From Lactococcus termiticola (GTDB lineage: Bacteria; Bacillota; Bacilli; Lactobacillales; Streptococcaceae): a DNA stretch of 64,000 nucleotides. Shown in pieces: positions 1 to 64,000 of this stretch. The translations under genes and the position numbers were made by a program. The notes beneath the pieces were generated by a model. That model saw only the letters and a list, made by a program, of their open reading frames with translations, did no database searches and was not told the origin of the DNA. Every line of letters starts with the position of its first letter. Positions within the stretch are counted from its first letter, which is position 1. The stretch is taken from the NCBI RefSeq assembly GCF_003116835.1, contig NZ_BFFO01000001.1:1-64000 (forward strand), read 5' to 3'.

Positions 1-1
1 G

Positions 2-109
2 GTGTTTTGGTATATTGAGAGCTTCTATAATCAAAATCGGATTCATCAAGGGCTCAATTATTTAACGCCCAATGAATTTGAACATAAACAACAAAAATTA
101 GCCGCATAG
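2..109 (+). mobile_element. IS3-family transposase, C-terminal end only
   Basis: The reading frame is open from the window edge and ends at a TAG. The residues include WYIESFYNQNRIHQGLNYLT followed by PNEFE, the typical end of the IS3-family OrfB (DDE integrase) just after the catalytic Glu region. The catalytic Asp residues lie outside the window. The terminal repeat probably lies within about 131-156, where the motif TTTTGGTGTCTA sits. A related motif, TTTTCGTGTCTA, is found in the IS remnant near 55.1 kb. The insertion has truncated the next gene. Confidence 0.8.
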
Positions 110-138
110 GCAGAAAGGTAATTTACCTATTTTGGTGT

Positions 139-348
139 CTAGTTTCTTGACTTAATGTCATACAGAATTTCATTTTTGTAACTGAATGAATAAAGGAGTG
201 TATAGGCCTGATCCAGTATCTTTTTTTCTAAAGTAACAGGAGTATTGTAGTTATCATTTGCAGCATATACTCCTCCAAACTCATTATCCCAAAAATTATC
301 TTTCAGAATTTTTTCTGTTGTTTCAATAATTTCTTTGCTACTATGCAT
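139..348 (-). pseudogene. N-acylglucosamine 2-epimerase-like gene, truncated by IS
   Basis: This frame of 69 residues has a good ribosome site (AAAGGAG) before its ATG. The stretch DNFWDNEFGGVYAANDNY, followed by K-x-x-x-D-Q-A-Y-x-L-L-Y-S-F-S, resembles the start of AGE-family (N-acylglucosamine 2-epimerase / mannose isomerase) alpha-barrel proteins, in which an FGG(F/V)Y turn is followed by QA-x-x-LY-x-F. The family is usually about 380-400 residues, so only the first sixth remains. The last few codons and the stop come from the neighbouring IS end. The start overlaps the stop of the MFS gene, so it was the last gene of the minus-strand cassette. The family call is moderate because so little remains. 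Confidence 0.55.
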
Positions 349-1507
349 TTTTTGTCTCCTTTAGTTTTATAGTAATAAGCACAGCTATGATTAATCCTAT
401 TGCTGATCCCACAGCTAAACCGTTAAAGCCAATAGATTGAAAAATTAATCCACCAATTGCTGATCCAAAAGTCAGCCCCAAGTATAAAGCAGAACTGTTA
501 AACGCCATAACAGTTGACCTATTATCAGGAACAATACCAACGATGTATGTTGTCAAAGCAGTGACTCCAAATCCTTGAGCAACTGCTAAGACAATCAAAC
601 AAATAATGAGAAGCGTTAAGCTATTTTCGGAAAAACCCATTAAAATTATGAATAATATAGATATTATTCCGTTTACGATTACGCTTGTTTTATGCCCAAT
701 TTTATTCATCAAATTTCCGCCAAAAAAACTAGCTACGAAATTTGAAAGACCATAAGTTACAAAAATATAACCTATGGCTACTAAATTTAAATGAAACTTT
801 TCATTTACAAAAGAGCCAAGAAAGGTATATATGCTATAAAAACCAAACATCCAAAATAGAGTAATAAGCAAGGCTGGGATTGCATTTTTAGTTTTAGCAA
901 CTGTTATGAAATTTGCAACATATCCTTTGTTCGTAGCTCCAGAGGGTTTTGTGCTGGGTAAAATAGTTAGCAGAATGATGAAAGCTAAAACAGCAATTCC
1001 TGCTGAAGCAAAGAAAGCCATATGCCAGTCACTAAGCTGAGAAAGAAATGTTCCTAAAGGAACTCCAACAGCAATGGATAAAGAAAGCGCCGACATAACA
1101 ATACCCATCACTTTATTTAATTGTTTTCCTTCAAAGTATCCTCCAATAAAAGCCCAAACGTTGGGAAGAAATAATGCTGCACCAATTCCAGCAACCGCAC
1201 GGAAAATATAAAAAGCAACCAATGAATTTGCAAAAGCACATAGCAAAGTCCCTATTAAGAATATACTAAGACCAGAGAGGAGTAATTTTCGGCGATTATA
1301 CCGATCTCCTAAAGGTCCAAATATAGGAGCACCAAAAGCATAGCAAAGCGCATAAATTGTTACTCCTAAAGCCGTTTGACTGATTGAGCTCCCAAACTCA
1401 CGTGCAATTTCAGGAAGTAGTGGAGAGATGATGAAGGAATCAGCTCCTGAAGTAAAGACAGCGATGAATAATCCAGCTATAATGATTGTTTTTTTAAATG
1501 TCATCAT
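341..1507 (-). CDS. MFS transporter (DHA1-like exporter)
   Basis: The product is about 388 residues with 12 predicted membrane segments. The N-terminus has the MFS layout: helix 1, SFIISPLLPEIA, then motif A in the loop after helix 2 as GPLGDRYNRRKL. It is similar in size and pattern to sugar-efflux or drug-efflux permeases of the DHA1 group. I chose the ATG at 1507 because AGAGG lies about 5 nt upstream; a GTG two codons earlier is inside that ribosome site. It overlaps the glycosyltransferase gene, so the two are co-translated. The neighbours (glycosyltransferase, acyltransferase, epimerase remnant) suggest export of a modified sugar or glycoside. The substrate cannot be read from sequence. 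Confidence 0.85.
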   Translation of the reverse strand: MMTFKKTIIIAGLFIAVFTSGADSFIISPLLPEIAREFGSSISQTALGVTIYALCYAFGAPIFGPLGDRYNRRKLLLSGLSIFLIGTLLCAFANSLVAFYIFRAVAGIGAALFLPNVWAFIGGYFEGKQLNKVMGIVMSALSLSIAVGVPLGTFLSQLSDWHMAFFASAGIAVLAFIILLTILPSTKPSGATNKGYVANFITVAKTKNAIPALLITLFWMFGFYSIYTFLGSFVNEKFHLNLVAIGYIFVTYGLSNFVASFFGGNLMNKIGHKTSVIVNGIISILFIILMGFSENSLTLLIICLIVLAVAQGFGVTALTTYIVGIVPDNRSTVMAFNSSALYLGLTFGSAIGGLIFQSIGFNGLAVGSAIGLIIAVLITIKLKETKNA

Positions 1508-2741
1508 CGGCACCTCTTAGTTTTTCAATTATATTTTCCGCAGCACGTTCGGCACCATTTACCCATGGAGCGATTTTCGAATATACTTTTAATGCTTCTT
1601 TTTTATAGTTTTCATTGTCAATAAATGGTGCAATCTCTTTCTTTAACTCAGCAATGTTGAGACCAATGTTGGTTTTGAATCCCAATGCTTTTAATTTTTC
1701 TAACTCTTCCCATTCATGATATTCTTTTTTTGAACTCAAAACGAATATTGCGGGCACTTTTAAGGCGCATAATTCTGTTACACTAATCCATCCAGGATGT
1801 GATAACATTAAATTACTTCGCGTCAATAAGCCATACCAATCAGGTAAATAATCAAGGCAAACCATTCCTTCTGGAACTTCGAATTTTTCTCGTGCCAACA
1901 AAACCATTTTTATTGCTGAATTGCATTTATGCAATTCTTTAAAGAGTTCAACATATGCGTCTTGCATTGCATATTTATTTTCTACAAACATAGACGTGCC
2001 ACCTATTGCTGCAACGATGAGAAAATCAGATTTTTTTATTCCTTCTTTTTCTAAAAAGGAGGTCATATCCATGATTTCATTTGTTGGGCGAATCATCGGA
2101 CCAATAAATTTTGCTTTTCCAGTTGATAAAAAATTAGAAAAGACGGGTGAATTATCTATGCCTTCAACGTAAGGACAGTCTGTTAAGATTTCATCTGCTT
2201 CCGTAATAGCCCAATTATAAATAATATTATTTATATATTTTATTGACTCCAATTCCTTTGATTCAAACTCAAAACCTGCTTCTACAAATTGATCTTCAGT
2301 CATAGAAGCGAATGGCATATTAAATCTCTCTGTTACAAATACTGATGGAATTTTTCGTATTTTAGCTGCAAATATTCCACTAGCATCTAAATCTGAAACA
2401 ACAAGATTGATTTTATTGTTTTCAAATTCCTTGAGCAAAAGCAGTACTTTATTACTATTGAAAAATGACTTCCCGAGAAAATTAGGAATTGTTGACTCCC
2501 ATGTAAGTTTCCCTCCTAACGCTGAATGCTTAGAGTAATCATCCACTTTATTCGGTTTAAGATTTATTACTGTAGCTCCAATGCCCTCAAATAATTGTTG
2601 GAAGGTATCTTGCACTGATTCTAAATATACGTAAATATTGATATTTGGATTTTTAGCATATATCGCTTGTGCCACAGCAAACATTCGCATACTATGCCCT
2701 GTCCCTGTCCCTGTCGGGACTAATGCAATATTATTTTTCAT
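1494..2741 (-). CDS. UDP-glycosyltransferase-like protein (GT-B fold)
   Basis: The 415-residue product begins VPTGTGTGHSMRMFAVAQAI, the glycine-rich GTGxGHxxR loop seen in GT-B enzymes of the MurG/UGT type. Near residue 300-330 it has DYLPDWYGLLTRSNLMLSHPG, then W-I-S-V-T-E-L and K-V-P-A-I-F-V. This corresponds to the nucleotide-sugar binding C-terminal half (a HxG followed by a conserved E). No signal peptide or membrane helix is seen, so it acts in the cytosol. The ATG directly follows the TAA of the acyltransferase gene, so coupled translation is likely. It probably transfers a sugar to a small acceptor or lipid; donor and acceptor are unknown. Confidence 0.75.
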   Translation of the reverse strand: MKNNIALVPTGTGTGHSMRMFAVAQAIYAKNPNINIYVYLESVQDTFQQLFEGIGATVINLKPNKVDDYSKHSALGGKLTWESTIPNFLGKSFFNSNKVLLLLKEFENNKINLVVSDLDASGIFAAKIRKIPSVFVTERFNMPFASMTEDQFVEAGFEFESKELESIKYINNIIYNWAITEADEILTDCPYVEGIDNSPVFSNFLSTGKAKFIGPMIRPTNEIMDMTSFLEKEGIKKSDFLIVAAIGGTSMFVENKYAMQDAYVELFKELHKCNSAIKMVLLAREKFEVPEGMVCLDYLPDWYGLLTRSNLMLSHPGWISVTELCALKVPAIFVLSSKKEYHEWEELEKLKALGFKTNIGLNIAELKKEIAPFIDNENYKKEALKVYSKIAPWVNGAERAAENIIEKLRGADDDI

Positions 2742-3611
2742 TTATAACACACTTTCTATTATCTTATCTTTTAATACAATGGAGTCCTCTGGAATAATAG
2801 TTCCATCCCGAATCCTCGCTCCTAAAAGAATTAAAGAATTTTTACCGACTTTTACATTATTTCCAATATGAATACTGTCAACAATTGTAGGAAGTGATAG
2901 TTTTTTATAATCATGACTAATTGAAACCAAAGTTACCTTGTCTGCGATTAAAGAATTGTTTCCAATATTAATTCCTCCCGAACTCTCAAAAACACAATTA
3001 TTCCCAATATATGACATGTCGCCAAGCTTTATTCCTGCATTCGGGAAAGCTGAGGATCTTTTGCCTTGGAGTATGGTATCGTTTCCTATTTGACTATCAT
3101 CAAATTTTTGAGTTGTCAAATTCAGATACTTTTTTGTATAATCAGGACGATGGTTTGAATAATCTGCTTTGACTTTTGAAAGAAACTCTTGAAATACTGG
3201 GAATTTATCTATAATTGAATTTCTTACTTTCAAAATTTTTGCTGGATTTCCAATGACTATTGTATAGTCTGCAACATTATCTCTTACAAAACTTCCAGCA
3301 CCTATAATGCAACCTTCTCCAATCTTAATGCCTTGCTGAATCGTTGCTTTTGCACCCACCCAAGAAAATTTATTGATACGTACAGGATGATCCCTAGTTC
3401 CTAGAATTTTTACTCCAGTAGCAATTTCTACTGATTGATTAATCTGAGCATTTTGAATTTGGCATTTAAACCCTATAAATACATTTTCAAGTATGATAGA
3501 ATTCGTTATAACTGAACCATATCTAATCCAAACCCCATTGTCAGCTATTGCTGTTTCTGATATTTCTACTCCACTTTCGACGAAATTTAATGTTGATGTG
3601 TTAAAAGTCAT
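2742..3611 (-). CDS. Tandem left-handed beta-helix (hexapeptide) acyltransferase
   Basis: The product is 289 residues when started at the ATG preceded by AAAAGAGGTGG; a longer frame to 3662 has no ribosome site. Two blocks of hexapeptide repeats are visible. The first (about residues 20-125) includes ATIQQGIKIGEGCIIGAGS and the end signature IVIGNPAKI. The second (about 180-285) includes IGNNCVFESSGGINIGNNS and SISHDY. This is the pattern of O-acetyltransferases of the WbbJ/maltose acetyltransferase type, duplicated in one chain. It is the first gene of the minus-strand cassette, so it faces the HxlR regulator. An acetyl or similar acyl transfer to a sugar is the likely reaction; the substrate is not known. 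Confidence 0.8.
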   Translation of the reverse strand: MTFNTSTLNFVESGVEISETAIADNGVWIRYGSVITNSIILENVFIGFKCQIQNAQINQSVEIATGVKILGTRDHPVRINKFSWVGAKATIQQGIKIGEGCIIGAGSFVRDNVADYTIVIGNPAKILKVRNSIIDKFPVFQEFLSKVKADYSNHRPDYTKKYLNLTTQKFDDSQIGNDTILQGKRSSAFPNAGIKLGDMSYIGNNCVFESSGGINIGNNSLIADKVTLVSISHDYKKLSLPTIVDSIHIGNNVKVGKNSLILLGARIRDGTIIPEDSIVLKDKIIESVL

Positions 3612-3727
3612 ATTTCCACCTCTTTTTACCTTAATTGTAAATGGATAATTTTTTCTTATCAAGTGAAGTAAAGCATACCAGTAACAAGGTTTATACTGCT
3701 TTTATCCTCTCTATATTTTTAGATACA

Positions 3728-3746
3728 TGGTATAATATTTGTATCA
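3728..3746 (+). promoter_or_regulatory. Extended -10 promoter, near-leaderless HxlR gene
   Basis: TATAAT lies at 3731-3736 with the upstream TGG of an extended -10. Transcription should start about 7 nt on, 2-4 nt before the ATG at 3746. No Shine-Dalgarno sequence precedes the ATG. Confidence 0.55.
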
Positions 3747-4111
3747 TGAAAAACGAATATATTTCGAGTGCCACGACTCACTTTGAAGTTTGCCCACTTG
3801 ACACAACGATAAAAATTTTGTCTGGGCGTTGGAAATCAATAATCATTTGCAGATTAATGCAAGAAAATTTGCATTTTAATGAGCTCAGTCGACGTATTCC
3901 TGATTGTACGAGAAGAATGCTTGCATTGCAATTGAAAGAGTTAATTGAGGCTGGTATAGTGTATAAAAATAAAACTTCTGAGCTGACAACTTTTAATATT
4001 GAATATTCTCTTACTGATATTGGAAACAGTCTACTTCCAGTTATTTCAGAAATGAATGAATGGGGAAGCAAATATTTACTAGCAAACGAAGAGTTGACAG
4101 AATCAGAATAA
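3746..4111 (+). CDS. HxlR-family winged-helix regulator
   Basis: This 121-residue protein has the HxlR/MarR-like core: the N-terminal CPLDTTIKILSGRWKSIII, then a winged helix with FNELSRRIPDCTRRMLALQL and the wing before YSLTDIGNSLLPVI. The conserved CP(L/V) cysteine is present and may sense thiol-reactive or quinone stress, as in YodB/HypR-type members. It is divergent from the exporter/glycosyltransferase cassette, which it probably controls. A TGG-TATAAT extended -10 box ends 9 nt before the ATG, so the message has almost no leader and no ribosome site is visible. Confidence 0.85.
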   Translation: MKNEYISSATTHFEVCPLDTTIKILSGRWKSIIICRLMQENLHFNELSRRIPDCTRRMLALQLKELIEAGIVYKNKTSELTTFNIEYSLTDIGNSLLPVISEMNEWGSKYLLANEELTESE

Positions 4112-4547
4112 CTTGCCCAAACTCATCAAATGGATTGATTTTGGATTTGGACGACTGATTATCTCAGAAAACAGATTTTGCTCCAACAAATCTTGTCAAA
4201 GCGTAAATAAAAAAGCCGTCAAATCTGACGACTTTCCCATGTTTTTCAACTCATTTTATCGATTTACCACCACAAAGTTGACAAAGACATTATCATTTAT
4301 TTCCTCAAAAATAGAATTGAGATATCCCCATCTCAATTCTTGTTCTATACGTTCTAAAAGTCCAACTTTTAAGGGTTGGTTCATTTCGTGAATTTTTTTG
4401 TGAACTTTTTGTTTGTTTTTTGATTTTATTGTTTTCTAGCCCACAGTTGAGCTATTCATGCCTTATTTGCTGATATTATATCAAAAAAAACTGGTCAGCA
4501 AAATGCTCAACCAGAAATTTATCTTTTTTATTTAATAATGTTCGTCT
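4112..4547. other. Gene-poor stretch with small minus-strand frame and terminator
   Basis: The stretch is AT-rich. On the minus strand a 42-residue frame (4256-4384, starting MNQPLKVGLLERIEQELRW and ending VNFVVVNR) is followed by an inverted repeat at 4213-4234 and a T-run. That is the layout of the 3' end of a real transcript. I do not recognise the peptide; it may be a gene remnant. Just 5' of it, at 4385-4404, lies a 20-bp motif that recurs at 52455-52474. The rest up to the flavin oxidoreductase stop shows nothing else. Confidence 0.4.
4213..4234 (-). terminator. Rho-independent terminator, minus strand
   Basis: On the minus strand, AAAGTCGTC and GACGGCTTT form a stem with one mismatch, followed directly by a T-run. 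Confidence 0.5.
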
Positions 4548-5567
4548 TTACTTCCAGCCCAACTCAGGTGCAATCTCTTTCACTACTCCTTCGAGAAGGT
4601 GGAGATTATAGTCTACACCAAGACTGTTAGGAATGGCAAGAAGAAGCGTATCTGCTTCTTGGATTGCCGTGTCTTCCTTCAGCTCTTTGACGAGTGTCTC
4701 CACATCGCCTACATAGTCACGACCAAAGATGGTTGGATTGCTGTAGTTTTCAAAGTAGCCGACAGAATCCTCACCATTGCGGCGGCCGCCGAAATGGTAG
4801 AGATCCTTGTCATTTCGGATTGGAATGATTGAGCGCGTCACCAAGGTTCTTGGCTCAAAGTCATGACCAGCCTCGGCCCAAGCCTGCTTATATAGACGGA
4901 GCTGCTTAGCCTGCTGAACATGGAAAGGGTCTTCACTTTCATGGTCAACCAGAGTCGAGCTCATCAAGTTCATACCGTGCTCAGCCGCCCAAAGCGCCGT
5001 CTTCTGAGAGCCAGCACCCCACCAGATTCGCTGGCGGAACTTAGGAACATAAGGTTCTAGTCTCAAGAGACCTGGCTTTTGTGGAAACATTGGACGAGGA
5101 TTAGGCTCAGCAAAAGGCTTACCACGGAGAAGATCAAGAAACTCTAAGCCACGCTCACGCGCGATGTTTTCCATCTCCTTCTCAGTATAATCATAGCCAA
5201 AGTGTTGCCAACCATCAATCACTTGTTCAGGTGAACCACGGCCGATACCGAGCTGTATTCGACCACCAGCCATGATGTCAGCAACAGAGGCATTTTCAGC
5301 CATCATCGCTGGATTTTCATAGCGGAGATCGACCAGGCCGGTCCCGATTTCCAATGTCTTGGTCCTTGCCCCAATCGCCGAGAGCAGGGGATAAGGACTT
5401 GCAATCTGCTGGGCAAAGTGATGGACCCGGAACCAGGCCCCATCGAGGCCGATTTGCTCAGCTCCGACAGCCAGCTCCAGCGACTGCTGGTAGGCCTCTG
5501 TTGCCGATGAAACCGGCCCAGGACCGTCATGCCAAAATCCAAAACTCAAGAATCCAATTTTTTTCAT
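4548..5567 (-). CDS. LLM-class flavin-dependent oxidoreductase
   Basis: The 339-residue product is a luciferase-like monooxygenase (bacterial luciferase alpha-type barrel). It starts MKKIGFLSFGFW and shows the family pattern GLDGAWFRVHHFAQQIASPY, then IEIGTG-like EIGTGLVDLRYENP and GGRIQLGIGRGSP, which shape the FMN/F420 pocket. It should use reduced FMN. Length is normal, and AAAGGAG precedes the ATG. It stands alone, with its own promoter and a palindrome over the start site, so it is likely induced by a small molecule. The substrate is unknown; relatives oxidise aldehydes, sulfur compounds or xenobiotics. Confidence 0.85.
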   Translation of the reverse strand: MKKIGFLSFGFWHDGPGPVSSATEAYQQSLELAVGAEQIGLDGAWFRVHHFAQQIASPYPLLSAIGARTKTLEIGTGLVDLRYENPAMMAENASVADIMAGGRIQLGIGRGSPEQVIDGWQHFGYDYTEKEMENIARERGLEFLDLLRGKPFAEPNPRPMFPQKPGLLRLEPYVPKFRQRIWWGAGSQKTALWAAEHGMNLMSSTLVDHESEDPFHVQQAKQLRLYKQAWAEAGHDFEPRTLVTRSIIPIRNDKDLYHFGGRRNGEDSVGYFENYSNPTIFGRDYVGDVETLVKELKEDTAIQEADTLLLAIPNSLGVDYNLHLLEGVVKEIAPELGWK

Positions 5568-5586
5568 GAAAGACTCCTTTATGTTT

Positions 5587-5633
5587 GTTTACGTTTGTAA
5601 ACTTATTTTAACCCATCTTTCTATTGAAGTCAA
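5587..5633 (-). promoter_or_regulatory. Promoter and operator-like palindrome of the LLM oxidoreductase
   Basis: On the minus strand, TTGACT (5633-5628), a 17-nt spacer and TAAAAT (5610-5605) form a good promoter. Immediately downstream, over the expected start, is the palindrome GTTTACGTTTGTAAAC (5587-5602; 6-bp arms). That position suits a repressor; the site also partly resembles a CcpA cre. The regulator is not identified. Confidence 0.6.
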
Positions 5634-5637
5634 AAAA

Positions 5638-6429
5638 TCAGCTTGCAAAGACAATCCGGTTGATAGTGTTCGTAATGCAGGTCTGGAGGACAATGCGTTC
5701 TCCGCCACCAGCACCAGTGATTTGGTCCCAGTAGTCGACCTTATCATTGACACCAATGGCGTGGTCGTCTACATCCACTGTCCCGTTCACGGTATAGTTA
5801 CGGGATTGTCCGTTGCTATCGACCACCGTGATAACCTGGCCCGCCGAAAGACTCAGCACCGGTGCAAAGGCACCGTACTCGTGGCCGATAAAGTGGGTTG
5901 AGAGGCCGTCAGCAACGTTACCGCTAGCTTCTCCCCCCCAGGTTGAGGCCTGGCCAGGATTGCTGTCGATGGCTGCCTGACCGCCAGCACGGCCTCCCAT
6001 GGCGTAATGGTAGCTAGCACCTAGGAAGCTGATGGTCTGGCTGACGACTGCTGGGGCGGGAGCTGGAGCGACTTCTGGAGCAGGAGTAGGGGCAGGACTG
6101 GGAGCTTCTACGATGGCTTCGGCTTCAGCGGCGGGCTCTGGGGCTGGTTCTGGCTCTGGAGCCGGAGCGACCTCTTCTACAGGCTCTGGTGCAGGCTCTT
6201 CTACTACAGCTTCGGGAGCAGGAGCTTCTACTGCTGGCTCAGAGGGGGCTGGGGCAGATTCCTCGGTCTTTTGCGAGCTTGATTTTGGCGGGGCTTGGCT
6301 GGATTGCTGCTCGGTCTTGACTTCTGGTTGAGAAGCGACCTGATCATTTCTCGTAAAGGCAAAGGCGAGGAAGCCTGAGGAGAGGACGGCGAGCGTGCTC
6401 AGTGTAACTAGGATTTTTTTGTTGATCAT
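5638..6429 (-). CDS. Secreted sortase-like transpeptidase with Pro/Ala/Glu spacer
   Basis: The product is 263 residues from the ATG preceded by AAAGGAAG; a frame to 6459 lacks a ribosome site. Residues 1-28 form a signal peptide or N-terminal anchor. Residues 29-130 are a repetitive spacer of PAPEP/EVAPAPA type that could span the wall. Residues 131-263 form a sortase beta-barrel: FIGHEYGAF gives the His (about 183), VLQTCITN the Cys (251) and NRIVFA the Arg (258), so the H-C-R triad is intact. It lacks the class C lid and a C-terminal membrane helix. It best fits class D/F-like stand-alone sortases. Its substrate is unknown, and no LPxTG gene is adjacent. Confidence 0.75.
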   Translation of the reverse strand: MINKKILVTLSTLAVLSSGFLAFAFTRNDQVASQPEVKTEQQSSQAPPKSSSQKTEESAPAPSEPAVEAPAPEAVVEEPAPEPVEEVAPAPEPEPAPEPAAEAEAIVEAPSPAPTPAPEVAPAPAPAVVSQTISFLGASYHYAMGGRAGGQAAIDSNPGQASTWGGEASGNVADGLSTHFIGHEYGAFAPVLSLSAGQVITVVDSNGQSRNYTVNGTVDVDDHAIGVNDKVDYWDQITGAGGGERIVLQTCITNTINRIVFAS

Positions 6430-6558
6430 AGGACTTCCTTTCTTTATTTTCTGAATCATCTATCCTAATTCCATTATAGACGCTGTTTTCGATATTGTGA
6501 AACCATATACATGAAATAAAGATTTGAATTAAATTAGAAAACTCTAATTTATGAAATA

Positions 6559-6576
6559 TGTTAAAATAGGGACATG
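6559..6576 (+). promoter_or_regulatory. Extended -10 promoter, leaderless hslO
   Basis: TAAAAT at 6562-6567 is preceded by TGT (extended -10). Only 6 nt separate it from the ATG at 6574, so transcription should begin at or within a base of the start codon. No Shine-Dalgarno sequence can be present. Confidence 0.6.
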
Positions 6577-7449
6577 GATAAAATCATTAAATCAATTTCA
6601 GAAAACGGCCACTTCCGTGCCTTCGCCCTCGATAGCACCGAGACCGTCCGTAAAGCACAAGAACGTCATGACAGCATGCCGACTTCGACCGTCGCCATGG
6701 GCCGAACCCTGATTGCCGGCCAGATTTTGGCGGCCAATGAAAAGGGCGACGCAAAGATTACCGTCAAAGTCTTGGGCGACGGGGCCATGGGAGCCATCAT
6801 CGCTGTAGCCACACCAGACGGTAAGGTCAAGGGCTACGTGCAAAACACAGATTTAGACTACAAAAAAGCCTCTACGGGAGAGGTCTTGGTGGCACCTTTT
6901 GTCGGCAATGGCTTCTTTGTCGTCATCAAGGACATGGGCCTGAAACAGCCTTATACCGGCCAGGTTGACCTGATTACCGGCGAGATTGCTGAAGACCTGG
7001 CCTGGTATTTCCTCAGCTCTGAGCAGACGCCTGCCTCTGTCGGGATGAGTGTCCTGCTCGATGAAGGCAAGGACAGCGTCAAGATTGCCGGTGGCTTCAT
7101 GCTCCAGGCCCTGCCTGGTGCGACCGATGCAGAAATCAGTCAGATGGAGGCCAATATCAAGGCCATGCCTGCAATTTCTCAGCTTTTGGAGAAAGAAAAA
7201 CCTCTGGAGAGTATCTTGGCCAGCATCTACGGCGAAATTCCCTATAAAATTTTAGATGAGTCTGGCCTCAGCTTTGACTGCGATTGCTCAAAGGCAAGAT
7301 TTGCTGAGGGCATCAAGTCTATCGGTGCCGCTGAAATTACGGCCATGATCGAAGAAGACCATGGGGCTGAGGTGGTCTGCCAGTTCTGTAATCGGAAGTA
7401 TCATTACTCTGAAGAGGACTTAAACGACCTCATTTTAGATGGAAAATAA
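6574..7449 (+). CDS. hslO: Hsp33 redox-regulated chaperone
   Basis: The 291-residue product matches Hsp33 along its length. The N-terminal domain includes MPTSTVAMGRTLIAGQILA and the GxFMLQALPGA stretch. The C-terminal redox switch has four zinc-binding cysteines in the pattern CxC (near residue 237) and CxxC (VVCQFCNRKYHY, near 270). When oxidised the zinc is released and the holdase is activated, protecting cytosolic proteins. It is a single gene facing pyrG across a shared terminator. The start codon coincides with the predicted transcription start, so the mRNA appears leaderless. Confidence 0.97.
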   Translation: MDKIIKSISENGHFRAFALDSTETVRKAQERHDSMPTSTVAMGRTLIAGQILAANEKGDAKITVKVLGDGAMGAIIAVATPDGKVKGYVQNTDLDYKKASTGEVLVAPFVGNGFFVVIKDMGLKQPYTGQVDLITGEIAEDLAWYFLSSEQTPASVGMSVLLDEGKDSVKIAGGFMLQALPGATDAEISQMEANIKAMPAISQLLEKEKPLESILASIYGEIPYKILDESGLSFDCDCSKARFAEGIKSIGAAEITAMIEEDHGAEVVCQFCNRKYHYSEEDLNDLILDGK

Positions 7450-7472
7450 GTTCATTTCCTTAGAAAACAAAA

Positions 7473-7497
7473 AATAGCCAAATCGGCTATTTTTTTC
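7473..7497. terminator. Bidirectional terminator between hslO and pyrG
   Basis: AATAGCC and GGCTATT form a 7-bp stem with a short AT loop. It is flanked by an A-run on one side and a T-run on the other, so it serves both converging genes. Confidence 0.85.
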
Positions 7498-7501
7498 ATA
7501 A

Positions 7502-9106
7502 TTAAGCATTTTCAACCGCAGTCTTGATGAAGTCTGTATAGAGCTCTTCAGGACGGTTCGGACGAGATTGGAGTTCTGGGTGGTACTGGCAGGCCACAAA
7601 GAATTTGTGATCTGTCAACTCAACGATTTCAACCAGGCGGTTGTCTGGTGAAACACCTGAGAAAGTGAAGCCTGCAGCTTCAAAGTCTTCACGGTATTTA
7701 TTGTTAAATTCATAACGGTGACGGTGGCGTTTTTGGACCACTTCTGCATTGCCATAAGCCTTCGCTGCCCGTGATTCTGGCTTAAGCTTAGCTGGATAGA
7801 GACCGAGGCGGAGGGTGCCGCCCATGTCTTCGACATCAATCTGGTCACGCATGATGTCGATGACGGGGTAGGCTGTCTCAGGGTTCAGTTCTGCTGAGTT
7901 GGCGCCGTCCATGCCGAGGACATTACGGGCAAATTCGACACAGGTCAGCTGCATGCCAAGACAGATTCCCAGCATTGGGACGTCATTTTCACGGGCGTAT
8001 TGGATGGCTGCGATTTTTCCTTCTGTCCCGCGCTGCCCAAAGCCACCAGGGACGATGATTCCGGCTGCATCGCCAAGGCGCTCAGCAACGTTTTCAACGG
8101 TAACGTCGTTTGAGTTGACCCAATCCAGATCAATCTCAGCGTCCGAAGCATAACCAGCGTGCTTGAGGGCTTCAACAACTGAAAGATAGGCATCAGGCAG
8201 TTCGACATATTTACCGACCAGGGCAATCTTAACCTTCTTCTTAAGGTTCATGACATGATCAACCATGGCTGACCAGTCAGTCATGTCGGCTGGAGCGGCA
8301 TCAAGCTTGAGATGGTCGCAGACAATCTGGTCCATGCCTTGAGCCTGAAGATTGAGCGGGATTTGATAGAGGTGATCGACGTCGAGCGATTCGATGACAG
8401 CTTCTGCTGGCACATCACAGGTGCTGGCAATTTTATTTCGGATGTTCTGGGTAATCGGTACTTCCGTCCGCAAGACCAGCATATTAGCCTGGATACCGTA
8501 TTCACGCAAAGTCTTAGTCGCATTTTGTGCAATCTTAGTCTTAAGTTCTCCAGCTGCCTTCAAGTGAAGGATTGGAACAGTGTGGATATACATGACATTT
8601 TCTGAACCCACTTCAGACTTCATCTGACGAAGGGCTTCAATAAATGGCAATGACTCCATGTCGCCGACCGTCCCACCGACCTCAGTAATGATAACATCCG
8701 CATCTGTCGTCGTTGCTGCCCGCTTGATTTTTTCCTTGAGCATGTCGGTCACGTGAGGAACCATTTGAACGGTTGCCCCAAGATACTCACCACGGCGTTC
8801 CTTGCGAAGAATTTCTGAATAGACCTTCCCAGAAGTGACATTAGAAAACTTATTGAGGTTGATATCGATGAAACGCTCGTAGTGACCGAGGTCAAGGTCG
8901 GTTTCGGCCCCGTCATCTGTAACAAAGACTTCGCCGTGCTGGTAAGGACTCATCGTGCCTGGGTCGATGTTCAGGTATGGGTCAAATTTTTGGACCGTGA
9001 TCTTAAGACCGCGGTTTTTGAGCAGACGTCCAAGTGACGCTGCGACGATCCCTTTACCCATTGAAGATGTTCCACCACCAGTGACGAAAATGTATTTAGT
9101 TGCCAT
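7502..9106 (-). CDS. pyrG: CTP synthase
   Basis: The 534-residue enzyme makes CTP from UTP, ATP and glutamine. The N-terminal synthase domain starts [17 protein letters not shown] (P-loop-like) and contains [13 protein letters not shown]. The C-terminal class I glutamine amidotransferase has the nucleophile motif LGICLGMQL and the late QYHPE. The start is the ATG after AAGGAG; a TTG one codon earlier is not needed. Expression is most likely controlled by CTP through the leader described in the next entry. It is monocistronic between hslO and the DUF-type gene at 9280. Confidence 0.98.
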
Positions 9107-9229
9107 CAATTCTCCTTTTTTCTTTGCAATGTTCTGGGAAAATAAAAATAAGCTCCCTCGATAGGGAGCTCCTGTTACCGCAAAAGCGGTGCCCGAACAT
9201 TATTATATCAAATTTTTGAATTCTGTCAA
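9107..9229 (-). promoter_or_regulatory. pyrG promoter and CTP-sensing attenuator
   Basis: On the minus strand there are consensus boxes TTGACA (9229-9224) and TATAAT (9207-9202) with 16 nt between. The predicted start is at 9194, where the transcript begins GGGC. A terminator stem AGCTCCCT/AGGGAGCT (9151-9170) with a T-rich tail precedes the ribosome site. In Bacillus subtilis and Lactococcus lactis pyrG, low CTP makes polymerase add extra G residues at such a GGGC start, and the poly-G pairs with the CUCCC strand to block termination. All needed parts are visible here. Confidence 0.85.
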
Positions 9230-9279
9230 ATGGGGATGGAACTACTATGCCACTTCGGGAAATCGGGCTGATAGCTTCG

Positions 9280-10053
9280 TTAATTAGAATCCATGTTTTT
9301 TTGATAAAGACGATTTTTCCCATCTTTCTGCTGGAGAAAATTTAAATAGACATATTTCCCCTTGAAGTCTGCATTTTCATAAACAAACTGTGCCTCTAAG
9401 CTATCCACAAATTGAAAATCGGGACCATCTATAGATTGCATCCCCAAGTCAATACTGGCAGGATAACCATATTTTTCAAAGACTGTATCTAGCGTGACAC
9501 CACCTGCACCCGTCTTGCTATCACCTACTTTAAGACGTTTATAATCACCTGCTGTCAAAGGATTTTTAAGACCAGCAATATCCGTATTTTTATTGCCTAG
9601 ATTATACTCCTCGGCAAACTTCAAACGATAAGAACCATCTGTCTGCTTTGCAAAAGTCAGTTCAACCTGTCTTATATTTTGTGAGTTATTCTCATCTCGG
9701 ACAGTATACGTGATGTCTTTATTTCCTGAATCAACTGGAGTTACCTGCTGAGGCTGGCCATATTTTCGGATAATCTCATCATAGCTTGTGCCACCAGCTG
9801 ATGTATCAGAATTTCCTATTTTTAGTGCCTCAAAGTCACGAATGGTCCAATTAAAGGCCGGTCCTTTGGAGACTTGATAACGAGGATGACCTGCTAGAAG
9901 TGCTGTTTTTCGACCTCCAGGTATTAGAAAAATGATCAAAAGTACCGCTACAAGACCAACAGCTGTAATTCCTAAAACAACATATTTAGCTTTAGAAGTC
10001 TTTGCTTCACTCTGAATAATCCCTGATTCAGCAAATTCTGTATTTTTGGACAT
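9280..10053 (-). CDS. Membrane-anchored protein with two DUF3862-like repeats
   Basis: The product is about 257 residues. A hydrophobic helix (about residues 24-45) anchors it, with a short cytosolic tail. The outer part holds two copies of a unit. The first has LKIGNSDTSAGGTSYDEIIR then KYGQP, the second LKVGDSKTGAGGVTLDTVF then EKYGYP. Each continues into beta strands, the pattern of SmpA/OmlA-like or BLIP-like (DUF3862) domains common in lactic acid bacteria. Role unknown. It is the last gene after truA-pdxK-ECF-UPF0340. A GTG 15 nt earlier overlaps the upstream stop; both starts have weak ribosome sites. Confidence 0.65.
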   Translation of the reverse strand: MSKNTEFAESGIIQSEAKTSKAKYVVLGITAVGLVAVLLIIFLIPGGRKTALLAGHPRYQVSKGPAFNWTIRDFEALKIGNSDTSAGGTSYDEIIRKYGQPQQVTPVDSGNKDITYTVRDENNSQNIRQVELTFAKQTDGSYRLKFAEEYNLGNKNTDIAGLKNPLTAGDYKRLKVGDSKTGAGGVTLDTVFEKYGYPASIDLGMQSIDGPDFQFVDSLEAQFVYENADFKGKYVYLNFLQQKDGKNRLYQKNMDSN

Positions 10054-10064
10054 TTTGTAATCTT

Positions 10065-10607
10065 TCACTTATAAACCGCCCGCTCACCACCAATCAGCTT
10101 GGGCCGGCTCTTCAAAGCCGTCACATGAGCCCCGCCGAGCTCATGAATCAGAGGTCGCAGCGGGATTTGGACATGCTTGACATGCTGGCCAATGGCCGTG
10201 TCGCCGATGTCTAGGCCAGCGACAGCAGTAATCTGCTCGACTTCTACAGGCTCATTAAAGAGCTTGTAGGCCGCAACTTGTCCCGCACCTCCTGCATGAA
10301 GTTGAGGGATGACTGAAACCTCTTCATAGGCAAACTTTTTAGCTGCTTCCCGCTCAAGGAGGAGGGCCCGGTTGATGTGTTCACAGCCCTGGACGGCCAA
10401 GTAGATGTCTCGTTTTTTCAAGGTCTCATAAATCACGCCCACGACAGCCTCGCCGATTTCAGCTGAGCTAGCCTTGCCAATCAGTCCGCCGTTGACCTCA
10501 GAGCTCGATAGACCGAGAACAAAGAGCTGGCCTGCTTTGATACCAGAGCGGTCGATGATGTCTTCAATTATAATTTTTGTATCGTCTTTAATTTTTTGCA
10601 AGTCCAT
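10065..10607 (-). CDS. UPF0340 / TIGR01440 family protein
   Basis: The 180-residue protein matches the YwlG/UPF0340 family over its whole length, for example [31 protein letters not shown] and [20 protein letters not shown]. It is cytosolic and its function is not established. It overlaps the ECF gene by 20 nt, so translation is coupled within the truA-pdxK operon. Confidence 0.9.
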
Positions 10608-11079
10608 GAAGGAGACCTGTTCTTTCTAAAATATTGGCAAGGATGAGACCAACGAGATAGCCGACCGTCGTCTGAATCATATTGGGGATATTGGTCAGCG
10701 GATTAATCGCCGCCGCAAAGCCAAAGAGGACCCAGCTCGCCAGGAAATAACCCCCCACCATAATGACGCCGGAAATCAGCCAGTTAAGCCAGCGTGAGCG
10801 GGTCAGTGCCCCCGTATAACCCTGGAGGCCATGGATGACCAGCGAGAAAAACATCCACTGGGGAAAGCCACTGGTCAGGTCAGTCAGAAAGGCCGCCAGG
10901 CCACCAACAATGGCTCCCTCCTTCTTACCAAAGCTAAGAGCTACGGTGAAAATCCCTGCATCAAGCAGGGTCACATAGCCATTGACCGCAGGGATTGGGA
11001 TCTGTACAAAGCGACCGACAACAAAGGTCACAGCAGCTAAAAGGCCAAGGATGGCAATCTGCCGGGTAGTGTATTTCAT
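10588..11079 (-). CDS. ECF transporter S component, probable vitamin B6-type
   Basis: The 163-residue membrane protein has about six helices with the S-component signature near the start ([19 protein letters not shown]) and the [17 protein letters not shown] loop of the ECF riboflavin/HMP-type S families (PF07155/PF12822). S components bind a vitamin and work with the shared EcfA1A2T module encoded elsewhere. It sits directly between pyridoxal kinase and a conserved small gene. I therefore infer pyridoxine/pyridoxal (PdxU-like) or hydroxymethylpyrimidine (HmpT-like) uptake, which the kinase would trap by phosphorylation. Confidence 0.75.
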
Positions 11080-11082
11080 TTT

Positions 11083-11910
11083 TTATTTTCCTCTAGCGGC
11101 GAGGACCTGCTCAAAGTCGACGCCGTATTTCTTATCTGCTTCTTCTGGTGTTGCTTCGATGCTGGCCAGTACAAAGTCCACAGCAGACTCAGCCGAGGCC
11201 TCAAGGCTTTTGCCATTGACCAGCTCTGCCGTCAGGACTGAGCCAAAGATATCGCCCGTCCCGTGATAGTGGCCGGGGATTTCCTTGGCAAAATAGGTCT
11301 GGAGGTCGCCCTCGCCTTCGCTGGTCGCCACACCAATCTTGCCGGCTTCATACTGGACACCAGTCAGGACGATTTGCTTGGCCCCTTGACGGCGAAGTTT
11401 GCCAATAAGCTCTTGGACAAATTCTTCAGTCTGCAGACCTTCTGGATAAGGCGTGTCAGTTAAGAAGCAGGCCTCTGTGATATTGGGCATCAGGACATCA
11501 GCAAAATCAATGACCTCCTTCATCTTTTCAACAAAGGCCTGGTCAAAGACAGAGTAGAGCTCGCCATTATCTGCCATAACAGGGTCAATGACGACGAGAT
11601 TATTTGCTTTCTTATAAATGCTGGCAATCTCACGCAACAGGTCAATCTGCTCAGCCGAGGCCATAAAGCCTGAATAAATGGCATTAAAATCAAGCTCCAG
11701 CGGTTCCCATGCCTTGAGGATGTTTTTCATTTCATCCGTCAAATCCAGATAGGTAAAGCCTGTGAAACCGCCCGTGTGAGTGGACAAGAGGGCTGTCGGC
11801 AAGAGGCGGGTTTCCACGCCATAGGCCGACATGATAGGCAGAGCAACAGTGAGTGAGCAGCGACCGACGCATGAAATGTCGTGGACGGCGAGTACGTTTT
11901 TATTTGTCAT
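11083..11910 (-). CDS. pdxK: Pyridoxal/pyridoxamine kinase (ribokinase fold)
   Basis: The 275-residue product is a PfkB/ribokinase-like kinase of the PdxY type. The start reads [20 protein letters not shown]. Mid-chain there are DPVMADNG and LPNITEA-like residues, and near the end [12 protein letters not shown], whose GTGD forms the anion hole and catalytic Asp. It phosphorylates B6 vitamers, possibly also HMP. It overlaps truA by 11 nt and precedes the ECF S gene by 3 nt, so uptake and phosphorylation appear co-expressed. Confidence 0.85.
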
Positions 11911-12646
11911 AAATGACCTCCCTTAAATAAAGCCCTTCTGCTGCTGCAGTCGGGCCAGCTAAATCCCTGTTTTTACTTTCTAAAATCTTGTCAATTTGTT
12001 CAACCGGCATCCGGCCATTCCCGATTTTTAAGACCGTGCCAACCATGTTTCTGACCTGCTTGTAGAGAAAGCCATTGCCCCGAAAAATGAACTTGTAGCT
12101 GTCCTCTCCCGTCTTGATGAGCTCAGCCCTCGTAATGGTCCGGACCTTGTCGTCAACCGATGAACCCGAAGCCGTAAAACCTGTAAAGTCATGGGTCCCA
12201 ATGAGCCTGGCCATGGCCTCCTGCATCGGCTTTTCATCCAGCCGATAGCGGAAAAAGGCTTGATAATGACGTTTGAAAGGGCTCCGTACCCGACCGTTTT
12301 CCAGCAGGTACTCGTAGATTTTCTCGTGGGGCTCGAATCGAGCATGCCAGTCGTCAGCGACCTGCTCGACGCTATGGACAGCGATGTCCTCCGGCGTCTG
12401 CGTGTCCAGTGCAAAGCGGAGTCGCTCCAGGTCACGTGCCACGCCCTTGAGGTCAAAGTGGATGACCTGGGCCAGGGCATGAACCCCACTATCCGTGCGA
12501 CCAGAACCCTGGAGGATGACCGGCTCATGCGAGTTCAGCCGGGTCAGCACCTTTTCAATTTCAGCTTGGACGGTCCGCTGGTTTTCCTGGCTCTGAAAGC
12601 CCGCAAAATCCTTGCCGTCATACGCGATGATTGCCTTGTATCTCAT
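11900..12646 (-). CDS. truA: tRNA pseudouridine(38-40) synthase
   Basis: The 248-residue TruA makes pseudouridine at positions 38-40 of many tRNAs. The catalytic Asp is in [16 protein letters not shown], and the N-terminal [12 protein letters not shown] and late [13 protein letters not shown] are standard. It is the first gene of the operon with pdxK, the ECF S component and two more genes. A TGG-TATAAT promoter ends 7 nt before the ATG, so the transcript seems to begin at the start codon. Confidence 0.97.
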
Positions 12647-12662
12647 GGCTTTAATTATACCA
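12646..12662 (-). promoter_or_regulatory. Extended -10 promoter, leaderless truA
   Basis: On the minus strand TATAAT (12659-12654) is preceded by TGG and followed by exactly 7 nt before the ATG at 12646. No -35 box is seen at 16-18 nt. The start codon is at or next to the predicted transcription start. Confidence 0.6.
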
Positions 12663-12831
12663 CATTGGAAGGGCTTTAATTTATGTCAGATTCTTTCTTT
12701 GTAGTTAATTTTTTGGAATGTTTTAGAGGGAGAAGCTTTGCTTGAGGGCTTTCTCTATGGGACTGTTATAGCCAGAAAAAATTGATGCCCCTGACTTTTT
12801 CATAGAGGCTGTGATTTTAGGAAAGTAAAAG

Positions 12832-12850
12832 CCCAAATCTAAGATTTGGG
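12832..12850 (-). terminator. Terminator of the larA operon
   Basis: CCCAAATCT and AGATTTGGG form a 9-bp stem, followed on the minus strand by CTTTTA. It lies just after the ECF S gene stop. Confidence 0.75.
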
Positions 12851-12878
12851 ACTTCTATATCTGGTGATTATCTTGCAA

Positions 12879-13394
12879 TTAAATAGCCTTGAAGCGTTTT
12901 AATGCCAAAATAATCAGTGGAACTAAAATAAGAATGATGATAATCCCTGGTAAGGCGGTGACAAAGGAAGCTGTCAACCAGATTTGCATAGAATAGTGTC
13001 CTACTGCAAAAAACAGTGCATTAACTAGCCCTGAAACTACACGGCCAACAATCATTGCAATAATCAATGAAACATAAAGTTTTACCGTAGCATTTTTAAT
13101 GTTCAAGTACTTCATGCAAAGTGACGCAACCAGTCCATAAGCCGCAAGTTCAAAAAGCATTGCAGGCAGGAAGAGGACAGGAGGCATTCCTGTCAAAAGG
13201 CTTGATAGAAGCGGGGTCAAAACACCCGCTAAAAAGCCATAGAGAGGACTAACAATTAGTCCACACATCAAAACGGGGATGTGCATAGGTAGAAAGGCCT
13301 GCCCACCGTCTGGCAGTGCATGAAAGGCAATAGGCAAAACAATCCCTATTGCAATAAAAATTGCTGTTATGGTTATTTTTTTTGTATTAGTCAT
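12879..13394 (-). CDS. ECF transporter S component, substrate unknown
   Basis: The 171-residue protein has five or six membrane helices in the ECF S pattern: an N-terminal TITAIFIAIGIVLPIAFHAL, then FLPMHIPVLMCGLIVSPLYG and GFLAGVLTPLLSSLLTG. The MHIPVL / G-x-x-L-x-P motifs recur in S components of the FolT/PanT/NiaX superfamily (PF12822). It overlaps the P-loop kinase gene by 4 nt and is the last gene of the larA operon. It could import a vitamin or nucleoside that the kinase phosphorylates. Confidence 0.75.
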   Translation of the reverse strand: MTNTKKITITAIFIAIGIVLPIAFHALPDGGQAFLPMHIPVLMCGLIVSPLYGFLAGVLTPLLSSLLTGMPPVLFLPAMLFELAAYGLVASLCMKYLNIKNATVKLYVSLIIAMIVGRVVSGLVNALFFAVGHYSMQIWLTASFVTALPGIIIILILVPLIILALKRFKAI

Positions 13395-13960
13395 AAAGAC
13401 TCCTTTTTTGATGCATCGAGTATAAAATCAGACATTGATTTTGTCTTAAATTTTTCAAAATAGCTTGCTTCCATCGGTAGCCACTCATCTACAAACCTTG
13501 GATAAAGCCTTGCATTGCGTTGCATCAAACGTCGTTTCTGCTCAGTCGAAGAGCAGGAAAGAAAGATTTTTAGGTCAGAATAATTGCCAAAATAAGGATG
13601 CATACTGTAGACCCCTTCAACGATAATCAGCTTCGACTGCCTCAGGCCTCGAGGCTCACTCAGTTGCTCTGAGACACAGTCATAAGGACGATAGCTAAAG
13701 CTTGTTCCAAGATGATTAACAACCTCTTCCTTAAAACGTTCGTAATCAATGTTACCGCCAACTTCTGACAATCTCTCAGCTGTTCGTTGTTCAGGGCGGA
13801 GAAAGAAATCATCCATATGAATAACTTCAGCCCCATACTTTGACTTCAGCAGGTCAGCAAGACTTGTCTTCCCAGAAGCCGCACCGCCTTCAATCGTGAG
13901 AATAGTGGGCTTTGAAGCTACCGATAGAAGCGCTTCAATTTTTTGAAAAATTTCGTTCAT
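13391..13960 (-). CDS. Uridine-kinase-like P-loop kinase
   Basis: The 189-residue protein has a Walker A motif, IEGGAASGKTSLADLL (about residues 23-38), and then HMDDFFLRPEQRT, the DD(F/Y)Y-type motif of uridine kinase and nicotinamide riboside kinase relatives. A lid region RPYDC...RGLRQSKLIIVEGVYSMHP follows, as in Udk-like proteins. It is slightly shorter than Udk. Its gene is sandwiched between an ECF S component and the GlpF-like channel. A nucleoside or vitamin kinase that traps the ECF substrate is the simplest reading. Confidence 0.75.
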   Translation of the reverse strand: MNEIFQKIEALLSVASKPTILTIEGGAASGKTSLADLLKSKYGAEVIHMDDFFLRPEQRTAERLSEVGGNIDYERFKEEVVNHLGTSFSYRPYDCVSEQLSEPRGLRQSKLIIVEGVYSMHPYFGNYSDLKIFLSCSSTEQKRRLMQRNARLYPRFVDEWLPMEASYFEKFKTKSMSDFILDASKKESL

Positions 13961-14679
13961 TAGAAAAGATGCAAGTAATATTTAACAAAGAGTGCTGCAA
14001 GAATCGCTCCAACAAATGGTGCAGTCCCAGGAACCAGCAGTCCATATTGCCAGTCATTATTTGCTTTATTTTTAATAGGCAAGATTTGATAGGCGAGACG
14101 AGGACCGAGGTCACGAGCCTGGTTCATGGCGAAACCAGTTGTACCACCAAGCCCCATACCGATTGCCCAGACAAGGAGACCAACGCCGAGTGGCAACCAA
14201 GCATCTCCTCCATGCTTAGAAATTGCAAGAATAGAGGTCAGGAAAATCATCGTCAAGAAACATTCGACAAACCAGTTACGAGGAAGGTTACGCATGTTAG
14301 GGTTGGTTGAGAAGATATTACGGACAGCAATAGGGTCAACTTCTTGCTCAGAAGCCTTGAAGTGATCGGCATGCATGAACCAAACGATGATCGCACCAAC
14401 AAATGCACCCAGCATTTCAGCAATCACGTAAGGAACGAATGAAGACCATGGAATGAGTCCAAGAATAGATTGAGCCAAGGCCATGGCAGGGTTGATACAA
14501 ACACCACCGAAAATCCAGAGGACAATGGAGATACCAAAGGCCCAAGTGGAGATAGCAAAGAGGTGGCCAGAATGACGGTATTTAGTGTTGACGAGAACTT
14601 CGTCAGAGTGAACACCGACACCGAAGAGGATCATCAGCATCGTACCTAAGAATTCGTTGATTAAGTGTGTTAAAAGCAA
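13960..14679 (-). CDS. GlpF-type aquaglyceroporin / lactate channel
   Basis: The 239-residue MIP-family channel has six helices and two half-helices. The first pore motif is CINPAMALAQ. The second reads MNQARDLGPR, that is NQARD where the family has NPARD. I chose a TTG start at 14679 because AAGGAG lies 10 nt upstream; the frame is open to 14739 but has no ribosome site there. It directly follows larA. In Lactobacillus plantarum the larD gene of the lar operon encodes a GlpF-type lactic acid channel, so lactate diffusion is the likely role here. Confidence 0.8.
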   Translation of the reverse strand: MLLTHLINEFLGTMLMILFGVGVHSDEVLVNTKYRHSGHLFAISTWAFGISIVLWIFGGVCINPAMALAQSILGLIPWSSFVPYVIAEMLGAFVGAIIVWFMHADHFKASEQEVDPIAVRNIFSTNPNMRNLPRNWFVECFLTMIFLTSILAISKHGGDAWLPLGVGLLVWAIGMGLGGTTGFAMNQARDLGPRLAYQILPIKNKANNDWQYGLLVPGTAPFVGAILAALFVKYYLHLF

Positions 14680-14719
14680 AGTATAATAGCTCCTTATATA
14701 ATATATTTTTTGTTTTTCG

Positions 14720-15991
14720 TTAATGTACGGTAACCGCAAGTCCGTCAGGAATCACAGTAACCTTTGCATCTTCACCCTCGATTTCAATCGCACGCTTGTA
14801 GGCAGAATCAAAATCGTGGAAGCTTTCCATGTGGAAGTCTTCAATCAGCTTGTCATCAGCTTCTGAGACATAGAGCACATGGTGATGCATCAGAATCCTA
14901 GCAAAAATTTGTGCTGTCCACTGGTCTGCAATGGTCTCTAGGCGAGGTGTATTTGCTGCTTGTTCATAGAAGTCCTTTGGATCTTCAACATCAGCAAGAT
15001 TCCGGTAGAAGCCTTCTCCACCGTGCCCATCACGCGTACCAGCAACCATGATAATGACATGGCCTTCTTTATTCGTAGCTTCAGCAGCAGTCATCCCCTT
15101 GACAGCCTGATAGACGTTCTGGTCAAGCGGATAGCCTGCATTAGTAGAAATGGCAATATCAGAAGGAATGGCATCAACTACGGCTAAATCTCTGACAAAG
15201 TCACAACCTTTTTCATGAGCTGCTTCCATATCTCCGGCAAATGAGGCAATGATTTTTTTATCTCCATCAAGAACGACATTCAAGATAAAGGCTAATCCAG
15301 CTGTACGGGCTGCATAGACCATGTCCTGATGAATGAGATTGCCCTTAATAGATCCAGCACGAGAATGTTCATCAGCGATGAATTCACCTGAGTGGTTGGC
15401 CATGATGGTCTTGTATGAAGCAACACCAGGCAATACTGCCTTACGCCCTCCAGAAAATCCCGCAAAGAAATGACACTCGATAAAGCCTTCAGAAATAAGC
15501 AAGTCTGCTTCAACCGCATGCTTGTTGATAATGCAGTCACCACCAGAAGGAAGCTTACCAATATTGACAAACTGTGAATCATCTGTAGAAACTGACATCA
15601 CAATCTTTTCGTTATTAACGATTTCTTCGCCATACTTGTCGACTAATTCTTCACGTGTTGACTCTCTGTGGAAGCCAAGTGCTACGAGAATCGTAATGTC
15701 TGCATCAGGTTCTACTTCACGGATACGGCGTAGGAGAATCGGTGTGATAATTTTTGAAGGAACAGGCCGTGTATGGTCAGAAGAGATAATTGTAATCTTC
15801 TTCTTTCCTTTAACGAGTTCCTCAAGCTTTGGACTTCCGATAGGATTGTCTAAAGACTTTTCGACAGTCTCTTCTTGACTGAGCGGATTATTAAAGCTTT
15901 CCGCTTTTGAGACCAGCTCTCCGGCAAAGTTCTTGTCAGGAATGTTGGCTGTGATGGTCTTTGTGTCATAAGGTAGTTTAATCTCTACCAT
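14720..15991 (-). CDS. larA: Nickel-dependent lactate racemase family protein
   Basis: The 423-residue product matches LarA. It has DHTRPVPSKIITP near residue 72, a GFHR His near residue 107, and CHFFAGFSGGRKAVLPG with the His and Lys that hold the nickel-pincer nucleotide, then a MANH His. These correspond to the H-H-K-H set of L. plantarum LarA. It interconverts L- and D-lactate or a related 2-hydroxyacid. The cofactor makers LarB, LarC and LarE are not in this window. Good ribosome site (AAAGGAG). The associated channel supports a lactate substrate. Confidence 0.88.
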   Translation of the reverse strand: MVEIKLPYDTKTITANIPDKNFAGELVSKAESFNNPLSQEETVEKSLDNPIGSPKLEELVKGKKKITIISSDHTRPVPSKIITPILLRRIREVEPDADITILVALGFHRESTREELVDKYGEEIVNNEKIVMSVSTDDSQFVNIGKLPSGGDCIINKHAVEADLLISEGFIECHFFAGFSGGRKAVLPGVASYKTIMANHSGEFIADEHSRAGSIKGNLIHQDMVYAARTAGLAFILNVVLDGDKKIIASFAGDMEAAHEKGCDFVRDLAVVDAIPSDIAISTNAGYPLDQNVYQAVKGMTAAEATNKEGHVIIMVAGTRDGHGGEGFYRNLADVEDPKDFYEQAANTPRLETIADQWTAQIFARILMHHHVLYVSEADDKLIEDFHMESFHDFDSAYKRAIEIEGEDAKVTVIPDGLAVTVH

Positions 15992-16072
15992 TTTCTTCTC
16001 CTTTATACTAGATTCTCTTTACAATTAAAATTCCATGTTGACTCTTTTAGCAATGAAATTTAATTTTTTGTA

Positions 16073-16122
16073 CTTTATTATGATACTCCTCTAGAATTTT
16101 TTCACAAAGTACATTTAATGTA
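16073..16122 (-). promoter_or_regulatory. larA promoter with activator-like palindrome
   Basis: On the minus strand TTGTGA and TATCAT (16085-16080) are 16 nt apart. Directly upstream is the palindrome TACATTTAATGTA (16110-16122, 6-bp arms), centred about 43 bp before the expected start. That spacing suits a Crp/Fnr-type activator. L. plantarum lar is activated by LarR, a member of that family. No larR gene is in the window. Confidence 0.5.
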
Positions 16123-16387
16123 TAATTTTTTTGTTTAGAATTAAAGTCTACATTTGTTGACGAGAAGGAGACAGAGCCGTCTCTACACAGCTTTTGACTT
16201 CCTATAAAGTCGGGCCTCCTCACGGCCTTCCCGGAATTCTCAGCTCACACTTAATCGTCAGCTTTTCGTTTCACGCTCACCATTGTCTGGACACTTTCTA
16301 TTTTTGCTCTTATTATTTGTTTGTGCTCCTTTTTTAGCAATCATAAAGTAAAATAAACCTCTTCTCGCTAGTTTTCTAAAATTCAAA

Positions 16388-16408
16388 ACCAGCCCTAAAA
16401 GGACTGGT
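16388..16408 (-). terminator. Second terminator behind smpB
   Basis: ACCAGTCC and GGGCTGGT form a stem with one mismatch, followed on the minus strand by TTTTGAATTTT. Confidence 0.6.
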
Positions 16409-16475
16409 CTTGATTTGTGATGATTTACTTGAGAATCCCCTACTCACTCGGAAAGCCCCAGCTTCCACAAAAAAA

Positions 16476-16496
16476 GCAGGAGCCTCAAGCCCCTGC
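16476..16496 (-). terminator. smpB terminator
   Basis: GCAGGGGC and GCTCCTGC form a strong stem, followed on the minus strand by a run of seven T, directly after the smpB stop. Confidence 0.85.
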
Positions 16497-16499
16497 CTC

Positions 16500-16967
16500 T
16501 TATCGATTAAACTGCTTCAACTGCCTTGCAATATCCCGGTTCTGCTCCTTACGACGGATGCTTTCCCGCTTGTCATACTCCTTCTTGCCTCTAGCAAGGC
16601 CCATGAGAACCTTGGCAAAGCCATTTTTCAGATAAACCTTGAGGGGAATGAAGGTAACACCGCTTCCTGTAAGCTCTCGCTCAATCTTTTGGATTTCACG
16701 TTGCTTTAGTAAAAGCTTACGAGTCCGCATTTCATCGACATTGAAGATATTGCCCTGTTCAAAAGGAGCAATATGGACATTAGAAAGCCAGACTTCCCCA
16801 TTTCTTACCCGGGCAAAGCCATCTCTGAGCTGGATTCTAGCCTGGCGAACTGACTTGATTTCAGTCCCCGTCAGCACAATGCCAGCCTCAAAGGTCTCAA
16901 AGACCTCATAGTCATGCCTGGCCTTCTTGTTTTGGGCCAGGGGCTTGTCTTCTATATTTTTTTGCAT
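16500..16967 (-). CDS. smpB: SsrA-binding protein
   Basis: The 155-residue protein matches SmpB from end to end: [41 protein letters not shown] and the basic tail [19 protein letters not shown]. It carries tmRNA to stalled ribosomes for trans-translation. No tmRNA gene was recognised nearby. It lies 9 nt after the lipoprotein gene and probably shares its promoter. Confidence 0.97.
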
Positions 16968-16976
16968 GCTTATCCT

Positions 16977-17612
16977 TTAGTTTGGGGCACCGGTATTATT
17001 TTCTACCACCTGATTATTCGTCTGACTCGCAGTATAAAACTTGCTCATCAAGTCAGCCTTAGACAACTTTTCTTTAAGCGTCCAGTTGATGTTATTCCAA
17101 TCCCCATCAAAGCTTGAGCCAGTACCTGGAGCATACATTTCGATGCTGTCTCCATTAACAAGGACTTTGACGGTGTTTCTTTGTTTGACAAGTGACAGGC
17201 CTGCATAACTATCGCCAGTCTTTTGGCCATTAGTATAAAGGCGGGCACCATTTGGCCCTTCATTGATGATATAAAAGGCTCCTCCTCCTTGATTAAAGAA
17301 GACAAACTGGCCTTCTGGATTTTGCAACCATGCGGCATAGAGTTTTGCTTGAGCTGTTACATCCAATGCGTCAAAACTTAGCTCTGCCTGTTTTTCTGAA
17401 GATGAGCTTGATGATGAGGCTACTGTTGACGAGCTTGATACTGTTTCTGAGCTTGAAGCAACAGGCTTCTGCTCAGCAGTCTTGCTCATGCTTGATGAAC
17501 TCTTTTTAGCTGATGAAGATGAAGCTGCTGATTTATCTGAATGGCCCCCTCCACAAGCGGCAAGTGTGAACATCGTAAGAGTGGCGAGTGAAAGCATTGC
17601 GATTTTTTTCAT
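16977..17612 (-). CDS. Ser-rich lipoprotein (DUF4767-like)
   Basis: The 211-residue product has a lipoprotein signal peptide ending LTMFTLAACGGG (lipobox LAAC). A serine-rich, low-complexity linker follows (about residues 27-75), and then a compact domain starting LDVTAQAKLYAAWLQ with GGGAFYIINEGPNGARLYTNG. That domain resembles the DUF4767/lipoprotein domain seen in Lactobacillales; its role is unknown. It lies outside the cell, attached to the membrane. The gene precedes smpB, with an extended -10 promoter TGC-TATAAT at 17658-17650. Confidence 0.65.
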   Translation of the reverse strand: MKKIAMLSLATLTMFTLAACGGGHSDKSAASSSSAKKSSSSMSKTAEQKPVASSSETVSSSSTVASSSSSSSEKQAELSFDALDVTAQAKLYAAWLQNPEGQFVFFNQGGGAFYIINEGPNGARLYTNGQKTGDSYAGLSLVKQRNTVKVLVNGDSIEMYAPGTGSSFDGDWNNINWTLKEKLSKADLMSKFYTASQTNNQVVENNTGAPN

Positions 17613-17666
17613 TTCTTATCCCTCAATTTCTAAATAGTTCTCTACATATATTATAGCATGATTCAA

Positions 17667-17693
17667 AAAAAGCCGCATCCACTGTGCGACTTT
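17667..17693 (-). terminator. alaS terminator
   Basis: GTCGCA and TGCGGC form a stem with one G-U pair around a 7-nt loop, followed by a T-run on the minus strand. Confidence 0.8.
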
Positions 17694-17698
17694 TTCAT

Positions 17699-20320
17699 TT
17701 ATCCAAGTTTGCTGGCCACATTATCAAGCAATTCCTGGATTCCTCCAGAATTTGAACCACCTGCCATGGCCATGTCTGGCTTACCGCCACCACGACCATC
17801 GATGAATGGAGCGAGTTCTTTAATCAGGTTGCCTGCCTTGATATCAGCAGACTTGCTGGCTACGAGAAGGCTAACCTTTTCGCCAATCTTAGCAACGAGG
17901 ACAAGGACATCTGAGAGCTCTTTTTGCTTCCAGAGGTCAGCAAGGCTCCGGAGGCCGTTGGCATCAGAGACGCTAACCTGGCTGGCAATAAAGCTTGTGC
18001 CTGCTGCTGTCTGCACATTCTTGAAGACTTCTTCAGACTGTGAAGCGGCGAGCTTGGCAGCCATGCTTTCATTTTCCTTTTGAAGGCCTTTGAGCTCTTC
18101 TTGGAGGCTGTTGACCTTGGCCAGGACTTGAGCGGCTTGTGGTGCTTTGACCGCTGTTGCCACTTCATTCAAGACAGCTTCAGAGTCCTTGAAGGCCTCA
18201 TAGGCCTTTTGGCCAGTAACGGCGATGATTCGGCGAACACCTGAGCCAATCCCTTCTTCTTTGACAATTTTGAAGAGGCCAATCTCAGAAGTCGTCGCTG
18301 TGTGGGTACCACCACAGAGCTCGACAGAGTAGTCGCCGATTTTAACAACACGCACGACCTTACCATATTTTTCGCCGAAGAGGGCCATGGCACCCATTGA
18401 TTTCGCGGTTTCGACATCAGTCTCGATGGTTTCGACCGCCAGTGACTGCCAGATGACTTCATTGACTTGACGTTCGATCGCTTCGAGCTCTTCTTTGGTC
18501 ACCTGAGCAAAGTGGGTAAAGTCAAAGCGGAGGAAGTCGACTTCATTGAGGGATCCTGCCTGAAGGGCATGGTCGCCGACGGTATTGTGAAGGGCAGCGT
18601 GAAGCAAGTGAGTCGCCGTGTGGTTCTTGACCACACCGTTGCGACGTTCTTGATCAATTTCAAGCGTGTAGCTGTCACCGACCTTGAGCGTTGACAGGAT
18701 TTCTACAGCATGGAGGTTTTGGCCGTGTGGGGCATGCTGGACGTCAGTGACATTGGCCACGACCTTGCCAGCAGCGTTTTTAATCACGCCATGGTCAGCC
18801 ACCTGGCCACCCATTTCAGCGTAAAATGGTGTTTGGTCAAAGACGAGCTGAGCCTCACCTGTCGCAGTGTCGACCAGTTCATCGCCCTTGACAGCGACGA
18901 GGAGCCTGGCTTCAACTGATTTAGGAGCCTCGTAGAGGAAGCGTGATGCGACCTCAATCGATTGGAGAGTCTCATTTTGAACCCCCATAGAGCCACCTTT
19001 GACAACAGCGGCACGGGCCCGCTCTTGTTGGGCCTTCATTTCAGCCTCAAAGCCAGCGTGGTCAATCTTGAAGCCTTCGTCTTCAGCCAATTCTTCGGTC
19101 AATTCAACCGGGAAGCCGTAGGTATCGTAAAGGCGGAAGATGTCCTTGCCTTCAATGGTCGTCTTACCTTCAGCCTTGAGCTTTTCAAGGAGCTCATCAA
19201 TCAGCTTTTGACCAGCATCAATCGTACGGTTAAAGGTCTCTTCTTCCCGGTCGATGATTTGCATGATAAAGTCTTGCTTTTCAGCGACTTCAGGATAATA
19301 AGATTGCATAATCTTTGCCACAGTTGGGACGAGGCTTGCCAAGAATTTCCCTTGGATACCGAGTTTTTTTCCGTGCATGACCGCCCGACGAAGCAAACGG
19401 CGGAGGACGTAGCCACGGCCTTCGTTACCAGGCAGGGCACCATCGCCAATGGCAAATGAAAGGGAACGGATATGGTCAGCAATGACCTTGAAGCTCATAT
19501 TTTCAGCATCTGGGCTGTAGGTCTTGCCTGAAAGCTTTTCAATTTCACGGATGATAGGGAGGAAGAGGTCGGTATCAAAGTTGGTCTTACCGCCTTGGAT
19601 AATGCAGACCATCCGCTCCAGGCCCATGCCTGTATCAATGTTTTTCTGTGGGAGCTCAGGGTATTCTGAGCGGGGGATGTCAGGATTGGCGTTAAATTGA
19701 GAAAGGACGATGTTCCAAATTTCGATATAACGGTCATTTTCGATGTCTTCAGCCAAAAGCTTGAGGCCAACATGCTCAGGGTCATACTCTTCGCCCCGGT
19801 CAAAGAAGATTTCTGTGTCAGGTCCTGAAGGGCCAGCACCGATTTCCCAGAAATTGTCTTCGATAGGGACCAGGTGACTCGCATCCACACCAACTTCTAC
19901 CCAGCGGTTGAAGGTGTCTTTATCATCTGGATAGTAGGTAATGTAGAGCTTATCAGCAGGGAAGTCAAACCATTCAGGGCTTGTCAGCATTTCCCAGCCG
20001 TAGGCAATGGCTTCTTCACGGAAGTAGTCGCCGATAGAAAAGTTCCCCAGCATCTCAAACATGGTATGGTGGCGGGCGGTCTTACCGACATTTTCAATGT
20101 CATTGGTCCGGATGGCCTTTTGGGCATTGGTCAGGCGGGGATTTTCAGGGATGACCGAGCCGTCAAAATACTTTTTGAGGGTGGCGACACCAGAGTTGAT
20201 CCAGAGCAGGGTCGGGTCATTGACAGGGACCAGGCTCTGCGATGGCTCAATCTTATGGCCTTTAGACTTGAAAAAGTCCAGGAACATTTGTCTTACTTCA
20301 GATGAAGTCATGTTTTTCAT
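17699..20320 (-). CDS. alaS: Alanyl-tRNA synthetase
   Basis: The 873-residue length is normal. The class II catalytic domain starts [17 protein letters not shown] and includes [16 protein letters not shown]. The editing domain has [12 protein letters not shown] (HxxxH) and the zinc site VELCGGTH. The C-Ala domain ends with the [12 protein letters not shown] pattern. AAAGGAG precedes the ATG by 11 nt; a second ATG three codons later is possible. A T-box leader lies directly upstream, so uncharged tRNA-Ala should relieve termination. Confidence 0.97.
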
Positions 20321-20365
20321 AGGGTAATTCTCTCCTTTTATTGCCTATATTTTATCATATTCTTA

Positions 20366-20542
20366 TAAAAAAAGAAAAAACGCCCGTAAACAGGGGCACG
20401 CCGTCACGTGGTACCAGCCCCTTTTACGAGGAAGTTTTTTCTTCTCGTTTCTCATCTTGCCTTGATAGGGCGGAGGCACCGCCTTATAATACGCACATTT
20501 AAGCTATCGGCTCGCAGTCCCGCCGACTCTCTTGGAGCTTAA
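20366..20542 (-). ncRNA. T-box riboswitch of alaS (tRNA-Ala)
   Basis: On the minus strand, upstream of alaS, a structured leader ends in the T-box-like element GGGCTGGTACCACG (consensus GGGTGGNACCGCG). It is followed by a terminator stem GTGCCC/GGGCGT and six T. The UGGU of the element would pair with the 3' end of a tRNA whose discriminator base is A, which suits tRNA-Ala. Stem-like elements TCGGC/GCCGA and GGCGG/CCGCC lie upstream. The leader begins right after the prsA stop with no obvious promoter of its own, so it may act on read-through from prsA. Confidence 0.75.
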
Positions 20543-21460
20543 TTATTTAGAGGTTGAAGATGAAGACGAAGTTCCTGTGTAGTTAGAGAAAATGTTTTGG
20601 AAGGCTTGGTCTTTCACCGTCACATTGTATTGCTTGAGGTATTTGCCAATCACTGACATCGTATAGCTGCTGTCAGCAAGCTTTTGTGTTTGGATGATAT
20701 TTTCAAGTTCTTTCTTGTACTTGTTCATATCTTTACCTTTTTCTGAAGTCTTAATCATTTTTACAACATAGTATTCAGAAGCACCTGTTGAGGTGTTTGT
20801 TGCTGTAATCACGTCAGACATTTTTCCATTTGCAAGGCTGAAGGTCTTAGCCAACACCTCTGCTGGAACCTTATCAGTACCTGAGTCAAAGGTCATTTTA
20901 GACTTAGCATTATCAGAATCAAACTTAGAGGCATTCGCTTTATTCGCATCAATGGCCTTTTGGGCATCATCCTTGCTGGTCTTGCTCAAGACAATCGCTT
21001 CAACTTCTGGATGATAAGTAGCCCAAACTGACTTCAGGTTAGCATCGGTATATTGTGTCTTTTTAATATCATCTTTAATAGCGGCCTGTGCAAGAAGTTG
21101 AGTCTTTTCAAAGTCTTTGAAGTTCTCGGTTGTCAGATTTGATTGTTGCAAGACTGAAGCAAATTGATCGCCATATTGCTTTTTATATTTATCAACTTCA
21201 GCTTGAACCGTTTTATCTGTTACTTCTTTTCCAAATTCTTTTTCAAAAATCTTAGTAAAAGTGAGGTTAGTCAAAACTTGTTGGCTAGTTTGTGCTGGGA
21301 ATTCTTTTGCTTCATTGTAGAAGTCTGTTACAGTGATGGTATCCCCTTTGAGCGTCACGATGTCTTTGTTAGCACTGTTTGATGAACATGCTGAAAGCCC
21401 ACCAAGTGAGATGACAGCTGCGGCTGTAGCAAGTGCGATTGTAAGTTTTTTATTTTTCAA
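20543..21460 (-). CDS. prsA: Foldase lipoprotein PrsA/PmpA type
   Basis: The 305-residue lipoprotein has the lipobox LGGLSACSSN. Its N- and C-terminal helical parts resemble PrsA/PrtM foldases (DFYNEAKEFP, FTKIFEKEFGKEV, KYKKELENIIQTQKLAD). The central parvulin domain is the weakly conserved type found in lactococcal PmpA, so isomerase activity is uncertain. It helps fold secreted proteins at the outer face of the membrane. It uses a TTG start after AAGGAGG. The order pepF, methyltransferase, prsA, alaS is conserved in streptococci and lactococci. Confidence 0.9.
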   Translation of the reverse strand: MKNKKLTIALATAAAVISLGGLSACSSNSANKDIVTLKGDTITVTDFYNEAKEFPAQTSQQVLTNLTFTKIFEKEFGKEVTDKTVQAEVDKYKKQYGDQFASVLQQSNLTTENFKDFEKTQLLAQAAIKDDIKKTQYTDANLKSVWATYHPEVEAIVLSKTSKDDAQKAIDANKANASKFDSDNAKSKMTFDSGTDKVPAEVLAKTFSLANGKMSDVITATNTSTGASEYYVVKMIKTSEKGKDMNKYKKELENIIQTQKLADSSYTMSVIGKYLKQYNVTVKDQAFQNIFSNYTGTSSSSSTSK

Positions 21461-21490
21461 AATAGCCTCCTTCTTAAATTGACTAATATT

Positions 21491-21528
21491 ATTATAGCAT
21501 AATCGCTTCTATTTCCCATAGCGCTATG
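21491..21528 (-). promoter_or_regulatory. prsA promoter with perfect palindrome
   Basis: On the minus strand TATAAT (21496-21491) is preceded by TGC (extended -10). The region where a -35 box would lie holds the perfect 12-bp palindrome CATAGCGCTATG (21517-21528), a possible operator. Confidence 0.5.
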
Positions 21529-21642
21529 CAAACTGTTGCTAAAGCCCCTGAGGATGCAATACTAGCAAGGCTTGCATTGAATGCATCAGTTCCTAAAACG
21601 CTCCAATCAGAACGCATATTAGTCATTATAACAGGCCAAACT

Positions 21643-22338
21643 CTACTCGACCTTATCTGCCTTCTTAATCATCAAAAGGCCATCGCCAAGTGGCAGGAGG
21701 CTGGTCTGCAGGTCAGCCCGCTCAAAGACCTCGTCAAAGAGCCGTCTGAGGCCACGTTCAAGTGCCCGCTGGCCCCGCTTGATTTCCATGATTGGAATCA
21801 GGATTTCGCCCGCCTGGAAGACATCATCCATCAGGATGACCCCATTGTCTGAGAGGATTTCCAGGGCTCTTGGTAAAAACTCCACATATTTGGACTTGGC
21901 CGAGTCCATAAAGACCAGGTCAAAAGGCCCTTCAACCTTGTCCAACAAATCCGCCGCATCGCCCTCTAATAATTGAATCTGATGCCGCTTGTCGTACTTG
22001 CCCAGAAATTCCTTGGCCAGGGCAATCATCTCAGGATTCCGGTCAATGGTCACGATTTCGGCCTCAGGCCTGGCATCTGCCATCATCAGGCTTGAAAAGC
22101 CAATGGCCGTCCCGATTTCAAGGATACGGTCTGCCTGCATCAGCGGCAAAAGCATCTGAAAATAAAGGACGGTCTCATGGGGAATAATCGGGATGTTATG
22201 CTCTTTGGCGAAGGCTTCGAGCTCGGCCAAGTCACCTGTCAACTGCTTCTGCCTTGTCCGCATAAAATCAACGATTTCCTCCTTGACCACCGGCCGGTGC
22301 ATCATAGGATTACTTGTTTTTGTATAGGTATTAACCAC
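21643..22338 (-). CDS. SAM-dependent O-methyltransferase (TrmR/YrrM type)
   Basis: The 231-residue protein has the class I methyltransferase fold, with motif [15 protein letters not shown], acidic [11 protein letters not shown], and [14 protein letters not shown] plus [13 protein letters not shown] for the metal-binding Asp pair. It belongs to the cation-dependent O-methyltransferase family that includes Bacillus TrmR, a tRNA wobble-uridine modifier. It starts with GTG and overlaps the pepF stop by 8 nt. This gene order is conserved in streptococci. Confidence 0.88.
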
Positions 22339-24148
22339 GCCCGTAGACTCCTTTCTTTACCAGGGCTTCAAAGCGGTCCAAGCGCTTTTCAAAGAGCTCA
22401 AAGGCAGACTCTAAATAGCTAGATGAGGTCATATCGACGCCAGCTGCTGCCATGACTTCCAGAGGATAGGCCGACGAGCCTGCCTTGAGGTAGGCCAGAT
22501 AGGCCTCGAGGTCTGTGGCATCTCCGTAGAGGAGTTTCTCAGCCAGTGCTGTGGCTGCCGCAAAGCCTGTCGCATATTGGAAGACATAAAAATTATAGTA
22601 GAAATGCGGGATTCTCGCCCATTCATACTGGATTTCTGGGTTATCGCTCGCTGAAAGGCCATAGTACTTTTCATTGAGCTTGGCATAGGCCTGGTTCATA
22701 AAGTCACTGGTAAGGACTTCGCCCTCCCAGTCAGCCTCATGGATGATTTGCTCAAACTCTGCAAATTGTGTCTGTCGGTAGACCGTCCCTCTGAAGCTGT
22801 CCAGCCAGTGGTTGAGCAGGGCAAATTCCTTGTCCTCATCGCCCTCTGCCCTTGCTTCTGCCAGCAATTTTTCCGTCAATAAATTTTCATTGGTCGTCGA
22901 GGCAATCTCAGCCAAAAAAATCGGGTAATCGCCATAGACATAGGGCTGGCTCTCCCGGCTATAGGCCGAATGCATGGAATGGCCCATCTCATGGACCAGC
23001 GTAAAGAGGTCGTCCAAGGTCTCCTGCCAGTTAAGCAGGATAAAGGCATTGGTATCATAGCTCCCGCCAGAGTAGGCTCCAGAGCGTTTACCGGCATTTT
23101 CTTCGACGTCAATCCAGCGGTCAGCAAAGGCCCGTTTGACCTTGGCCAGATAGTCTTCGCCCAGCTGAGCCAGGACTTCCTCGGCCTTTTCGACCCCCTC
23201 TTGATAGTTAAATTTATAGTCTGTTTCCGTTAATGGAACATAGATGTCATACATCCTGAGGTCATCCAGGCCTAAAATCTCTTTTCTCAGGCCAATATAG
23301 CGATGAAGGAGGCCCAGCTTGTCATTGACGACCTCCAGTAAGACATCATAGACCTGCTCGGGGATGAAATTACCAGACAGAGAAGCTCTTCTTGCCGAGC
23401 TATAATGCCGGGACTTAGCCTTGAAATTTTGGACTTTGACATTTCCTTCAAGGGTCTTGGCATAGGTGTGCTGATACTGTTGATAGTTGGAGTAGAGGGC
23501 CTCGTAGGCCTGCTTGCGGACCTTCCTGTCCTTGCTCTCCATCAGTGAAATATAGTTGCCATGGCTCAGCTGGAGCTTTTCTCCTGCCTCATTTTCCACT
23601 TCTGGAAGTTTAATGTCGGCATTGTCAAAAACTTCAAAAGTGCTTGAAGACTGCTCAAAAATCTCGCTGGCAGTAGCCAGAAGCTCTTCTTCTTTTTGGC
23701 TCAGGACATGGGCCTTCTTGGTAAAAAGCCGTTCAAAGTAGTGTTCATAGAGCTTTAAGCCGGTTTCATCCGTCAGGAAGTCCTCAAAAAGCCCATCTGG
23801 AAAGGCCAGGAGCTCTGGCTCAAAATAGGCCGTCGCTGTGGCAAAGTCAGCATAGAGGCTGGTCGCCTTGGACTGGTACTCCTGGTATTTGGCAAGGCGG
23901 GTGTCTTCGTCGTTTTTCATTGAGGCGTAGACATAGATTTTCTCAATTTCCTGTGAGAGCTCCATTTCAAGCTCTGTGGCAGAAAGGAGCATAGACCCAG
24001 ACTCTGACAGTCTTCCTTGAAAGGCCTGAAGTTCTGGCAGGCGTTTTTTTACAGCTTCTAAGGCCGCCTCAAAATCCTGGTCCTCTTTAAAAATACTGGT
24101 CAAATCCCATTTTAAGCTCTCGTCAATTTCAGCTCTGGCCTTTGGCAT
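22331..24148 (-). CDS. pepF: Oligoendopeptidase F
   Basis: The 605-residue cytosolic zinc metallopeptidase (M3 family) has the catalytic site [15 protein letters not shown] (HExxH) and the downstream glutamate region [13 protein letters not shown]. The length equals lactococcal PepF. It hydrolyses oligopeptides of about 7-17 residues and takes part in protein turnover. The ATG at 24148 has GAGG upstream and lies beside the coiA stop, so translation is coupled. It forms an operon with coiA upstream and the methyltransferase downstream. Confidence 0.96.
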
Positions 24149-24150
24149 CA

Positions 24151-25128
24151 CTAGTCCTCTTCTCTCTTTAATTTCCTATTAATTATAGCATAGTAAGCCG
24201 GAGGGTAAAGAAAGTCGGCCTTTTCTTGATGAAAAAACTGGCTGAAATTTTCATAATAAGCTGTCAAGTCCTGCTCTAGCTGGATAAATTCCCTGCGCTC
24301 AGCTCCAGCGTCGAGTGCTAACAAATTGAGGCCTGGCGGGGCTAGGTAAGCTCTTGAAAAATCCTGCTCGAGGAGGTGCTTGCCCTGCAGGTAGTAGGCT
24401 TCTTGCAGCTCCATCCAGGCCTTCGAGCGATAATAAAGGGCCCTTTCCAGATAGGCCTTCTGGTCGCTTATTTCCGGAATTGGAAGTTTCTGCAACTTCT
24501 GCCTAATATAAGGAATTCTCAAGACTTCCAAAAAGTCCCGACTGCCAAAGGAAAATTCCTCTGTCAAATGATAAAGGCGACCTTGCAAATCCTGATAAAT
24601 CAGTGATTTCAGCCTCAGACAGGCCCTCGCCAGGTCCAGCTCCCAGCAGTAAAATCCACGTTGCTCTGAAAAATAAAGAAACTGCTCCTGAAGCCGGCTC
24701 AACCTGTCTTTCAGCCAAAGTCGCTCGCCTAGAAGCCAGACAACAGGAATCTCCGCCTCTCTATAGTGGAGGGTCCGCTCTCTGAGACGGCTGATAGAAA
24801 GGCTAGAACACTGGATTTCAATCGCTATTCGCTCTCCAATCAAGAGGTCAGCAGTCTGCTGAATTTCAGGCAGGTAAACCTCGAGTTCACTATCAGCTAC
24901 CCAGTCGTAGAGGGCCAACTTGAGTCCCAAATGCTCCGGCCCTTCAGCTTCCGCCGTCCCTTCACAGTGCTCAGTCAGGGAGCGATGGGCAAAGTGTGCC
25001 TGCTTAATCAAGCCCTGCTTTAAGATGAGCTCCTGCTTGCAGGCTGGACAAAAGAAGCTAGTCCTTCCATCCAGCAGACCCTCTAAAATATTGATTCTCC
25101 TACCATTTTTATCAATCGCAATAAACAT
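24151..25128 (-). CDS. coiA: Competence protein CoiA
   Basis: The 325-residue product starts [17 protein letters not shown]. It has [15 protein letters not shown], then KQAHFAHRS, and the nuclease-like domain [25 protein letters not shown] with D/E-x-Q residues typical of CoiA. In streptococci it promotes recombination of taken-up DNA during competence. A T-rich run followed by TGCGGATA, similar to the ComX box TACGAATA at six of eight positions, lies just before the ATG. That would give an almost leaderless message; the match is weak. Confidence 0.9.
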
Positions 25129-25138
25129 AAGCCTTATC

Positions 25139-25165
25139 CGCAAAAAAAGCCCCGTTGTCAAACTG
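25139..25165 (-). terminator. Terminator of the YdcF-like gene
   Basis: GTCC-A-GTT and AAC-G-GGGC pair around TGAC, followed by seven T on the minus strand. The T-run also forms the start of the coiA promoter region. Confidence 0.6.
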
Positions 25166-25172
25166 GACTTTT

Positions 25173-26270
25173 TTATTTTACAGTCTTGTGTTGCATGATA
25201 AAGACAATGATTGAAAAGAGGAGGAGGAAGCCGACAATCAAGCCGATGATAATCAGATGCTTCTTTCGATAATAATTTAAGACAGCAATAAACTCACGGA
25301 TAAAGGCCGGGACCCGGTAATAAATAGCCGTCTTGCCACCAGGCCCACCCTGGGCATCGAGGCCGAGCCTAGCTGCAAAGAGGGCGGCTCGGAAGACATG
25401 GTAGTCAGACGAGAAGAACATGAAACGGCGGGCTTCCTTGGCTTCTTCTTTGGCCTCAATCAGCTGAGATGAATAGACCAGGTTTTCGTAGGTCGTCGTC
25501 GACTGGTCTTCTAGGAGAATCCGTTCACTAGGAAAGCCGAGCTCATCAATAGCGTAAGAGCGCATGGCTTCGGCTTCAGAGAGATTCTCATCTGAGCCCT
25601 TACCACCAGACATGATAATCATGGTCGAGTCGCCTGCAACATTGACAGCGGCCTTGATCCGATTGGCAAGGAGGCGACCGACAGTCTGGCCGTTAATCAG
25701 GCCCGCCCCGTGGACTACGAAGTACTGGGCCCTTGTCTTTCTCATCCGCCGGCCGTAGACCCAGCTTGAGAGAAAGAAGACCAGAAACTGCCAGCCCATA
25801 TAAACAGCCAGAATCGGATAGGTCCAGGCCAGGATTTGCAACCAGAGAAAGTTCTGGGAAAGGTGCTGGACAGAGATATAGCTGATGTCGACAATCATAA
25901 AAAGCAACATCAAAATCGGCAAAATAAAATTAGCTAAATTCTTAGATTCCCGTCGCCACATCCGGATGCTCAAGACGATAATAGCAATCGGAATCGCAAT
26001 GCTCAGTAAGAAGGTGATCAGACTGATAAGGGCGACCTCGAGGGCTAAAATCAGACCTCCCAGGCGTTCATTGCCCAGAAAAATAAAGATGATGGTCATG
26101 GCAATGCCGTTGATGGCAAAAAAGGCAGACGCCAGCCAGAGGGCTGTCAAACGGCCCAGGCGAAGCGTCCTAATGTCTTTGAGGCGATGAGACTGCCAGA
26201 AGAAAAGGACCGTAAGGAGGATAAAGAAGAAGGTTAAGCCGAGGGCGACCGTTAAAATTTCTGTGTTCAT
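25173..26270 (-). CDS. YdcF/SanA-like membrane protein (DUF218)
   Basis: The 365-residue protein has five or six N-terminal membrane helices (about residues 1-165). A DUF218 domain follows: QYFVVHGAGLINGQTVGRLL, STMIIMSGGKGSDENLSEAEAM, SERILLEDQSTTTYENLVYS and FFSSDYHVFRAALFA. A last helix lies near the C-terminus. DUF218 proteins (SanA, ElyC, YdcF) affect cell-envelope integrity in other bacteria, but the reaction is unknown. It is a single gene ending at a terminator before coiA. Confidence 0.85.
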   Translation of the reverse strand: MNTEILTVALGLTFFFILLTVLFFWQSHRLKDIRTLRLGRLTALWLASAFFAINGIAMTIIFIFLGNERLGGLILALEVALISLITFLLSIAIPIAIIVLSIRMWRRESKNLANFILPILMLLFMIVDISYISVQHLSQNFLWLQILAWTYPILAVYMGWQFLVFFLSSWVYGRRMRKTRAQYFVVHGAGLINGQTVGRLLANRIKAAVNVAGDSTMIIMSGGKGSDENLSEAEAMRSYAIDELGFPSERILLEDQSTTTYENLVYSSQLIEAKEEAKEARRFMFFSSDYHVFRAALFAARLGLDAQGGPGGKTAIYYRVPAFIREFIAVLNYYRKKHLIIIGLIVGFLLLFSIIVFIMQHKTVK

Positions 26271-26334
26271 AGCCTTATTTTAACATTTTGAAGGGAAAAA
26301 ATCAGCCTTGTTCGCAGGCCTTAGAAAACAAAAA

Positions 26335-26352
26335 ACGGGAGCCTAAGCCCTC
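26335..26352 (-). terminator. Terminator of the purine permease gene
   Basis: CGAGGGC and GCTCCCG form a stem with one mismatch around TTAG, followed by six T on the minus strand. Confidence 0.65.
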
Positions 26353-26381
26353 GATTCTTTGATTGTCTTAATCTTTTATCC

Positions 26382-27824
26382 TTAAAGGACAGCCAGGACG
26401 GCGAAGTTCAAGATAAAGAGGAGGGCTACAACCCAAACAATTGGCTTGATATCACGGATTTTGCCAGTGAAGACCTTGACCAGGATAAAGGTAATGAAAC
26501 CTGCTGCAATCCCGTAAGAGATAGAGTAGGCAAAGCCCATGAATACTGAGGCAAAGAAGCAAGGAATCGCTTCAGCCAAGTCACGCCAGTTGATTTCCTT
26601 AAATGAACCGAGCATCATCATCCCGACGATAATCAGGATAGGAGCGGTCGCCTGGGTCGGCACGAGGGCCAAGAGTGGCAGGAAGAGGCTAGAAATGGCA
26701 AAGAGGACAGCGACCACGATAGATGTCAGACCAGTCCGACCTCCGGCCCCAATCCCAGCAGCAGACTCGACATAAACGGTCGTGTTTGATGTCCCAAAGA
26801 TAGCACCAATCGGTGTTGCAATCATATCTGCAAAGAGGGCCTTGTCCATCTTAGAAGAGAAACCACGAGAGTTTTCCATGTCTTTGAAATCCTGGTCGGT
26901 AAAGATACCAGTAGAGCGACCAGTACCGATAAAGGTCCCAATCGGGTCAAAGATAGAGGTCAATGAGAAGGCCAGAATCGTCATCAGGACTTCAAAAATC
27001 TTATTAGAATCTGCAAAGAGGGTCCCGAAGCCTTTAGGACCAAAGGCTGCACCAAAGGTTTGCCCCATCTGGTTGAAGGCTGTGCCCAGGTTGTTTTGCT
27101 GGAAGAGGTGGGCAAAGTCTGGGGCAAAGCCAGCCACCTTGCCACCTGCAAGGACGACGATGATGGCAACGACTGTGGTCACCAGGATAGAGAGGATGAT
27201 GCCCGCCTTCCATTTGCGAAGAACAAAGAAGATGGTCACAGCAAGGCCAAGGAGTGCAATCAGAACGCCTGGATTATTGAAGGCCACGAGCTCAGGCACG
27301 ATAGATGAGTTGGCTGTGATGGTCCCGCCAGCATTTTGATAGGTCCCTGGGTCAGCGATAAATTGTAAAATGCCTGCATTTTTAATCCCGATGTAGGCAA
27401 TGAAAATCCCGATACCGCCACCGATCGCATGTTGAAGGCTTTGAGGAATGCCGAGGATAATCATCTTACGAACGCTGGTAAAGGTAATGATGATATTGAC
27501 AATCCCACAGATGAAGACCATGGCCAGGGCCTCCTGCCAGGTATAGCCCAAAGACAGGACGACCGTGTAGGCAAAGAAGGCGTTGAGTCCCATCCCTGGT
27601 GCCAGTGCGTAAGGGACGTTGGCAATCAGGCCGATGGCGACAGTCCCTACGATAGAGGCCAGGATGGTCGCCAAGAATACTGCCTGAACCGGCATACCTG
27701 TTGAGCTCAAGACCTGCGGGTTGACAAATAAAATATAGCTCATGGCAAAGAAGGTCGTCAGCCCTGCCATGATTTCACGGCTGACCGTAGTGCCGTTTTC
27801 TTCAAGTTTGAATAACTTGTTCAC
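26382..27824 (-). CDS. pbuG: NCS2/AzgA-type hypoxanthine-guanine permease
   Basis: The 480-residue permease starts with GTG after AAGGAG. It has about 12-14 helices and the AzgA-branch signatures ALAPGMGLNAFFAYTVV, GIPQSLQHAIGGGIGIFIAYIG and SIFDPIGTFIGTG, then SAAGIGAGGRTGLTS. This branch (PbuG/PbuO in Bacillus) takes up guanine, hypoxanthine or adenine with protons. The promoter carries a PurBox at the activation position used in L. lactis, which fits purine-starvation induction. The exact base transported cannot be told. Confidence 0.88.
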   Translation of the reverse strand: MNKLFKLEENGTTVSREIMAGLTTFFAMSYILFVNPQVLSSTGMPVQAVFLATILASIVGTVAIGLIANVPYALAPGMGLNAFFAYTVVLSLGYTWQEALAMVFICGIVNIIITFTSVRKMIILGIPQSLQHAIGGGIGIFIAYIGIKNAGILQFIADPGTYQNAGGTITANSSIVPELVAFNNPGVLIALLGLAVTIFFVLRKWKAGIILSILVTTVVAIIVVLAGGKVAGFAPDFAHLFQQNNLGTAFNQMGQTFGAAFGPKGFGTLFADSNKIFEVLMTILAFSLTSIFDPIGTFIGTGRSTGIFTDQDFKDMENSRGFSSKMDKALFADMIATPIGAIFGTSNTTVYVESAAGIGAGGRTGLTSIVVAVLFAISSLFLPLLALVPTQATAPILIIVGMMMLGSFKEINWRDLAEAIPCFFASVFMGFAYSISYGIAAGFITFILVKVFTGKIRDIKPIVWVVALLFILNFAVLAVL

Positions 27825-27851
27825 GAATAATCTCCTTATTAAAAAATGATA

Positions 27852-27933
27852 TACTTTCATTTTAGTGCGATTTTAGGAAGCTTACAAGTCTGACTCTTTT
27901 ATCTTCTCTTTTATCCTTCAAATGTTCGGAAAT
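27852..27933 (-). promoter_or_regulatory. PurR-activated promoter with PurBox
   Basis: On the minus strand TTGTAA (27887-27882) and TAAAAT (27864-27859) are 17 nt apart. The sequence ATTTCCGAACATT (27933-27921) fits the lactococcal PurBox AWWWCCGAACWWT at every position. Its centre is about 75 bp before the predicted start, the spacing reported for PurR activation in L. lactis. Confidence 0.85.
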
Positions 27934-27989
27934 AGTTGATGTTTCTTGTGAAATCGCTTCCTTCGTTTCCTTATTTTATAAAAATAATG

Positions 27990-28008
27990 TGCTATAATAT
28001 TAGTCATG
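27990..28008 (+). promoter_or_regulatory. Extended -10 promoter, leaderless HAD gene
   Basis: TATAAT at 27993-27998 is preceded by TGC and followed by 7 nt before the ATG at 28006. No Shine-Dalgarno sequence is present, so translation should begin at the 5' end of the mRNA. Confidence 0.6.
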
Positions 28009-28836
28009 AAAGATGGAAAGAAATTGATTGCAATCGACCTAGACGGGACGACCCTGCAGTCAGACGGCTCAATCAGTCGCTATACCAAATATATCTTTGA
28101 GCAGGTGGAGGCCCAGGGCCATACCATCTGCATCACGACCGGCCGGCCCTACCGGATGTCCATCGACATCTACCATGAGCTGGGCCTGACCAGCCCCATG
28201 ATTAACTTCAATGGTGGCCTGACCTCACTGCCTGCCAATGCCGACTGGGAGTTTGCCAAGAAGCACCACATCGACCGGGGCTTTGTCTTTGACCTCCTCC
28301 GCCACCAGCAAAACTTTGACTTAGAGTTCTTTGCGGTCGAATACCGGCGGAAGTTCTTCCTAAATACCTTCAAGGACGTCGACCCTCAGATTTTTGGTGT
28401 CGATGAGTTTAAGGCCTACAACCGCCTGAGGGCTGACCGGATTGTCGATGACCCCCACGCCCTTCTCCTGTCTACCCGCCTCAAGGACAAGTTCCGCCTG
28501 GCCAGCGAGATCCAGGAACACTATAACAACAAGATTACCGTCTCTGCCTGGGGTGGCCCCAACGGCATTCTCGAAATCGTGCCAAAGGGTGTCTCTAAGG
28601 GCTCTGCCCTCAAACGCCTCCTTAAAAAGCTCGAGGTCCCCGCTGAAAATCTCATCGCCTTTGGTGACGAATTTAACGACGTCGAAATGTTCCAACTGGC
28701 CAAGTCATCTGGCGGTCATGCCTATGCCATGAAAAACGCCTCTGAGCGACTCATTCCTCACGCGACAGAAATCCTTCCTAAGACCAATGATGAGGATGGA
28801 GTCGCCCATCAGCTTGAAAAACTCTTCTTGAATTAA
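28006..28836 (+). CDS. Cof-type HAD-IIB phosphatase
   Basis: The 276-residue protein has HAD motif I LIAIDLDGTTLQSDG, motif II CITTGRP, motif III with Lys in KGSALKRLLKKL, and motif IV FGDEFNDVEMF. The C2 cap of the Cof subfamily lies between residues about 85 and 195. Such enzymes dephosphorylate sugar phosphates, FMN or other small metabolites. It is a single gene with its own leaderless-type promoter and terminator. It faces away from the purine permease. Confidence 0.92.
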   Translation: MKDGKKLIAIDLDGTTLQSDGSISRYTKYIFEQVEAQGHTICITTGRPYRMSIDIYHELGLTSPMINFNGGLTSLPANADWEFAKKHHIDRGFVFDLLRHQQNFDLEFFAVEYRRKFFLNTFKDVDPQIFGVDEFKAYNRLRADRIVDDPHALLLSTRLKDKFRLASEIQEHYNNKITVSAWGGPNGILEIVPKGVSKGSALKRLLKKLEVPAENLIAFGDEFNDVEMFQLAKSSGGHAYAMKNASERLIPHATEILPKTNDEDGVAHQLEKLFLN

Positions 28837-29079
28837 AATAAGAAATAGCAAGGTCACTTGACCCTGCTTTTCTTATTATGGCTTAGGGTAGAGCTTTGGA
28901 TCCTGTTGCGAGATGAGAAAAAGTGTCCACTGGACACTGGCGTTGAATAACCCTTTGATTGTGCTGCTTGTTTTAGCTATGGGCTCGAAGACTTTGCTTT
29001 GGTTTAGCTTGTGCTGCTTTAGAAAGACTTTACTAACAGCATTCTGTGAGAGAAGAAAAAGTGTCCACTGGACACTTTT
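28837..29079. other. Intergenic stretch with three hairpins
   Basis: A terminator for the HAD gene (AGCA-GGTC / GACC-TGCT) lies near 28850-28872. Two copies of the palindrome GTGTCCACTGGACAC follow at about 28923-28937 and 29055-29069, each preceded by a GAGA/AAAAAG segment. The right copy, with its T-run on the minus strand, terminates the protease gene. The segment between repeats TTGTGCTGCTT twice. No gene is seen. Confidence 0.6.
29055..29075 (-). terminator. Terminator of the papain-like protease gene
   Basis: GTGTCCA/TGGACAC stem with A- and T-runs on both sides, 10 nt after the stop on the minus strand. It is bidirectional in form. Confidence 0.75.
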
Positions 29080-31452
29080 TTAATTAGCCGCATACCAGGC
29101 AATGCCTTCATAGGTCCAGCCTTGATGCTTAACCAATTGATCGCGTTCATAACTGCTGAGGGTCTCAAAGTGAGCCCCTACACCTGCTTTAGCATTAAAG
29201 AGCCGATAAACTGGACGACCTGATTTGTCCATTGAATGAAAAGCAATACCCTCACTCTTCCAGCCAAATTGGTGGGTTAACACAGAGACTTCATTGGTTG
29301 ATTCTGTATAGAGGTGCTCTCCAGATTGAGGTTGATAAACCCGATAAACATTGTCACCAGAGGCTGGTGCATTCCAGGCAAGACCTTCCTTGATCCAGTT
29401 TGCGTCCAGCTTTGGTGCCTGCTGGTATTCATAAGCGCTAGCTGTGAAAAGATGGGCCAGACTTACCTTGTTATAGAGGCGATAGACCGGAATGGTCGCA
29501 ACAGCTTTCCATTTAGCGTAAAGCGTCTTGTCCGCATTGACCGGACTTGAGAAGTCATAAGCCTTGGTCAGGCCACTATCGCTATACCAACCCACAAAGC
29601 GATAACCCGCCCTGGAAGGATTCACTGGTTTTGAAATCTTAGCCCCAGGCAGCACATTTTTTGCGCTCACACTTGAGCCTCCATTACTGTTAAAGCTGAC
29701 CTTATAGCCCTTAGCCAGCCTAGTATGGGCATCGATATAGAGGTTTTGGCCATCCGCTACTGTTGAAGAATATAAGGGAATGACTTGGCCATTATAAATC
29801 ATGCTTGAAGCCTTGCTGGTCAATACAGGCCGTGTTGCCGATGAGGCTGTGGCCAGATTTTGAACGGGAAGTGTGAAATCCTTAAAGCTTGTCATATTGC
29901 TAACCTGGAGGGCCACACTAAAGCTTGTATTATTAGGGATACTGACATCAGAAAAGGGGATGGTCTGATAACCCGCATCTGTGAAACTATAACTTCCCAG
30001 TGTCCTAAAATCTGACAGCTTCGTATTGCTGGTCACCCCACCTAGCTTATAGAGCACATTGACCTTGACACCTGCTTCTTCAACATCAGCCGAGATAGAG
30101 TCCAAAATTTCTGAGCCGCTGGCTGAGCTCGTGCCTGTTTTGTAGCTATTGATAAAGAGGTTGTTATTCGTCGTCGCTAACGATGCATTGCTTCCAAAAT
30201 CCAAATAGTAGCTGCTCGCTTCTGCTGAGGTATTGGTTGCCGTATAGTTTTTAGTCGCCACTGTCTTTGTGACCGTGTCTGCAATCACCTCAGAACTTTG
30301 CAAGAAAAGATCCGCATAAGAAAGGTAGAAATAGCCTGAGTTTCCCCAACCGCTTCCCCAGGAATTCTTGACCAAAAAGGCCCCATTCATCCCTGGATTT
30401 TGCTTGAAATTACTGGCTGCATAGCTGTCATTCCATCCTACGATTTCTACTTCATGGTCTGTCAAGACATATTGCTGTCCGTTGGAACTATAGGTCAATG
30501 GAGTAGGATTAGCTTTGCTGTATGTCGTTGAACCCACTGCACTATATGGTGTATATGAGGTCAAATCCCCATTAGCCGCCTTCTGTTCGGACAAGCCACC
30601 ATAGTTAAAGTCCGACTTCCCATCAAAGCTATATTCTGCCGAAATACCAATCTGGGCCGTCCCATATTGATAGACCAGCTGCTTAATTTGGGCAAGGCGA
30701 GCAGCCAAAGCAGTGCCTGTAGGTAGACTGCTGACACTGTTCCCCACAAGTTTGTAACTGTTGCTTACATGAAGGCCTGAGGCTTTGAGTGCATTAAAAG
30801 TCGCCTTTTTAATGGGGACGTCATTAGCCTGCCACATATTCTGTGTGAGGCTAGCTGAGGTCAGTCTTGGGTCATAGCCCAAGACGCTCATGCTCGGCAC
30901 ATAGTCAAGCGTATTCCCATCTCCAAGCTTTCTAAAATCGCCCGCTGAATACATGATGGCTAAAGGATTCGACGCATCACTAAACGCATTATCAGCCGCC
31001 AGATAATCATAGTAGGCAGGGAGAAGATTGGTCACATTTAAGTCCAATGTTTTCTTCGCCCCAATTTGTATGCTATCAATCCCCGCGTAATCCCAACAAA
31101 TGCCCAAATCATTTTGATTTAAGACCGGTGTGCTAGGAGATTTATAGCTGGCTGGAAGGGTGGAAGCCGTCAAAATAGCAGATGAATGTTGCTGCTCTGT
31201 GATCCCTGATGCCCCTAGGCTGCTGTCAGCTGCCTGACTTTGACTTTGAAGCTTGTTTGAGGAGGCATCCTCATTTGGAAAGTTGCTAGGAATTAAATCC
31301 CCCGACAAATTGCCCTGGCTGGTGACCCTAGCTGGGCGAATAAGCTTTGGTGCAACTTTGACATCCGCAGTCAGCGCAAAGCTTTTTGTCTGGCCAAGGC
31401 TTGCACCAAGGACGAGAGCCGCTGTTAAAAATAAATATGATTTTTTCTGCAT
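29080..31452 (-). CDS. Secreted papain-like (C1) protease with InlB and DUF5648 repeats
   Basis: The 790-residue protein has a Sec signal peptide (cut near SFA-LTA). A C1A peptidase domain follows: VLNQNDLGICWDYAGIDS holds the catalytic Cys, LTDHEVEIVGWND the His, and LVKNSWGSGWGNSGYFYLSY the Asn. Next is a beta-rich region (about 400-580), one InlB-type repeat (YKVSFNSNGG to LYAKWKA), and three DUF5648-like units (VYRLYN...LFT, VYRVYQ...LYT, VYRLFN...HFET). No LPxTG motif or membrane tail is present, so it is released or held by its repeats. Its target is unknown. The catalytic triad is complete, so it should be active. Confidence 0.85.
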   Translation of the reverse strand: MQKKSYLFLTAALVLGASLGQTKSFALTADVKVAPKLIRPARVTSQGNLSGDLIPSNFPNEDASSNKLQSQSQAADSSLGASGITEQQHSSAILTASTLPASYKSPSTPVLNQNDLGICWDYAGIDSIQIGAKKTLDLNVTNLLPAYYDYLAADNAFSDASNPLAIMYSAGDFRKLGDGNTLDYVPSMSVLGYDPRLTSASLTQNMWQANDVPIKKATFNALKASGLHVSNSYKLVGNSVSSLPTGTALAARLAQIKQLVYQYGTAQIGISAEYSFDGKSDFNYGGLSEQKAANGDLTSYTPYSAVGSTTYSKANPTPLTYSSNGQQYVLTDHEVEIVGWNDSYAASNFKQNPGMNGAFLVKNSWGSGWGNSGYFYLSYADLFLQSSEVIADTVTKTVATKNYTATNTSAEASSYYLDFGSNASLATTNNNLFINSYKTGTSSASGSEILDSISADVEEAGVKVNVLYKLGGVTSNTKLSDFRTLGSYSFTDAGYQTIPFSDVSIPNNTSFSVALQVSNMTSFKDFTLPVQNLATASSATRPVLTSKASSMIYNGQVIPLYSSTVADGQNLYIDAHTRLAKGYKVSFNSNGGSSVSAKNVLPGAKISKPVNPSRAGYRFVGWYSDSGLTKAYDFSSPVNADKTLYAKWKAVATIPVYRLYNKVSLAHLFTASAYEYQQAPKLDANWIKEGLAWNAPASGDNVYRVYQPQSGEHLYTESTNEVSVLTHQFGWKSEGIAFHSMDKSGRPVYRLFNAKAGVGAHFETLSSYERDQLVKHQGWTYEGIAWYAAN

Positions 31453-31707
31453 GAATTAATTTTCCTCTTGTCCTCTATTATTAAAATCAAGTATAATTTA
31501 ATTTAACTAGTAAGTCAAGTTTTTCTGAAAGGGCTTTCTCTGTTACGAAATCGCTTATTCTACGCCCGCTTCAAAAGCCGTCTTTATCACCCTCAAGACC
31601 GCCTGTCAAAGACCTTTGACAGGCCTTTCCCTTTAACTTCCTGGCTCATCGGAGTAAAATTAAAATGTAAACGGTCAACAGTTAAAAAGATTACAAGGAG
31701 AATAAAA
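31453..31707. promoter_or_regulatory. lut promoter region with palindrome and cre-like site
   Basis: The perfect inverted repeat GCCTGTCAAAG-AC-CTTTGACAGGC spans 31601-31624 (11-bp arms). Close downstream are TTTAAC (31632-31637), a 17-nt spacer and TAAAAT (31655-31660). A cre-like sequence TGTAAACGGTCAAC (31666-31679, 12 of 14 matches) then overlaps the start. The ribosome site AAGGAG precedes lutA. This suggests one specific regulator plus CcpA repression. The left part holds nothing else. Confidence 0.6.
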
Positions 31708-32484
31708 ATGAAAGTATCCATATTTTCAACTTGTGTCATGGACATGCTCTTTCCAAAAGTCGGCATTGCTGTGGTAGAAGTTTTAGAACGTTTAGGCATT
31801 GAAACAGATTTCCCAGAAGACCAGGTCTGCTGCGGACAGCCTACATATAATTCAGGTCTTGTAAAAGAATCTATGGCAACCATCAAGCACCAGATTGATG
31901 CTTTTGAAAAATCTGACTATGTCGTTGGGCTTGCAGGTTCTTGTAGCGGGATGTTCGTCGAATATCCTCATATGTTTGAAGAAAGCGACCCTTACCACCA
32001 AAAAGCACTGGATTTGGTTGAGAAATCTTACGAATTCACACAATTTATTTATCACGTGCTTGGCTTAAAAGATGTCGGTGCTACATTTGACGGTGAAAAA
32101 GCGACTTATCACCGTTCTTGCCATATGACACGTATTTTGGGTGAACGTGAAGCACCATTTATCCTTTTGGACAATGTTAAAGGTTTGGAAATGGTCCCAC
32201 TGGGTCACCTCGAAAACTGCTGTGGTTTCGGTGGAACCTTCTCTGTGAAATCACCAGAAATTTCTGAAATGATGGTCACTGAAAAAATGAATGACATCGT
32301 GGCTACTGATGCAGAAATCCTCATTTCTGCAGACCTCGGTTGCTTGATGAACATCGCAGGGAAATTCAACCGTGAAGGTAAGAGCATCAAAGTCATGCAC
32401 ATCGCTGAAGTCCTCAACCATAATGTTGACCTTGAACGCATGGAAATGACGACCAATCCAGTATTTGCAAAGGCAGGTAACTAA
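31708..32484 (+). CDS. lutA: Lactate utilization protein A (cysteine-rich Fe-S protein)
   Basis: The 258-residue protein has two CCG domains, DQVCCGQPTYNSG and NCCGFGGTFSVK, each preceded by an upstream Cys (STCV, HRSC). This is the pattern of LutA/YkgE and the GlpC/heterodisulfide reductase family. With LutB and LutC it oxidises L-lactate to pyruvate on iron-sulfur clusters. The lutB start lies 2 nt after its stop, so the operon is lutA-lutB-lutC. Confidence 0.93.
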   Translation: MKVSIFSTCVMDMLFPKVGIAVVEVLERLGIETDFPEDQVCCGQPTYNSGLVKESMATIKHQIDAFEKSDYVVGLAGSCSGMFVEYPHMFEESDPYHQKALDLVEKSYEFTQFIYHVLGLKDVGATFDGEKATYHRSCHMTRILGEREAPFILLDNVKGLEMVPLGHLENCCGFGGTFSVKSPEISEMMVTEKMNDIVATDAEILISADLGCLMNIAGKFNREGKSIKVMHIAEVLNHNVDLERMEMTTNPVFAKAGN

Positions 32485-32486
32485 AT

Positions 32487-33965
32487 ATGGGATTATCAAC
32501 AAGTACAAAAACATTTGCAGAACGTGTCGAAGATTCTAAAAAAGACGAATTTGCACGAAAAGCCGTTGCCAAAGCTCAAGATGCACAATGGGACAAACGT
32601 GAAACTGCCCGTGAAGAACTCGGCAACTGGCAAGAATGGCGTGATATCGCTGAATCAATCCGTCAACATACGCTGACCCACCTGCCTCACTATCTCGAAG
32701 AATTCTCTGATAATGTTGCAAAACGTGGGGGACACGTCTTCTTTGCTCAAACCGCTGAAGAAGCAAAAAACTATGTCCGTGATGTCATTGTCGAAAAGAA
32801 TGCTAAAAATGTCGTAAAATCTAAGTCAATGGTCACCACCGAAGTGGACATCGACCCAATGCTGGTAGAACTCGGTGACATCGACGTCCTCGAAACTGAC
32901 TTGGCAGAATTTATCCTCCAAGTTGCCGACTGGGACGAACCAAGTCACATCGTCTTCCCAGCCCTTCACAAAAATCGCGACCAAATCCGTGACATCTTCG
33001 CTGCTAAGCTCGGTTACGACGGAGACAACGACCCTAAAAACCTGGCACGTTGCGCCCGCGATACCATGCGTAAGCTCTTCCTCAAATCAGAAGTCGGCAT
33101 CACAGGTTGTAACTTCGCCATCGCTGATACTGGTCAAATCAATCTTTCTACCAATGAAGGAAATGCGGATTTGACCATCTCTATCCCTAAAACACAAATC
33201 GTACTCATGGGGATGGAGCGTATCGTACCTTCTATCAAAGAAGCGGAAATTCTTGATAATATGCTTGCTAGAAGTGCCGTTGGTCAAAAACTCACCACCT
33301 ACGTGACTTTTGCTGGTCAAAAAGCCGAAGACGAATCCGATGGCCCTGAAGACTTCCACGTGGTCATCGTCGATAACGGCCGTTCTAACGCCATCGGTAC
33401 GGCCTTTGAGTCTGTCCTTCAATGTATCCGTTGTGGTGCCTGCCTGAACGTCTGCCCTGTTTATCGCCAAATCGGTGGCCATGCTTACGGTTCTATCTAT
33501 CCTGGCCCTATCGGTTCTGTCCTCTCCCCAGTCCTTGGTGGTTACGAAGACTACGGTGACCTGCCTTACGCTTCTACCCTCTGTGGGGCTTGTACAGATA
33601 CCTGTCCGGTCAAAATTCCATTGCACGAGCTCTTAATCGAACACCGTAAGGTCATGGAAGATGATCTCAAAATGCACCATGACGGCGCCTTTGTGAATTT
33701 TGAAATGCAAACCGTCGGTCAAGGGACTGGCCATAAATGGATGTTCAATGCTGCCCTTAACCTTGGACACACAGGGATGGCCATGCTCCCTAAAAACAAA
33801 GAAGTGACCGTCGAAGGTAGCCTCTTTGAAAATGGGGCCATCAAGAAGGCCCCAGCCCTTGCCAAGGGCTGGACCGACGTCCGTGACTTACCAGTCGCAC
33901 CAAAACACAAAGACCAATTCCGTCAATGGTATAAAAAACACCAAGCAGAGAAAGGAGAGAAATAA
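32487..33965 (+). CDS. lutB: Lactate utilization protein B (iron-sulfur)
   Basis: The 492-residue protein has an N-terminal LUD domain (KNVVKSKSMVTTEVDIDPML, GITGCNFAIADTGQI). It then has two ferredoxin-like clusters, CIRCGACLNVCPVYRQIGGH and CGACTDTCPVKIPLHELL. This matches LutB/YkgF in length and order. It carries electrons within the lactate oxidation complex. The lutC gene begins one base into its stop region. Confidence 0.95.
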   Translation: MGLSTSTKTFAERVEDSKKDEFARKAVAKAQDAQWDKRETAREELGNWQEWRDIAESIRQHTLTHLPHYLEEFSDNVAKRGGHVFFAQTAEEAKNYVRDVIVEKNAKNVVKSKSMVTTEVDIDPMLVELGDIDVLETDLAEFILQVADWDEPSHIVFPALHKNRDQIRDIFAAKLGYDGDNDPKNLARCARDTMRKLFLKSEVGITGCNFAIADTGQINLSTNEGNADLTISIPKTQIVLMGMERIVPSIKEAEILDNMLARSAVGQKLTTYVTFAGQKAEDESDGPEDFHVVIVDNGRSNAIGTAFESVLQCIRCGACLNVCPVYRQIGGHAYGSIYPGPIGSVLSPVLGGYEDYGDLPYASTLCGACTDTCPVKIPLHELLIEHRKVMEDDLKMHHDGAFVNFEMQTVGQGTGHKWMFNAALNLGHTGMAMLPKNKEVTVEGSLFENGAIKKAPALAKGWTDVRDLPVAPKHKDQFRQWYKKHQAEKGEK

Positions 33966-34651
33966 TGGCTGGAACAATTCAAAATCGTGATGCTTTCTTA
34001 AAAGTGCTGAAAGATAAACGAGGCAACCAAGAAATGCCTTTTGAGCCTTATAAGCCTATCTCTGACCTCCCTGAGACTCACTTGGCAGATAAGACCAAGG
34101 AAGAACTCATCGCCATCGCCCGCGAACAAGCCGACTTTGTTTCAGCCAATATGGTTGAAACCACTTCAAGCGAGCTCAATCAAGTCATCGCAGACTTGAT
34201 CAAATCTTCTGGCGAAGGACAAGTCATGATTCCTTCCACGCCAGAGTTTGATGAATTTGGCGTGAAACTGCCTGAAGATGCCAAAGTCGTCCAATGGCAA
34301 GTCGGCGCTGACCACCGCGAAGAGAACATCATGAACGCCCAAAACTCAAACGTTGCGGTCGCATTCGCTAAGTTCTTCCTCGCAGAATCAGCCACAGTCG
34401 TTGTCGAATCAAACGCTGGACAAGGTCGTTCACTCCACTTCCTACCAACGCACTATATCTCAATTATTCCATTGAGTCGCGTATTGCCACGTTCAACACA
34501 AGCAGCAGCCTACTTTGCGGAACATCAAAAGGAAGGCTCAACCCTCCACTTTATCTCAGGTCCCTCAAACTCAGGTGACATCGAGATGGAACTGGTCGTC
34601 GGCCTTCATGGTCCGCTTGAAATCAACTATGTGCTCGTGAACGACCTTTAA
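33965..34651 (+). CDS. lutC: Lactate utilization protein C (LUD domain)
   Basis: The 228-residue protein is a stand-alone LUD domain protein: MVETTSSELNQVIADLI, then NVAVAFAKFFLAESATVVVE, HYISIIPLSRVLP and HFISGPSNSGDIEMELVVGLHG, the last close to the conserved SxTxDIE(x)xLVxGxHGP signature. It completes the LutABC L-lactate oxidation complex. A clear terminator follows at 34706-34730. Confidence 0.95.
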   Translation: MAGTIQNRDAFLKVLKDKRGNQEMPFEPYKPISDLPETHLADKTKEELIAIAREQADFVSANMVETTSSELNQVIADLIKSSGEGQVMIPSTPEFDEFGVKLPEDAKVVQWQVGADHREENIMNAQNSNVAVAFAKFFLAESATVVVESNAGQGRSLHFLPTHYISIIPLSRVLPRSTQAAAYFAEHQKEGSTLHFISGPSNSGDIEMELVVGLHGPLEINYVLVNDL

Positions 34652-34705
34652 TCCTTGTAAAATTTATCAGGTAGCTGTTAAACACAGCGCTCTATAGCCC
34701 TTAAA

Positions 34706-34730
34706 GGCGAAGCTAAAGCTTCGCCTTTTC
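34706..34730 (+). terminator. lutABC terminator
   Basis: GGCGAAGC and GCTTCGCC form an 8-bp stem around TAAA, followed by TTTTCTT. Confidence 0.85.
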
Positions 34731-34831
34731 TTATCGCTTAGCTATTTTCAAAATCATTCATTTTTTGTGACAGTCTTTGAAGCTGTCTTTTTTGATACAT
34801 ATCTTGAGCCTTTTCCGACATTTTTTAGTAA

Positions 34832-36919
<2,088 letters not shown>

Positions 36920-37007
36920 GCTCCTATTTCATTTCTCTATCTCTAAGCATTTCGTTATAATTAGATTATAACAACATGAGAAAGAAAAATGAAAGGAGCT
37001 TTTTATT

Positions 37008-37514
37008 ATGATGAATTTCCTCAGGCAGAGTCGGACTGCCTCTCTTATTTTAACCCTGATCAGGGTCTTCTTGGGCGTCCAGTGGCTAGAGGCAGGACTG
37101 GGCAAACTCTTAGCTGAAGAGGGCTTCTCAGCTAGCGGTATCATCTCTGGAGCCCTCAACGGCAACGCTAATCCCGCCTATCCCTGGTTTACTAGCTTCC
37201 TTTCCTTCACGACCAATGCGGGCGAGAACACCTTCCTCTTTGACAGCCTGATCCCCTGGGGACAAGTCCTGGTTGGCCTCGCCCTCATCTTTGGAGCCTT
37301 CACACTGCTCGCCGGCTGGGCCGGCCTCTTGATGAACAGTTCCTTTCTTCTGGCTGGCATCATCTCTGAGAATCCAACCTTTATCTACCTGCAAATCATT
37401 ATCCTAATTGCCGGCTTCAATTCAGCAAGGGTCGGCCTAGACTACTGGATCACACCCATGCTCAGACGGAAATTCCCCTTCCTCCACAACGACATCAGCA
37501 CGATTCGCTCATAA
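37008..37514 (+). CDS. DoxX-family membrane protein (copy 1)
   Basis: The 168-residue protein has four or five helices in the DoxX/TQO small-subunit pattern: ILTLIRVFLGVQWLEAGLGK and LVGLALIFGAFTLLAGWAG. A second protein of the same build is at 46545-47066; both end in FL(H/N)NDI. Function is unknown; relatives are linked to respiration-related or stress membrane complexes. Ribosome site AAAGGAG. It converges on the Bax-inhibitor gene through a shared terminator. Confidence 0.85.
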   Translation: MMNFLRQSRTASLILTLIRVFLGVQWLEAGLGKLLAEEGFSASGIISGALNGNANPAYPWFTSFLSFTTNAGENTFLFDSLIPWGQVLVGLALIFGAFTLLAGWAGLLMNSSFLLAGIISENPTFIYLQIIILIAGFNSARVGLDYWITPMLRRKFPFLHNDISTIRS

Positions 37515-37521
37515 AAGTAAA

Positions 37522-37553
37522 AAAATCGCTTCATGATTATGAAGCGATTTTTT
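37522..37553. terminator. Bidirectional terminator
   Basis: AATCGCTTCAT and ATGAAGCGATT form an 11-bp stem around GATT, with A- and T-runs at the two ends, between the converging DoxX and BI-1 genes. Confidence 0.9.
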
Positions 37554-38254
37554 TAGTTTCTATTGCCACCAGCAATTCCAAAGATGCGAAGGAGCATCAA
37601 GAAGAGGTTGAGGAAGTCCAGATAAAGCGAGAAGGCCATAGAAATTGCCCAACCATCAGTTCCTCCAGTTTGATTGTAAACCTGCTCAATCTTTTGATTG
37701 TCATAGGCAATCAAACCAGAGAAGATGATGACACCAATCACTGAAGCAAAAAGCATCAGGGGCGTGCTCTGGATAAAGAAATTGGCAAGGCCAATCACAA
37801 TCAAACCAATCACACCTGCCACAAGGGCTTTATGCATGCCTGAAAGGTTACGCTTGGTTGTCCGACCATAAATTGATAGGGCAATAAACATGACAGTTGC
37901 TGTCCCGAATGCCAGTGTGATTGTCGTTGCCGTGTAAAGCAGGAGGGTAAAGGCAATCAAGAAGCCCATGAAGGCTGAATAAAAGATAAAGAGAGGCAAG
38001 GCCATCTTAGAGTTTTTCATTGCTGCCACTTGCATTGGAACCACAGCAAAAAGTGGAATCAACCAGAGCAAGAGGAAAATGAAACGATTGGCCTGCATAA
38101 GAGCAATCATGTTAGGTAAGAAAAAATTGATTGAGATGAAGCTGACAAGTGCTGAAACGAGCACTCCTACTCCCATCAAGCCATAGACCTTACTAAAGAA
38201 AGCATTTAGTCCTTCACGCTTTTGGTCAAAGATAACATTATTATTATTTTCCAT
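37553..38254 (-). CDS. Bax inhibitor-1 / YccA family membrane protein
   Basis: The 233-residue protein has seven helices and matches the BI-1 (TMBIM) family: FFSKVYGLMGVGVLVSALVS at the start, ALSIYGRTTKRNLSGMHKAL in the middle, IAYDNQKIEQVYNQ before the last helix with the conserved Asp, and LYLDFLNLFLMLLRIFG at the end. Members form pH-sensitive calcium or proton leaks, or interact with FtsH in E. coli. It is a single gene. Confidence 0.92.
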   Translation of the reverse strand: MENNNNVIFDQKREGLNAFFSKVYGLMGVGVLVSALVSFISINFFLPNMIALMQANRFIFLLLWLIPLFAVVPMQVAAMKNSKMALPLFIFYSAFMGFLIAFTLLLYTATTITLAFGTATVMFIALSIYGRTTKRNLSGMHKALVAGVIGLIVIGLANFFIQSTPLMLFASVIGVIIFSGLIAYDNQKIEQVYNQTGGTDGWAISMAFSLYLDFLNLFLMLLRIFGIAGGNRN

Positions 38255-38397
38255 GGAACCTCCATTTTTTTGAATTCTATAAACCTATTTTAACAGATTA
38301 TCCTCAAATCTCCTAGGGCTTTTGGCTGATTTTCAGGGGATTTGAGAGGATTTAAGAAATTAAAAAGACGCTAAAATTAGAGCCTTCTTTTGTTCGT

Positions 38398-38910
38398 TTA
38401 ATTTAAGATACTGGCCAGACGCTGTCTCAGGCGTTTGCGATTGGCCCACTTGAAACGTGCGGTTTGAGCCCCTTCTTTCATGGCAACATAGTCGTCCACA
38501 AAGGTTAAGAGCCAGCTTTCCTTATAGCGAGGCGGGTTAAGCGTTGCCCCCCACATGTGCTTGATAATCATGTCTTTTTCAAGCTCTGAAAGGCTTGTGA
38601 GCTTGCTGGCATTGCGGTAGGCAATCCGGGGATGGATATAGGCATGGCTCTTTTCAAACTTGGTGTCCCGCCAGTCATAATAGAACATGTCGTGGAAGAG
38701 GCCGGCACGGGCGGCTGCCTTCTGATTCCAGCCCAGTCGCTTGGCCAACTTGTAGCTGATATAGCTGACCCAGAGGCTGTGCACCATCCGGGTGGAGGTA
38801 TAATGATGCGGGATGGCATCTAACTTTTTGACCTCTGGCATCTCCATGAAGTGGCCCACATAGGACATAAACTCTGCATCGTTCAACCAAGGCTGATTTT
38901 CTAATCTCAT
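38398..38910 (-). CDS. HD-domain hydrolase
   Basis: The 170-residue protein has the HD phosphohydrolase pattern: [19 protein letters not shown], then [16 protein letters not shown] (HD pair), [10 protein letters not shown], and a late [10 protein letters not shown] with Asp. It resembles uncharacterised lactococcal and streptococcal HD-family hydrolases; substrate unknown. It is probably leaderless: TGT-TATAAT ends 7 nt before the ATG. A frame extending to 38973 crosses that promoter and is rejected. It is divergent from rpsT. Confidence 0.8.
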
Positions 38911-38945
38911 AAGCTCGATTATAACACTAAATTTCACGAAGTCAA
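38910..38945 (-). promoter_or_regulatory. Promoter of the HD hydrolase, leaderless
   Basis: On the minus strand TTGACT (38945-38940), 16 nt, then TATAAT (38923-38918) preceded by TGT. Exactly 7 nt separate it from the ATG at 38910, so the start codon is at the expected 5' end. Confidence 0.65.
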
Positions 38946-38983
38946 TACGATATACAAGCTTAAAATTTTTCAATATTTAGTGG

Positions 38984-39012
38984 TTTACAAAGCTCAAGTT
39001 TTCCTGTATAAT
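38984..39012 (+). promoter_or_regulatory. rpsT promoter
   Basis: TTTACA (38984-38989), a 17-nt spacer and TATAAT (39007-39012). The leader of about 25 nt includes the site GGAGG. Confidence 0.75.
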
Positions 39013-39042
39013 TGTAAGGTACTAAAAAATTTGGAGGAAAAA

Positions 39043-39276
39043 ATGGCTAATATTAAATCTGCAATCAAACGTGCCGAATTGAATACTAAAGCAAACGAAC
39101 GCAACTCAGCTCAAAAAGCTGCGATGCGTACTGCTATCAAGAAATTTGATGCTGCACCTAGCGAAGAGCTTTACCGTGAAGCTAGCTCAGCAATCGACCG
39201 TGCCGCTTCAAAAGGCTTGATCAAAGCTAACAAAGCATCACGCGATAAGTCTCGTCTTGCTGCTAAACTTGCTTAA
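39043..39276 (+). CDS. rpsT: 30S ribosomal protein S20
   Basis: The 77-residue basic protein starts [20 protein letters not shown] and ends [15 protein letters not shown], a full match to bacterial S20. GGAGG lies 6 nt before the ATG. It is monocistronic with a strong promoter and a terminator at 39279-39302 (AATGCTCA/TGAGCATT plus T-run). Confidence 0.98.
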
Positions 39277-39278
39277 AA

Positions 39279-39302
39279 AAATGCTCAGTGAGCATTTTTT
39301 AT
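39279..39302 (+). terminator. rpsT terminator
   Basis: AAATGCTCA and TGAGCATTT with a one- to two-base loop, then a T-run. Confidence 0.9.
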
Positions 39303-39370
39303 TTTCTCGCAGAACCCTCATCCTGCTACAATGATTTAAGCTCTGAGCTCTGAACATCCTTTAATAAACT

Positions 39371-39987
39371 ATGAAAACAACCAAATTCCTATTTATTTTC
39401 TCCACCTACTTAACATTTATACTCGGTAGCCTAACCATCTACTTCTCATCTCAGACGGTCGCCCTACATAAGACCTTAGTTCTTCCCATCATAATTGGAC
39501 AAGTTTTATTCTCGCGGGTTGGGCTATCGTCGTATTCACACTAGGCGGAGCCTTAATCATCTTCCCGTTTTTCATTGCTGTCACAATTTTTGCCTTACTT
39601 TATTGCTATTGTAGCATTCTGGCGACTTCAATCCCCATTATCGTAGAGATGTGGAAATCAGAAAATAAATTTATCAGTTATTCAAAATTTCCTCTTTTCT
39701 TTCTTGATATTGTTGTAGTTTTTCTACTTTTCTTTGGAAAAGTTCAGCTACTCATAGCAGAACTTTTATCCAACCATCAGTCATCTTATTTTGAGACTTT
39801 TATTTTTCTAGGACTGTTTGTCCTATTGGCTTTAGCAAACTTCTTCATTATAAAAAAACAAGCTTCTACTTTAAGAATCTTGTACACTTTGAGCTTATTA
39901 CTTTTTGTAACAGATATTTTCACAGCACCCTTTGTAGTCAAAGCTATCCAAAAACAAACTAAAATTTCAGAAAAGAACCCTACTTAA
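39371..39987 (+). pseudogene. Small membrane protein gene with frameshift
   Basis: A frame beginning MKTTKFLFIFSTYLTFILGS at 39371 is hydrophobic and stops at 39539-39541. From about 39515 the next frame carries on in the same style: LAGWAIVVFTLGGALIIFP, then FFIAVTIFALLYCYCSILA, and runs to 39987. Together they give about 205 residues with five or six helices. The change of frame lies in TTTTATTCTCGCGGG near 39505-39520. I do not recognise the family. It is either a decayed gene or a sequencing error. No clear ribosome site precedes the ATG. It converges with recD2. Confidence 0.55.
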
Positions 39988-42364
39988 ATATCGCCAAATC
40001 CACCTCTGTAATCCCAATCATCGGATCAAAATCGCCAGAATCAATCATCTGAGGGCTGAGTATCGGCTCTCTTTCTTCTTGGACTTCTTCCATTTCTAGA
40101 GATAAATCAGTCGATACTGCAGGCTCCACAGAAATTTCCATCTCTGGAAAACGCTCCAAGAGATAAGTCTTTCGATTGGCTCCTTCTTTCTGGACAGCCT
40201 GTCTGAAGGCAGTTTCTTCTCCGATGAGAATCAGCGACTGCTTGGCCCGGGTAATCCCTGTGTAGAGCAGGTTTCGCTCAAGCATTCTCGAATAGCTCGA
40301 CACCATGGGGATGATCACGCTTGAAAACTCCGAGCCCTGAGCCTTGTGGATGCTCATAGCATAGGCCAGCGTGATCTTATACCACTCAGCCCGTGGATAG
40401 ACGACCTCTTCGCCGTCAAAATCCATGACAATCTCATCCTGTTTGGACTCGCTGTGCTTGGCTGGAATCAGCTCTTTAATCTGGCCTAAATCTCCATTAA
40501 AGACATTAGAGACCGCATCATTGACCAGGTGGAGGACCTTATCCCCCAGCCGGTAGTTCTTATCGCGATAGACAAACTCGAGGGCGTCATCATCCTTAGG
40601 ATTAAAGAGCTCTTGGAGGAGCTTATTGAGGGCGTCAATCCCAGCATTGCCCTTATACATCGGGGCGAGGAGCTGGAGCTCAAAAGGATCATTGCCCCGG
40701 CGAATCCAGGCAGAGGCAATCTGCTCAACCAGCTTGGCAACCTGAGGGCCACGGGCCTCAAAGTAAGAGCGATCTGGCTTTCGCTTCTTAAAGTCAGCTG
40801 GAAGCTGGCCCTCCTTAATACTGTGGGCCAAATCAACAATCGTCGAATCATCCCCCTGTCTGAAAATCTTATCCAGCCTGACAGCAGGAATTTTTGGGAT
40901 TTTTAATAAATCCGCAAAGACCTGACCAGGCCCGACAGAAGGGAGCTGGTCGCTATCACCGACCAGGAGGACCTTCATCGAGGGAGCAATGGCCTGAAAG
41001 AGCTTGTTGGCCAGCCAGGTATCGACCATAGAAAACTCATCAACAATCAAAAGGGAGCCGGACAGGTCATTGCTGAAGTCATCGCCTGGCTCATCCTCCT
41101 GGGTCAGGCCCAGATGGCGATGGAGGGTCGCCGCTGACAGGCCGGTCATCTCATTCATCCGCCGACTGGCCCGGCCAGTAGGAGCCGCCAGCAATATCGG
41201 AAAGAGGTCGTCCGTATAATGGCTCTCGTCTAGGTCAACCTTATAAAGCTTGGCATAGACCTCGATAAAGCCCCGAATAATCGTTGTCTTCCCGGTCCCA
41301 GGCCCACCTGTCAAAATCGAAAACTGCGACTGAATCGCCTGGACAATGGCGGCCTTCTGCTGGTCGGCATAGCTCATGTCAAAGTCAGCCTCGACTTCTT
41401 CGATGGCTTCCAAAATCTCGGCCTCGCTAAAGTCGTCGCCCTTGCGGTCGAGCATCTTCATCAGTGAGTTGGCAATGCCGGATTCAGCAAAATAAAGGCT
41501 GTTTTCAAAAATTTTTCGGCCTTCCTGCTGGACAAGGCCATCATCAATCAAGCCCTTGAGCTCTGTCGCCAGGGCATCTGGAGCGACCTGGCTTTGCCGG
41601 GCTTCCAGTAAAAGCTGGATAGCCTTTTCAAGCAGTTCCTTGGCTTCGATATAGGTGTCGCCGGTCTCTGCACTCTGGCTTTCTACGACGTGCAGGAGGG
41701 CCGCCCGAAAGCGTTCTGGGCTATCGCTTGCAATGCCCAGTTCTTCTGCGATTTTATCGGCCGTCTTAAAGCCGATGCCCTTGATATCTTCGACCAATTG
41801 GTAGGGATTACTCCGGACCTTCTCCAGGCTCTCTTCCTTGTAGAGCTCATAGATTTCAAAGGTCAGCCTGCTAGAGATGCCAAATTCAGCCAGACTGCTA
41901 AAAATCTTTTCCATACCATGATTTTCCTTGAGGACCTTCATGAAGCTCTTAGCCTTGGCTGGCGTCATGATGGATTCTAGACTTTCCGGGTGATCAAGGA
42001 GCTGGTCGACCGTGTCGACAGGATAGAGCTCGACGATTTTTTGAGCCGTCTTTGCCCCAACACCTGAAAATTTATCGCTTGAAAAATACTTGATCAAGCC
42101 TCCTGCAGAGGTCGGCACGGCCTTTTCATAGCTTTCGACCGCCAGCTGCTCGCCGTATTTGGCATGGGTCGTGAGTCTGCCCTTAAAGCTGTAGCTCTCG
42201 CCCTCAGTGACCTCAGCAATCGTGCCGGTCACGACAATCTCGCTATCTCCATAATCCGTGTCTGTGTCCTCGATTTCAAGAAGGAGGACCTTATAGAAAT
42301 TGCTCGGATTACTAAAAAAGATAGCCTCTATCCTGCCTGTAAAGGAAACCTGTTCTGGATTCAT
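39980..42364 (-). CDS. recD2: RecD2-type ATP-dependent DNA helicase
   Basis: The 794-residue product is a superfamily 1B 5'-3' helicase. An N-terminal OB-like domain is followed by helix-hairpin-helix modules (FSGVGAKTAQKIVELYP, IKGIGFKTADKIAEELG). Walker A is LTGGPGTGKTTIIRGF, Walker B SLLIVDEFSMVD, and motif VI lies in YTGITRAKQSL. It acts in DNA repair without RecBC. The ATG at 42364 overlaps the stop of the phosphatase gene (ATGA), so I prefer it to the start five codons upstream. It is the last gene of the aroA-aroK operon. Confidence 0.95.
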   Translation of the reverse strand: MNPEQVSFTGRIEAIFFSNPSNFYKVLLLEIEDTDTDYGDSEIVVTGTIAEVTEGESYSFKGRLTTHAKYGEQLAVESYEKAVPTSAGGLIKYFSSDKFSGVGAKTAQKIVELYPVDTVDQLLDHPESLESIMTPAKAKSFMKVLKENHGMEKIFSSLAEFGISSRLTFEIYELYKEESLEKVRSNPYQLVEDIKGIGFKTADKIAEELGIASDSPERFRAALLHVVESQSAETGDTYIEAKELLEKAIQLLLEARQSQVAPDALATELKGLIDDGLVQQEGRKIFENSLYFAESGIANSLMKMLDRKGDDFSEAEILEAIEEVEADFDMSYADQQKAAIVQAIQSQFSILTGGPGTGKTTIIRGFIEVYAKLYKVDLDESHYTDDLFPILLAAPTGRASRRMNEMTGLSAATLHRHLGLTQEDEPGDDFSNDLSGSLLIVDEFSMVDTWLANKLFQAIAPSMKVLLVGDSDQLPSVGPGQVFADLLKIPKIPAVRLDKIFRQGDDSTIVDLAHSIKEGQLPADFKKRKPDRSYFEARGPQVAKLVEQIASAWIRRGNDPFELQLLAPMYKGNAGIDALNKLLQELFNPKDDDALEFVYRDKNYRLGDKVLHLVNDAVSNVFNGDLGQIKELIPAKHSESKQDEIVMDFDGEEVVYPRAEWYKITLAYAMSIHKAQGSEFSSVIIPMVSSYSRMLERNLLYTGITRAKQSLILIGEETAFRQAVQKEGANRKTYLLERFPEMEISVEPAVSTDLSLEMEEVQEEREPILSPQMIDSGDFDPMIGITEVDLAIFK

Positions 42365-42954
42365 AGGCTCTCGTTCCATTTCTGGAGCTTAAATTGCTCG
42401 CCTTCTAGTCTTAAGATACTGACGGTGTTATTGGCCAGACCGCCTGCTGACCGGAGTTCTGCTAGGGGAAAACCTGCCAGGTGGCGGATACCTGCTGTCC
42501 CGCTGGCTCCGTGGCCGACGAGTAGGATGTTCTCTGCCTGGCTGTTCTTGAGCTCGTCAGCCAGGTCGTCAAAGCGATTCAAGACCGATTCTACTGACTC
42601 CGCCCCAAACTTTGAGCCGTCAAAATGAGGCAGGTACTCTCTTGAGGCCTGCATTTCTTCAGGGTATTTGGCGACAGAGTCGACGATTAGCTGGCCTTCG
42701 AGCTCTCCAAAATTCCATTCGGAGAGTCTAGCGTCAGCTTCTGGGTCTTGATTTGTCAGGAGCTTCGCTGTCGTCATGGCCCGCTTTTGAGGGCTGGACT
42801 TGACCAGGTCGAAGTGGACGTCTGAGAGGCTTTCGGCCAAATGTTTGATGGCCTCATAAGACTCCGGCAGGAGCTCAGAGTCGCCATGCTGGCCCTGGAG
42901 GCGTTTTTCTAAATTCCATTCCGTCTTTCCGTGGCGGACAAAGTAGATGTTCAT
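42361..42954 (-). CDS. Histidine phosphatase family protein (PhoE/GpmB-like)
   Basis: The 197-residue protein has the RHG motif IYFVRHGKTEWNLEKRLQGQ, the acid-donor region LSEWNFGELEGQ, and the late His in ILLVGHGASGTAG. It is a broad-specificity phosphatase rather than a true mutase; the substrate is unknown. It lies between aroK and recD2 in one minus-strand operon. Confidence 0.9.
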   Translation of the reverse strand: MNIYFVRHGKTEWNLEKRLQGQHGDSELLPESYEAIKHLAESLSDVHFDLVKSSPQKRAMTTAKLLTNQDPEADARLSEWNFGELEGQLIVDSVAKYPEEMQASREYLPHFDGSKFGAESVESVLNRFDDLADELKNSQAENILLVGHGASGTAGIRHLAGFPLAELRSAGGLANNTVSILRLEGEQFKLQKWNESL

Positions 42955-42972
42955 GTGTTTCCTTTTATAATG

Positions 42973-44780
<1,808 letters not shown>

Positions 44781-44799
44781 TCAAGAACATTTATAGCAA

Positions 44800-44823
44800 G
44801 GAAAAAGGCCAGCCGGCCTTTAT
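44800..44823 (-). terminator. Terminator of the two-component operon
   Basis: AAGGCCGGC and GGCCTT pair tightly and are followed by TTTTTCC on the minus strand, just after the kinase stop. Confidence 0.6.
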
Positions 44824-44836
44824 ATTATCTGTCTTT

Positions 44837-45724
44837 TCAGCTCATTTTTCGGATGACAATTTCTGTCCCCTTGCCTACTTCTGAATTGACCTCTGCCTTA
44901 AAGCCCAGCTTGTCAAAAATCAGCTTGGTCAAGTAAAGACCCAGCCCCGTTGACTTCTGCTGGTTGAGGTGGCCGTTGTAGCCTGTAAACCCATGCTCAA
45001 AGAGGCGGGGGACATCTTCAGGAAGAATGCCGCGACCTGTGTCAATCAGGCGGATTTCGCCTTCACTGATACGGACAATAAGGCCCCCTTTATCCGTGTA
45101 CTTGACTGCATTGTTGACCAACTGCTCAAGGGCAATCGTCAGCCAACGCCGGTCGGTCGTCAACTGCCAGTCGCCATCAATCTCAACCGACAGGTCTTTT
45201 TGAATAAAGAAATTGGCATACTTCTTAATAATTGAGCGAACCAGGTCAGCAAGCGAAACTTCTTCAAAGCGAAAATCCGTCGATAAATTCTTAATCCGAA
45301 CGCTCTCCAGCAACATGTTCAGGTAGTTGTCCAGGGCAAAAAGCTGTCTTTCTAAGTCCCGGCTGGATATGGTCTCCGAGGTCTGCAACATCAGGTCCAT
45401 AGCCGCTATCGGCACCTTCATCTGGTGGGACCAAATCCGCATCAGGTCCCGCTGTTCCTTGTCTGCCAGCTCAATTTCACTGACCTTTTTGGTCAATTCA
45501 TCCAGCCTGCATTCCAGCTCAAAACGCTCCTTGACTTCTTTTCTAAAACGGAGATAGTTAAAAAAGGAATAGACAAAGATCATCACGATGACCAGGGCCG
45601 TCGCATTGATGAGGGCGAATAAGGGCAGGTGCCAGAGGACAAAGGTCAGCAGGTAGACCGCCAGGCTCAAAAAGAAAAGCAGGAACTCGGCCCTTTTTGT
45701 CTTAAAATAGTCAGATAAGTCCAT
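44837..45724 (-). CDS. BceS-like sensor histidine kinase
   Basis: The 295-residue kinase has two close N-terminal helices with almost no outer loop (FLLFFLSLAVYLLTFVLWHL, LINATALVIVMIFVYSFFNY), the intramembrane-sensing build. The phospho-acceptor region is LMRIWSHQMKVPIAAMDLML. The ATPase part has EQLVNNAVKYTDKGG, IRLIDTGRGILPEDVPRLFE and STGLGLYLTKLI. BceS-type kinases normally respond to antimicrobial peptides through a BceAB transporter, but none is encoded here. It overlaps the regulator gene by 14 nt. Confidence 0.88.
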   Translation of the reverse strand: MDLSDYFKTKRAEFLLFFLSLAVYLLTFVLWHLPLFALINATALVIVMIFVYSFFNYLRFRKEVKERFELECRLDELTKKVSEIELADKEQRDLMRIWSHQMKVPIAAMDLMLQTSETISSRDLERQLFALDNYLNMLLESVRIKNLSTDFRFEEVSLADLVRSIIKKYANFFIQKDLSVEIDGDWQLTTDRRWLTIALEQLVNNAVKYTDKGGLIVRISEGEIRLIDTGRGILPEDVPRLFEHGFTGYNGHLNQQKSTGLGLYLTKLIFDKLGFKAEVNSEVGKGTEIVIRKMS

Positions 45725-46358
45725 AACCCTTGCCCCGCTTCGTTGTAATATGCTCGTCAAAGCCGATTTCTGCGACCTTCTTGCGGAGTCGCGTCATCTT
45801 GACATTAAAAGTATTGCTGTCAATAAATTCATCGGTCTGCCAGAGGGCCTGAAGGAGGGCCTCCTTGCTGACCAGCTCGCCTTCGGCCTTAAAAAGCAGG
45901 CTCAGAACCTTGTTTTCTGAAGCTGTTAATTCAATTTGAGCATCGTCCTTCATTAAGAAGCCATCCAATAATTCATAGCCTGCAAAGGTCAGCTTACTGC
46001 TTTCAAAACGCCGTAAAACAGCCTTTATCTTAGCCTTCAGAATTTCTAATGAAAAAGGCTTGGTCACAAAATCATCCGCCCCCTGATTCATGGCAGAGAC
46101 CTGATTCATCTCATCTGAGCTCGATGAAATAAAGATAATCGGCATCTTGCTCAGCTTTCTGAGCTCTGTCGTCCAGTAAAAGCCTGAGAAAAAGGGCAAG
46201 CCGATGTCCATGAGGACCAGATCCGCCTCAAACTCTAGAATCTCTTGCTTTACTGCTCGAAAATCCGTCACGCTCTTGACCTGATAGTCCTCCTTGAGGA
46301 CATTTTTTAGGCTGTCTACAATCGTCTTATCGTCTTCCACAATAAAAATCTTGTTCAT
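45711..46358 (-). CDS. OmpR-family response regulator (BceR-like)
   Basis: The 215-residue regulator has a receiver domain with acidic pocket FIVEDD, phospho-acceptor LVLMDIGLPFFSGF, IIFISSSSDEM and KPFSLEIL. A winged-helix domain follows (ELTASENKVLSLLF, DSNTFNVKMTRLRKKVAEIG, TKRGKGYGLI). Together with the kinase downstream it forms a two-component system. The promoter is TTGC-TATAAT about 25 nt before AAAGGAG. Confidence 0.93.
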   Translation of the reverse strand: MNKIFIVEDDKTIVDSLKNVLKEDYQVKSVTDFRAVKQEILEFEADLVLMDIGLPFFSGFYWTTELRKLSKMPIIFISSSSDEMNQVSAMNQGADDFVTKPFSLEILKAKIKAVLRRFESSKLTFAGYELLDGFLMKDDAQIELTASENKVLSLLFKAEGELVSKEALLQALWQTDEFIDSNTFNVKMTRLRKKVAEIGFDEHITTKRGKGYGLI

Positions 46359-46463
46359 TGGCTCTCCTTTTCTAATTATTATAGCAAAAATTCAGACTTA
46401 TTTTTATCACAGCCTTGCCCATTTTTGCTAGCGAAAAAAATCCTGTTTCTCGTGCCAGTTTCC

Positions 46464-46527
46464 TTGCTATTGTCCCGAGATGCTGATATACTGTGTGTGT
46501 CAAATATGTGATTGCTTGCACAATCAC
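46464..46527 (+). promoter_or_regulatory. Promoter and operator-like repeat of DoxX copy 2
   Basis: TTGCTA (46464-46469), 17 nt, then TATACT (46487-46492), which is also extended by TGA. The inverted repeat GTGATTG-6-CAATCAC (46508-46527) lies in the leader, between the predicted start and the ATG at 46545. It could bind a repressor or fold in the RNA. Confidence 0.55.
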
Positions 46528-46544
46528 AAAGAAAGTGTACTTTT

Positions 46545-47066
46545 ATGATTCAATTTTTACGTCAAAACAAAATCGCCATGTGGCTGATGACGCTCATCCG
46601 TATCTATATCGGCTACCTCTGGATGATGGACGGCTGGGAAAAACTGACGACCAAGGGCGGCTTCCATGCTGAAGGCCTGATTACGGGTGCCCTGCATCAG
46701 GGGACTGCGGTAAAGCCTTATTCTTATCCCTGGTTTGCCCACTTCCTCAATGCGACAACCAACGGCGGACATGATGCCAGCTTCTTTAACTTCCTGGTCC
46801 CTTGGGGCGAATTTTTAGTCGGTCTGGGTCTGATTTTCGGGACACTGACTCTGGCGGCTGCCTTCTTTGGAATCCTGATGAACTTTACCTACCTGCTCTC
46901 AGGCGTGGTTTCTGTCAATCCGACCTACATTGTTCTCCAATTCCTGATTTTGATGGCCGGCTTCAATGCTGCTAAAATCGGGCTAGACTACTGGGTAACT
47001 CCATTCCTCCGCAAAATCATTCCCTTCCTCAATAATGATATTGAGACAAGAAAGCTTGCTGAATAA
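46545..47066 (+). CDS. DoxX-family membrane protein (copy 2)
   Basis: The 173-residue protein has the same build as the one at 37008: MTLIRIYIGYLWMMDGWEKL, FLVPWGEFLVGLGLIFGTLT, FNAAKIGLDYWVTPFLRK and the ending PFLNNDIE. The ribosome site is weak (GAAAG). It is divergent from the two-component operon, next to its regulator, so it may be a target. Function is unknown. Confidence 0.85.
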   Translation: MIQFLRQNKIAMWLMTLIRIYIGYLWMMDGWEKLTTKGGFHAEGLITGALHQGTAVKPYSYPWFAHFLNATTNGGHDASFFNFLVPWGEFLVGLGLIFGTLTLAAAFFGILMNFTYLLSGVVSVNPTYIVLQFLILMAGFNAAKIGLDYWVTPFLRKIIPFLNNDIETRKLAE

Positions 47067-47077
47067 GCTTAGCAAAT

Positions 47078-47114
47078 AAAAAAGTCCAGCAGATTTAACT
47101 GCTGGGCTTTTCTC
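47078..47114. terminator. Bidirectional terminator between DoxX copy 2 and fabI
   Basis: AAGTCCAGCAG and CTGCTGGGCTT form an 11-bp stem with one G-U pair, flanked by A- and T-runs. Confidence 0.88.
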
Positions 47115-47121
47115 ATATTCA

Positions 47122-47874
47122 TTAAGTCAGGTGGACACCCTTATCAACATAGACGATATCTCCGATAACACCTGCAGCGAGCGGGCTCACGAGGAAGGCA
47201 GCGGTCTGGCCGACTTCTTCGATGGTCACACCGACACCGTCAGCTGTACGGCTGTCTGACTCTTTAATCAAGTCCTTGTAGCCTGAAACGCCTGATACGG
47301 CAAGGGTTTTAATGGCTCCGGCAGAAATCCCGTTGACATGGACACCGATGTGGGCCATCTCAGCTGCCAGGTAGCGGACGCTGGCTTCCAGTGAAGCCTT
47401 GGCGATTCCCATCACGTTGTAGTTAGGGATGGCACGAACTGAGCCCATGTAGGTCAGGGTCACGATACCAGCACCCTCATTAAGGAGAGGTTTCGCAGCC
47501 TTGGCAACAGCAAGGAGACTGTAGGCTGAAACGTCTTGAGCCAATGCAAAGCCGTCACGAGAGATGTCTGAGACGTTGCCCCCCAGCTCTTCTTTTTTAG
47601 AGTAGGCAATGGCGTGCACAAGGCCGTCGATCTTGCCAACTTTTGATTCGATTTCAGCAAAGGCTGACGCGATAGACTCGTCAGAAACCACGTCACATTC
47701 GATGAGGATGTCATCAGCTTCAGCGAGCTTGGCCAGCTGTTTTTCCATCCGTTCATTTTGATAAGTATAGATCAGGGTTGCTCCCTGGTCTTTCATAGCT
47801 TTTGCACAACCCCAAGCGATGGATTTGTTATTGGCAACGCCCATAATCACAATCTTCTTGCCTTCTAAAAACAT
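47122..47874 (-). CDS. fabI: Enoyl-[acyl-carrier-protein] reductase (NADH)
   Basis: The 250-residue enzyme has the FabI nucleotide motif KIVIMGVANNKSIAWGCAKA, HAIAYSKKEELGG and the catalytic Tyr-x6-Lys in NYNVMGIAKASLE. The start with AAGGAA upstream is preferred to one 48 nt earlier. It reduces enoyl-ACP in the last step of fatty acid elongation. It is divergent from a fabZ gene, the arrangement known in lactococci and enterococci apart from the main fab operon. Confidence 0.96.
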   Translation of the reverse strand: MFLEGKKIVIMGVANNKSIAWGCAKAMKDQGATLIYTYQNERMEKQLAKLAEADDILIECDVVSDESIASAFAEIESKVGKIDGLVHAIAYSKKEELGGNVSDISRDGFALAQDVSAYSLLAVAKAAKPLLNEGAGIVTLTYMGSVRAIPNYNVMGIAKASLEASVRYLAAEMAHIGVHVNGISAGAIKTLAVSGVSGYKDLIKESDSRTADGVGVTIEEVGQTAAFLVSPLAAGVIGDIVYVDKGVHLT

Positions 47875-47977
47875 AAAAAAATAATTCCTTCCAAGATAAT
47901 AAAAAATTGACAACGACTGCATTTATTGATAAACTTATGCTTATAATAGTTTGCCTTGTCTAAATACTTTATAGGTA

Positions 47978-47994
47978 AAATTGTAAATCAAATT
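47978..47994. promoter_or_regulatory. Candidate FabT operator
   Basis: The sequence here matches the streptococcal FabT palindrome (ANTTTGATTATCAAATT) at 14 of 17 positions, including a full TCAAATT half-site. It lies between the divergent fabI and fabZ promoters. Confidence 0.4.
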
Positions 47995-48054
47995 CTCTTA
48001 AAAGTCAAGGATTTGTTTTATAATACAAATTAAAGCGTCAGAAAGTGAGAAATC

Positions 48055-48510
48055 ATGCCAGAAAATATTGCAATGACTGCGACTGAAGTCATGGAAGTTA
48101 TCCCAAACCGCTATCCTATCATGTTCATCGACTATGTGGATGAATTGACCGAAGATAAAATTGTAGCAACAAAGAACGTGACCATCAATGAAGAGGTCTT
48201 CAATGGCCACTTCCCAGGCAATCCTACCTTCCCGGGTGTCCTCATCCTTGAAAGCCTGGCCCAGGCAGGTTCTATCCTGATTCTTAAAAAGAAAGAATTC
48301 CAAGGAAAGATGGCCTACATCGGCGGTATTGACAAGGCAAAATTCCGTCAAAAGGTAACACCGGGCGACGTGATGAAGCTTGAATTTGAAATCACCAAAT
48401 TCCGTGGCAAGGTCGGTACAGCCGATGCGACGGCCTACGTTGATGGCAAGAAGGTCACTACAGCACAATTTACCTTTATCGTTGACGAGGCGGCTGAACA
48501 GACGAAATAA
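48055..48510 (+). CDS. fabZ: 3-hydroxyacyl-ACP dehydratase (FabZ type, possibly isomerase FabN-like)
   Basis: The 151-residue hot-dog enzyme has [15 protein letters not shown] and the active-site helix [22 protein letters not shown] with the catalytic His and Glu. It dehydrates 3-hydroxyacyl-ACP. In lactococci and enterococci the FabZ copy next to fabI can also isomerise trans-2 to cis-3 decenoyl-ACP for unsaturated fatty acids (the FabN role). Sequence alone does not settle which. A TATAAT box lies about 33 nt upstream. Confidence 0.93.
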
Positions 48511-48513
48511 TTG

Positions 48514-48535
48514 GAAGAGTCCAGATGGGCTCTTT
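48514..48535 (+). terminator. fabZ terminator
   Basis: AGAGTCC and GGGCTCT pair around a short loop and are followed by TTTCTTTT. Confidence 0.75.
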
Positions 48536-48579
48536 TCTTTTGAGCAGTGCTTGTCGATGTAGAATTTTAGTAGAGCAGA

Positions 48580-48611
48580 AAAAAGAAGGCTACAGATTTA
48601 GCCTTCTTTTT
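48580..48611. terminator. Bidirectional hairpin terminator
   Basis: AGAAGGCT and AGCCTTCT form an 8-bp stem flanked by A- and T-runs. It can stop transcription from either side. Confidence 0.8.
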
Positions 48612-48762
48612 TGGTTTGTGCCTGGAATTCGCTTTACTCCGCTCAAGGTGGAACTCATCGGTGGAACATGGCCTTTGTTCTAATTTGCCGATGATTTCCA
48701 CACGCTAGTTTTCGCTCGCTTGGTAGTGCTAAGCTTTAGGCGGTCTGCTTTGCAGACTCAGC
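48612..48762. other. Structured non-coding stretch behind the binding-protein gene
   Basis: No gene is seen. CATCGG (48656) and CCGATG (48688) pair around an inner GAAC/GTTC stem, GGTGGAAC is repeated twice, and GTCTGC-TTT-GCAGAC forms a tight hairpin close to the stop. It may be the 3' end of the binding-protein mRNA or an unnamed RNA. Confidence 0.35.
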
Positions 48763-49575
48763 CTACTTTGCCTGGGACAAACTGTAATTATGATCAATCG
48801 ACTTTTCCAGCTCTCCAGAAGCTTTCATTTGCTTGATGACCTCATCGACTTCTTTTTTAAGATTGCCAGAATCCTTAGACATGGCGACGGCATAGCTAGC
48901 ATCTTCTGTCTTGAGCTTGACGCTGTCTACAATGGCCAGGTCTGGGTTTTGGGCGACATAGGACTTGGCAATGAGGTTTTCGATGACAGCCCCTTGGACC
49001 AGGCCTGCCTTGACTTCATTGATTTCGTCATTGACGGCAGACAGCGATACCAGGTTGGCTGATTTGAGCTGTTCTTTGACGATTTTTTCTTGAACCGAGC
49101 CCTTTTGAGCAGAGATGGTCTTGCCCTTTAGGTCGTCGATCGATTGATATTTATTCAAGTCTGACTTTTTAACCAACAAGTAATTATCCGCCGTATAGTA
49201 AGGCTCTGAGAAATCAAAGGCCTTTTCACGCTCTTTGGTCGCTGTAATTCCTGAGATTCCCAGGTCAATCTTGCCGGCCTGGAGGCTGGACAGGACATTG
49301 TTGAAGGACATGTTGACAATCTCTAGCTTCACGCCCAGCTTCTTGCTGATGGCATTGGCCAAATCAATGTCTGAGCCGACGATTTGGTTCTTACCATTTT
49401 GAAGGCTCTGAAACTCGAAAGGCGGATAGTCAGCCTGGAGGCCGACCTTCAAGACCTTGGCTTCCTTGATTTTATTGACTTGGGCATTTGAGTCTGAGCC
49501 CTTGCTCGAGCAGGCGCTTAGGCTGACTGTAGCGATAAGTGCCAGTAAACTTGTGAGGATAACTTTTATTTTCAT
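48763..49575 (-). CDS. Amino-acid ABC transporter substrate-binding lipoprotein
   Basis: The 270-residue product has a lipoprotein signal (LLALIATVSLSACSSKG) and a PBPb/SBP3 domain: LKVGLQADYPPFEF, VGSDIDLANAISKKLGV, SSLQAGKIDLGISGITATKE and FDFSEPYYTADNYLLVKK. These match polar amino-acid binders (arginine, lysine, histidine or glutamine type). No permease or ATPase gene is adjacent, so it must use a transporter encoded elsewhere. TTGACA (49643-49638), 16 nt and TATAAT (49621-49616) form the promoter; a TGTAT/ATACA repeat covers the -10 box. Confidence 0.88.
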   Translation of the reverse strand: MKIKVILTSLLALIATVSLSACSSKGSDSNAQVNKIKEAKVLKVGLQADYPPFEFQSLQNGKNQIVGSDIDLANAISKKLGVKLEIVNMSFNNVLSSLQAGKIDLGISGITATKEREKAFDFSEPYYTADNYLLVKKSDLNKYQSIDDLKGKTISAQKGSVQEKIVKEQLKSANLVSLSAVNDEINEVKAGLVQGAVIENLIAKSYVAQNPDLAIVDSVKLKTEDASYAVAMSKDSGNLKKEVDEVIKQMKASGELEKSIDHNYSLSQAK

Positions 49576-49666
49576 CTTTTCTCCAATGCGTATATTTATT
49601 TTGTGATTATGTATTATTATACATTTATTCTGGAGGTTGTCAAGAATAAATGTATAAATAATCAAA

Positions 49667-49701
49667 AAAAGACGACAGCTCAAACTGCTATCGTCTTTTT
49701 T
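49667..49701. terminator. galE terminator
   Basis: AAAAAGACGA-AGC and GCT-TCGTCTTTTT form a long stem with one bulge just after the galE stop, with a T-run on either strand. Confidence 0.85.
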
Positions 49702-49716
49702 ATAAAGTTCTTCTTT

Positions 49717-50700
49717 TTAATAACCATCTGGATGTGAGCTATGCCACTTCCAGGCGTTCTCAATAATGTGTTCCAGGCCGTTTTGGACATGCCAGCCAAG
49801 GATTTCTCCAGCCTTGGTCGAATCAGCGACCAGCTCATCTGGGTCACCAGGACGGCGTTCGCCCATCTTACTTGGAATTTCCTTTCCAGTGACCTTGCGG
49901 GCGGTCTCAAGGACTTCCAAATTAGAATAACCCTTTGAGCTACCAAGGTTGAACTGGTCTGATTTTCCGCCGGCCTTGAGGTATTCGAGAGCCTTGATAT
50001 GGGCATCAATCAGATCTTCCATATCGATGTAGTCCCGCACACAGGTCCCGTCGGCTGTTTTGTAGTCATCGCCGTAGATGGTAATAAAATCACGCTTGCC
50101 GAGGGCGGTCTGGAGGATGATTGGAATCAAGTGGGTCTCATTCTTATGGGCCTCACCGATAGAACCGTCGCCCTTGGCACCAGCGACATTAAAGTAACGC
50201 AGGGCCACATAGGTCATGTCGGTCGCTTCAGACTGCCACTTCATCATCTGTTCCATGATAAGCTTAGATTCGCCATAAGGGTTGATTGGCTTCTGTGGTG
50301 TTTTTTCCGAAATTGGAGATGACTCTGGAATCCCGAAAGTTGCTGCTGTACTTGAGAAGACGATGTGCTTAACGTCAAATTCCTGCATGACTTCCAAGAT
50401 AGAAATGCAACCGCCGACATTATTGTCAAAATACATGGCAGGTTTTTCCATCGACTCGCCGACCAGGCTGTAAGCACAGAAGTGCATCAGGCCTTCGATA
50501 TTTTTTTCCTGCTCAAAGACCTTTGAGAGGGCGTCCTTGTCACGGACGTCCACTTCATAAAAGCGAACGCCTGCAGGGACGGCTTCACGGTGGCCTGTAA
50601 CCAGATTGTCCACCACAGCTACCTCGTAGCCTCGGCTCAAAAGGATATCCACAGCGTGTGAGCCGACATAGCCAGCCCCACCAAGTACTAATACTGTCAT
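49717..50700 (-). CDS. galE: UDP-glucose 4-epimerase
   Basis: The 327-residue enzyme has the NAD motif [18 protein letters not shown] and the catalytic Ser and Tyr-x3-Lys in SSTAATFG and [29 protein letters not shown] and [14 protein letters not shown] bind substrate. It interconverts UDP-glucose and UDP-galactose for the Leloir pathway and surface glycans. It stands alone here, without galKT. Confidence 0.96.
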
Positions 50701-50849
50701 TCGTAAAATTCCTCTTTTCTATTTTTCCTTATGCGTCCCAAAGCCCATTTTATAAGGGATTTAAGCACTTTGTTAGTTTTCGAGTTTCCTCATATTTCCC
50801 AATATTTATGCCTAAAATTGTGACTTTTGTTATGCCTGTTTTTTTACCC

Positions 50850-52010
50850 TCAAGCAAGTAATTTCAAGTCATTCAACTTCCAAACTACTTCATCTTTTTG
50901 TGATTTTAGCACATGAGTATAGATGTCGCTTGTCGTCCTAGGATTTGAATGCCCCACACGATCCATAATGACTTTTTGCGGAATATCCAACATTACAAGA
51001 AGTGTGATATGACTATGGCGTAACATATGTGCCGAAAAATCAGAAGCTATTTTCCCTGATATTTCAGCTTTTACTCCAACTTTTTTCATAAAAGCGTTAA
51101 GATTAGGATTACTAAAAGGTTTCACTCCAGTTGTGATAAAGATAAATTCAGACTCACGCACACGCCTTTTCATCTCTTCTAAAATTTCAACCGCCCGCTC
51201 GTTAAGTGAAACATGACGGATAGATTGAACATTTTTAGTCGGTCCTAAAGCATGTAAATCTGCTGACCAAGAATGACAAATGAAAATATCTCGTTTGAGA
51301 ATATCAACATTTTCCCAGAGCAGCCCGGTCGCCTCGCCAAATCGCAATCCTGTCCAGAACAGGAACTCAACAAGCAAAAGTTTTCTTTCTGCCGTTTCAC
51401 GCTGATAATTTGTGTGAAGATCAGCAATGTATAGCTTTGCCCCCTCTACAAATTCCCTAAATTCCTCAATCGTAAAGAATTTATTTTCTCGTTTTTGAAT
51501 GGCCTCAAAAGTTACTTTTTGCCTTGGCAGTCGAATTCTAGCCGCTTCATTAACATCAATATAACGCATTTGAAAAGCGAAATCAAAAAATTGAACAAGT
51601 AGCCTTTTATACGTTTTTTGAGTCGTAGTAGAGCTGAAAAAAGAAACAAAGTTTTGAAGTTCTACACTCTCAATTCTCTTTATTCGCTTATTTTCAAATT
51701 CAAAATCATCAAAGAATGTTTTGAAATTGTTTTTTTCTTGTTGCGCGGATGTAGCTGCGATTTCCTTTTCACGTATTAACCAATATTTCTCAAACACTTG
51801 CCTACAAGTTGCATTATGCAACAAATCATCCGCATTTTTTTCCTCAGATAATTTTTGAGCTATTTTCAGTTCAATCCGTTTTCTTGCCTCCCGATGAGAC
51901 TGGCTACTTGATGTATTCATTGTAACCGAAACCTGACGCCGCTTGCCTTTCAATGTCAAATAAGTGTCATAAAATTTTACCTTCCCATTTTGAAGTTTTT
52001 TGTAAAACAT
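50850..52010 (-). CDS. int: Tyrosine recombinase (integrase)
   Basis: The 386-residue protein has an N-terminal AP2-like arm-binding region (FYKKLQNGKVKFYDTYLTLK), a SAM-like core-binding domain and a full catalytic domain. The active residues are the Arg in TGLRFGEATGL, the Lys in GPTKN, the HxxR in AHMLRHSHITL, the second His in VGHSNPRTTSDIY, and the Tyr in DIYTHVL. This is the class found on lactococcal prophages and small integrative elements. No phage or conjugation genes follow, only a damaged excisionase-like frame. It therefore looks like the survivor of a decayed element. Confidence 0.93.
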   Translation of the reverse strand: MFYKKLQNGKVKFYDTYLTLKGKRRQVSVTMNTSSSQSHREARKRIELKIAQKLSEEKNADDLLHNATCRQVFEKYWLIREKEIAATSAQQEKNNFKTFFDDFEFENKRIKRIESVELQNFVSFFSSTTTQKTYKRLLVQFFDFAFQMRYIDVNEAARIRLPRQKVTFEAIQKRENKFFTIEEFREFVEGAKLYIADLHTNYQRETAERKLLLVEFLFWTGLRFGEATGLLWENVDILKRDIFICHSWSADLHALGPTKNVQSIRHVSLNERAVEILEEMKRRVRESEFIFITTGVKPFSNPNLNAFMKKVGVKAEISGKIASDFSAHMLRHSHITLLVMLDIPQKVIMDRVGHSNPRTTSDIYTHVLKSQKDEVVWKLNDLKLLA

Positions 52011-52258
52011 TTGATTTTTCCTCCCTACACATTCAGTAGGTAGAAATAGGTCTCTGACACTCTAATACCGAGAAATTCTCACAAATCTGAAAACAGGATT
52101 TCTCAAAGATGTCCACTGTATTATACCATTTTTTGCCTATTTTTACCACTGCTCCCCCATTTCTTGCTATATTTATGCCCATATATTCATACTTTTTTCA
52201 CAGGAATTTTTACGCTAAACGCAAAACAAAGCTTTTACTACTATTCTTTCATCTCAGC
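52011..52258. other. Spacer upstream of the integrase
   Basis: The stretch is AT-rich with no frame of note. It holds ATATTTATGCC at about 52169-52179, which also occurs near 50803-50813 on the other side of the integrase. These could be arm sites, but the repeat is only 11 bp. Confidence 0.3.
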
Positions 52259-52435
52259 TTAGTAATCAGAAACCTGACTGGCTGATTTATATTTCAAAAA
52301 TGCTTCATAACCTTCCACAGAAATATAAACCCGTTTATGCCCCACATTCAAAATTTTACTTTCAAACTGAGGGAGTCGTCTCATTTCTGTCAAATCATTA
52401 CTCAAAGTATATGGAGTAAAATTTTTTTACTCCAT
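52259..52435 (-). pseudogene. Excisionase-like small gene with early in-frame stop
   Basis: Reading the minus strand from an ATG at 52435 gives Met-Glu-stop, then an open frame of about 55 residues containing FTPYTLSNDLTEMRRLPQFE and ILNVGHKRVYISVEGYEAFL. The shape (helix-turn-helix-like start, a basic wing RVYI, then a helix) resembles small recombination-directionality or excisionase proteins that lie beside tyrosine integrases. Translation could start at an internal ATG (52384, 41 residues), but no ribosome site is visible. Confidence 0.45.
52411..52435. repeat. Perfect 25-bp inverted repeat
   Basis: ATGGAGTAAAA and TTTTACTCCAT are exact complements separated by TTT. The repeat covers the start and stop codons of the excisionase-like frame. 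It could be an operator or a remnant of element rearrangement. Confidence 0.8.
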
Positions 52436-52454
52436 GTTTTTTGTTCTAAACGCG

Positions 52455-52474
52455 TTCGTGAATTTTTTTGTGAA
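52455..52474. repeat. 20-bp motif shared with 4385-4404
   Basis: TTCGTGAATTTTTTTGTGAA occurs exactly at both places. It contains two direct GTGAA units (TTCAC on the minus strand) 12 nt apart. Both copies lie just 5' of a short minus-strand frame. Confidence 0.75.
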
Positions 52475-52592
52475 TTTTTATTTTTGTTTTGAAATTATCA
52501 ACCATGAAGTGTATGGTTGACCCTTTGATTTGATTGCTTTATTTTTTATAGCAAAATTTCCAAACTGTAAGTGTTCTCTGAAAATATGAAAA

Positions 52593-52622
52593 AAATTTTT
52601 GACAACTCTGTCAAAAAATTTT
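52593..52622 (-). terminator. Terminator of the drug exporter gene
   Basis: AAATTTTTGACA and TGTCAAAAAATTT pair around ACTC, about 11 nt after the stop on the minus strand, ending in a T-rich run. Confidence 0.75.
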
Positions 52623-52632
52623 CTCAGTCTCT

Positions 52633-54045
52633 TTAGTATTCTGGCACATCAACTTCTTCTTTCAGCACGGAAATCATCGCATCTGACAGGGGTAATTCTT
52701 TCATCAATACAGCAAGCACGAAACTTACCAGCATCAGAGGGACAAGCCAGCTATACAGTCGTCCAAATGCTGCTACTGCTGTCAAATGCTTCATACCAGC
52801 ATTGAGCAAGGTTCCCATGATTGCCGCAGCAAAAGCGCCACCAAGACTTTTAAAGAAATTCAACGCGCCTGTTGCCGCCCCCAAATCTTGATAAGGTGCC
52901 GCATTTTGTCCAGCAAGCAAAGCAACTTGAATCATCAGCCCTTGTCCAATTCCAGAAAGCACCAACAGCGCAATCAACTCCAGCAAAGACGTCCGCACCG
53001 TCAACATTCCCAAAAATAAACTGGAAATTCCCATCAAAAAGCTCCCAATAATCGGATAAATTTTGTATTTTCCCGTTTTCGTGATAATCGGCCCTGTTAC
53101 CGCCGAACCAACGACCAGCCCCAACATCATCGGAATAATCACTAGCCCCGCACGACTTGCACTAAAACCGCGCACCGTCTGCAAATACATCGGTGTAAAC
53201 AACATCAGCACAAATAAAACGAAGCTCGCCAAGGCAAATTGCAAACTAGAAATCGCAAAAACTGACTTTTTGAACAATCCCAAAGGCAATATCGCCTGCT
53301 TTCTACGTCTTTCCACGAAGATAAAGCCAAGCACACTCAGCACCGCCAACACAATCAACCCAATAATCAATGGCGAAATCCAAGCCACAGTATTCCCGCC
53401 CCAAGTCGTCATCAGCAAGAGCGCCGTGGTAAATAGCGTTGCCAAAAGTCCGCCCAGAAAATCTACCTGCCCAACTTTTCGTACTTTTGGCAAGTGCAAT
53501 AAAGCCCCCAGCAGCACAAAAGCCAGCACACCAACCGGAACATTGATATAAAAAATCCAACGCCAGCTCACCATCTGAGCAATGAAACCACCAAGAAATG
53601 GCCCAGCAATCACTGCCAATGACGGTACAATCCCTAAAAGTGCCTGATAAGCGCCACGTTCACGCGCTGGCACCAAATCACCGACCGTTGCCTGAACCAG
53701 CGCCGTCAAACCGCCACCGCCTATTCCCTGAAAAGCGCGCATGACAATCAAGAACAGCATCGTCGGTGCTAAGCCAGCAAGGGCTGAGCCGAGTAGGAAA
53801 ATCACAAGCGACACTTGCAGCACAATTTTCCGTCCCAGCTGATCGCCCAAACGTCCAAATAACAAAGTTGTCACCGAACTTGTCAGCAAATAAGCCGTCG
53901 TTGTCCACGCCACATATTGCGGCTGCGCCAGCGACTTCGCGATACTCGGTAAAGCTGTTGCGACAATCGTCTGGTCAAGTGACGAAACAAATAAAATCAG
54001 CATTAACGGAACCATTATCAACAAGAGTGAACTCGTTTTTTTCAT
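52633..54045 (-). CDS. DHA2-family multidrug MFS exporter (14 helices)
   Basis: The 470-residue protein has the DHA2 (EmrB/QacA) pattern. Motif D1 is SSLDQTIVATALPSIAKSL, motif A LLFGRLGDQLGRKIVL, and motif C ALLGIVPSLAVIAGPFLGG. It has 14 predicted helices. It should export cationic drugs or dyes using protons. It is divergent from a TetR gene and has a consensus promoter (TTGACA, 17 nt, TATAAT) bracketed by two copies of the TetR operator. Confidence 0.92.
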   Translation of the reverse strand: MKKTSSLLLIMVPLMLILFVSSLDQTIVATALPSIAKSLAQPQYVAWTTTAYLLTSSVTTLLFGRLGDQLGRKIVLQVSLVIFLLGSALAGLAPTMLFLIVMRAFQGIGGGGLTALVQATVGDLVPARERGAYQALLGIVPSLAVIAGPFLGGFIAQMVSWRWIFYINVPVGVLAFVLLGALLHLPKVRKVGQVDFLGGLLATLFTTALLLMTTWGGNTVAWISPLIIGLIVLAVLSVLGFIFVERRRKQAILPLGLFKKSVFAISSLQFALASFVLFVLMLFTPMYLQTVRGFSASRAGLVIIPMMLGLVVGSAVTGPIITKTGKYKIYPIIGSFLMGISSLFLGMLTVRTSLLELIALLVLSGIGQGLMIQVALLAGQNAAPYQDLGAATGALNFFKSLGGAFAAAIMGTLLNAGMKHLTAVAAFGRLYSWLVPLMLVSFVLAVLMKELPLSDAMISVLKEEVDVPEY

Positions 54046-54069
54046 GATAAATCCTCTTTCCTCAAAAGT

Positions 54070-54191
54070 GTAACTAAGTTACTTTTTTACAAAATTCATT
54101 ATACACATTCTCATCTACTTTGTCAAAAATAAAGTAATCAAGTTACATTATTCTGTTTTCACTTGCCAAAGATAAGTAACTGAGTTACAAT
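54070..54191. promoter_or_regulatory. Divergent promoters with three TetR operator copies
   Basis: The operator GTAACTNAGTTAC occurs perfectly at 54070-54082 and 54176-54188, and imperfectly at 54134-54146. The exporter promoter (minus) is TTGACA (54126-54121), 17 nt, TATAAT (54103-54098). The tetR promoter (plus) is TTGCCA (54163-54168), 17 nt, TACAAT (54186-54191). The third operator overlaps the tetR -10 box, and the first sits in the exporter leader, so both genes should be repressed. Confidence 0.85.
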
Positions 54192-54197
54192 GTAATC

Positions 54198-54689
54198 ATG
54201 AACAGAGAAGAAAAAAAACGCGCTAAACGCGAAGAAATTGTCGAAAAAAGTATCGCTCTTTTCAGCGAAAAAGGCTACGATAACACGACAACCGCCGAGA
54301 TTGCTGCGGCTTGCCAAATTGCCAAAAAAACCCTTTTCCAGTATTTTCCCAGCAAAGAAGACATTATTTTTGAAAATGAGCGCGAACTTCTTGAACAGAT
54401 TTTAGAGGTCATCAACGACAGCACAAATCCTTGGCAGACTTACCTTGACTGGCTCAAAAGCCTTGAGCAGGAAAACGAAGAAAATCTCTCGCTCCCCGCA
54501 CTGATTCGCGCCACTCCAGCACTTCACGACCGCCTTTTGCGAATGTGGGCAATGTATGAAAATGAAATCGCCCAAGCATTTGACAATAACCTGAGCGCGA
54601 CTATTTTAGCAGCAAAGATTGTCCTGCCTTGGCGCCTCGTTTTTGAGCGTGATTACACTATTTCCCAGATTATAAAAGAACTCGCATAA
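54198..54689 (+). CDS. TetR-family repressor
   Basis: The 163-residue protein has a TetR DNA-binding domain, REEIVEKSIALFSEKGYDNT, then TAEIAAACQIAKKTLFQYFPSKEDI. A helical ligand domain follows that is a little shorter than average. It regulates the divergent DHA2 exporter and itself. Only 6 nt separate its -10 box from the ATG, so the mRNA seems leaderless. Confidence 0.92.
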   Translation: MNREEKKRAKREEIVEKSIALFSEKGYDNTTTAEIAAACQIAKKTLFQYFPSKEDIIFENERELLEQILEVINDSTNPWQTYLDWLKSLEQENEENLSLPALIRATPALHDRLLRMWAMYENEIAQAFDNNLSATILAAKIVLPWRLVFERDYTISQIIKELA

Positions 54690-54721
54690 CGCGAGTTTTT
54701 TTGACAGAACTGTCAAAAAAA
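54679..54721 (+). terminator. tetR terminator plus second palindrome
   Basis: AACTCGC/GCGAGTT spans the stop codon and runs into seven T. Directly behind is the perfect repeat TTTTTTTGACAG-AA-CTGTCAAAAAAA (54696-54721), which can terminate in both directions. Confidence 0.8.
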
Positions 54722-54765
54722 GAACATGAAAATTCTCATATTCTTTCTCAAAAAATGTAACAAAC

Positions 54766-54866
54766 TTTTTTGACAGAACTGCCGAAGGGGCTAGGTACTT
54801 CAGCACCTAGACTTCTCGGACAGGTTGAACTGATAGCAACACTGTCAGTCTGTCCCCTGTCAAAAA
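54766..54866. repeat. About 100-bp element with two hairpins and TTTTTGACAG inverted ends
   Basis: TTTTTGACAG at the left and CTGTCAAAAA at the right are exact complements. Inside are CTAGGT-8-ACCTAG enclosed by CCGA/TCGG, and ACAGGTTG-9-CAAC-A-CTGT. The whole would fold as a closed three-way junction. The end motif is shared with the hairpins at 52593 and 54696. It may be a small mobile repeat or a structured RNA. No coding sense is seen. Confidence 0.5.
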
Positions 54867-55083
54867 CTATTTCTTAACCAAATCAGCAAAAATCATTCGA
54901 CCAGCGCTGGTCTGCAAGACTTTCGCCACTTCCACGCGCACCGTCTTATCAATCATTTTCGCTGTATCTTCGATAACAATCATCGTGCCATCTGGCAAGT
55001 AAGCCACACCTTGCTGGCGCTCAGAACCCGCGCGAATAATCGTCACATCAATCGTTTCTCCAACGACTGGACTAATGTCAAAT
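54867..55083 (-). pseudogene. yacL: yacL 3' end (TRAM domain), truncated by IS remnant
   Basis: About 71 residues remain on the minus strand: [37 protein letters not shown], then [17 protein letters not shown]. This is the C-terminal TRAM domain of the YacL/PilT-like PIN-TRAM membrane nuclease. The four membrane helices and PIN domain are missing. The frame hits a stop where the IS-end motif GTGTCTAA begins, so an insertion or deletion at an IS removed the rest. Confidence 0.8.
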
Positions 55084-55165
55084 AATTAGACACGAAAATG
55101 GAAATTAATTTTTAAAATAATCCATTTCTTTCTGATTAGGAGTTAATCCAAAATAATAGAAAGTT
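55084..55165 (-). mobile_element. IS3-family remnant (transposase tail and terminal repeat)
   Basis: On the minus strand STFYYFGLTPNQKEMDYFKN followed by TAA reads as the end of an IS transposase (compare the LTPNE ending at the left window edge). About 15 nt later comes TTTTCGTGTCTAA, much like TTTTGGTGTCTAG next to the IS at position 131. Only about 80 bp of the element survive. Confidence 0.6.
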
Positions 55166-55171
55166 GAAGTA

Positions 55172-55405
55172 ATGAATAAACTTGAAAAATTTAAGACTGT
55201 TCGTGATTTAAAAAGTGCCCTGCTTGATGAAGCAGGGATTTATGATTACGACAGTAGAGATGTTGTCAGTTTTGGAGAACGAACCGCTGAAAAAATGGCG
55301 GAGGATTATTTTGGAACCATTCCCTCCAATCATTCGCCCGCTTACAAGAAGCTTTTAGAAAAGTTTCGGGAAAGTGTTGAAGACTACGATTATAGGAGAG
55401 ATTGA
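55172..55405 (+). CDS. Small protein of unknown function
   Basis: The 77-residue protein starts MNKLEKFKTVRDLKSALLDE. It is charged and mostly helical, with no motif I recognise. It overlaps the next gene by one base. With the two following genes it forms a plus-strand unit placed between two truncated chromosomal genes, so it is likely cargo from a plasmid or integrative element. Confidence 0.6.
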   Translation: MNKLEKFKTVRDLKSALLDEAGIYDYDSRDVVSFGERTAEKMAEDYFGTIPSNHSPAYKKLLEKFRESVEDYDYRRD

Positions 55406-55917
55406 TGAAACAAAGAAAATGGGGATTGCTTATGCTAAGTGGCGTGGTCTTATTGAGCCTTTCTGCGTGTGGTCGTTCAGGTTTGAATGTGTCACAGCCC
55501 TCTGTGTCGTCTCAAACGACGCAAAATTCAAAGGAAAGCGTGACGGCTCAAAGTCAGGCGAAGCCTCCCGCAACTTCCTTTAGCATCAGTCAAGAATTGG
55601 ATTTTGTGCAAAAATTTCTAACGGCTTATACGACCTATACGTCCCTTAATGCGCAAAAGTCAGCTATAAAGCCTTTCTTGACATCAAGTATGCAAAAGCA
55701 ACTGGCAGTGGGAACACCTGCGTCGCGAGAAACGAATCAGGTCATGTCTGTGGGTCAAAACCTTTCGGTTTGGCAGAATGACAAGGGAGAATGGCTGGGC
55801 TTAGTGACGGTTAAAATCAATGATCAAACGAGTAGTGTGCAGGTCTTTTTGGTGGGACTGGAAATAAAAAATCAAAAATTACTGGTGAGTCAGTTGAGTT
55901 CGCCAACCCAAGAATAG
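55405..55917 (+). CDS. Lipoprotein of unknown function
   Basis: The 170-residue product has a lipobox LLSLSACGRSG, a Ser/Thr/Gln-rich linker (about 25-60) and a compact domain starting FSISQELDFVQKFLTAYTTY. That domain ends with beta strands (WLGLVTVKINDQTSSVQVFL), a layout also seen in conjugation-associated lipoproteins. AGGAG lies 7 nt before the ATG. It is anchored outside the membrane. I do not assign a function. Confidence 0.65.
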   Translation: MKQRKWGLLMLSGVVLLSLSACGRSGLNVSQPSVSSQTTQNSKESVTAQSQAKPPATSFSISQELDFVQKFLTAYTTYTSLNAQKSAIKPFLTSSMQKQLAVGTPASRETNQVMSVGQNLSVWQNDKGEWLGLVTVKINDQTSSVQVFLVGLEIKNQKLLVSQLSSPTQE

Positions 55918-55931
55918 TGAGAGGGGATGAA

Positions 55932-56276
55932 ATGAATAAAGCAAATCAAGCACGGCAGGCGCATATTGCTGCGATTCTATGGGAGCGACTCGTTGTCGCT
56001 TTTAATGAGGAAGCAAAAACCTATGATCCAGAGGCATACAATAGTCCTTTGGGTTCGATAGGCGAGGTTTATTGTCGAGAAGTTTGTCGGCCAAATTGGT
56101 GGAAGGCGCTAGGCGGTGAGGCACTCATTGGAAGTAAAAGTGAGAATCGAGGAGTCATCACTTTAGGGAAAGGAAAGCAAGAAGGGTTTGATGATTACTG
56201 GGAAATCACGCATCTGATTGAAGAGGCGCACCACGGTGAACATTTGGAGACAGGGATCATTTACTTTGGAAGTTGA
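55932..56276 (+). CDS. Small acidic protein of unknown function
   Basis: The 114-residue protein starts at the ATG after GAGAGGGG; a GTG five codons earlier overlaps the lipoprotein stop. It includes YNSPLGSIGEVYCREVCRPN, WWKALGGEALIG and HLIEEAHHGEHLETGI, with two close Cys and a His/Glu-rich end. No family is recognised. It is the third gene of the cargo unit. Confidence 0.6.
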   Translation: MNKANQARQAHIAAILWERLVVAFNEEAKTYDPEAYNSPLGSIGEVYCREVCRPNWWKALGGEALIGSKSENRGVITLGKGKQEGFDDYWEITHLIEEAHHGEHLETGIIYFGS

Positions 56277-56311
56277 GAGGGATGGGATTGAAAAAATATT
56301 CGCAGTTTGAA

Positions 56312-56725
56312 TTAGAAAACTTGAAGCTGTCCCAAAAGATTGCGCAGCGTCGCAGAAAAACCTGAACCGACAAAAGCTACCGCAATGAAATACTCTGCCA
56401 ATAGCGCCCAGCCGGCAACCCAGCCAAAGCCTTCACCAAATAGGACCGAAATCCAAGAATAAGCCGATCCGGCAAAAGGCATCACCGTTGACATTTCAGC
56501 ATAAGCAAAAGCTACAAGCCCAGCTACCACCGCTGCAATCAAATAAGAGAAAACAACAGCCGGCCCGGCATATTCAGCAGCAACGATCCCCGGCAAAGTG
56601 AAAATTGATGTCGAAATAATCGTTCCAACACCCAAGGCCAGAAAATCTCTTGTACCAAGCACTTGCTCTAACTTTTTATCCTTTTGATGATACGTATCAA
56701 AACTCGCGCGTCTCGTAAAATTCAT
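56312..56725 (-). pseudogene. APC-family amino-acid permease, 3' truncated
   Basis: The 137 residues cover only the first four or five of 12 helices of an APC permease: DFLALGVGTIISTSIFTLPG, the consensus after the first helix, then FAYAEMSTVMPFAGSAYSWI and WVAGWALLAEYF. Family members have about 460 residues. The last five residues and the stop come from the adjoining cargo DNA. It keeps its ribosome site (GGAGGG), promoter and a long leader. Confidence 0.85.
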
Positions 56726-57003
56726 TTAATCCCTCCAAAAATTTCCGAATAAATTTAAAAATAATCACAAAAAAACGAATTAACCTCAGCCATTCTGTTT
56801 CATTAGCTCTCGCTAATTTTCCACCCTGAAAACGTTCTTCACATTTCATAAAATCGCACTTTTATCCTGCTTTCATTCTTGAAAAATCTCGCGCTCAAAA
56901 ATTTCATAAGATGTTTCACTTTTTTTAATCTTATGAACCTGACTTCCTGACTCCTTTCTTGAAAACTATTTTCCATTGTAATCTTTTTTGGACAAATTGT
57001 CAA
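56726..57003 (-). promoter_or_regulatory. Promoter and structured leader of the truncated permease
   Basis: On the minus strand TTGACA (57003-56998), 17 nt and TACAAT (56980-56975) give a leader of about 240 nt. It contains a perfect 10-bp hairpin TTCATAAGAT/ATCTTATGAA (56903-56937), GTTTTC/GAAAAT around AGGGTG (56816-56833), and ATTAGC-GAGA-GCTAAT (56802-56817), then a T-run about 30 nt on. This looks like an attenuator or riboswitch. AGGGTGGAA recalls a T-box, but the ACC part is missing. Confidence 0.5.
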
Positions 57004-57240
57004 AATATTATCGCATTTTACTTCATTTTCCGATAAAATACAGTCTAAATTAGAATTCCTTAATTTCAGACTGATTTAAAACGCACCATTCAAAAGCTTT
57101 TCACTCACTTCTTTACCTGAGCCGATAAAAAAAAGAACGCCTCCTCCTGCTTTCTCAGAACATTGCTTTGAGTCAGCAGTCGCATTACCGTTCTTTTTTA
57201 TCGTCCTTCAAAATAGAGCAAACAGCTTCAAATAATGGGT
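57004..57240. terminator. Terminator of the adhesin gene, plus a palindrome
   Basis: GATAAAAAAAAGAACG (57125) and CGTTCTTTTTTATC (57189-57202) pair with an inner CTGCT/AGCAG stem; on the minus strand this ends in a long T-run and terminates the pilus operon. At 57041-57073 CAGTCTAAATTA pairs with TTAATTTCAGACTG with one bulge. No gene is present. Confidence 0.7.
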
Positions 57241-60200
57241 TCAGCGTTCTTCTTCATTGATGTTTTCTTCTTGTTTTTTTCGCTTTCTAATGGCCACAGA
57301 TCCAGCAGTCACTATACCAGCAAGAGCGACAAGCCCTGCAAGTCCTGCACCTCCTGTAAAAGGAAGTGAAAAGTCCGTTACTATCAGCGCTGTTGTGCTC
57401 ATCACATAATCACTGGCCTGTGCAGCGCCACTCTGGATAAAATCTCCAACCGTCGCATTTGGGTTGCTCGCAAGCCAGTTGTTATAATCTGTGACTCCCT
57501 GCAAAGTCAGCGCATAGAAAGTTTCGGCGTAGTTGCCGTTTTCCATCGGATTGCTGCTTGCTTGGACATTATCTGTAGCATTTCCCATATAGAGATAGCT
57601 ACTATTACTGCTGTCGCTCCCTATAATCACCACGCCAACGGGCGCACCATTGACAGATTCCCCACCATCACCATTATCATCTCCGCCATCAGCATCCAGT
57701 GCTGAGGTGATGTCTGTGACTGGCGTATATCTGGCTGTTTTTGGAATCGTGTTCGTTGCGTTTGAGCTAATAGCAGTATTATCAGAGGCAACATTGATCG
57801 TGACTGTCTGATTAGGAGCGCTAAGCCCTCCCGCAGTCGCCAGCATCGCCGCATAGGTGGCGCTCAGCGAGTAACCGTAATCGGCAACATTAAAGGTTTT
57901 CCCCTGCCAAGTGTAACCTGTGATTTTGATCCCAGCTGCTGCCATATCAGCAGCACTCGCATATCCTGCTGCTGTGATAGCTTGCTGCGTGACATCTGGC
58001 AGACTTCCCGCAGAGACATTTTGAGTGTTTCCGCTTGTACCATTTACAGGATCATTTGGATTGTTGGCATCACTGATGGTCCATTTTAGAGTTGCCTGAT
58101 TAGGGACGACGATAAAGGTATAGTTGCCTGCCGCTGCCAGAAAATTTTTATAAATAGCGTTAGCAGAAGTCGAAGTCTGGAAAATTGACATGGCAGTTTG
58201 ACCATTTGCTGTACCTCCCATTGTTTTTCCAGATACGACCGCGCCAGTTGCGGCAGTATAAGCTGTATAAGTATAAGTACCCGTTTGTGCCCAAATATAA
58301 CCATCATTAGTATTGATCCAAATCGTGTAAGGAGCATTGAATGAACTAATCGAAGTGAGATTACCGTTAGGCAGAGGATTTTTCCAGCCTGCTGTCCCAC
58401 CTGAGGTAAGGAAAATCGCAGGCAGTACGGGGGTCTGCGTCGGAACGACGCTTCCAACTGCACCTGATACGGTCGTTGAGTTTGGAAGCGTGCCCGTCCA
58501 GCTCGTATTACCGCTCACGGCGCCTGTGACGAGCTTGCCCGCCACACCATTGGCACCTGGTGTATCCTTTTCCCCTGGTAGTCCGCCTGTACTTGAGCTG
58601 AACTGATAGTTAAAGGTAACACTTTGTGTGATTGGAGCAAGCGTTACTGTATAGCTATTGCCTGAGGCTGCAAAGGTAGGCGCAGCTGTCCCCGTTGGGA
58701 ACTGTGCAGGATTCGTCTGTGTCCCAGTAACCGTCGTCATGTTTGTCCCAGCAATACTTGAAATATAATAGCCCGCCGGCACTTTTCCATTCATTGTTGT
58801 ATTGATTGTCGTGGTCGGTAGTGCCGTGCCAACATCGCCCTGATAGCTACCAAAGCTAGGGGCTGCTGGTGTGTTGAGTGCCCCTGTCGCATAGGTATAG
58901 GTGCCAGTCGCAGTTGGCTGAGCGCTCAGGACAACGGTATAAGCATTCGCACCTGTCCCTGACGTATCTGCACCAACCGTAAGTCCTGCCACTGTTAGGC
59001 CGTTTAGCGTCGCTGATGTCGTTCCCCCTGAAGCAATAGTTGTTGTGCCCTGTTTAATAGCAGAGATATAGTAGCCCGCTGGAATCTTTCCTGTTAAGTC
59101 TGTTGTCACACTTGAAGGAATTGCCGTTCCCGTCGTCAAATTATTGTAAGTCACTGTCGGAAAGGAAGCTGCATTCCCAGAAGCATTACTAAAAGTCAGT
59201 ACATTATTTGTGAGTGGAGTATAAGCCACGTTAATAACATTGGGATTGTTTGATACTGTCGGATCATAACTCTGCACCGTTACTGCCGTTCCATAGGAAG
59301 TCGTTGTATAGCCTGCCAAGGCTGGAGGAACAAAGTTATAGCTGTTCCCTGTGGCATTGACAGTTGACGGCGTCGTAGCCGCAGCAGCTGTCCCAATAAT
59401 ATCAGAAATGTTCGCTGTAATGGTTGTGCTTGGCGCAATCACTGCCTTTGAGCTATTATTAAGATAATTGACAATAACAGGCTCTGTTCCTTTTTGTCCG
59501 CTAAATGTCAACGAACTCAAATCAAGCGAGAGATTTCCTGTCAGTCCCCCTGTAGATCCAAAAGCTCCGATATTCATTGTAGAGTTGACCGTAATAGTCT
59601 GACTGGTCGTTACAGCTGAATTCTTCGTTGCAAAACTACTATTTAATGGCTGCTCAGTTAGGGTAAGTGTGCCAGTTATTTGTCCTTGTGCATTGGTACT
59701 ACCATTTGGAGCCCACGTGATCGTTATTCTTTCATTCTGAGTGGTGGGCAATGTTTGTGTTTCAGTATTAAGAATTGGAACCATCGTAAAAGGGTAACCT
59801 GGCGCCGCTTTAGTGGCATAGCCCGTACGAACTAATGCTCCTGTTCCATCTGTTGTCCGAATCGAGATTTGTGTTGCGATGCCAGTCGTTCCTTGTGAAG
59901 TTCCACCCGCTCCATCTGAACCATCTAAAGGTCCCAAAGCATAGCCTGTCCCATAACCTGTGGTATTATTGTAAAAATCACGCCCCGCAAAAACTGAATT
60001 AGTCAATCCAGCAATGCCAAGACCACCGCCTCTCGGGTTAGTTGTCGGATTCCCCCAGGCTGGATCAGCTGCGATTGGAGGAATCGGTGCATTGTTGAAA
60101 TTTGTTGACATCTGCGTTTTGGATGCGGGTGTAAGAAAGAAGCCCATCCCATCGCCCACTCCAAAAGGACCGTTTGTACCTGAAGCGACATCACCTGCAG

Positions 60201-60339
60201 TGGTTGACTTCGAAGATTGGAAGATTCCCGAGAGAGTAAAGCCTGCCGACATTGTCATGTTTGATGCCCCATTGAAGTAGGCAAATCCTGTCGTATAAGT
60301 AGGGGACGTCTTTAAAGTAAAGTTGAGCGCATTCCCCAT
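57241..60339 (-). CDS. Pilus-associated lectin adhesin, main part (out of frame with its start)
   Basis: At least 1032 residues follow the frame break. The first about 250 form an L-type lectin-like domain (FAYFNGASNMTMSAGFTLSG, VGDGMGFFLTP, GGGLGIAGL, ITITWAPNG-like strands). Several MucBP-like beta units follow (VIVNYLNNSSKAVIAPSTTI, then two related units with KIPAGYYISAI and KVPAGYYISSI). The end has the sorting signal LPFTGGAGLAGLVALAGI and a basic tail. It should be linked to the wall or pilus tip by sortase. The in-frame Met at 60339 has no ribosome site. Shifting one base at the G8 tract joins it to the signal-peptide frame 60350-60736. It resembles the lectin adhesin of the L. lactis pilus locus (YhhB). 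Confidence 0.85.
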   Translation of the reverse strand: MGNALNFTLKTSPTYTTGFAYFNGASNMTMSAGFTLSGIFQSSKSTTAGDVASGTNGPFGVGDGMGFFLTPASKTQMSTNFNNAPIPPIAADPAWGNPTTNPRGGGLGIAGLTNSVFAGRDFYNNTTGYGTGYALGPLDGSDGAGGTSQGTTGIATQISIRTTDGTGALVRTGYATKAAPGYPFTMVPILNTETQTLPTTQNERITITWAPNGSTNAQGQITGTLTLTEQPLNSSFATKNSAVTTSQTITVNSTMNIGAFGSTGGLTGNLSLDLSSLTFSGQKGTEPVIVNYLNNSSKAVIAPSTTITANISDIIGTAAAATTPSTVNATGNSYNFVPPALAGYTTTSYGTAVTVQSYDPTVSNNPNVINVAYTPLTNNVLTFSNASGNAASFPTVTYNNLTTGTAIPSSVTTDLTGKIPAGYYISAIKQGTTTIASGGTTSATLNGLTVAGLTVGADTSGTGANAYTVVLSAQPTATGTYTYATGALNTPAAPSFGSYQGDVGTALPTTTINTTMNGKVPAGYYISSIAGTNMTTVTGTQTNPAQFPTGTAAPTFAASGNSYTVTLAPITQSVTFNYQFSSSTGGLPGEKDTPGANGVAGKLVTGAVSGNTSWTGTLPNSTTVSGAVGSVVPTQTPVLPAIFLTSGGTAGWKNPLPNGNLTSISSFNAPYTIWINTNDGYIWAQTGTYTYTAYTAATGAVVSGKTMGGTANGQTAMSIFQTSTSANAIYKNFLAAAGNYTFIVVPNQATLKWTISDANNPNDPVNGTSGNTQNVSAGSLPDVTQQAITAAGYASAADMAAAGIKITGYTWQGKTFNVADYGYSLSATYAAMLATAGGLSAPNQTVTINVASDNTAISSNATNTIPKTARYTPVTDITSALDADGGDDNGDGGESVNGAPVGVVIIGSDSSNSSYLYMGNATDNVQASSNPMENGNYAETFYALTLQGVTDYNNWLASNPNATVGDFIQSGAAQASDYVMSTTALIVTDFSLPFTGGAGLAGLVALAGIVTAGSVAIRKRKKQEENINEEER

Positions 60340-60349
60340 TTTAGAGCCC

Positions 60350-60736
60350 TCACCCGATGACGCTCCATACGCAGAAGCCCCCCCCTAACGTCCAGTTTGC
60401 TGTTTGGGTAATGTCACTCGCCTGATAAGTATGATCTCCCGTATCAGCCGTCCCTCCAGCTGTTAACTGCCCATTGGCAGGGGTGGTCGCAGCTTTCACT
60501 TTTTGGATGGGAGTATTTAGAAAAGGAGTGAATGCAGGGAGCACACCACCGCTAAAAAGCACGACTGTTAAAGAAGCATATAGCCATTTTTCCCTGATTT
60601 CCAAGTACGGAAGTTCGTTTTCTGGACATTTCCTAACGATGCTGTCTTCCTTTTTTCGTGAGACACAGGAGGGTTTTCGGTTTTCAGTAGATTTCTTTTT
60701 TTGAGCGTTATTCTTTTCATGCTTTGAATGATACAT
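60350..60736 (-). CDS. N-terminal part of the lectin adhesin (signal peptide), ends by frameshift
   Basis: The 128-residue frame starts after GGAGGAAAGG. A long basic N-region precedes a hydrophobic helix (REKWLYASLTVVLFSGGVLP), an extended signal peptide. A mature start VKAATTPANGQLTAGGTADT follows, and then TANWTLGGG, where a run of eight G leads to a stop 9 codons on. With seven G the frame runs on as GGASAYGASSGEGSKMGNAL into the lectin part. Whether cells carry a mix of tract lengths cannot be seen from one sequence. Confidence 0.8.
   Translation of the reverse strand: MYHSKHEKNNAQKKKSTENRKPSCVSRKKEDSIVRKCPENELPYLEIREKWLYASLTVVLFSGGVLPAFTPFLNTPIQKVKAATTPANGQLTAGGTADTGDHTYQASDITQTANWTLGGGFCVWSVIG
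60378..60385 (-). repeat. G8 homopolymer tract in the adhesin gene
   Basis: Eight C on the plus strand (G on the coding strand) lie about 120 codons into the adhesin gene, exactly at the frame break. Such tracts gain or lose a base easily during replication. Losing one G (or gaining two) restores a reading frame of about 1160 residues. Confidence 0.9.
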
Positions 60737-60750
60737 CCTTTCCTCCCTTC

Positions 60751-61473
60751 TTAATTTTTCTGATGCTTTCGTCTTCTAAGCAGTACGGCGAAAAGCAGAC
60801 TGAGAAAGCCGCCTAACACCCAAAAAATCTGAGCTGCACCTCCCGTTTTCGGCAATAGCTGATTTAAAGTACCGTTTTTTCCTCCTTCATGCTCTCCTTT
60901 AGGATTCGGCTGTGGCTGTGGTGTCTTACCTCCTGAAGGCGGTTGTGCCTCGACGCTGGACTTCGGATAGAGAGTGAGCGTGTCCAGGTAAGCGTGATTA
61001 GCTTCACTCCAAACTGGAAGCTCGATCAAAAGCGGCTTGGCTGGATAAAGAAGGCCTTTACTAGGATTCGCTTCTTCTTCCACCAGATAAATGCCATCAG
61101 CCAGCTGGAGTGAAGCTTGTCCATTCTGATCAGTCAAAATCTGGCTCGGTGCGCCAACAGATTGATACGTTGATGCTACATTAGGATCGATCTTCTCTGA
61201 TCCTGCTGCTCTGATTTCTTGAATCACATAAGTAATCCCCGGAATCAAGCGCAACTCTTTTCCCGTATTATCATAGACAGGAAGATGATTGATCTCTTCT
61301 CCCGTATTGATGGTCTGACTTTCTTGAAAACCTGTCGCACCATTTGAGAGCCCATATTTGACGATCGTCACGGTCTGCGTATGCGTTGCTGCTTGCGTGA
61401 TACTTGCGACTCCTAGACTAACGCACAATACGAAAAACATGATCAGTTGATGGAGATACTTTTTTGCTCTCAT
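60751..61473 (-). CDS. Small LPKTG pilin / pilus anchor
   Basis: The 240-residue protein has a Sec signal (LGVASITQA-ATH). Two prealbumin-like beta domains follow, with ITYVIQEIRAAGSEK and ILTDQNGQASLQLADGIYLVEEE, in which the E of a pilin E-box is visible. A proline-rich stretch leads to the sorting signal LLPKTGGAAQIFWVLGGF and the tail RRRKHQKN. It resembles minor or basal pilins that end a pilus and are fixed to the wall. It overlaps the sortase gene by 4 nt. Confidence 0.85.
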   Translation of the reverse strand: MRAKKYLHQLIMFFVLCVSLGVASITQAATHTQTVTIVKYGLSNGATGFQESQTINTGEEINHLPVYDNTGKELRLIPGITYVIQEIRAAGSEKIDPNVASTYQSVGAPSQILTDQNGQASLQLADGIYLVEEEANPSKGLLYPAKPLLIELPVWSEANHAYLDTLTLYPKSSVEAQPPSGGKTPQPQPNPKGEHEGGKNGTLNQLLPKTGGAAQIFWVLGGFLSLLFAVLLRRRKHQKN

Positions 61474-62774
61474 TTCTCCTCCTTCCCATTTTTTCTTCTC
61501 TTTTTCTGACTCTCTTTCGTTGGAAGCGGATAAGAGCGAAGATACGTGAGATGTTCAAGGGCTTGCTCGCTTTGCACGACAAGCTGCCGATGGGCACGTC
61601 CGATCCTTACCGCTGTCTGATCATGCGGGCCCTTGACATAATCATGCTCTCTTCCTTCATAAGTGTTCGCGACCTGCTGCTGGACAAATTTACGCCAGTT
61701 TTCAGTCTTTTGATGATAAATCAGATATTTTAACTCTTTTTTCTCCCTTTGAAAACGATAATAATTGATGACGGCACCCTCTCCTAAAGCTTGTGCCTGA
61801 TATTTGGCCAGCTTTTTGCTGCTGGTCAGATAAATTCCGAAGCCAAATTCTCCATCTCTGGCATCTTTTGATAAAGTCAGATGTGTTGATGCCGTGAGAG
61901 TGGCACGATAAAATGGAGCACGCTTTCTCAAAATCCAGAGCAGAAGCGCTCCGATTCCCAAAAGAGCCAAAAAGATAGAAATCAGAAAAACCCAAAAAGG
62001 ATAGCCAAATTGATTTCGATTGATTCGCTCTGTCGGTGTTATTTTTGAGAGTGCGATCCGTTTTCCCGTGACTAAGAGCCGTTCATTATTAATCCCCGTC
62101 GGATAACAAGTCACAAGTGTCGCCAGATCCTCACCTTTGATAATCCCCAAAGTTGAAACATCGCTCGGATTAACGACTTTAATATTAATCACTTCATATT
62201 TCAAATCAAGATTTAAGGTATGAAGATAGAAAACATCATCTTTTTTCAACTTATCTAAATCACTAAAAAGTGTATCATTGACCCGTCCAGAGTGCGCTGC
62301 CAAGACAGTATGTGTATTAGTACCACCAATGGGTAAACTCGTCTGCGAGAGATGACCGACCCCAATAGCAAGTGTACTTTCTGCATCGCCATGATAGATA
62401 GGCACATCATTGACCGTAATCTGTGGAATTGAGATATAACCCATCATGCCTGATTTATCAATATTTAACGTACTATTGTAATCTGGAATTTTTCCAGACC
62501 AAGGAATATGCTGACTCATGTCATAGACATATTCATTGTAAAGACGAGCATTGTAGAGTTTTGCCTGATCTAACATCTCTGTTATTTTTGACTTGCTTGT
62601 CTTTGAAAGTTCTGAATTAAAATTTTGAACAGACTTGACTGCCTGTTGTGACGCCAAGTAATTTGCGACAATCGGGTAAAAGAGTACCCCCAAAGCAGTA
62701 AGCAAAAGGATTGTGGATAAGATATTACGAATGGAATGTTTACTTCTAGCGGATTTTTTAGGTTTTTTATTCAT
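61470..62774 (-). CDS. srtC: Class C pilus sortase fused to a DUF3990/ART-like domain
   Basis: The 434-residue product starts at the ATG after AAGGAAGG. Helix 1 is at about 17-40. The outer sortase domain has His 161 (TVLAAHSGRVND), Cys 223 (LATLVTCYPTG) and Arg 232 (NNERLLVTGKR). Helix 2 spans about 257-282, as in class C enzymes that polymerise pilins. Beyond it lies an extra cytosolic domain (about 288-415) with FYRATL, GEFGFGIYLTSSKKLA, INYYRF, WRKFV, EHDYVKGPHDQ and VVQSEQALEHL. These follow the order of DUF3990 proteins (LYHGS, DFGxGFYxT, YDxVxGPxAD, TEKAL). The His-Gly of LYHGS is Arg-Ala here, so NAD use is uncertain. Class C sortases usually end soon after helix 2. Confidence 0.85.
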   Translation of the reverse strand: MNKKPKKSARSKHSIRNILSTILLLTALGVLFYPIVANYLASQQAVKSVQNFNSELSKTSKSKITEMLDQAKLYNARLYNEYVYDMSQHIPWSGKIPDYNSTLNIDKSGMMGYISIPQITVNDVPIYHGDAESTLAIGVGHLSQTSLPIGGTNTHTVLAAHSGRVNDTLFSDLDKLKKDDVFYLHTLNLDLKYEVINIKVVNPSDVSTLGIIKGEDLATLVTCYPTGINNERLLVTGKRIALSKITPTERINRNQFGYPFWVFLISIFLALLGIGALLLWILRKRAPFYRATLTASTHLTLSKDARDGEFGFGIYLTSSKKLAKYQAQALGEGAVINYYRFQREKKELKYLIYHQKTENWRKFVQQQVANTYEGREHDYVKGPHDQTAVRIGRAHRQLVVQSEQALEHLTYLRSYPLPTKESQKKRRKNGKEEK

Positions 62775-62821
62775 CCTATCCGCCTTCCTTTCATAAATTC
62801 TTAACTGCAACCCTCATAAAA

Positions 62822-64000
62822 TTATGCTTGCTCTTCTTCGTTATTACGACGACGACGGATAACAAATCCAGCAATGCCTGCCCCTGCTGCCACAATTACA
62901 ATAGCAGCAAGACCTTCACCACCAGTAAATGGTAAGGCAAAGGGTTTGTTATTGGTAATGACGTTATCATTTGTACCTGGTGTGTAGGTTCCACCCTCAT
63001 AATAAGTTGTATTAGCTGTAGAGCTACCGTCAGCTGCTGGTGTTGTATCCGCAGTTACTGCAAAGACATTAGCCCCTGTATTTGTGTCAGGTAAAGTATA
63101 ACCATTTGGCGATACAATTTCGACTGCATAATAGTTTTGTGAATTAATCCGGTCAGTATTACTATCCACAAGATTAAGTCCCGTGAAAGTCGCCACTTTA
63201 CCATTTGTTGAGGAAACTGTCGTTGGACTACTTCCAGCAGCAACCGTTGTTCCATCAGCATTAAGAAATTCTGCGCTAGTAGATGTAGCCCCAGCTGTCA
63301 AAGTACCATTACTATAAGTTGAACTTTCTGCAAGTGCTTGAGCATCTGATAAGCTAGCAGCTTTCACAAGAGCAAATACTGCCCCATTAAGACCACCATT
63401 TGCAGCTGTTGTCTGACCTGCTGCCACTTTTGAAAGTGCAACACCACCAACATTAAGCGTTGAACTAGCTGTCGTACTGTTCGTTGCCAAAACCGCACCA
63501 TAAGCATTTGTGATTGCTGTTGAAGCCTTATCTGATAGCGAGCCTACGGTACCAGCATTGACAGTTGTAGGAATAACAACATTTAAAGCACCATCAGCAT
63601 TACCAAGTGCAGCAGCAACTTTTTGTTGTCCAGAAGAAAGCAAAGTGATAGTAACTGTTTGACCGCTTGTTGTGACTGTGTAGTCTGTTCCAGCTGTCAA
63701 TGTTACAGGAACAGGATTTCCCGAACCATCTGTAACGTTGATCACAACAGGGTTTGATGTATTATAAGTCACCCCAGTTGGCAAAGTATCAGTGATAACA
63801 TATGAGCCTGTCACCCCTGTTGTTCCATCTCCATTGCTTGTTTGAGATGAGTCGAAAACTGTATTGACATTAAAGTTGACTGTATCTCCAGCAGCTGCGG
63901 TTGTTGTAATTCCACTATCGGCACTATTTGACCAAGTGCCATCATTAGCATTGTCATCACCAACATTTCCCATGTTACCTGAGCCATTATTATCAGTAGA
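62822..64000 (-). CDS. Backbone pilin, N-terminus beyond the window
   Basis: The frame is open to the right edge; 392 residues are visible. A fimbrial isopeptide domain (SYVITDTLPTGVTYNTSNPV, VTITLLSSGQQ) is followed by a Cna-B-like domain starting GGVALSKVAAGQTTAANGGL, with NGAVFALVKA and the E-box region NYYAVEIVSPNGYTLPDT. The end carries the sorting signal ALPFTGGEGLAAIVIVAAGA and a tail RRRRNNEEEQA. It should be polymerised by the sortase encoded just downstream. It corresponds to the backbone pilin (YhgE) of the L. lactis pilus operon. Confidence 0.88.
   Translation of the reverse strand, partial: STDNNGSGNMGNVGDDNANDGTWSNSADSGITTTAAAGDTVNFNVNTVFDSSQTSNGDGTTGVTGSYVITDTLPTGVTYNTSNPVVINVTDGSGNPVPVTLTAGTDYTVTTSGQTVTITLLSSGQQKVAAALGNADGALNVVIPTTVNAGTVGSLSDKASTAITNAYGAVLATNSTTASSTLNVGGVALSKVAAGQTTAANGGLNGAVFALVKAASLSDAQALAESSTYSNGTLTAGATSTSAEFLNADGTTVAAGSSPTTVSSTNGKVATFTGLNLVDSNTDRINSQNYYAVEIVSPNGYTLPDTNTGANVFAVTADTTPAADGSSTANTTYYEGGTYTPGTNDNVITNNKPFALPFTGGEGLAAIVIVAAGAGIAGFVIRRRRNNEEEQA

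What the first reader, a model, noticed from the sequence alone, without database searches (positions are those of the whole stretch)
61470..62774. Pilus sortase with a cytosolic DUF3990 / ADP-ribosyltransferase-like domain
Seen: after a complete class C sortase (His, Cys, Arg and second membrane helix) there is an extra domain of about 130 residues. Its motifs occur in the order known for DUF3990 proteins: FYRATL for LYHGS, EFGFGIYLT for DFGxGFYxT, WRKFV, HDYVKGPHD for YDxVxGPxAD, and VVQSEQALEHL near the end. Known: DUF3990 is grouped with ADP-ribosyltransferase-like folds, and the class C second helix leaves the C-terminus in the cytosol. Inferred: pilus assembly outside may be coupled to a signalling or modifying (or pseudo-enzyme) module inside. 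The NAD-binding His-Gly is replaced, so it could be a binding domain only. I do not know of a described system of this kind.
Basis: partly seen in the sequence, partly recalled or inferred. Interest (0 to 1): 0.85.

Follow-up and report, generated by a model that had tools for sequence, protein, structure and literature searches.

The report
Pilus sortase with cytosolic pseudo-ART tail
The enzyme that links pilus subunits outside a Lactococcus cell carries, on the inside, a folded domain related to NAD-using toxins that has lost most of its hallmark residues; related enzymes carry other domains at the same spot, so the inner side of this pilus machine may have an unsuspected job.

Summary
Window 62774..61470 (-) encodes a 434-residue class C sortase; behind its second membrane helix lies a DUF3990 domain (Pfam 39.9 bits, cut-off 32.2). 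Profile-profile comparison with stand-alone DUF3990 proteins gives 99.5%, E 3e-23. A model of the tail (pLDDT 91.9) resembles a RES toxin and PARP-type ADP-ribosyltransferases, at marginal E-values. The gene fits srtC of the Lactococcus pil operon, studied in L. lactis; the passages of that paper I saw name two helices and no domain behind them. DUF3990 occurs in 7 of 18 Lactococcus genomes, only as this tail (one copy broken). Of residues shared by 23 stand-alone members, His stays in 2 of 6 tails, Gly and Arg in none; Tyr, Trp and Gln stay in six. The usual neighbour DUF3791 is absent from all 18 genomes. In six other Lactococcus genomes the sortase of a like-built operon carries a Cys-less pseudo-sortase (3) or an unidentified domain (3) there; tailless paralogues sit in second pilus operons. 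Best reading: a retired toxin-type domain serving as cytosolic docking or control module. That role is inferred. The active-enzyme reading is not excluded.

The parts
61470..62774 (-). class C sortase gene with C-terminal DUF3990 domain, 434 aa (srtC of a pil-type operon)
62673..62729 (-). first membrane helix, about residues 16-34; basic N-terminus before it
   Evidence: hydropathy, (numbers there are for the ORF with 12 extra residues); charges
62058..62435 (-). extracellular sortase domain, residues 114-239; catalytic His161, Cys223, Arg232 (assigned by the family pattern)
61926..61985 (-). second membrane helix, about residues 264-283
   Evidence: hydropathy
61473..61919 (-). cytosolic tail, residues 286-434, predicted ADP-ribosyltransferase-like fold
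61542..61889 (-). DUF3990 match inside the tail, residues 296-411
61470..61473 (-). ATGA overlap of the sortase stop with the start of the next pilin gene
60751..61473 (-). small LPKTG pilin (basal type), GramPos_pilinD1 40.6 bits
62822..64000 (-). backbone pilin (LPFTGG), runs on to 64753 of the contig, 643 aa in all
57241..60736 (-). large LPFTGG surface protein (tip type) in two reading frames, 60736-60350 and 60339-57241
   Evidence: not mended

Best explanation
SrtC of the Lactococcus pil operon is a trans-envelope protein: a working class C sortase outside and a folded, ADP-ribosyltransferase-like DUF3990 domain inside. The inner domain derives from a stand-alone toxin/defence-type family, has very probably lost NAD chemistry, and is kept as a binding module that docks the sortase to cytosolic partners or a ligand and so places it or gates it (for example at the Sec/septal site where pilins are exported). 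Shown by computation: family, fold, position, loss of residues, conservation, replacement by other domains in relatives. Inferred: cytosolic side, pseudo-enzyme state, docking or control role. Guess: the partner.
For: DUF3990 by Pfam and profile-profile; ART-like fold, pLDDT 91.9. His 2/6, Gly 0/6, Arg 0/6 in tails against 23/23 in stand-alone members, while Tyr, Trp, Gln, Phe-Gly-x-Gly are 6/6. Two close genomes (G010/G007): tail dN/dS 0.085 on 8 changes. DUF3791, the gene next to stand-alone members, is absent from 18 of 18 genus genomes. At the same position relatives carry a Cys-less pseudo-sortase (98.1%, E 1e-13) or an unidentified domain, as expected if binding rather than one chemistry is what counts. 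Tailless close paralogues sit in second pilus operons of 7 genomes, so the tail is not needed for the sortase reaction as such. PMC3516528 (passages) says that a charged stretch beside a membrane helix takes part in focal placing of sortases.
Against: No partner, ligand or phenotype is known. Tyr and Gln at two candidate active-site positions are kept in six of six tails and His in two, so ligand binding or residual chemistry is possible. Some stand-alone members from Streptococcus also lack the Gly (L067, L073, L074; left out of the 23). Canonical rows were in part chosen by a DFGxGFY pattern, so that motif's invariance is biased; His, Gly, Arg, Trp, Gln were not in that pattern. Tails change faster than the catalytic part (tail 66/131 identical, catalytic 138/165, window against G011). 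The L. cremoris copy is broken.
Confidence: 0.45

Rival explanations
1. The tail is an active ADP-ribosyltransferase or NADase tethered under the pilus machine that modifies a cytosolic target or reports on pilus assembly.
For: ART-like fold with a RES toxin as best solved match; Tyr and Gln kept in 6/6 and His in 2/6 tails; PADLOC's phage-defence candidates PDC-M13A/M10A match the tail at 42 and 39 bits.
Against: His-Gly, Arg and the late Asp-Ala motif, 23/23 in stand-alone members, are mostly lost, and the loss differs between species (R, H or Q for His).
Confidence: 0.15
2. The tail senses a nucleotide or metabolite (NAD-like) in the old cleft and switches the sortase.
For: Fold kept, chemistry residues lost, some cleft-type residues kept.
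Against: No binding data; relatives with unrelated folds in the same place argue against one common ligand.
Confidence: 0.2
3. A neutral leftover: a domain fused by chance and drifting, without function.
For: Faster change than the catalytic part; broken srtC in L. cremoris NBRC 100676; sortases without a tail exist.
Against: Open frame in 7 of 8 fused copies; dN/dS 0.085 in the one unsaturated pair (few changes); ordered model; 20 of about 149 positions invariant in six species.
Confidence: 0.15

Closest known systems
SrtC (YhhA) of the pil operon yhgD-yhgE-srtC-yhhB, Lactococcus lactis IL1403 (PMC3516528, passages)
   Same: Gene order type, 432 against 434 residues, TLVTC at 221-225 against 219-223, two helices; the control genome Lactococcus lactis matches DUF3990 over the cut-off.
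   Different: The paper's passages (12 of 38 places, 4) speak of helices only; its main text has no 'ADP-ribosyl' and no 'unknown function'. I did not see the IL1403 sequence itself.
Stand-alone DUF3990 proteins with DUF3791 neighbours (PADLOC PDC-M13A/M10A candidates)
   Same: Same family and predicted fold.
   Different: Stand-alone, 160-230 aa as a rule, with a DUF3791 neighbour (Pfam in 3 of 3 tested; by eye in 8 of 9 loci); they keep His-Gly and Arg. The tail is fused, shorter between GP and Gln, without that neighbour.
RES toxin of a Xre-RES pair (9r35)
   Same: Best solved match of the tail model: E 1.8e-3, TM 0.52.
   Different: 7% identity; a toxin-antitoxin protein, no sortase or helix.
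Rhs5-CT of Serratia marcescens (PMC4524185, one passage)
   Same: Bears DUF3990 as a C-terminal domain.
   Different: A secreted antibacterial effector with an immunity protein.
Class C sortases with SpaA-like tails in other Streptococcaceae and Lactobacillales genomes
   Same: A domain of about 110-130 residues behind the second helix.
   Different: SpaA (prealbumin-like) fold: over the cut-off in 1 of 4 tested, under it in 3.

Membership tests
class C (pilin) sortase | sortase domain with His, Cys, Arg | tested here: met
class C (pilin) sortase | second, C-terminal membrane helix | tested here: met
   hydropathy only
class C (pilin) sortase | pilin genes beside it | tested here: met
class C (pilin) sortase | polymerises pilins | not testable with these tools
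   shown for the L. lactis counterpart by Cys-to-Ala in PMC3516528 (passage)
DUF3990 (PF13151) | profile score over the curated cut-off | tested here: met
   39.9 and 43.8 against 32.2 bits
DUF3990 (PF13151) | residues common to stand-alone members (His-Gly, Arg, late Asp and Ala) | tested here: not met
   window has R, A, V, D, D at these places; only the Asp fits
ADP-ribosyltransferase fold | fold match to solved ARTs | tested here: inconclusive
   RES 1.8e-3, tankyrase 0.011, none at 1e-3 or below in PDB; 12 viral models at 1e-3 or below, several named ART
active ADP-ribosyltransferase or NADase | NAD-binding His and catalytic set | tested here: not met
   His is Arg in the window; activity itself not testable
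DUF3990/DUF3791 cassette | DUF3791 gene nearby | tested here: not met
   0 of 18 genus genomes

The most novel reading that the evidence does not exclude
Pilus sortases are trans-envelope receptors: their inner tails (DUF3990, pseudo-sortase, SpaA-like, unidentified) are exchangeable modules through which the cell reads or steers pilus building, and here a toxin-type ADP-ribosyltransferase fold was retired into that role.
Probability: 0.2. Interest if true: 0.85.

Novelty: new variant of a known kind. Interest (0 to 1): 0.6.

Why it matters
Class C sortases are treated as extracellular enzymes with membrane anchors. A conserved folded domain on the cytosolic side, of different kinds in related species, gives a concrete handle on the open question of how pilus assembly outside is placed and controlled from inside. 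It lies in a tractable, harmless model, L. lactis, where the pil operon and its assays already exist (PMC3516528, passages).

Tried and rejected
ASCH/PUA guess for the tails of G009, G003, G002: rejected, 0.1% against nine genus ASCH proteins, no Pfam hit. All tail types being one family: rejected, cross-comparisons 2.2% or less. DUF3990-sortase fusions outside Lactococcus: one, in an unnamed Streptococcaceae MAG (G034); none seen among 299 phylum genomes (12 with a match) or 395 order genomes (17 with a match) apart from the window's own; two long frames there are not sortases. These are samples. Full-length model: poor, pLDDT 50.5; not used. First scan of genome contigs with the whole protein found no relative. 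PDB sequence searches with DUF3990 profiles: nothing significant, best 0.012 to an unlike enzyme. PHROGs: no significant match for the tail, best 0.054. One clade for all DUF3990 sortases: not rejected (p 0.378) but not shown; all tailed ones likewise (p 0.425).

Rows dropped: of the stand-alone ORFs printed I took ten for the profile; L063, L065, L066, L067, L073, L074, L089, L092, L094-L096 and L102 were left out (all keep His; L067, L073, L074 lack the Gly). Of 27 loci, 13 went into the alignment; L108 failed on a stop. The broken L. cremoris copy and the near-identical G007 row were left out of the tail alignments.

Full report
What is there. The minus-strand ORF 62774..61470 encodes 434 residues: a basic N-terminus, a membrane helix, a class C sortase domain (Pfam Sortase E 1.9e-22; NCBIfam class_C_sortase 234.8 bits), a second helix at about 264-283 and a tail of about 149 residues. 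The tail matches DUF3990 over Pfam's cut-off. The stop overlaps the start of the next pilin gene by ATGA. Upstream lies a backbone pilin (iso_D2_wall_anc 102.1 bits for the part in the window; 643 aa in all), downstream a small LPKTG pilin and a large surface protein in two frames.

Whose genome. The window's genus is therefore Lactococcus; its species I did not determine. The operon fits the pil operon of L. lactis IL1403, whose SrtC has 432 residues with TLVTC at 221-225 (PMC3516528, passages). The named control genome Lactococcus lactis also matches DUF3990 over the cut-off.

Distribution. In the genus, 7 of 18 genomes have a DUF3990 match, one each, and each is this tail; the L. cremoris copy has stops inside. 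In the family sample 30 of 196 genomes match at 1e-3, 26 over the cut-off; eight are the sortase fusion (the seven plus G034), the others lie in frames of at most 226 aa. In samples of 299 phylum genomes (12 matching) and 395 order genomes (17 matching) the only fusion seen is the window's own.

Family and fold. Tails of six species against ten stand-alone DUF3990 proteins: 99.5%, E 3.3e-23, over 134 columns. With 18 sequences AlphaFold2 gives pLDDT 91.9, pTM 0.82. Foldseek in the PDB: RES toxin E 1.8e-3, TM 0.52; tankyrase 0.011; nothing at 1e-3 or below. Among predicted viral proteins 12 matches at 1e-3 or below, several named ART-PolyVal or PolyVal ADP-ribosyltransferase. DUF3990 is listed in Pfam's ART clan (PMC7955679, one passage). 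The full-length model is poor (pLDDT 50.5), though the tail part is its best region.

Degeneration. Counting on one alignment: His of the first motif 23/23 in stand-alone members, 2/6 in tails (R, H, Q); the Gly after it 23/23 and 0/6; the Arg after the Trp motif 23/23 and 0/6; the Ala of the late motif 23/23 and 1/6; the Asp before it 23/23 and 3/6. Kept in six of six tails: Phe-Gly-x-Gly, Tyr30, Ala38, Trp82, Gly104, Gln140. The stand-alone rows were in part found by a DFGxGFY pattern and by a pattern of the late motif, so those columns are biased; the His-Gly, Arg, Trp and Gln columns are not. Three Streptococcus members left out lack the Gly but keep His. That His is the NAD-binding residue is recalled knowledge of ARTs.

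Context of stand-alone members. In nine loci looked at, eight show a small ORF of DUF3791 type beside DUF3990 (by eye); Pfam confirms DUF3791 in 3 of 3 such ORFs tested, while three other small neighbours match nothing. DUF3791 is absent from 18 of 18 Lactococcus genomes. PADLOC lists the family as phage-defence candidates; the stand-alone L083 scores 228 bits, the sortase 42 bits with PDC-M13A. In print DUF3990 appears in four papers of the library, one naming it in an Rhs effector, none by title or passage seen about sortases.

Other tails in the same place. Of the 18 genus genomes, three (G005, G016, G008) have an operon of the same make-up whose sortase tail is a second, degenerate sortase (98.1%, E 1.1e-13 against twelve sortase cores, without the TLVTC Cys) and three (G009, G003, G002) a tail without any match, 46-49% identical among themselves. 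The remaining five gave only weaker or other sortases. Seven genomes (G005, G007, G008, G010, G012, G016, G034) also hold a close tailless paralogue of 280-301 aa, in six of them seen in a second pilin operon. Outside, other class C sortases have SpaA-like tails (1 of 4 over the cut-off), short tails, or a second full sortase. On the tree of catalytic parts each tail type fits a single origin: three changes for four states; the deeper forks are unresolved.

Selection. Nei-Gojobori dN/dS for close pairs: DUF3990 tail 0.085 against catalytic 0.025 (G010/G007, 8 and 12 changes); pseudo-sortase tail 0.355 against 0.158; unidentified tail 0.385 against 0.084. Other pairs are saturated at synonymous sites in at least one part. 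The tails are thus held by selection, less tightly than the enzyme.

Mechanism. Shown by computation: family, fold, position, conservation, loss of residues, replacement by other domains. Inferred: cytosolic side, pseudo-enzyme, docking or control. A charged stretch beside a helix is said to take part in focal placing of sortases and to be present in L. lactis SrtC (PMC3516528, passages); the work on E. faecalis SrtC that I believe stands behind this I saw only as a reference and could not open. I place the overall mechanism at 0.45, the family assignment far higher (about 0.97).

In print. Searches of the held library: DUF3990, sortase with ADP-ribosyltransferase domain and pilus (none), Lactococcus with SrtC and ADP-ribosyl (none), class C sortase with cytoplasmic domain (one biofilm paper, listing only). 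None listed describes such a tail. Most subscription papers are not held, and automatic databases may already label the domain.

Noticed in passing
window 57241-60736, run at 60378-60385: The large surface protein of the operon lies in two reading frames, with a run of eight G (coding strand) near the end of the first. Slippage-type switching or a sequencing error could explain it; described, not mended.
   Followed up: partly
L045 9094-11426; L152 6263-8820; L036 2021-4372: Pilin genes split into two frames also in three other genomes, with no homopolymer run of the lengths searched nearby.
   Followed up: partly
L021 571-2373; L157 3414-5201; L158 3667-5475: Sortases of about 600 aa made of two sortase-like halves joined through membrane helices.
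   Followed up: no
L017, L018, L019 tails (2314-2766, 2314-2733, 2317-2733): Cytosolic sortase tail of unidentified family in three Lactococcus genomes.
   Followed up: partly
L014, L015, L036 tails: A sortase-like domain without the catalytic Cys behind the second helix, so on the cytosolic side by topology.
   Followed up: partly
window 56312-56725: Short ORF that reads like the first part of an amino-acid permease; label from reading, not from a search.
   Followed up: no
window 5933-5939: Run of seven C inside the ORF 5638-6459, which has a weak partial sortase match.
   Followed up: no
L102 4926-5438: ART-like ORF with FYHGT on a 407-kb viral contig, found by the tail profile at 33% identity.
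   Followed up: no
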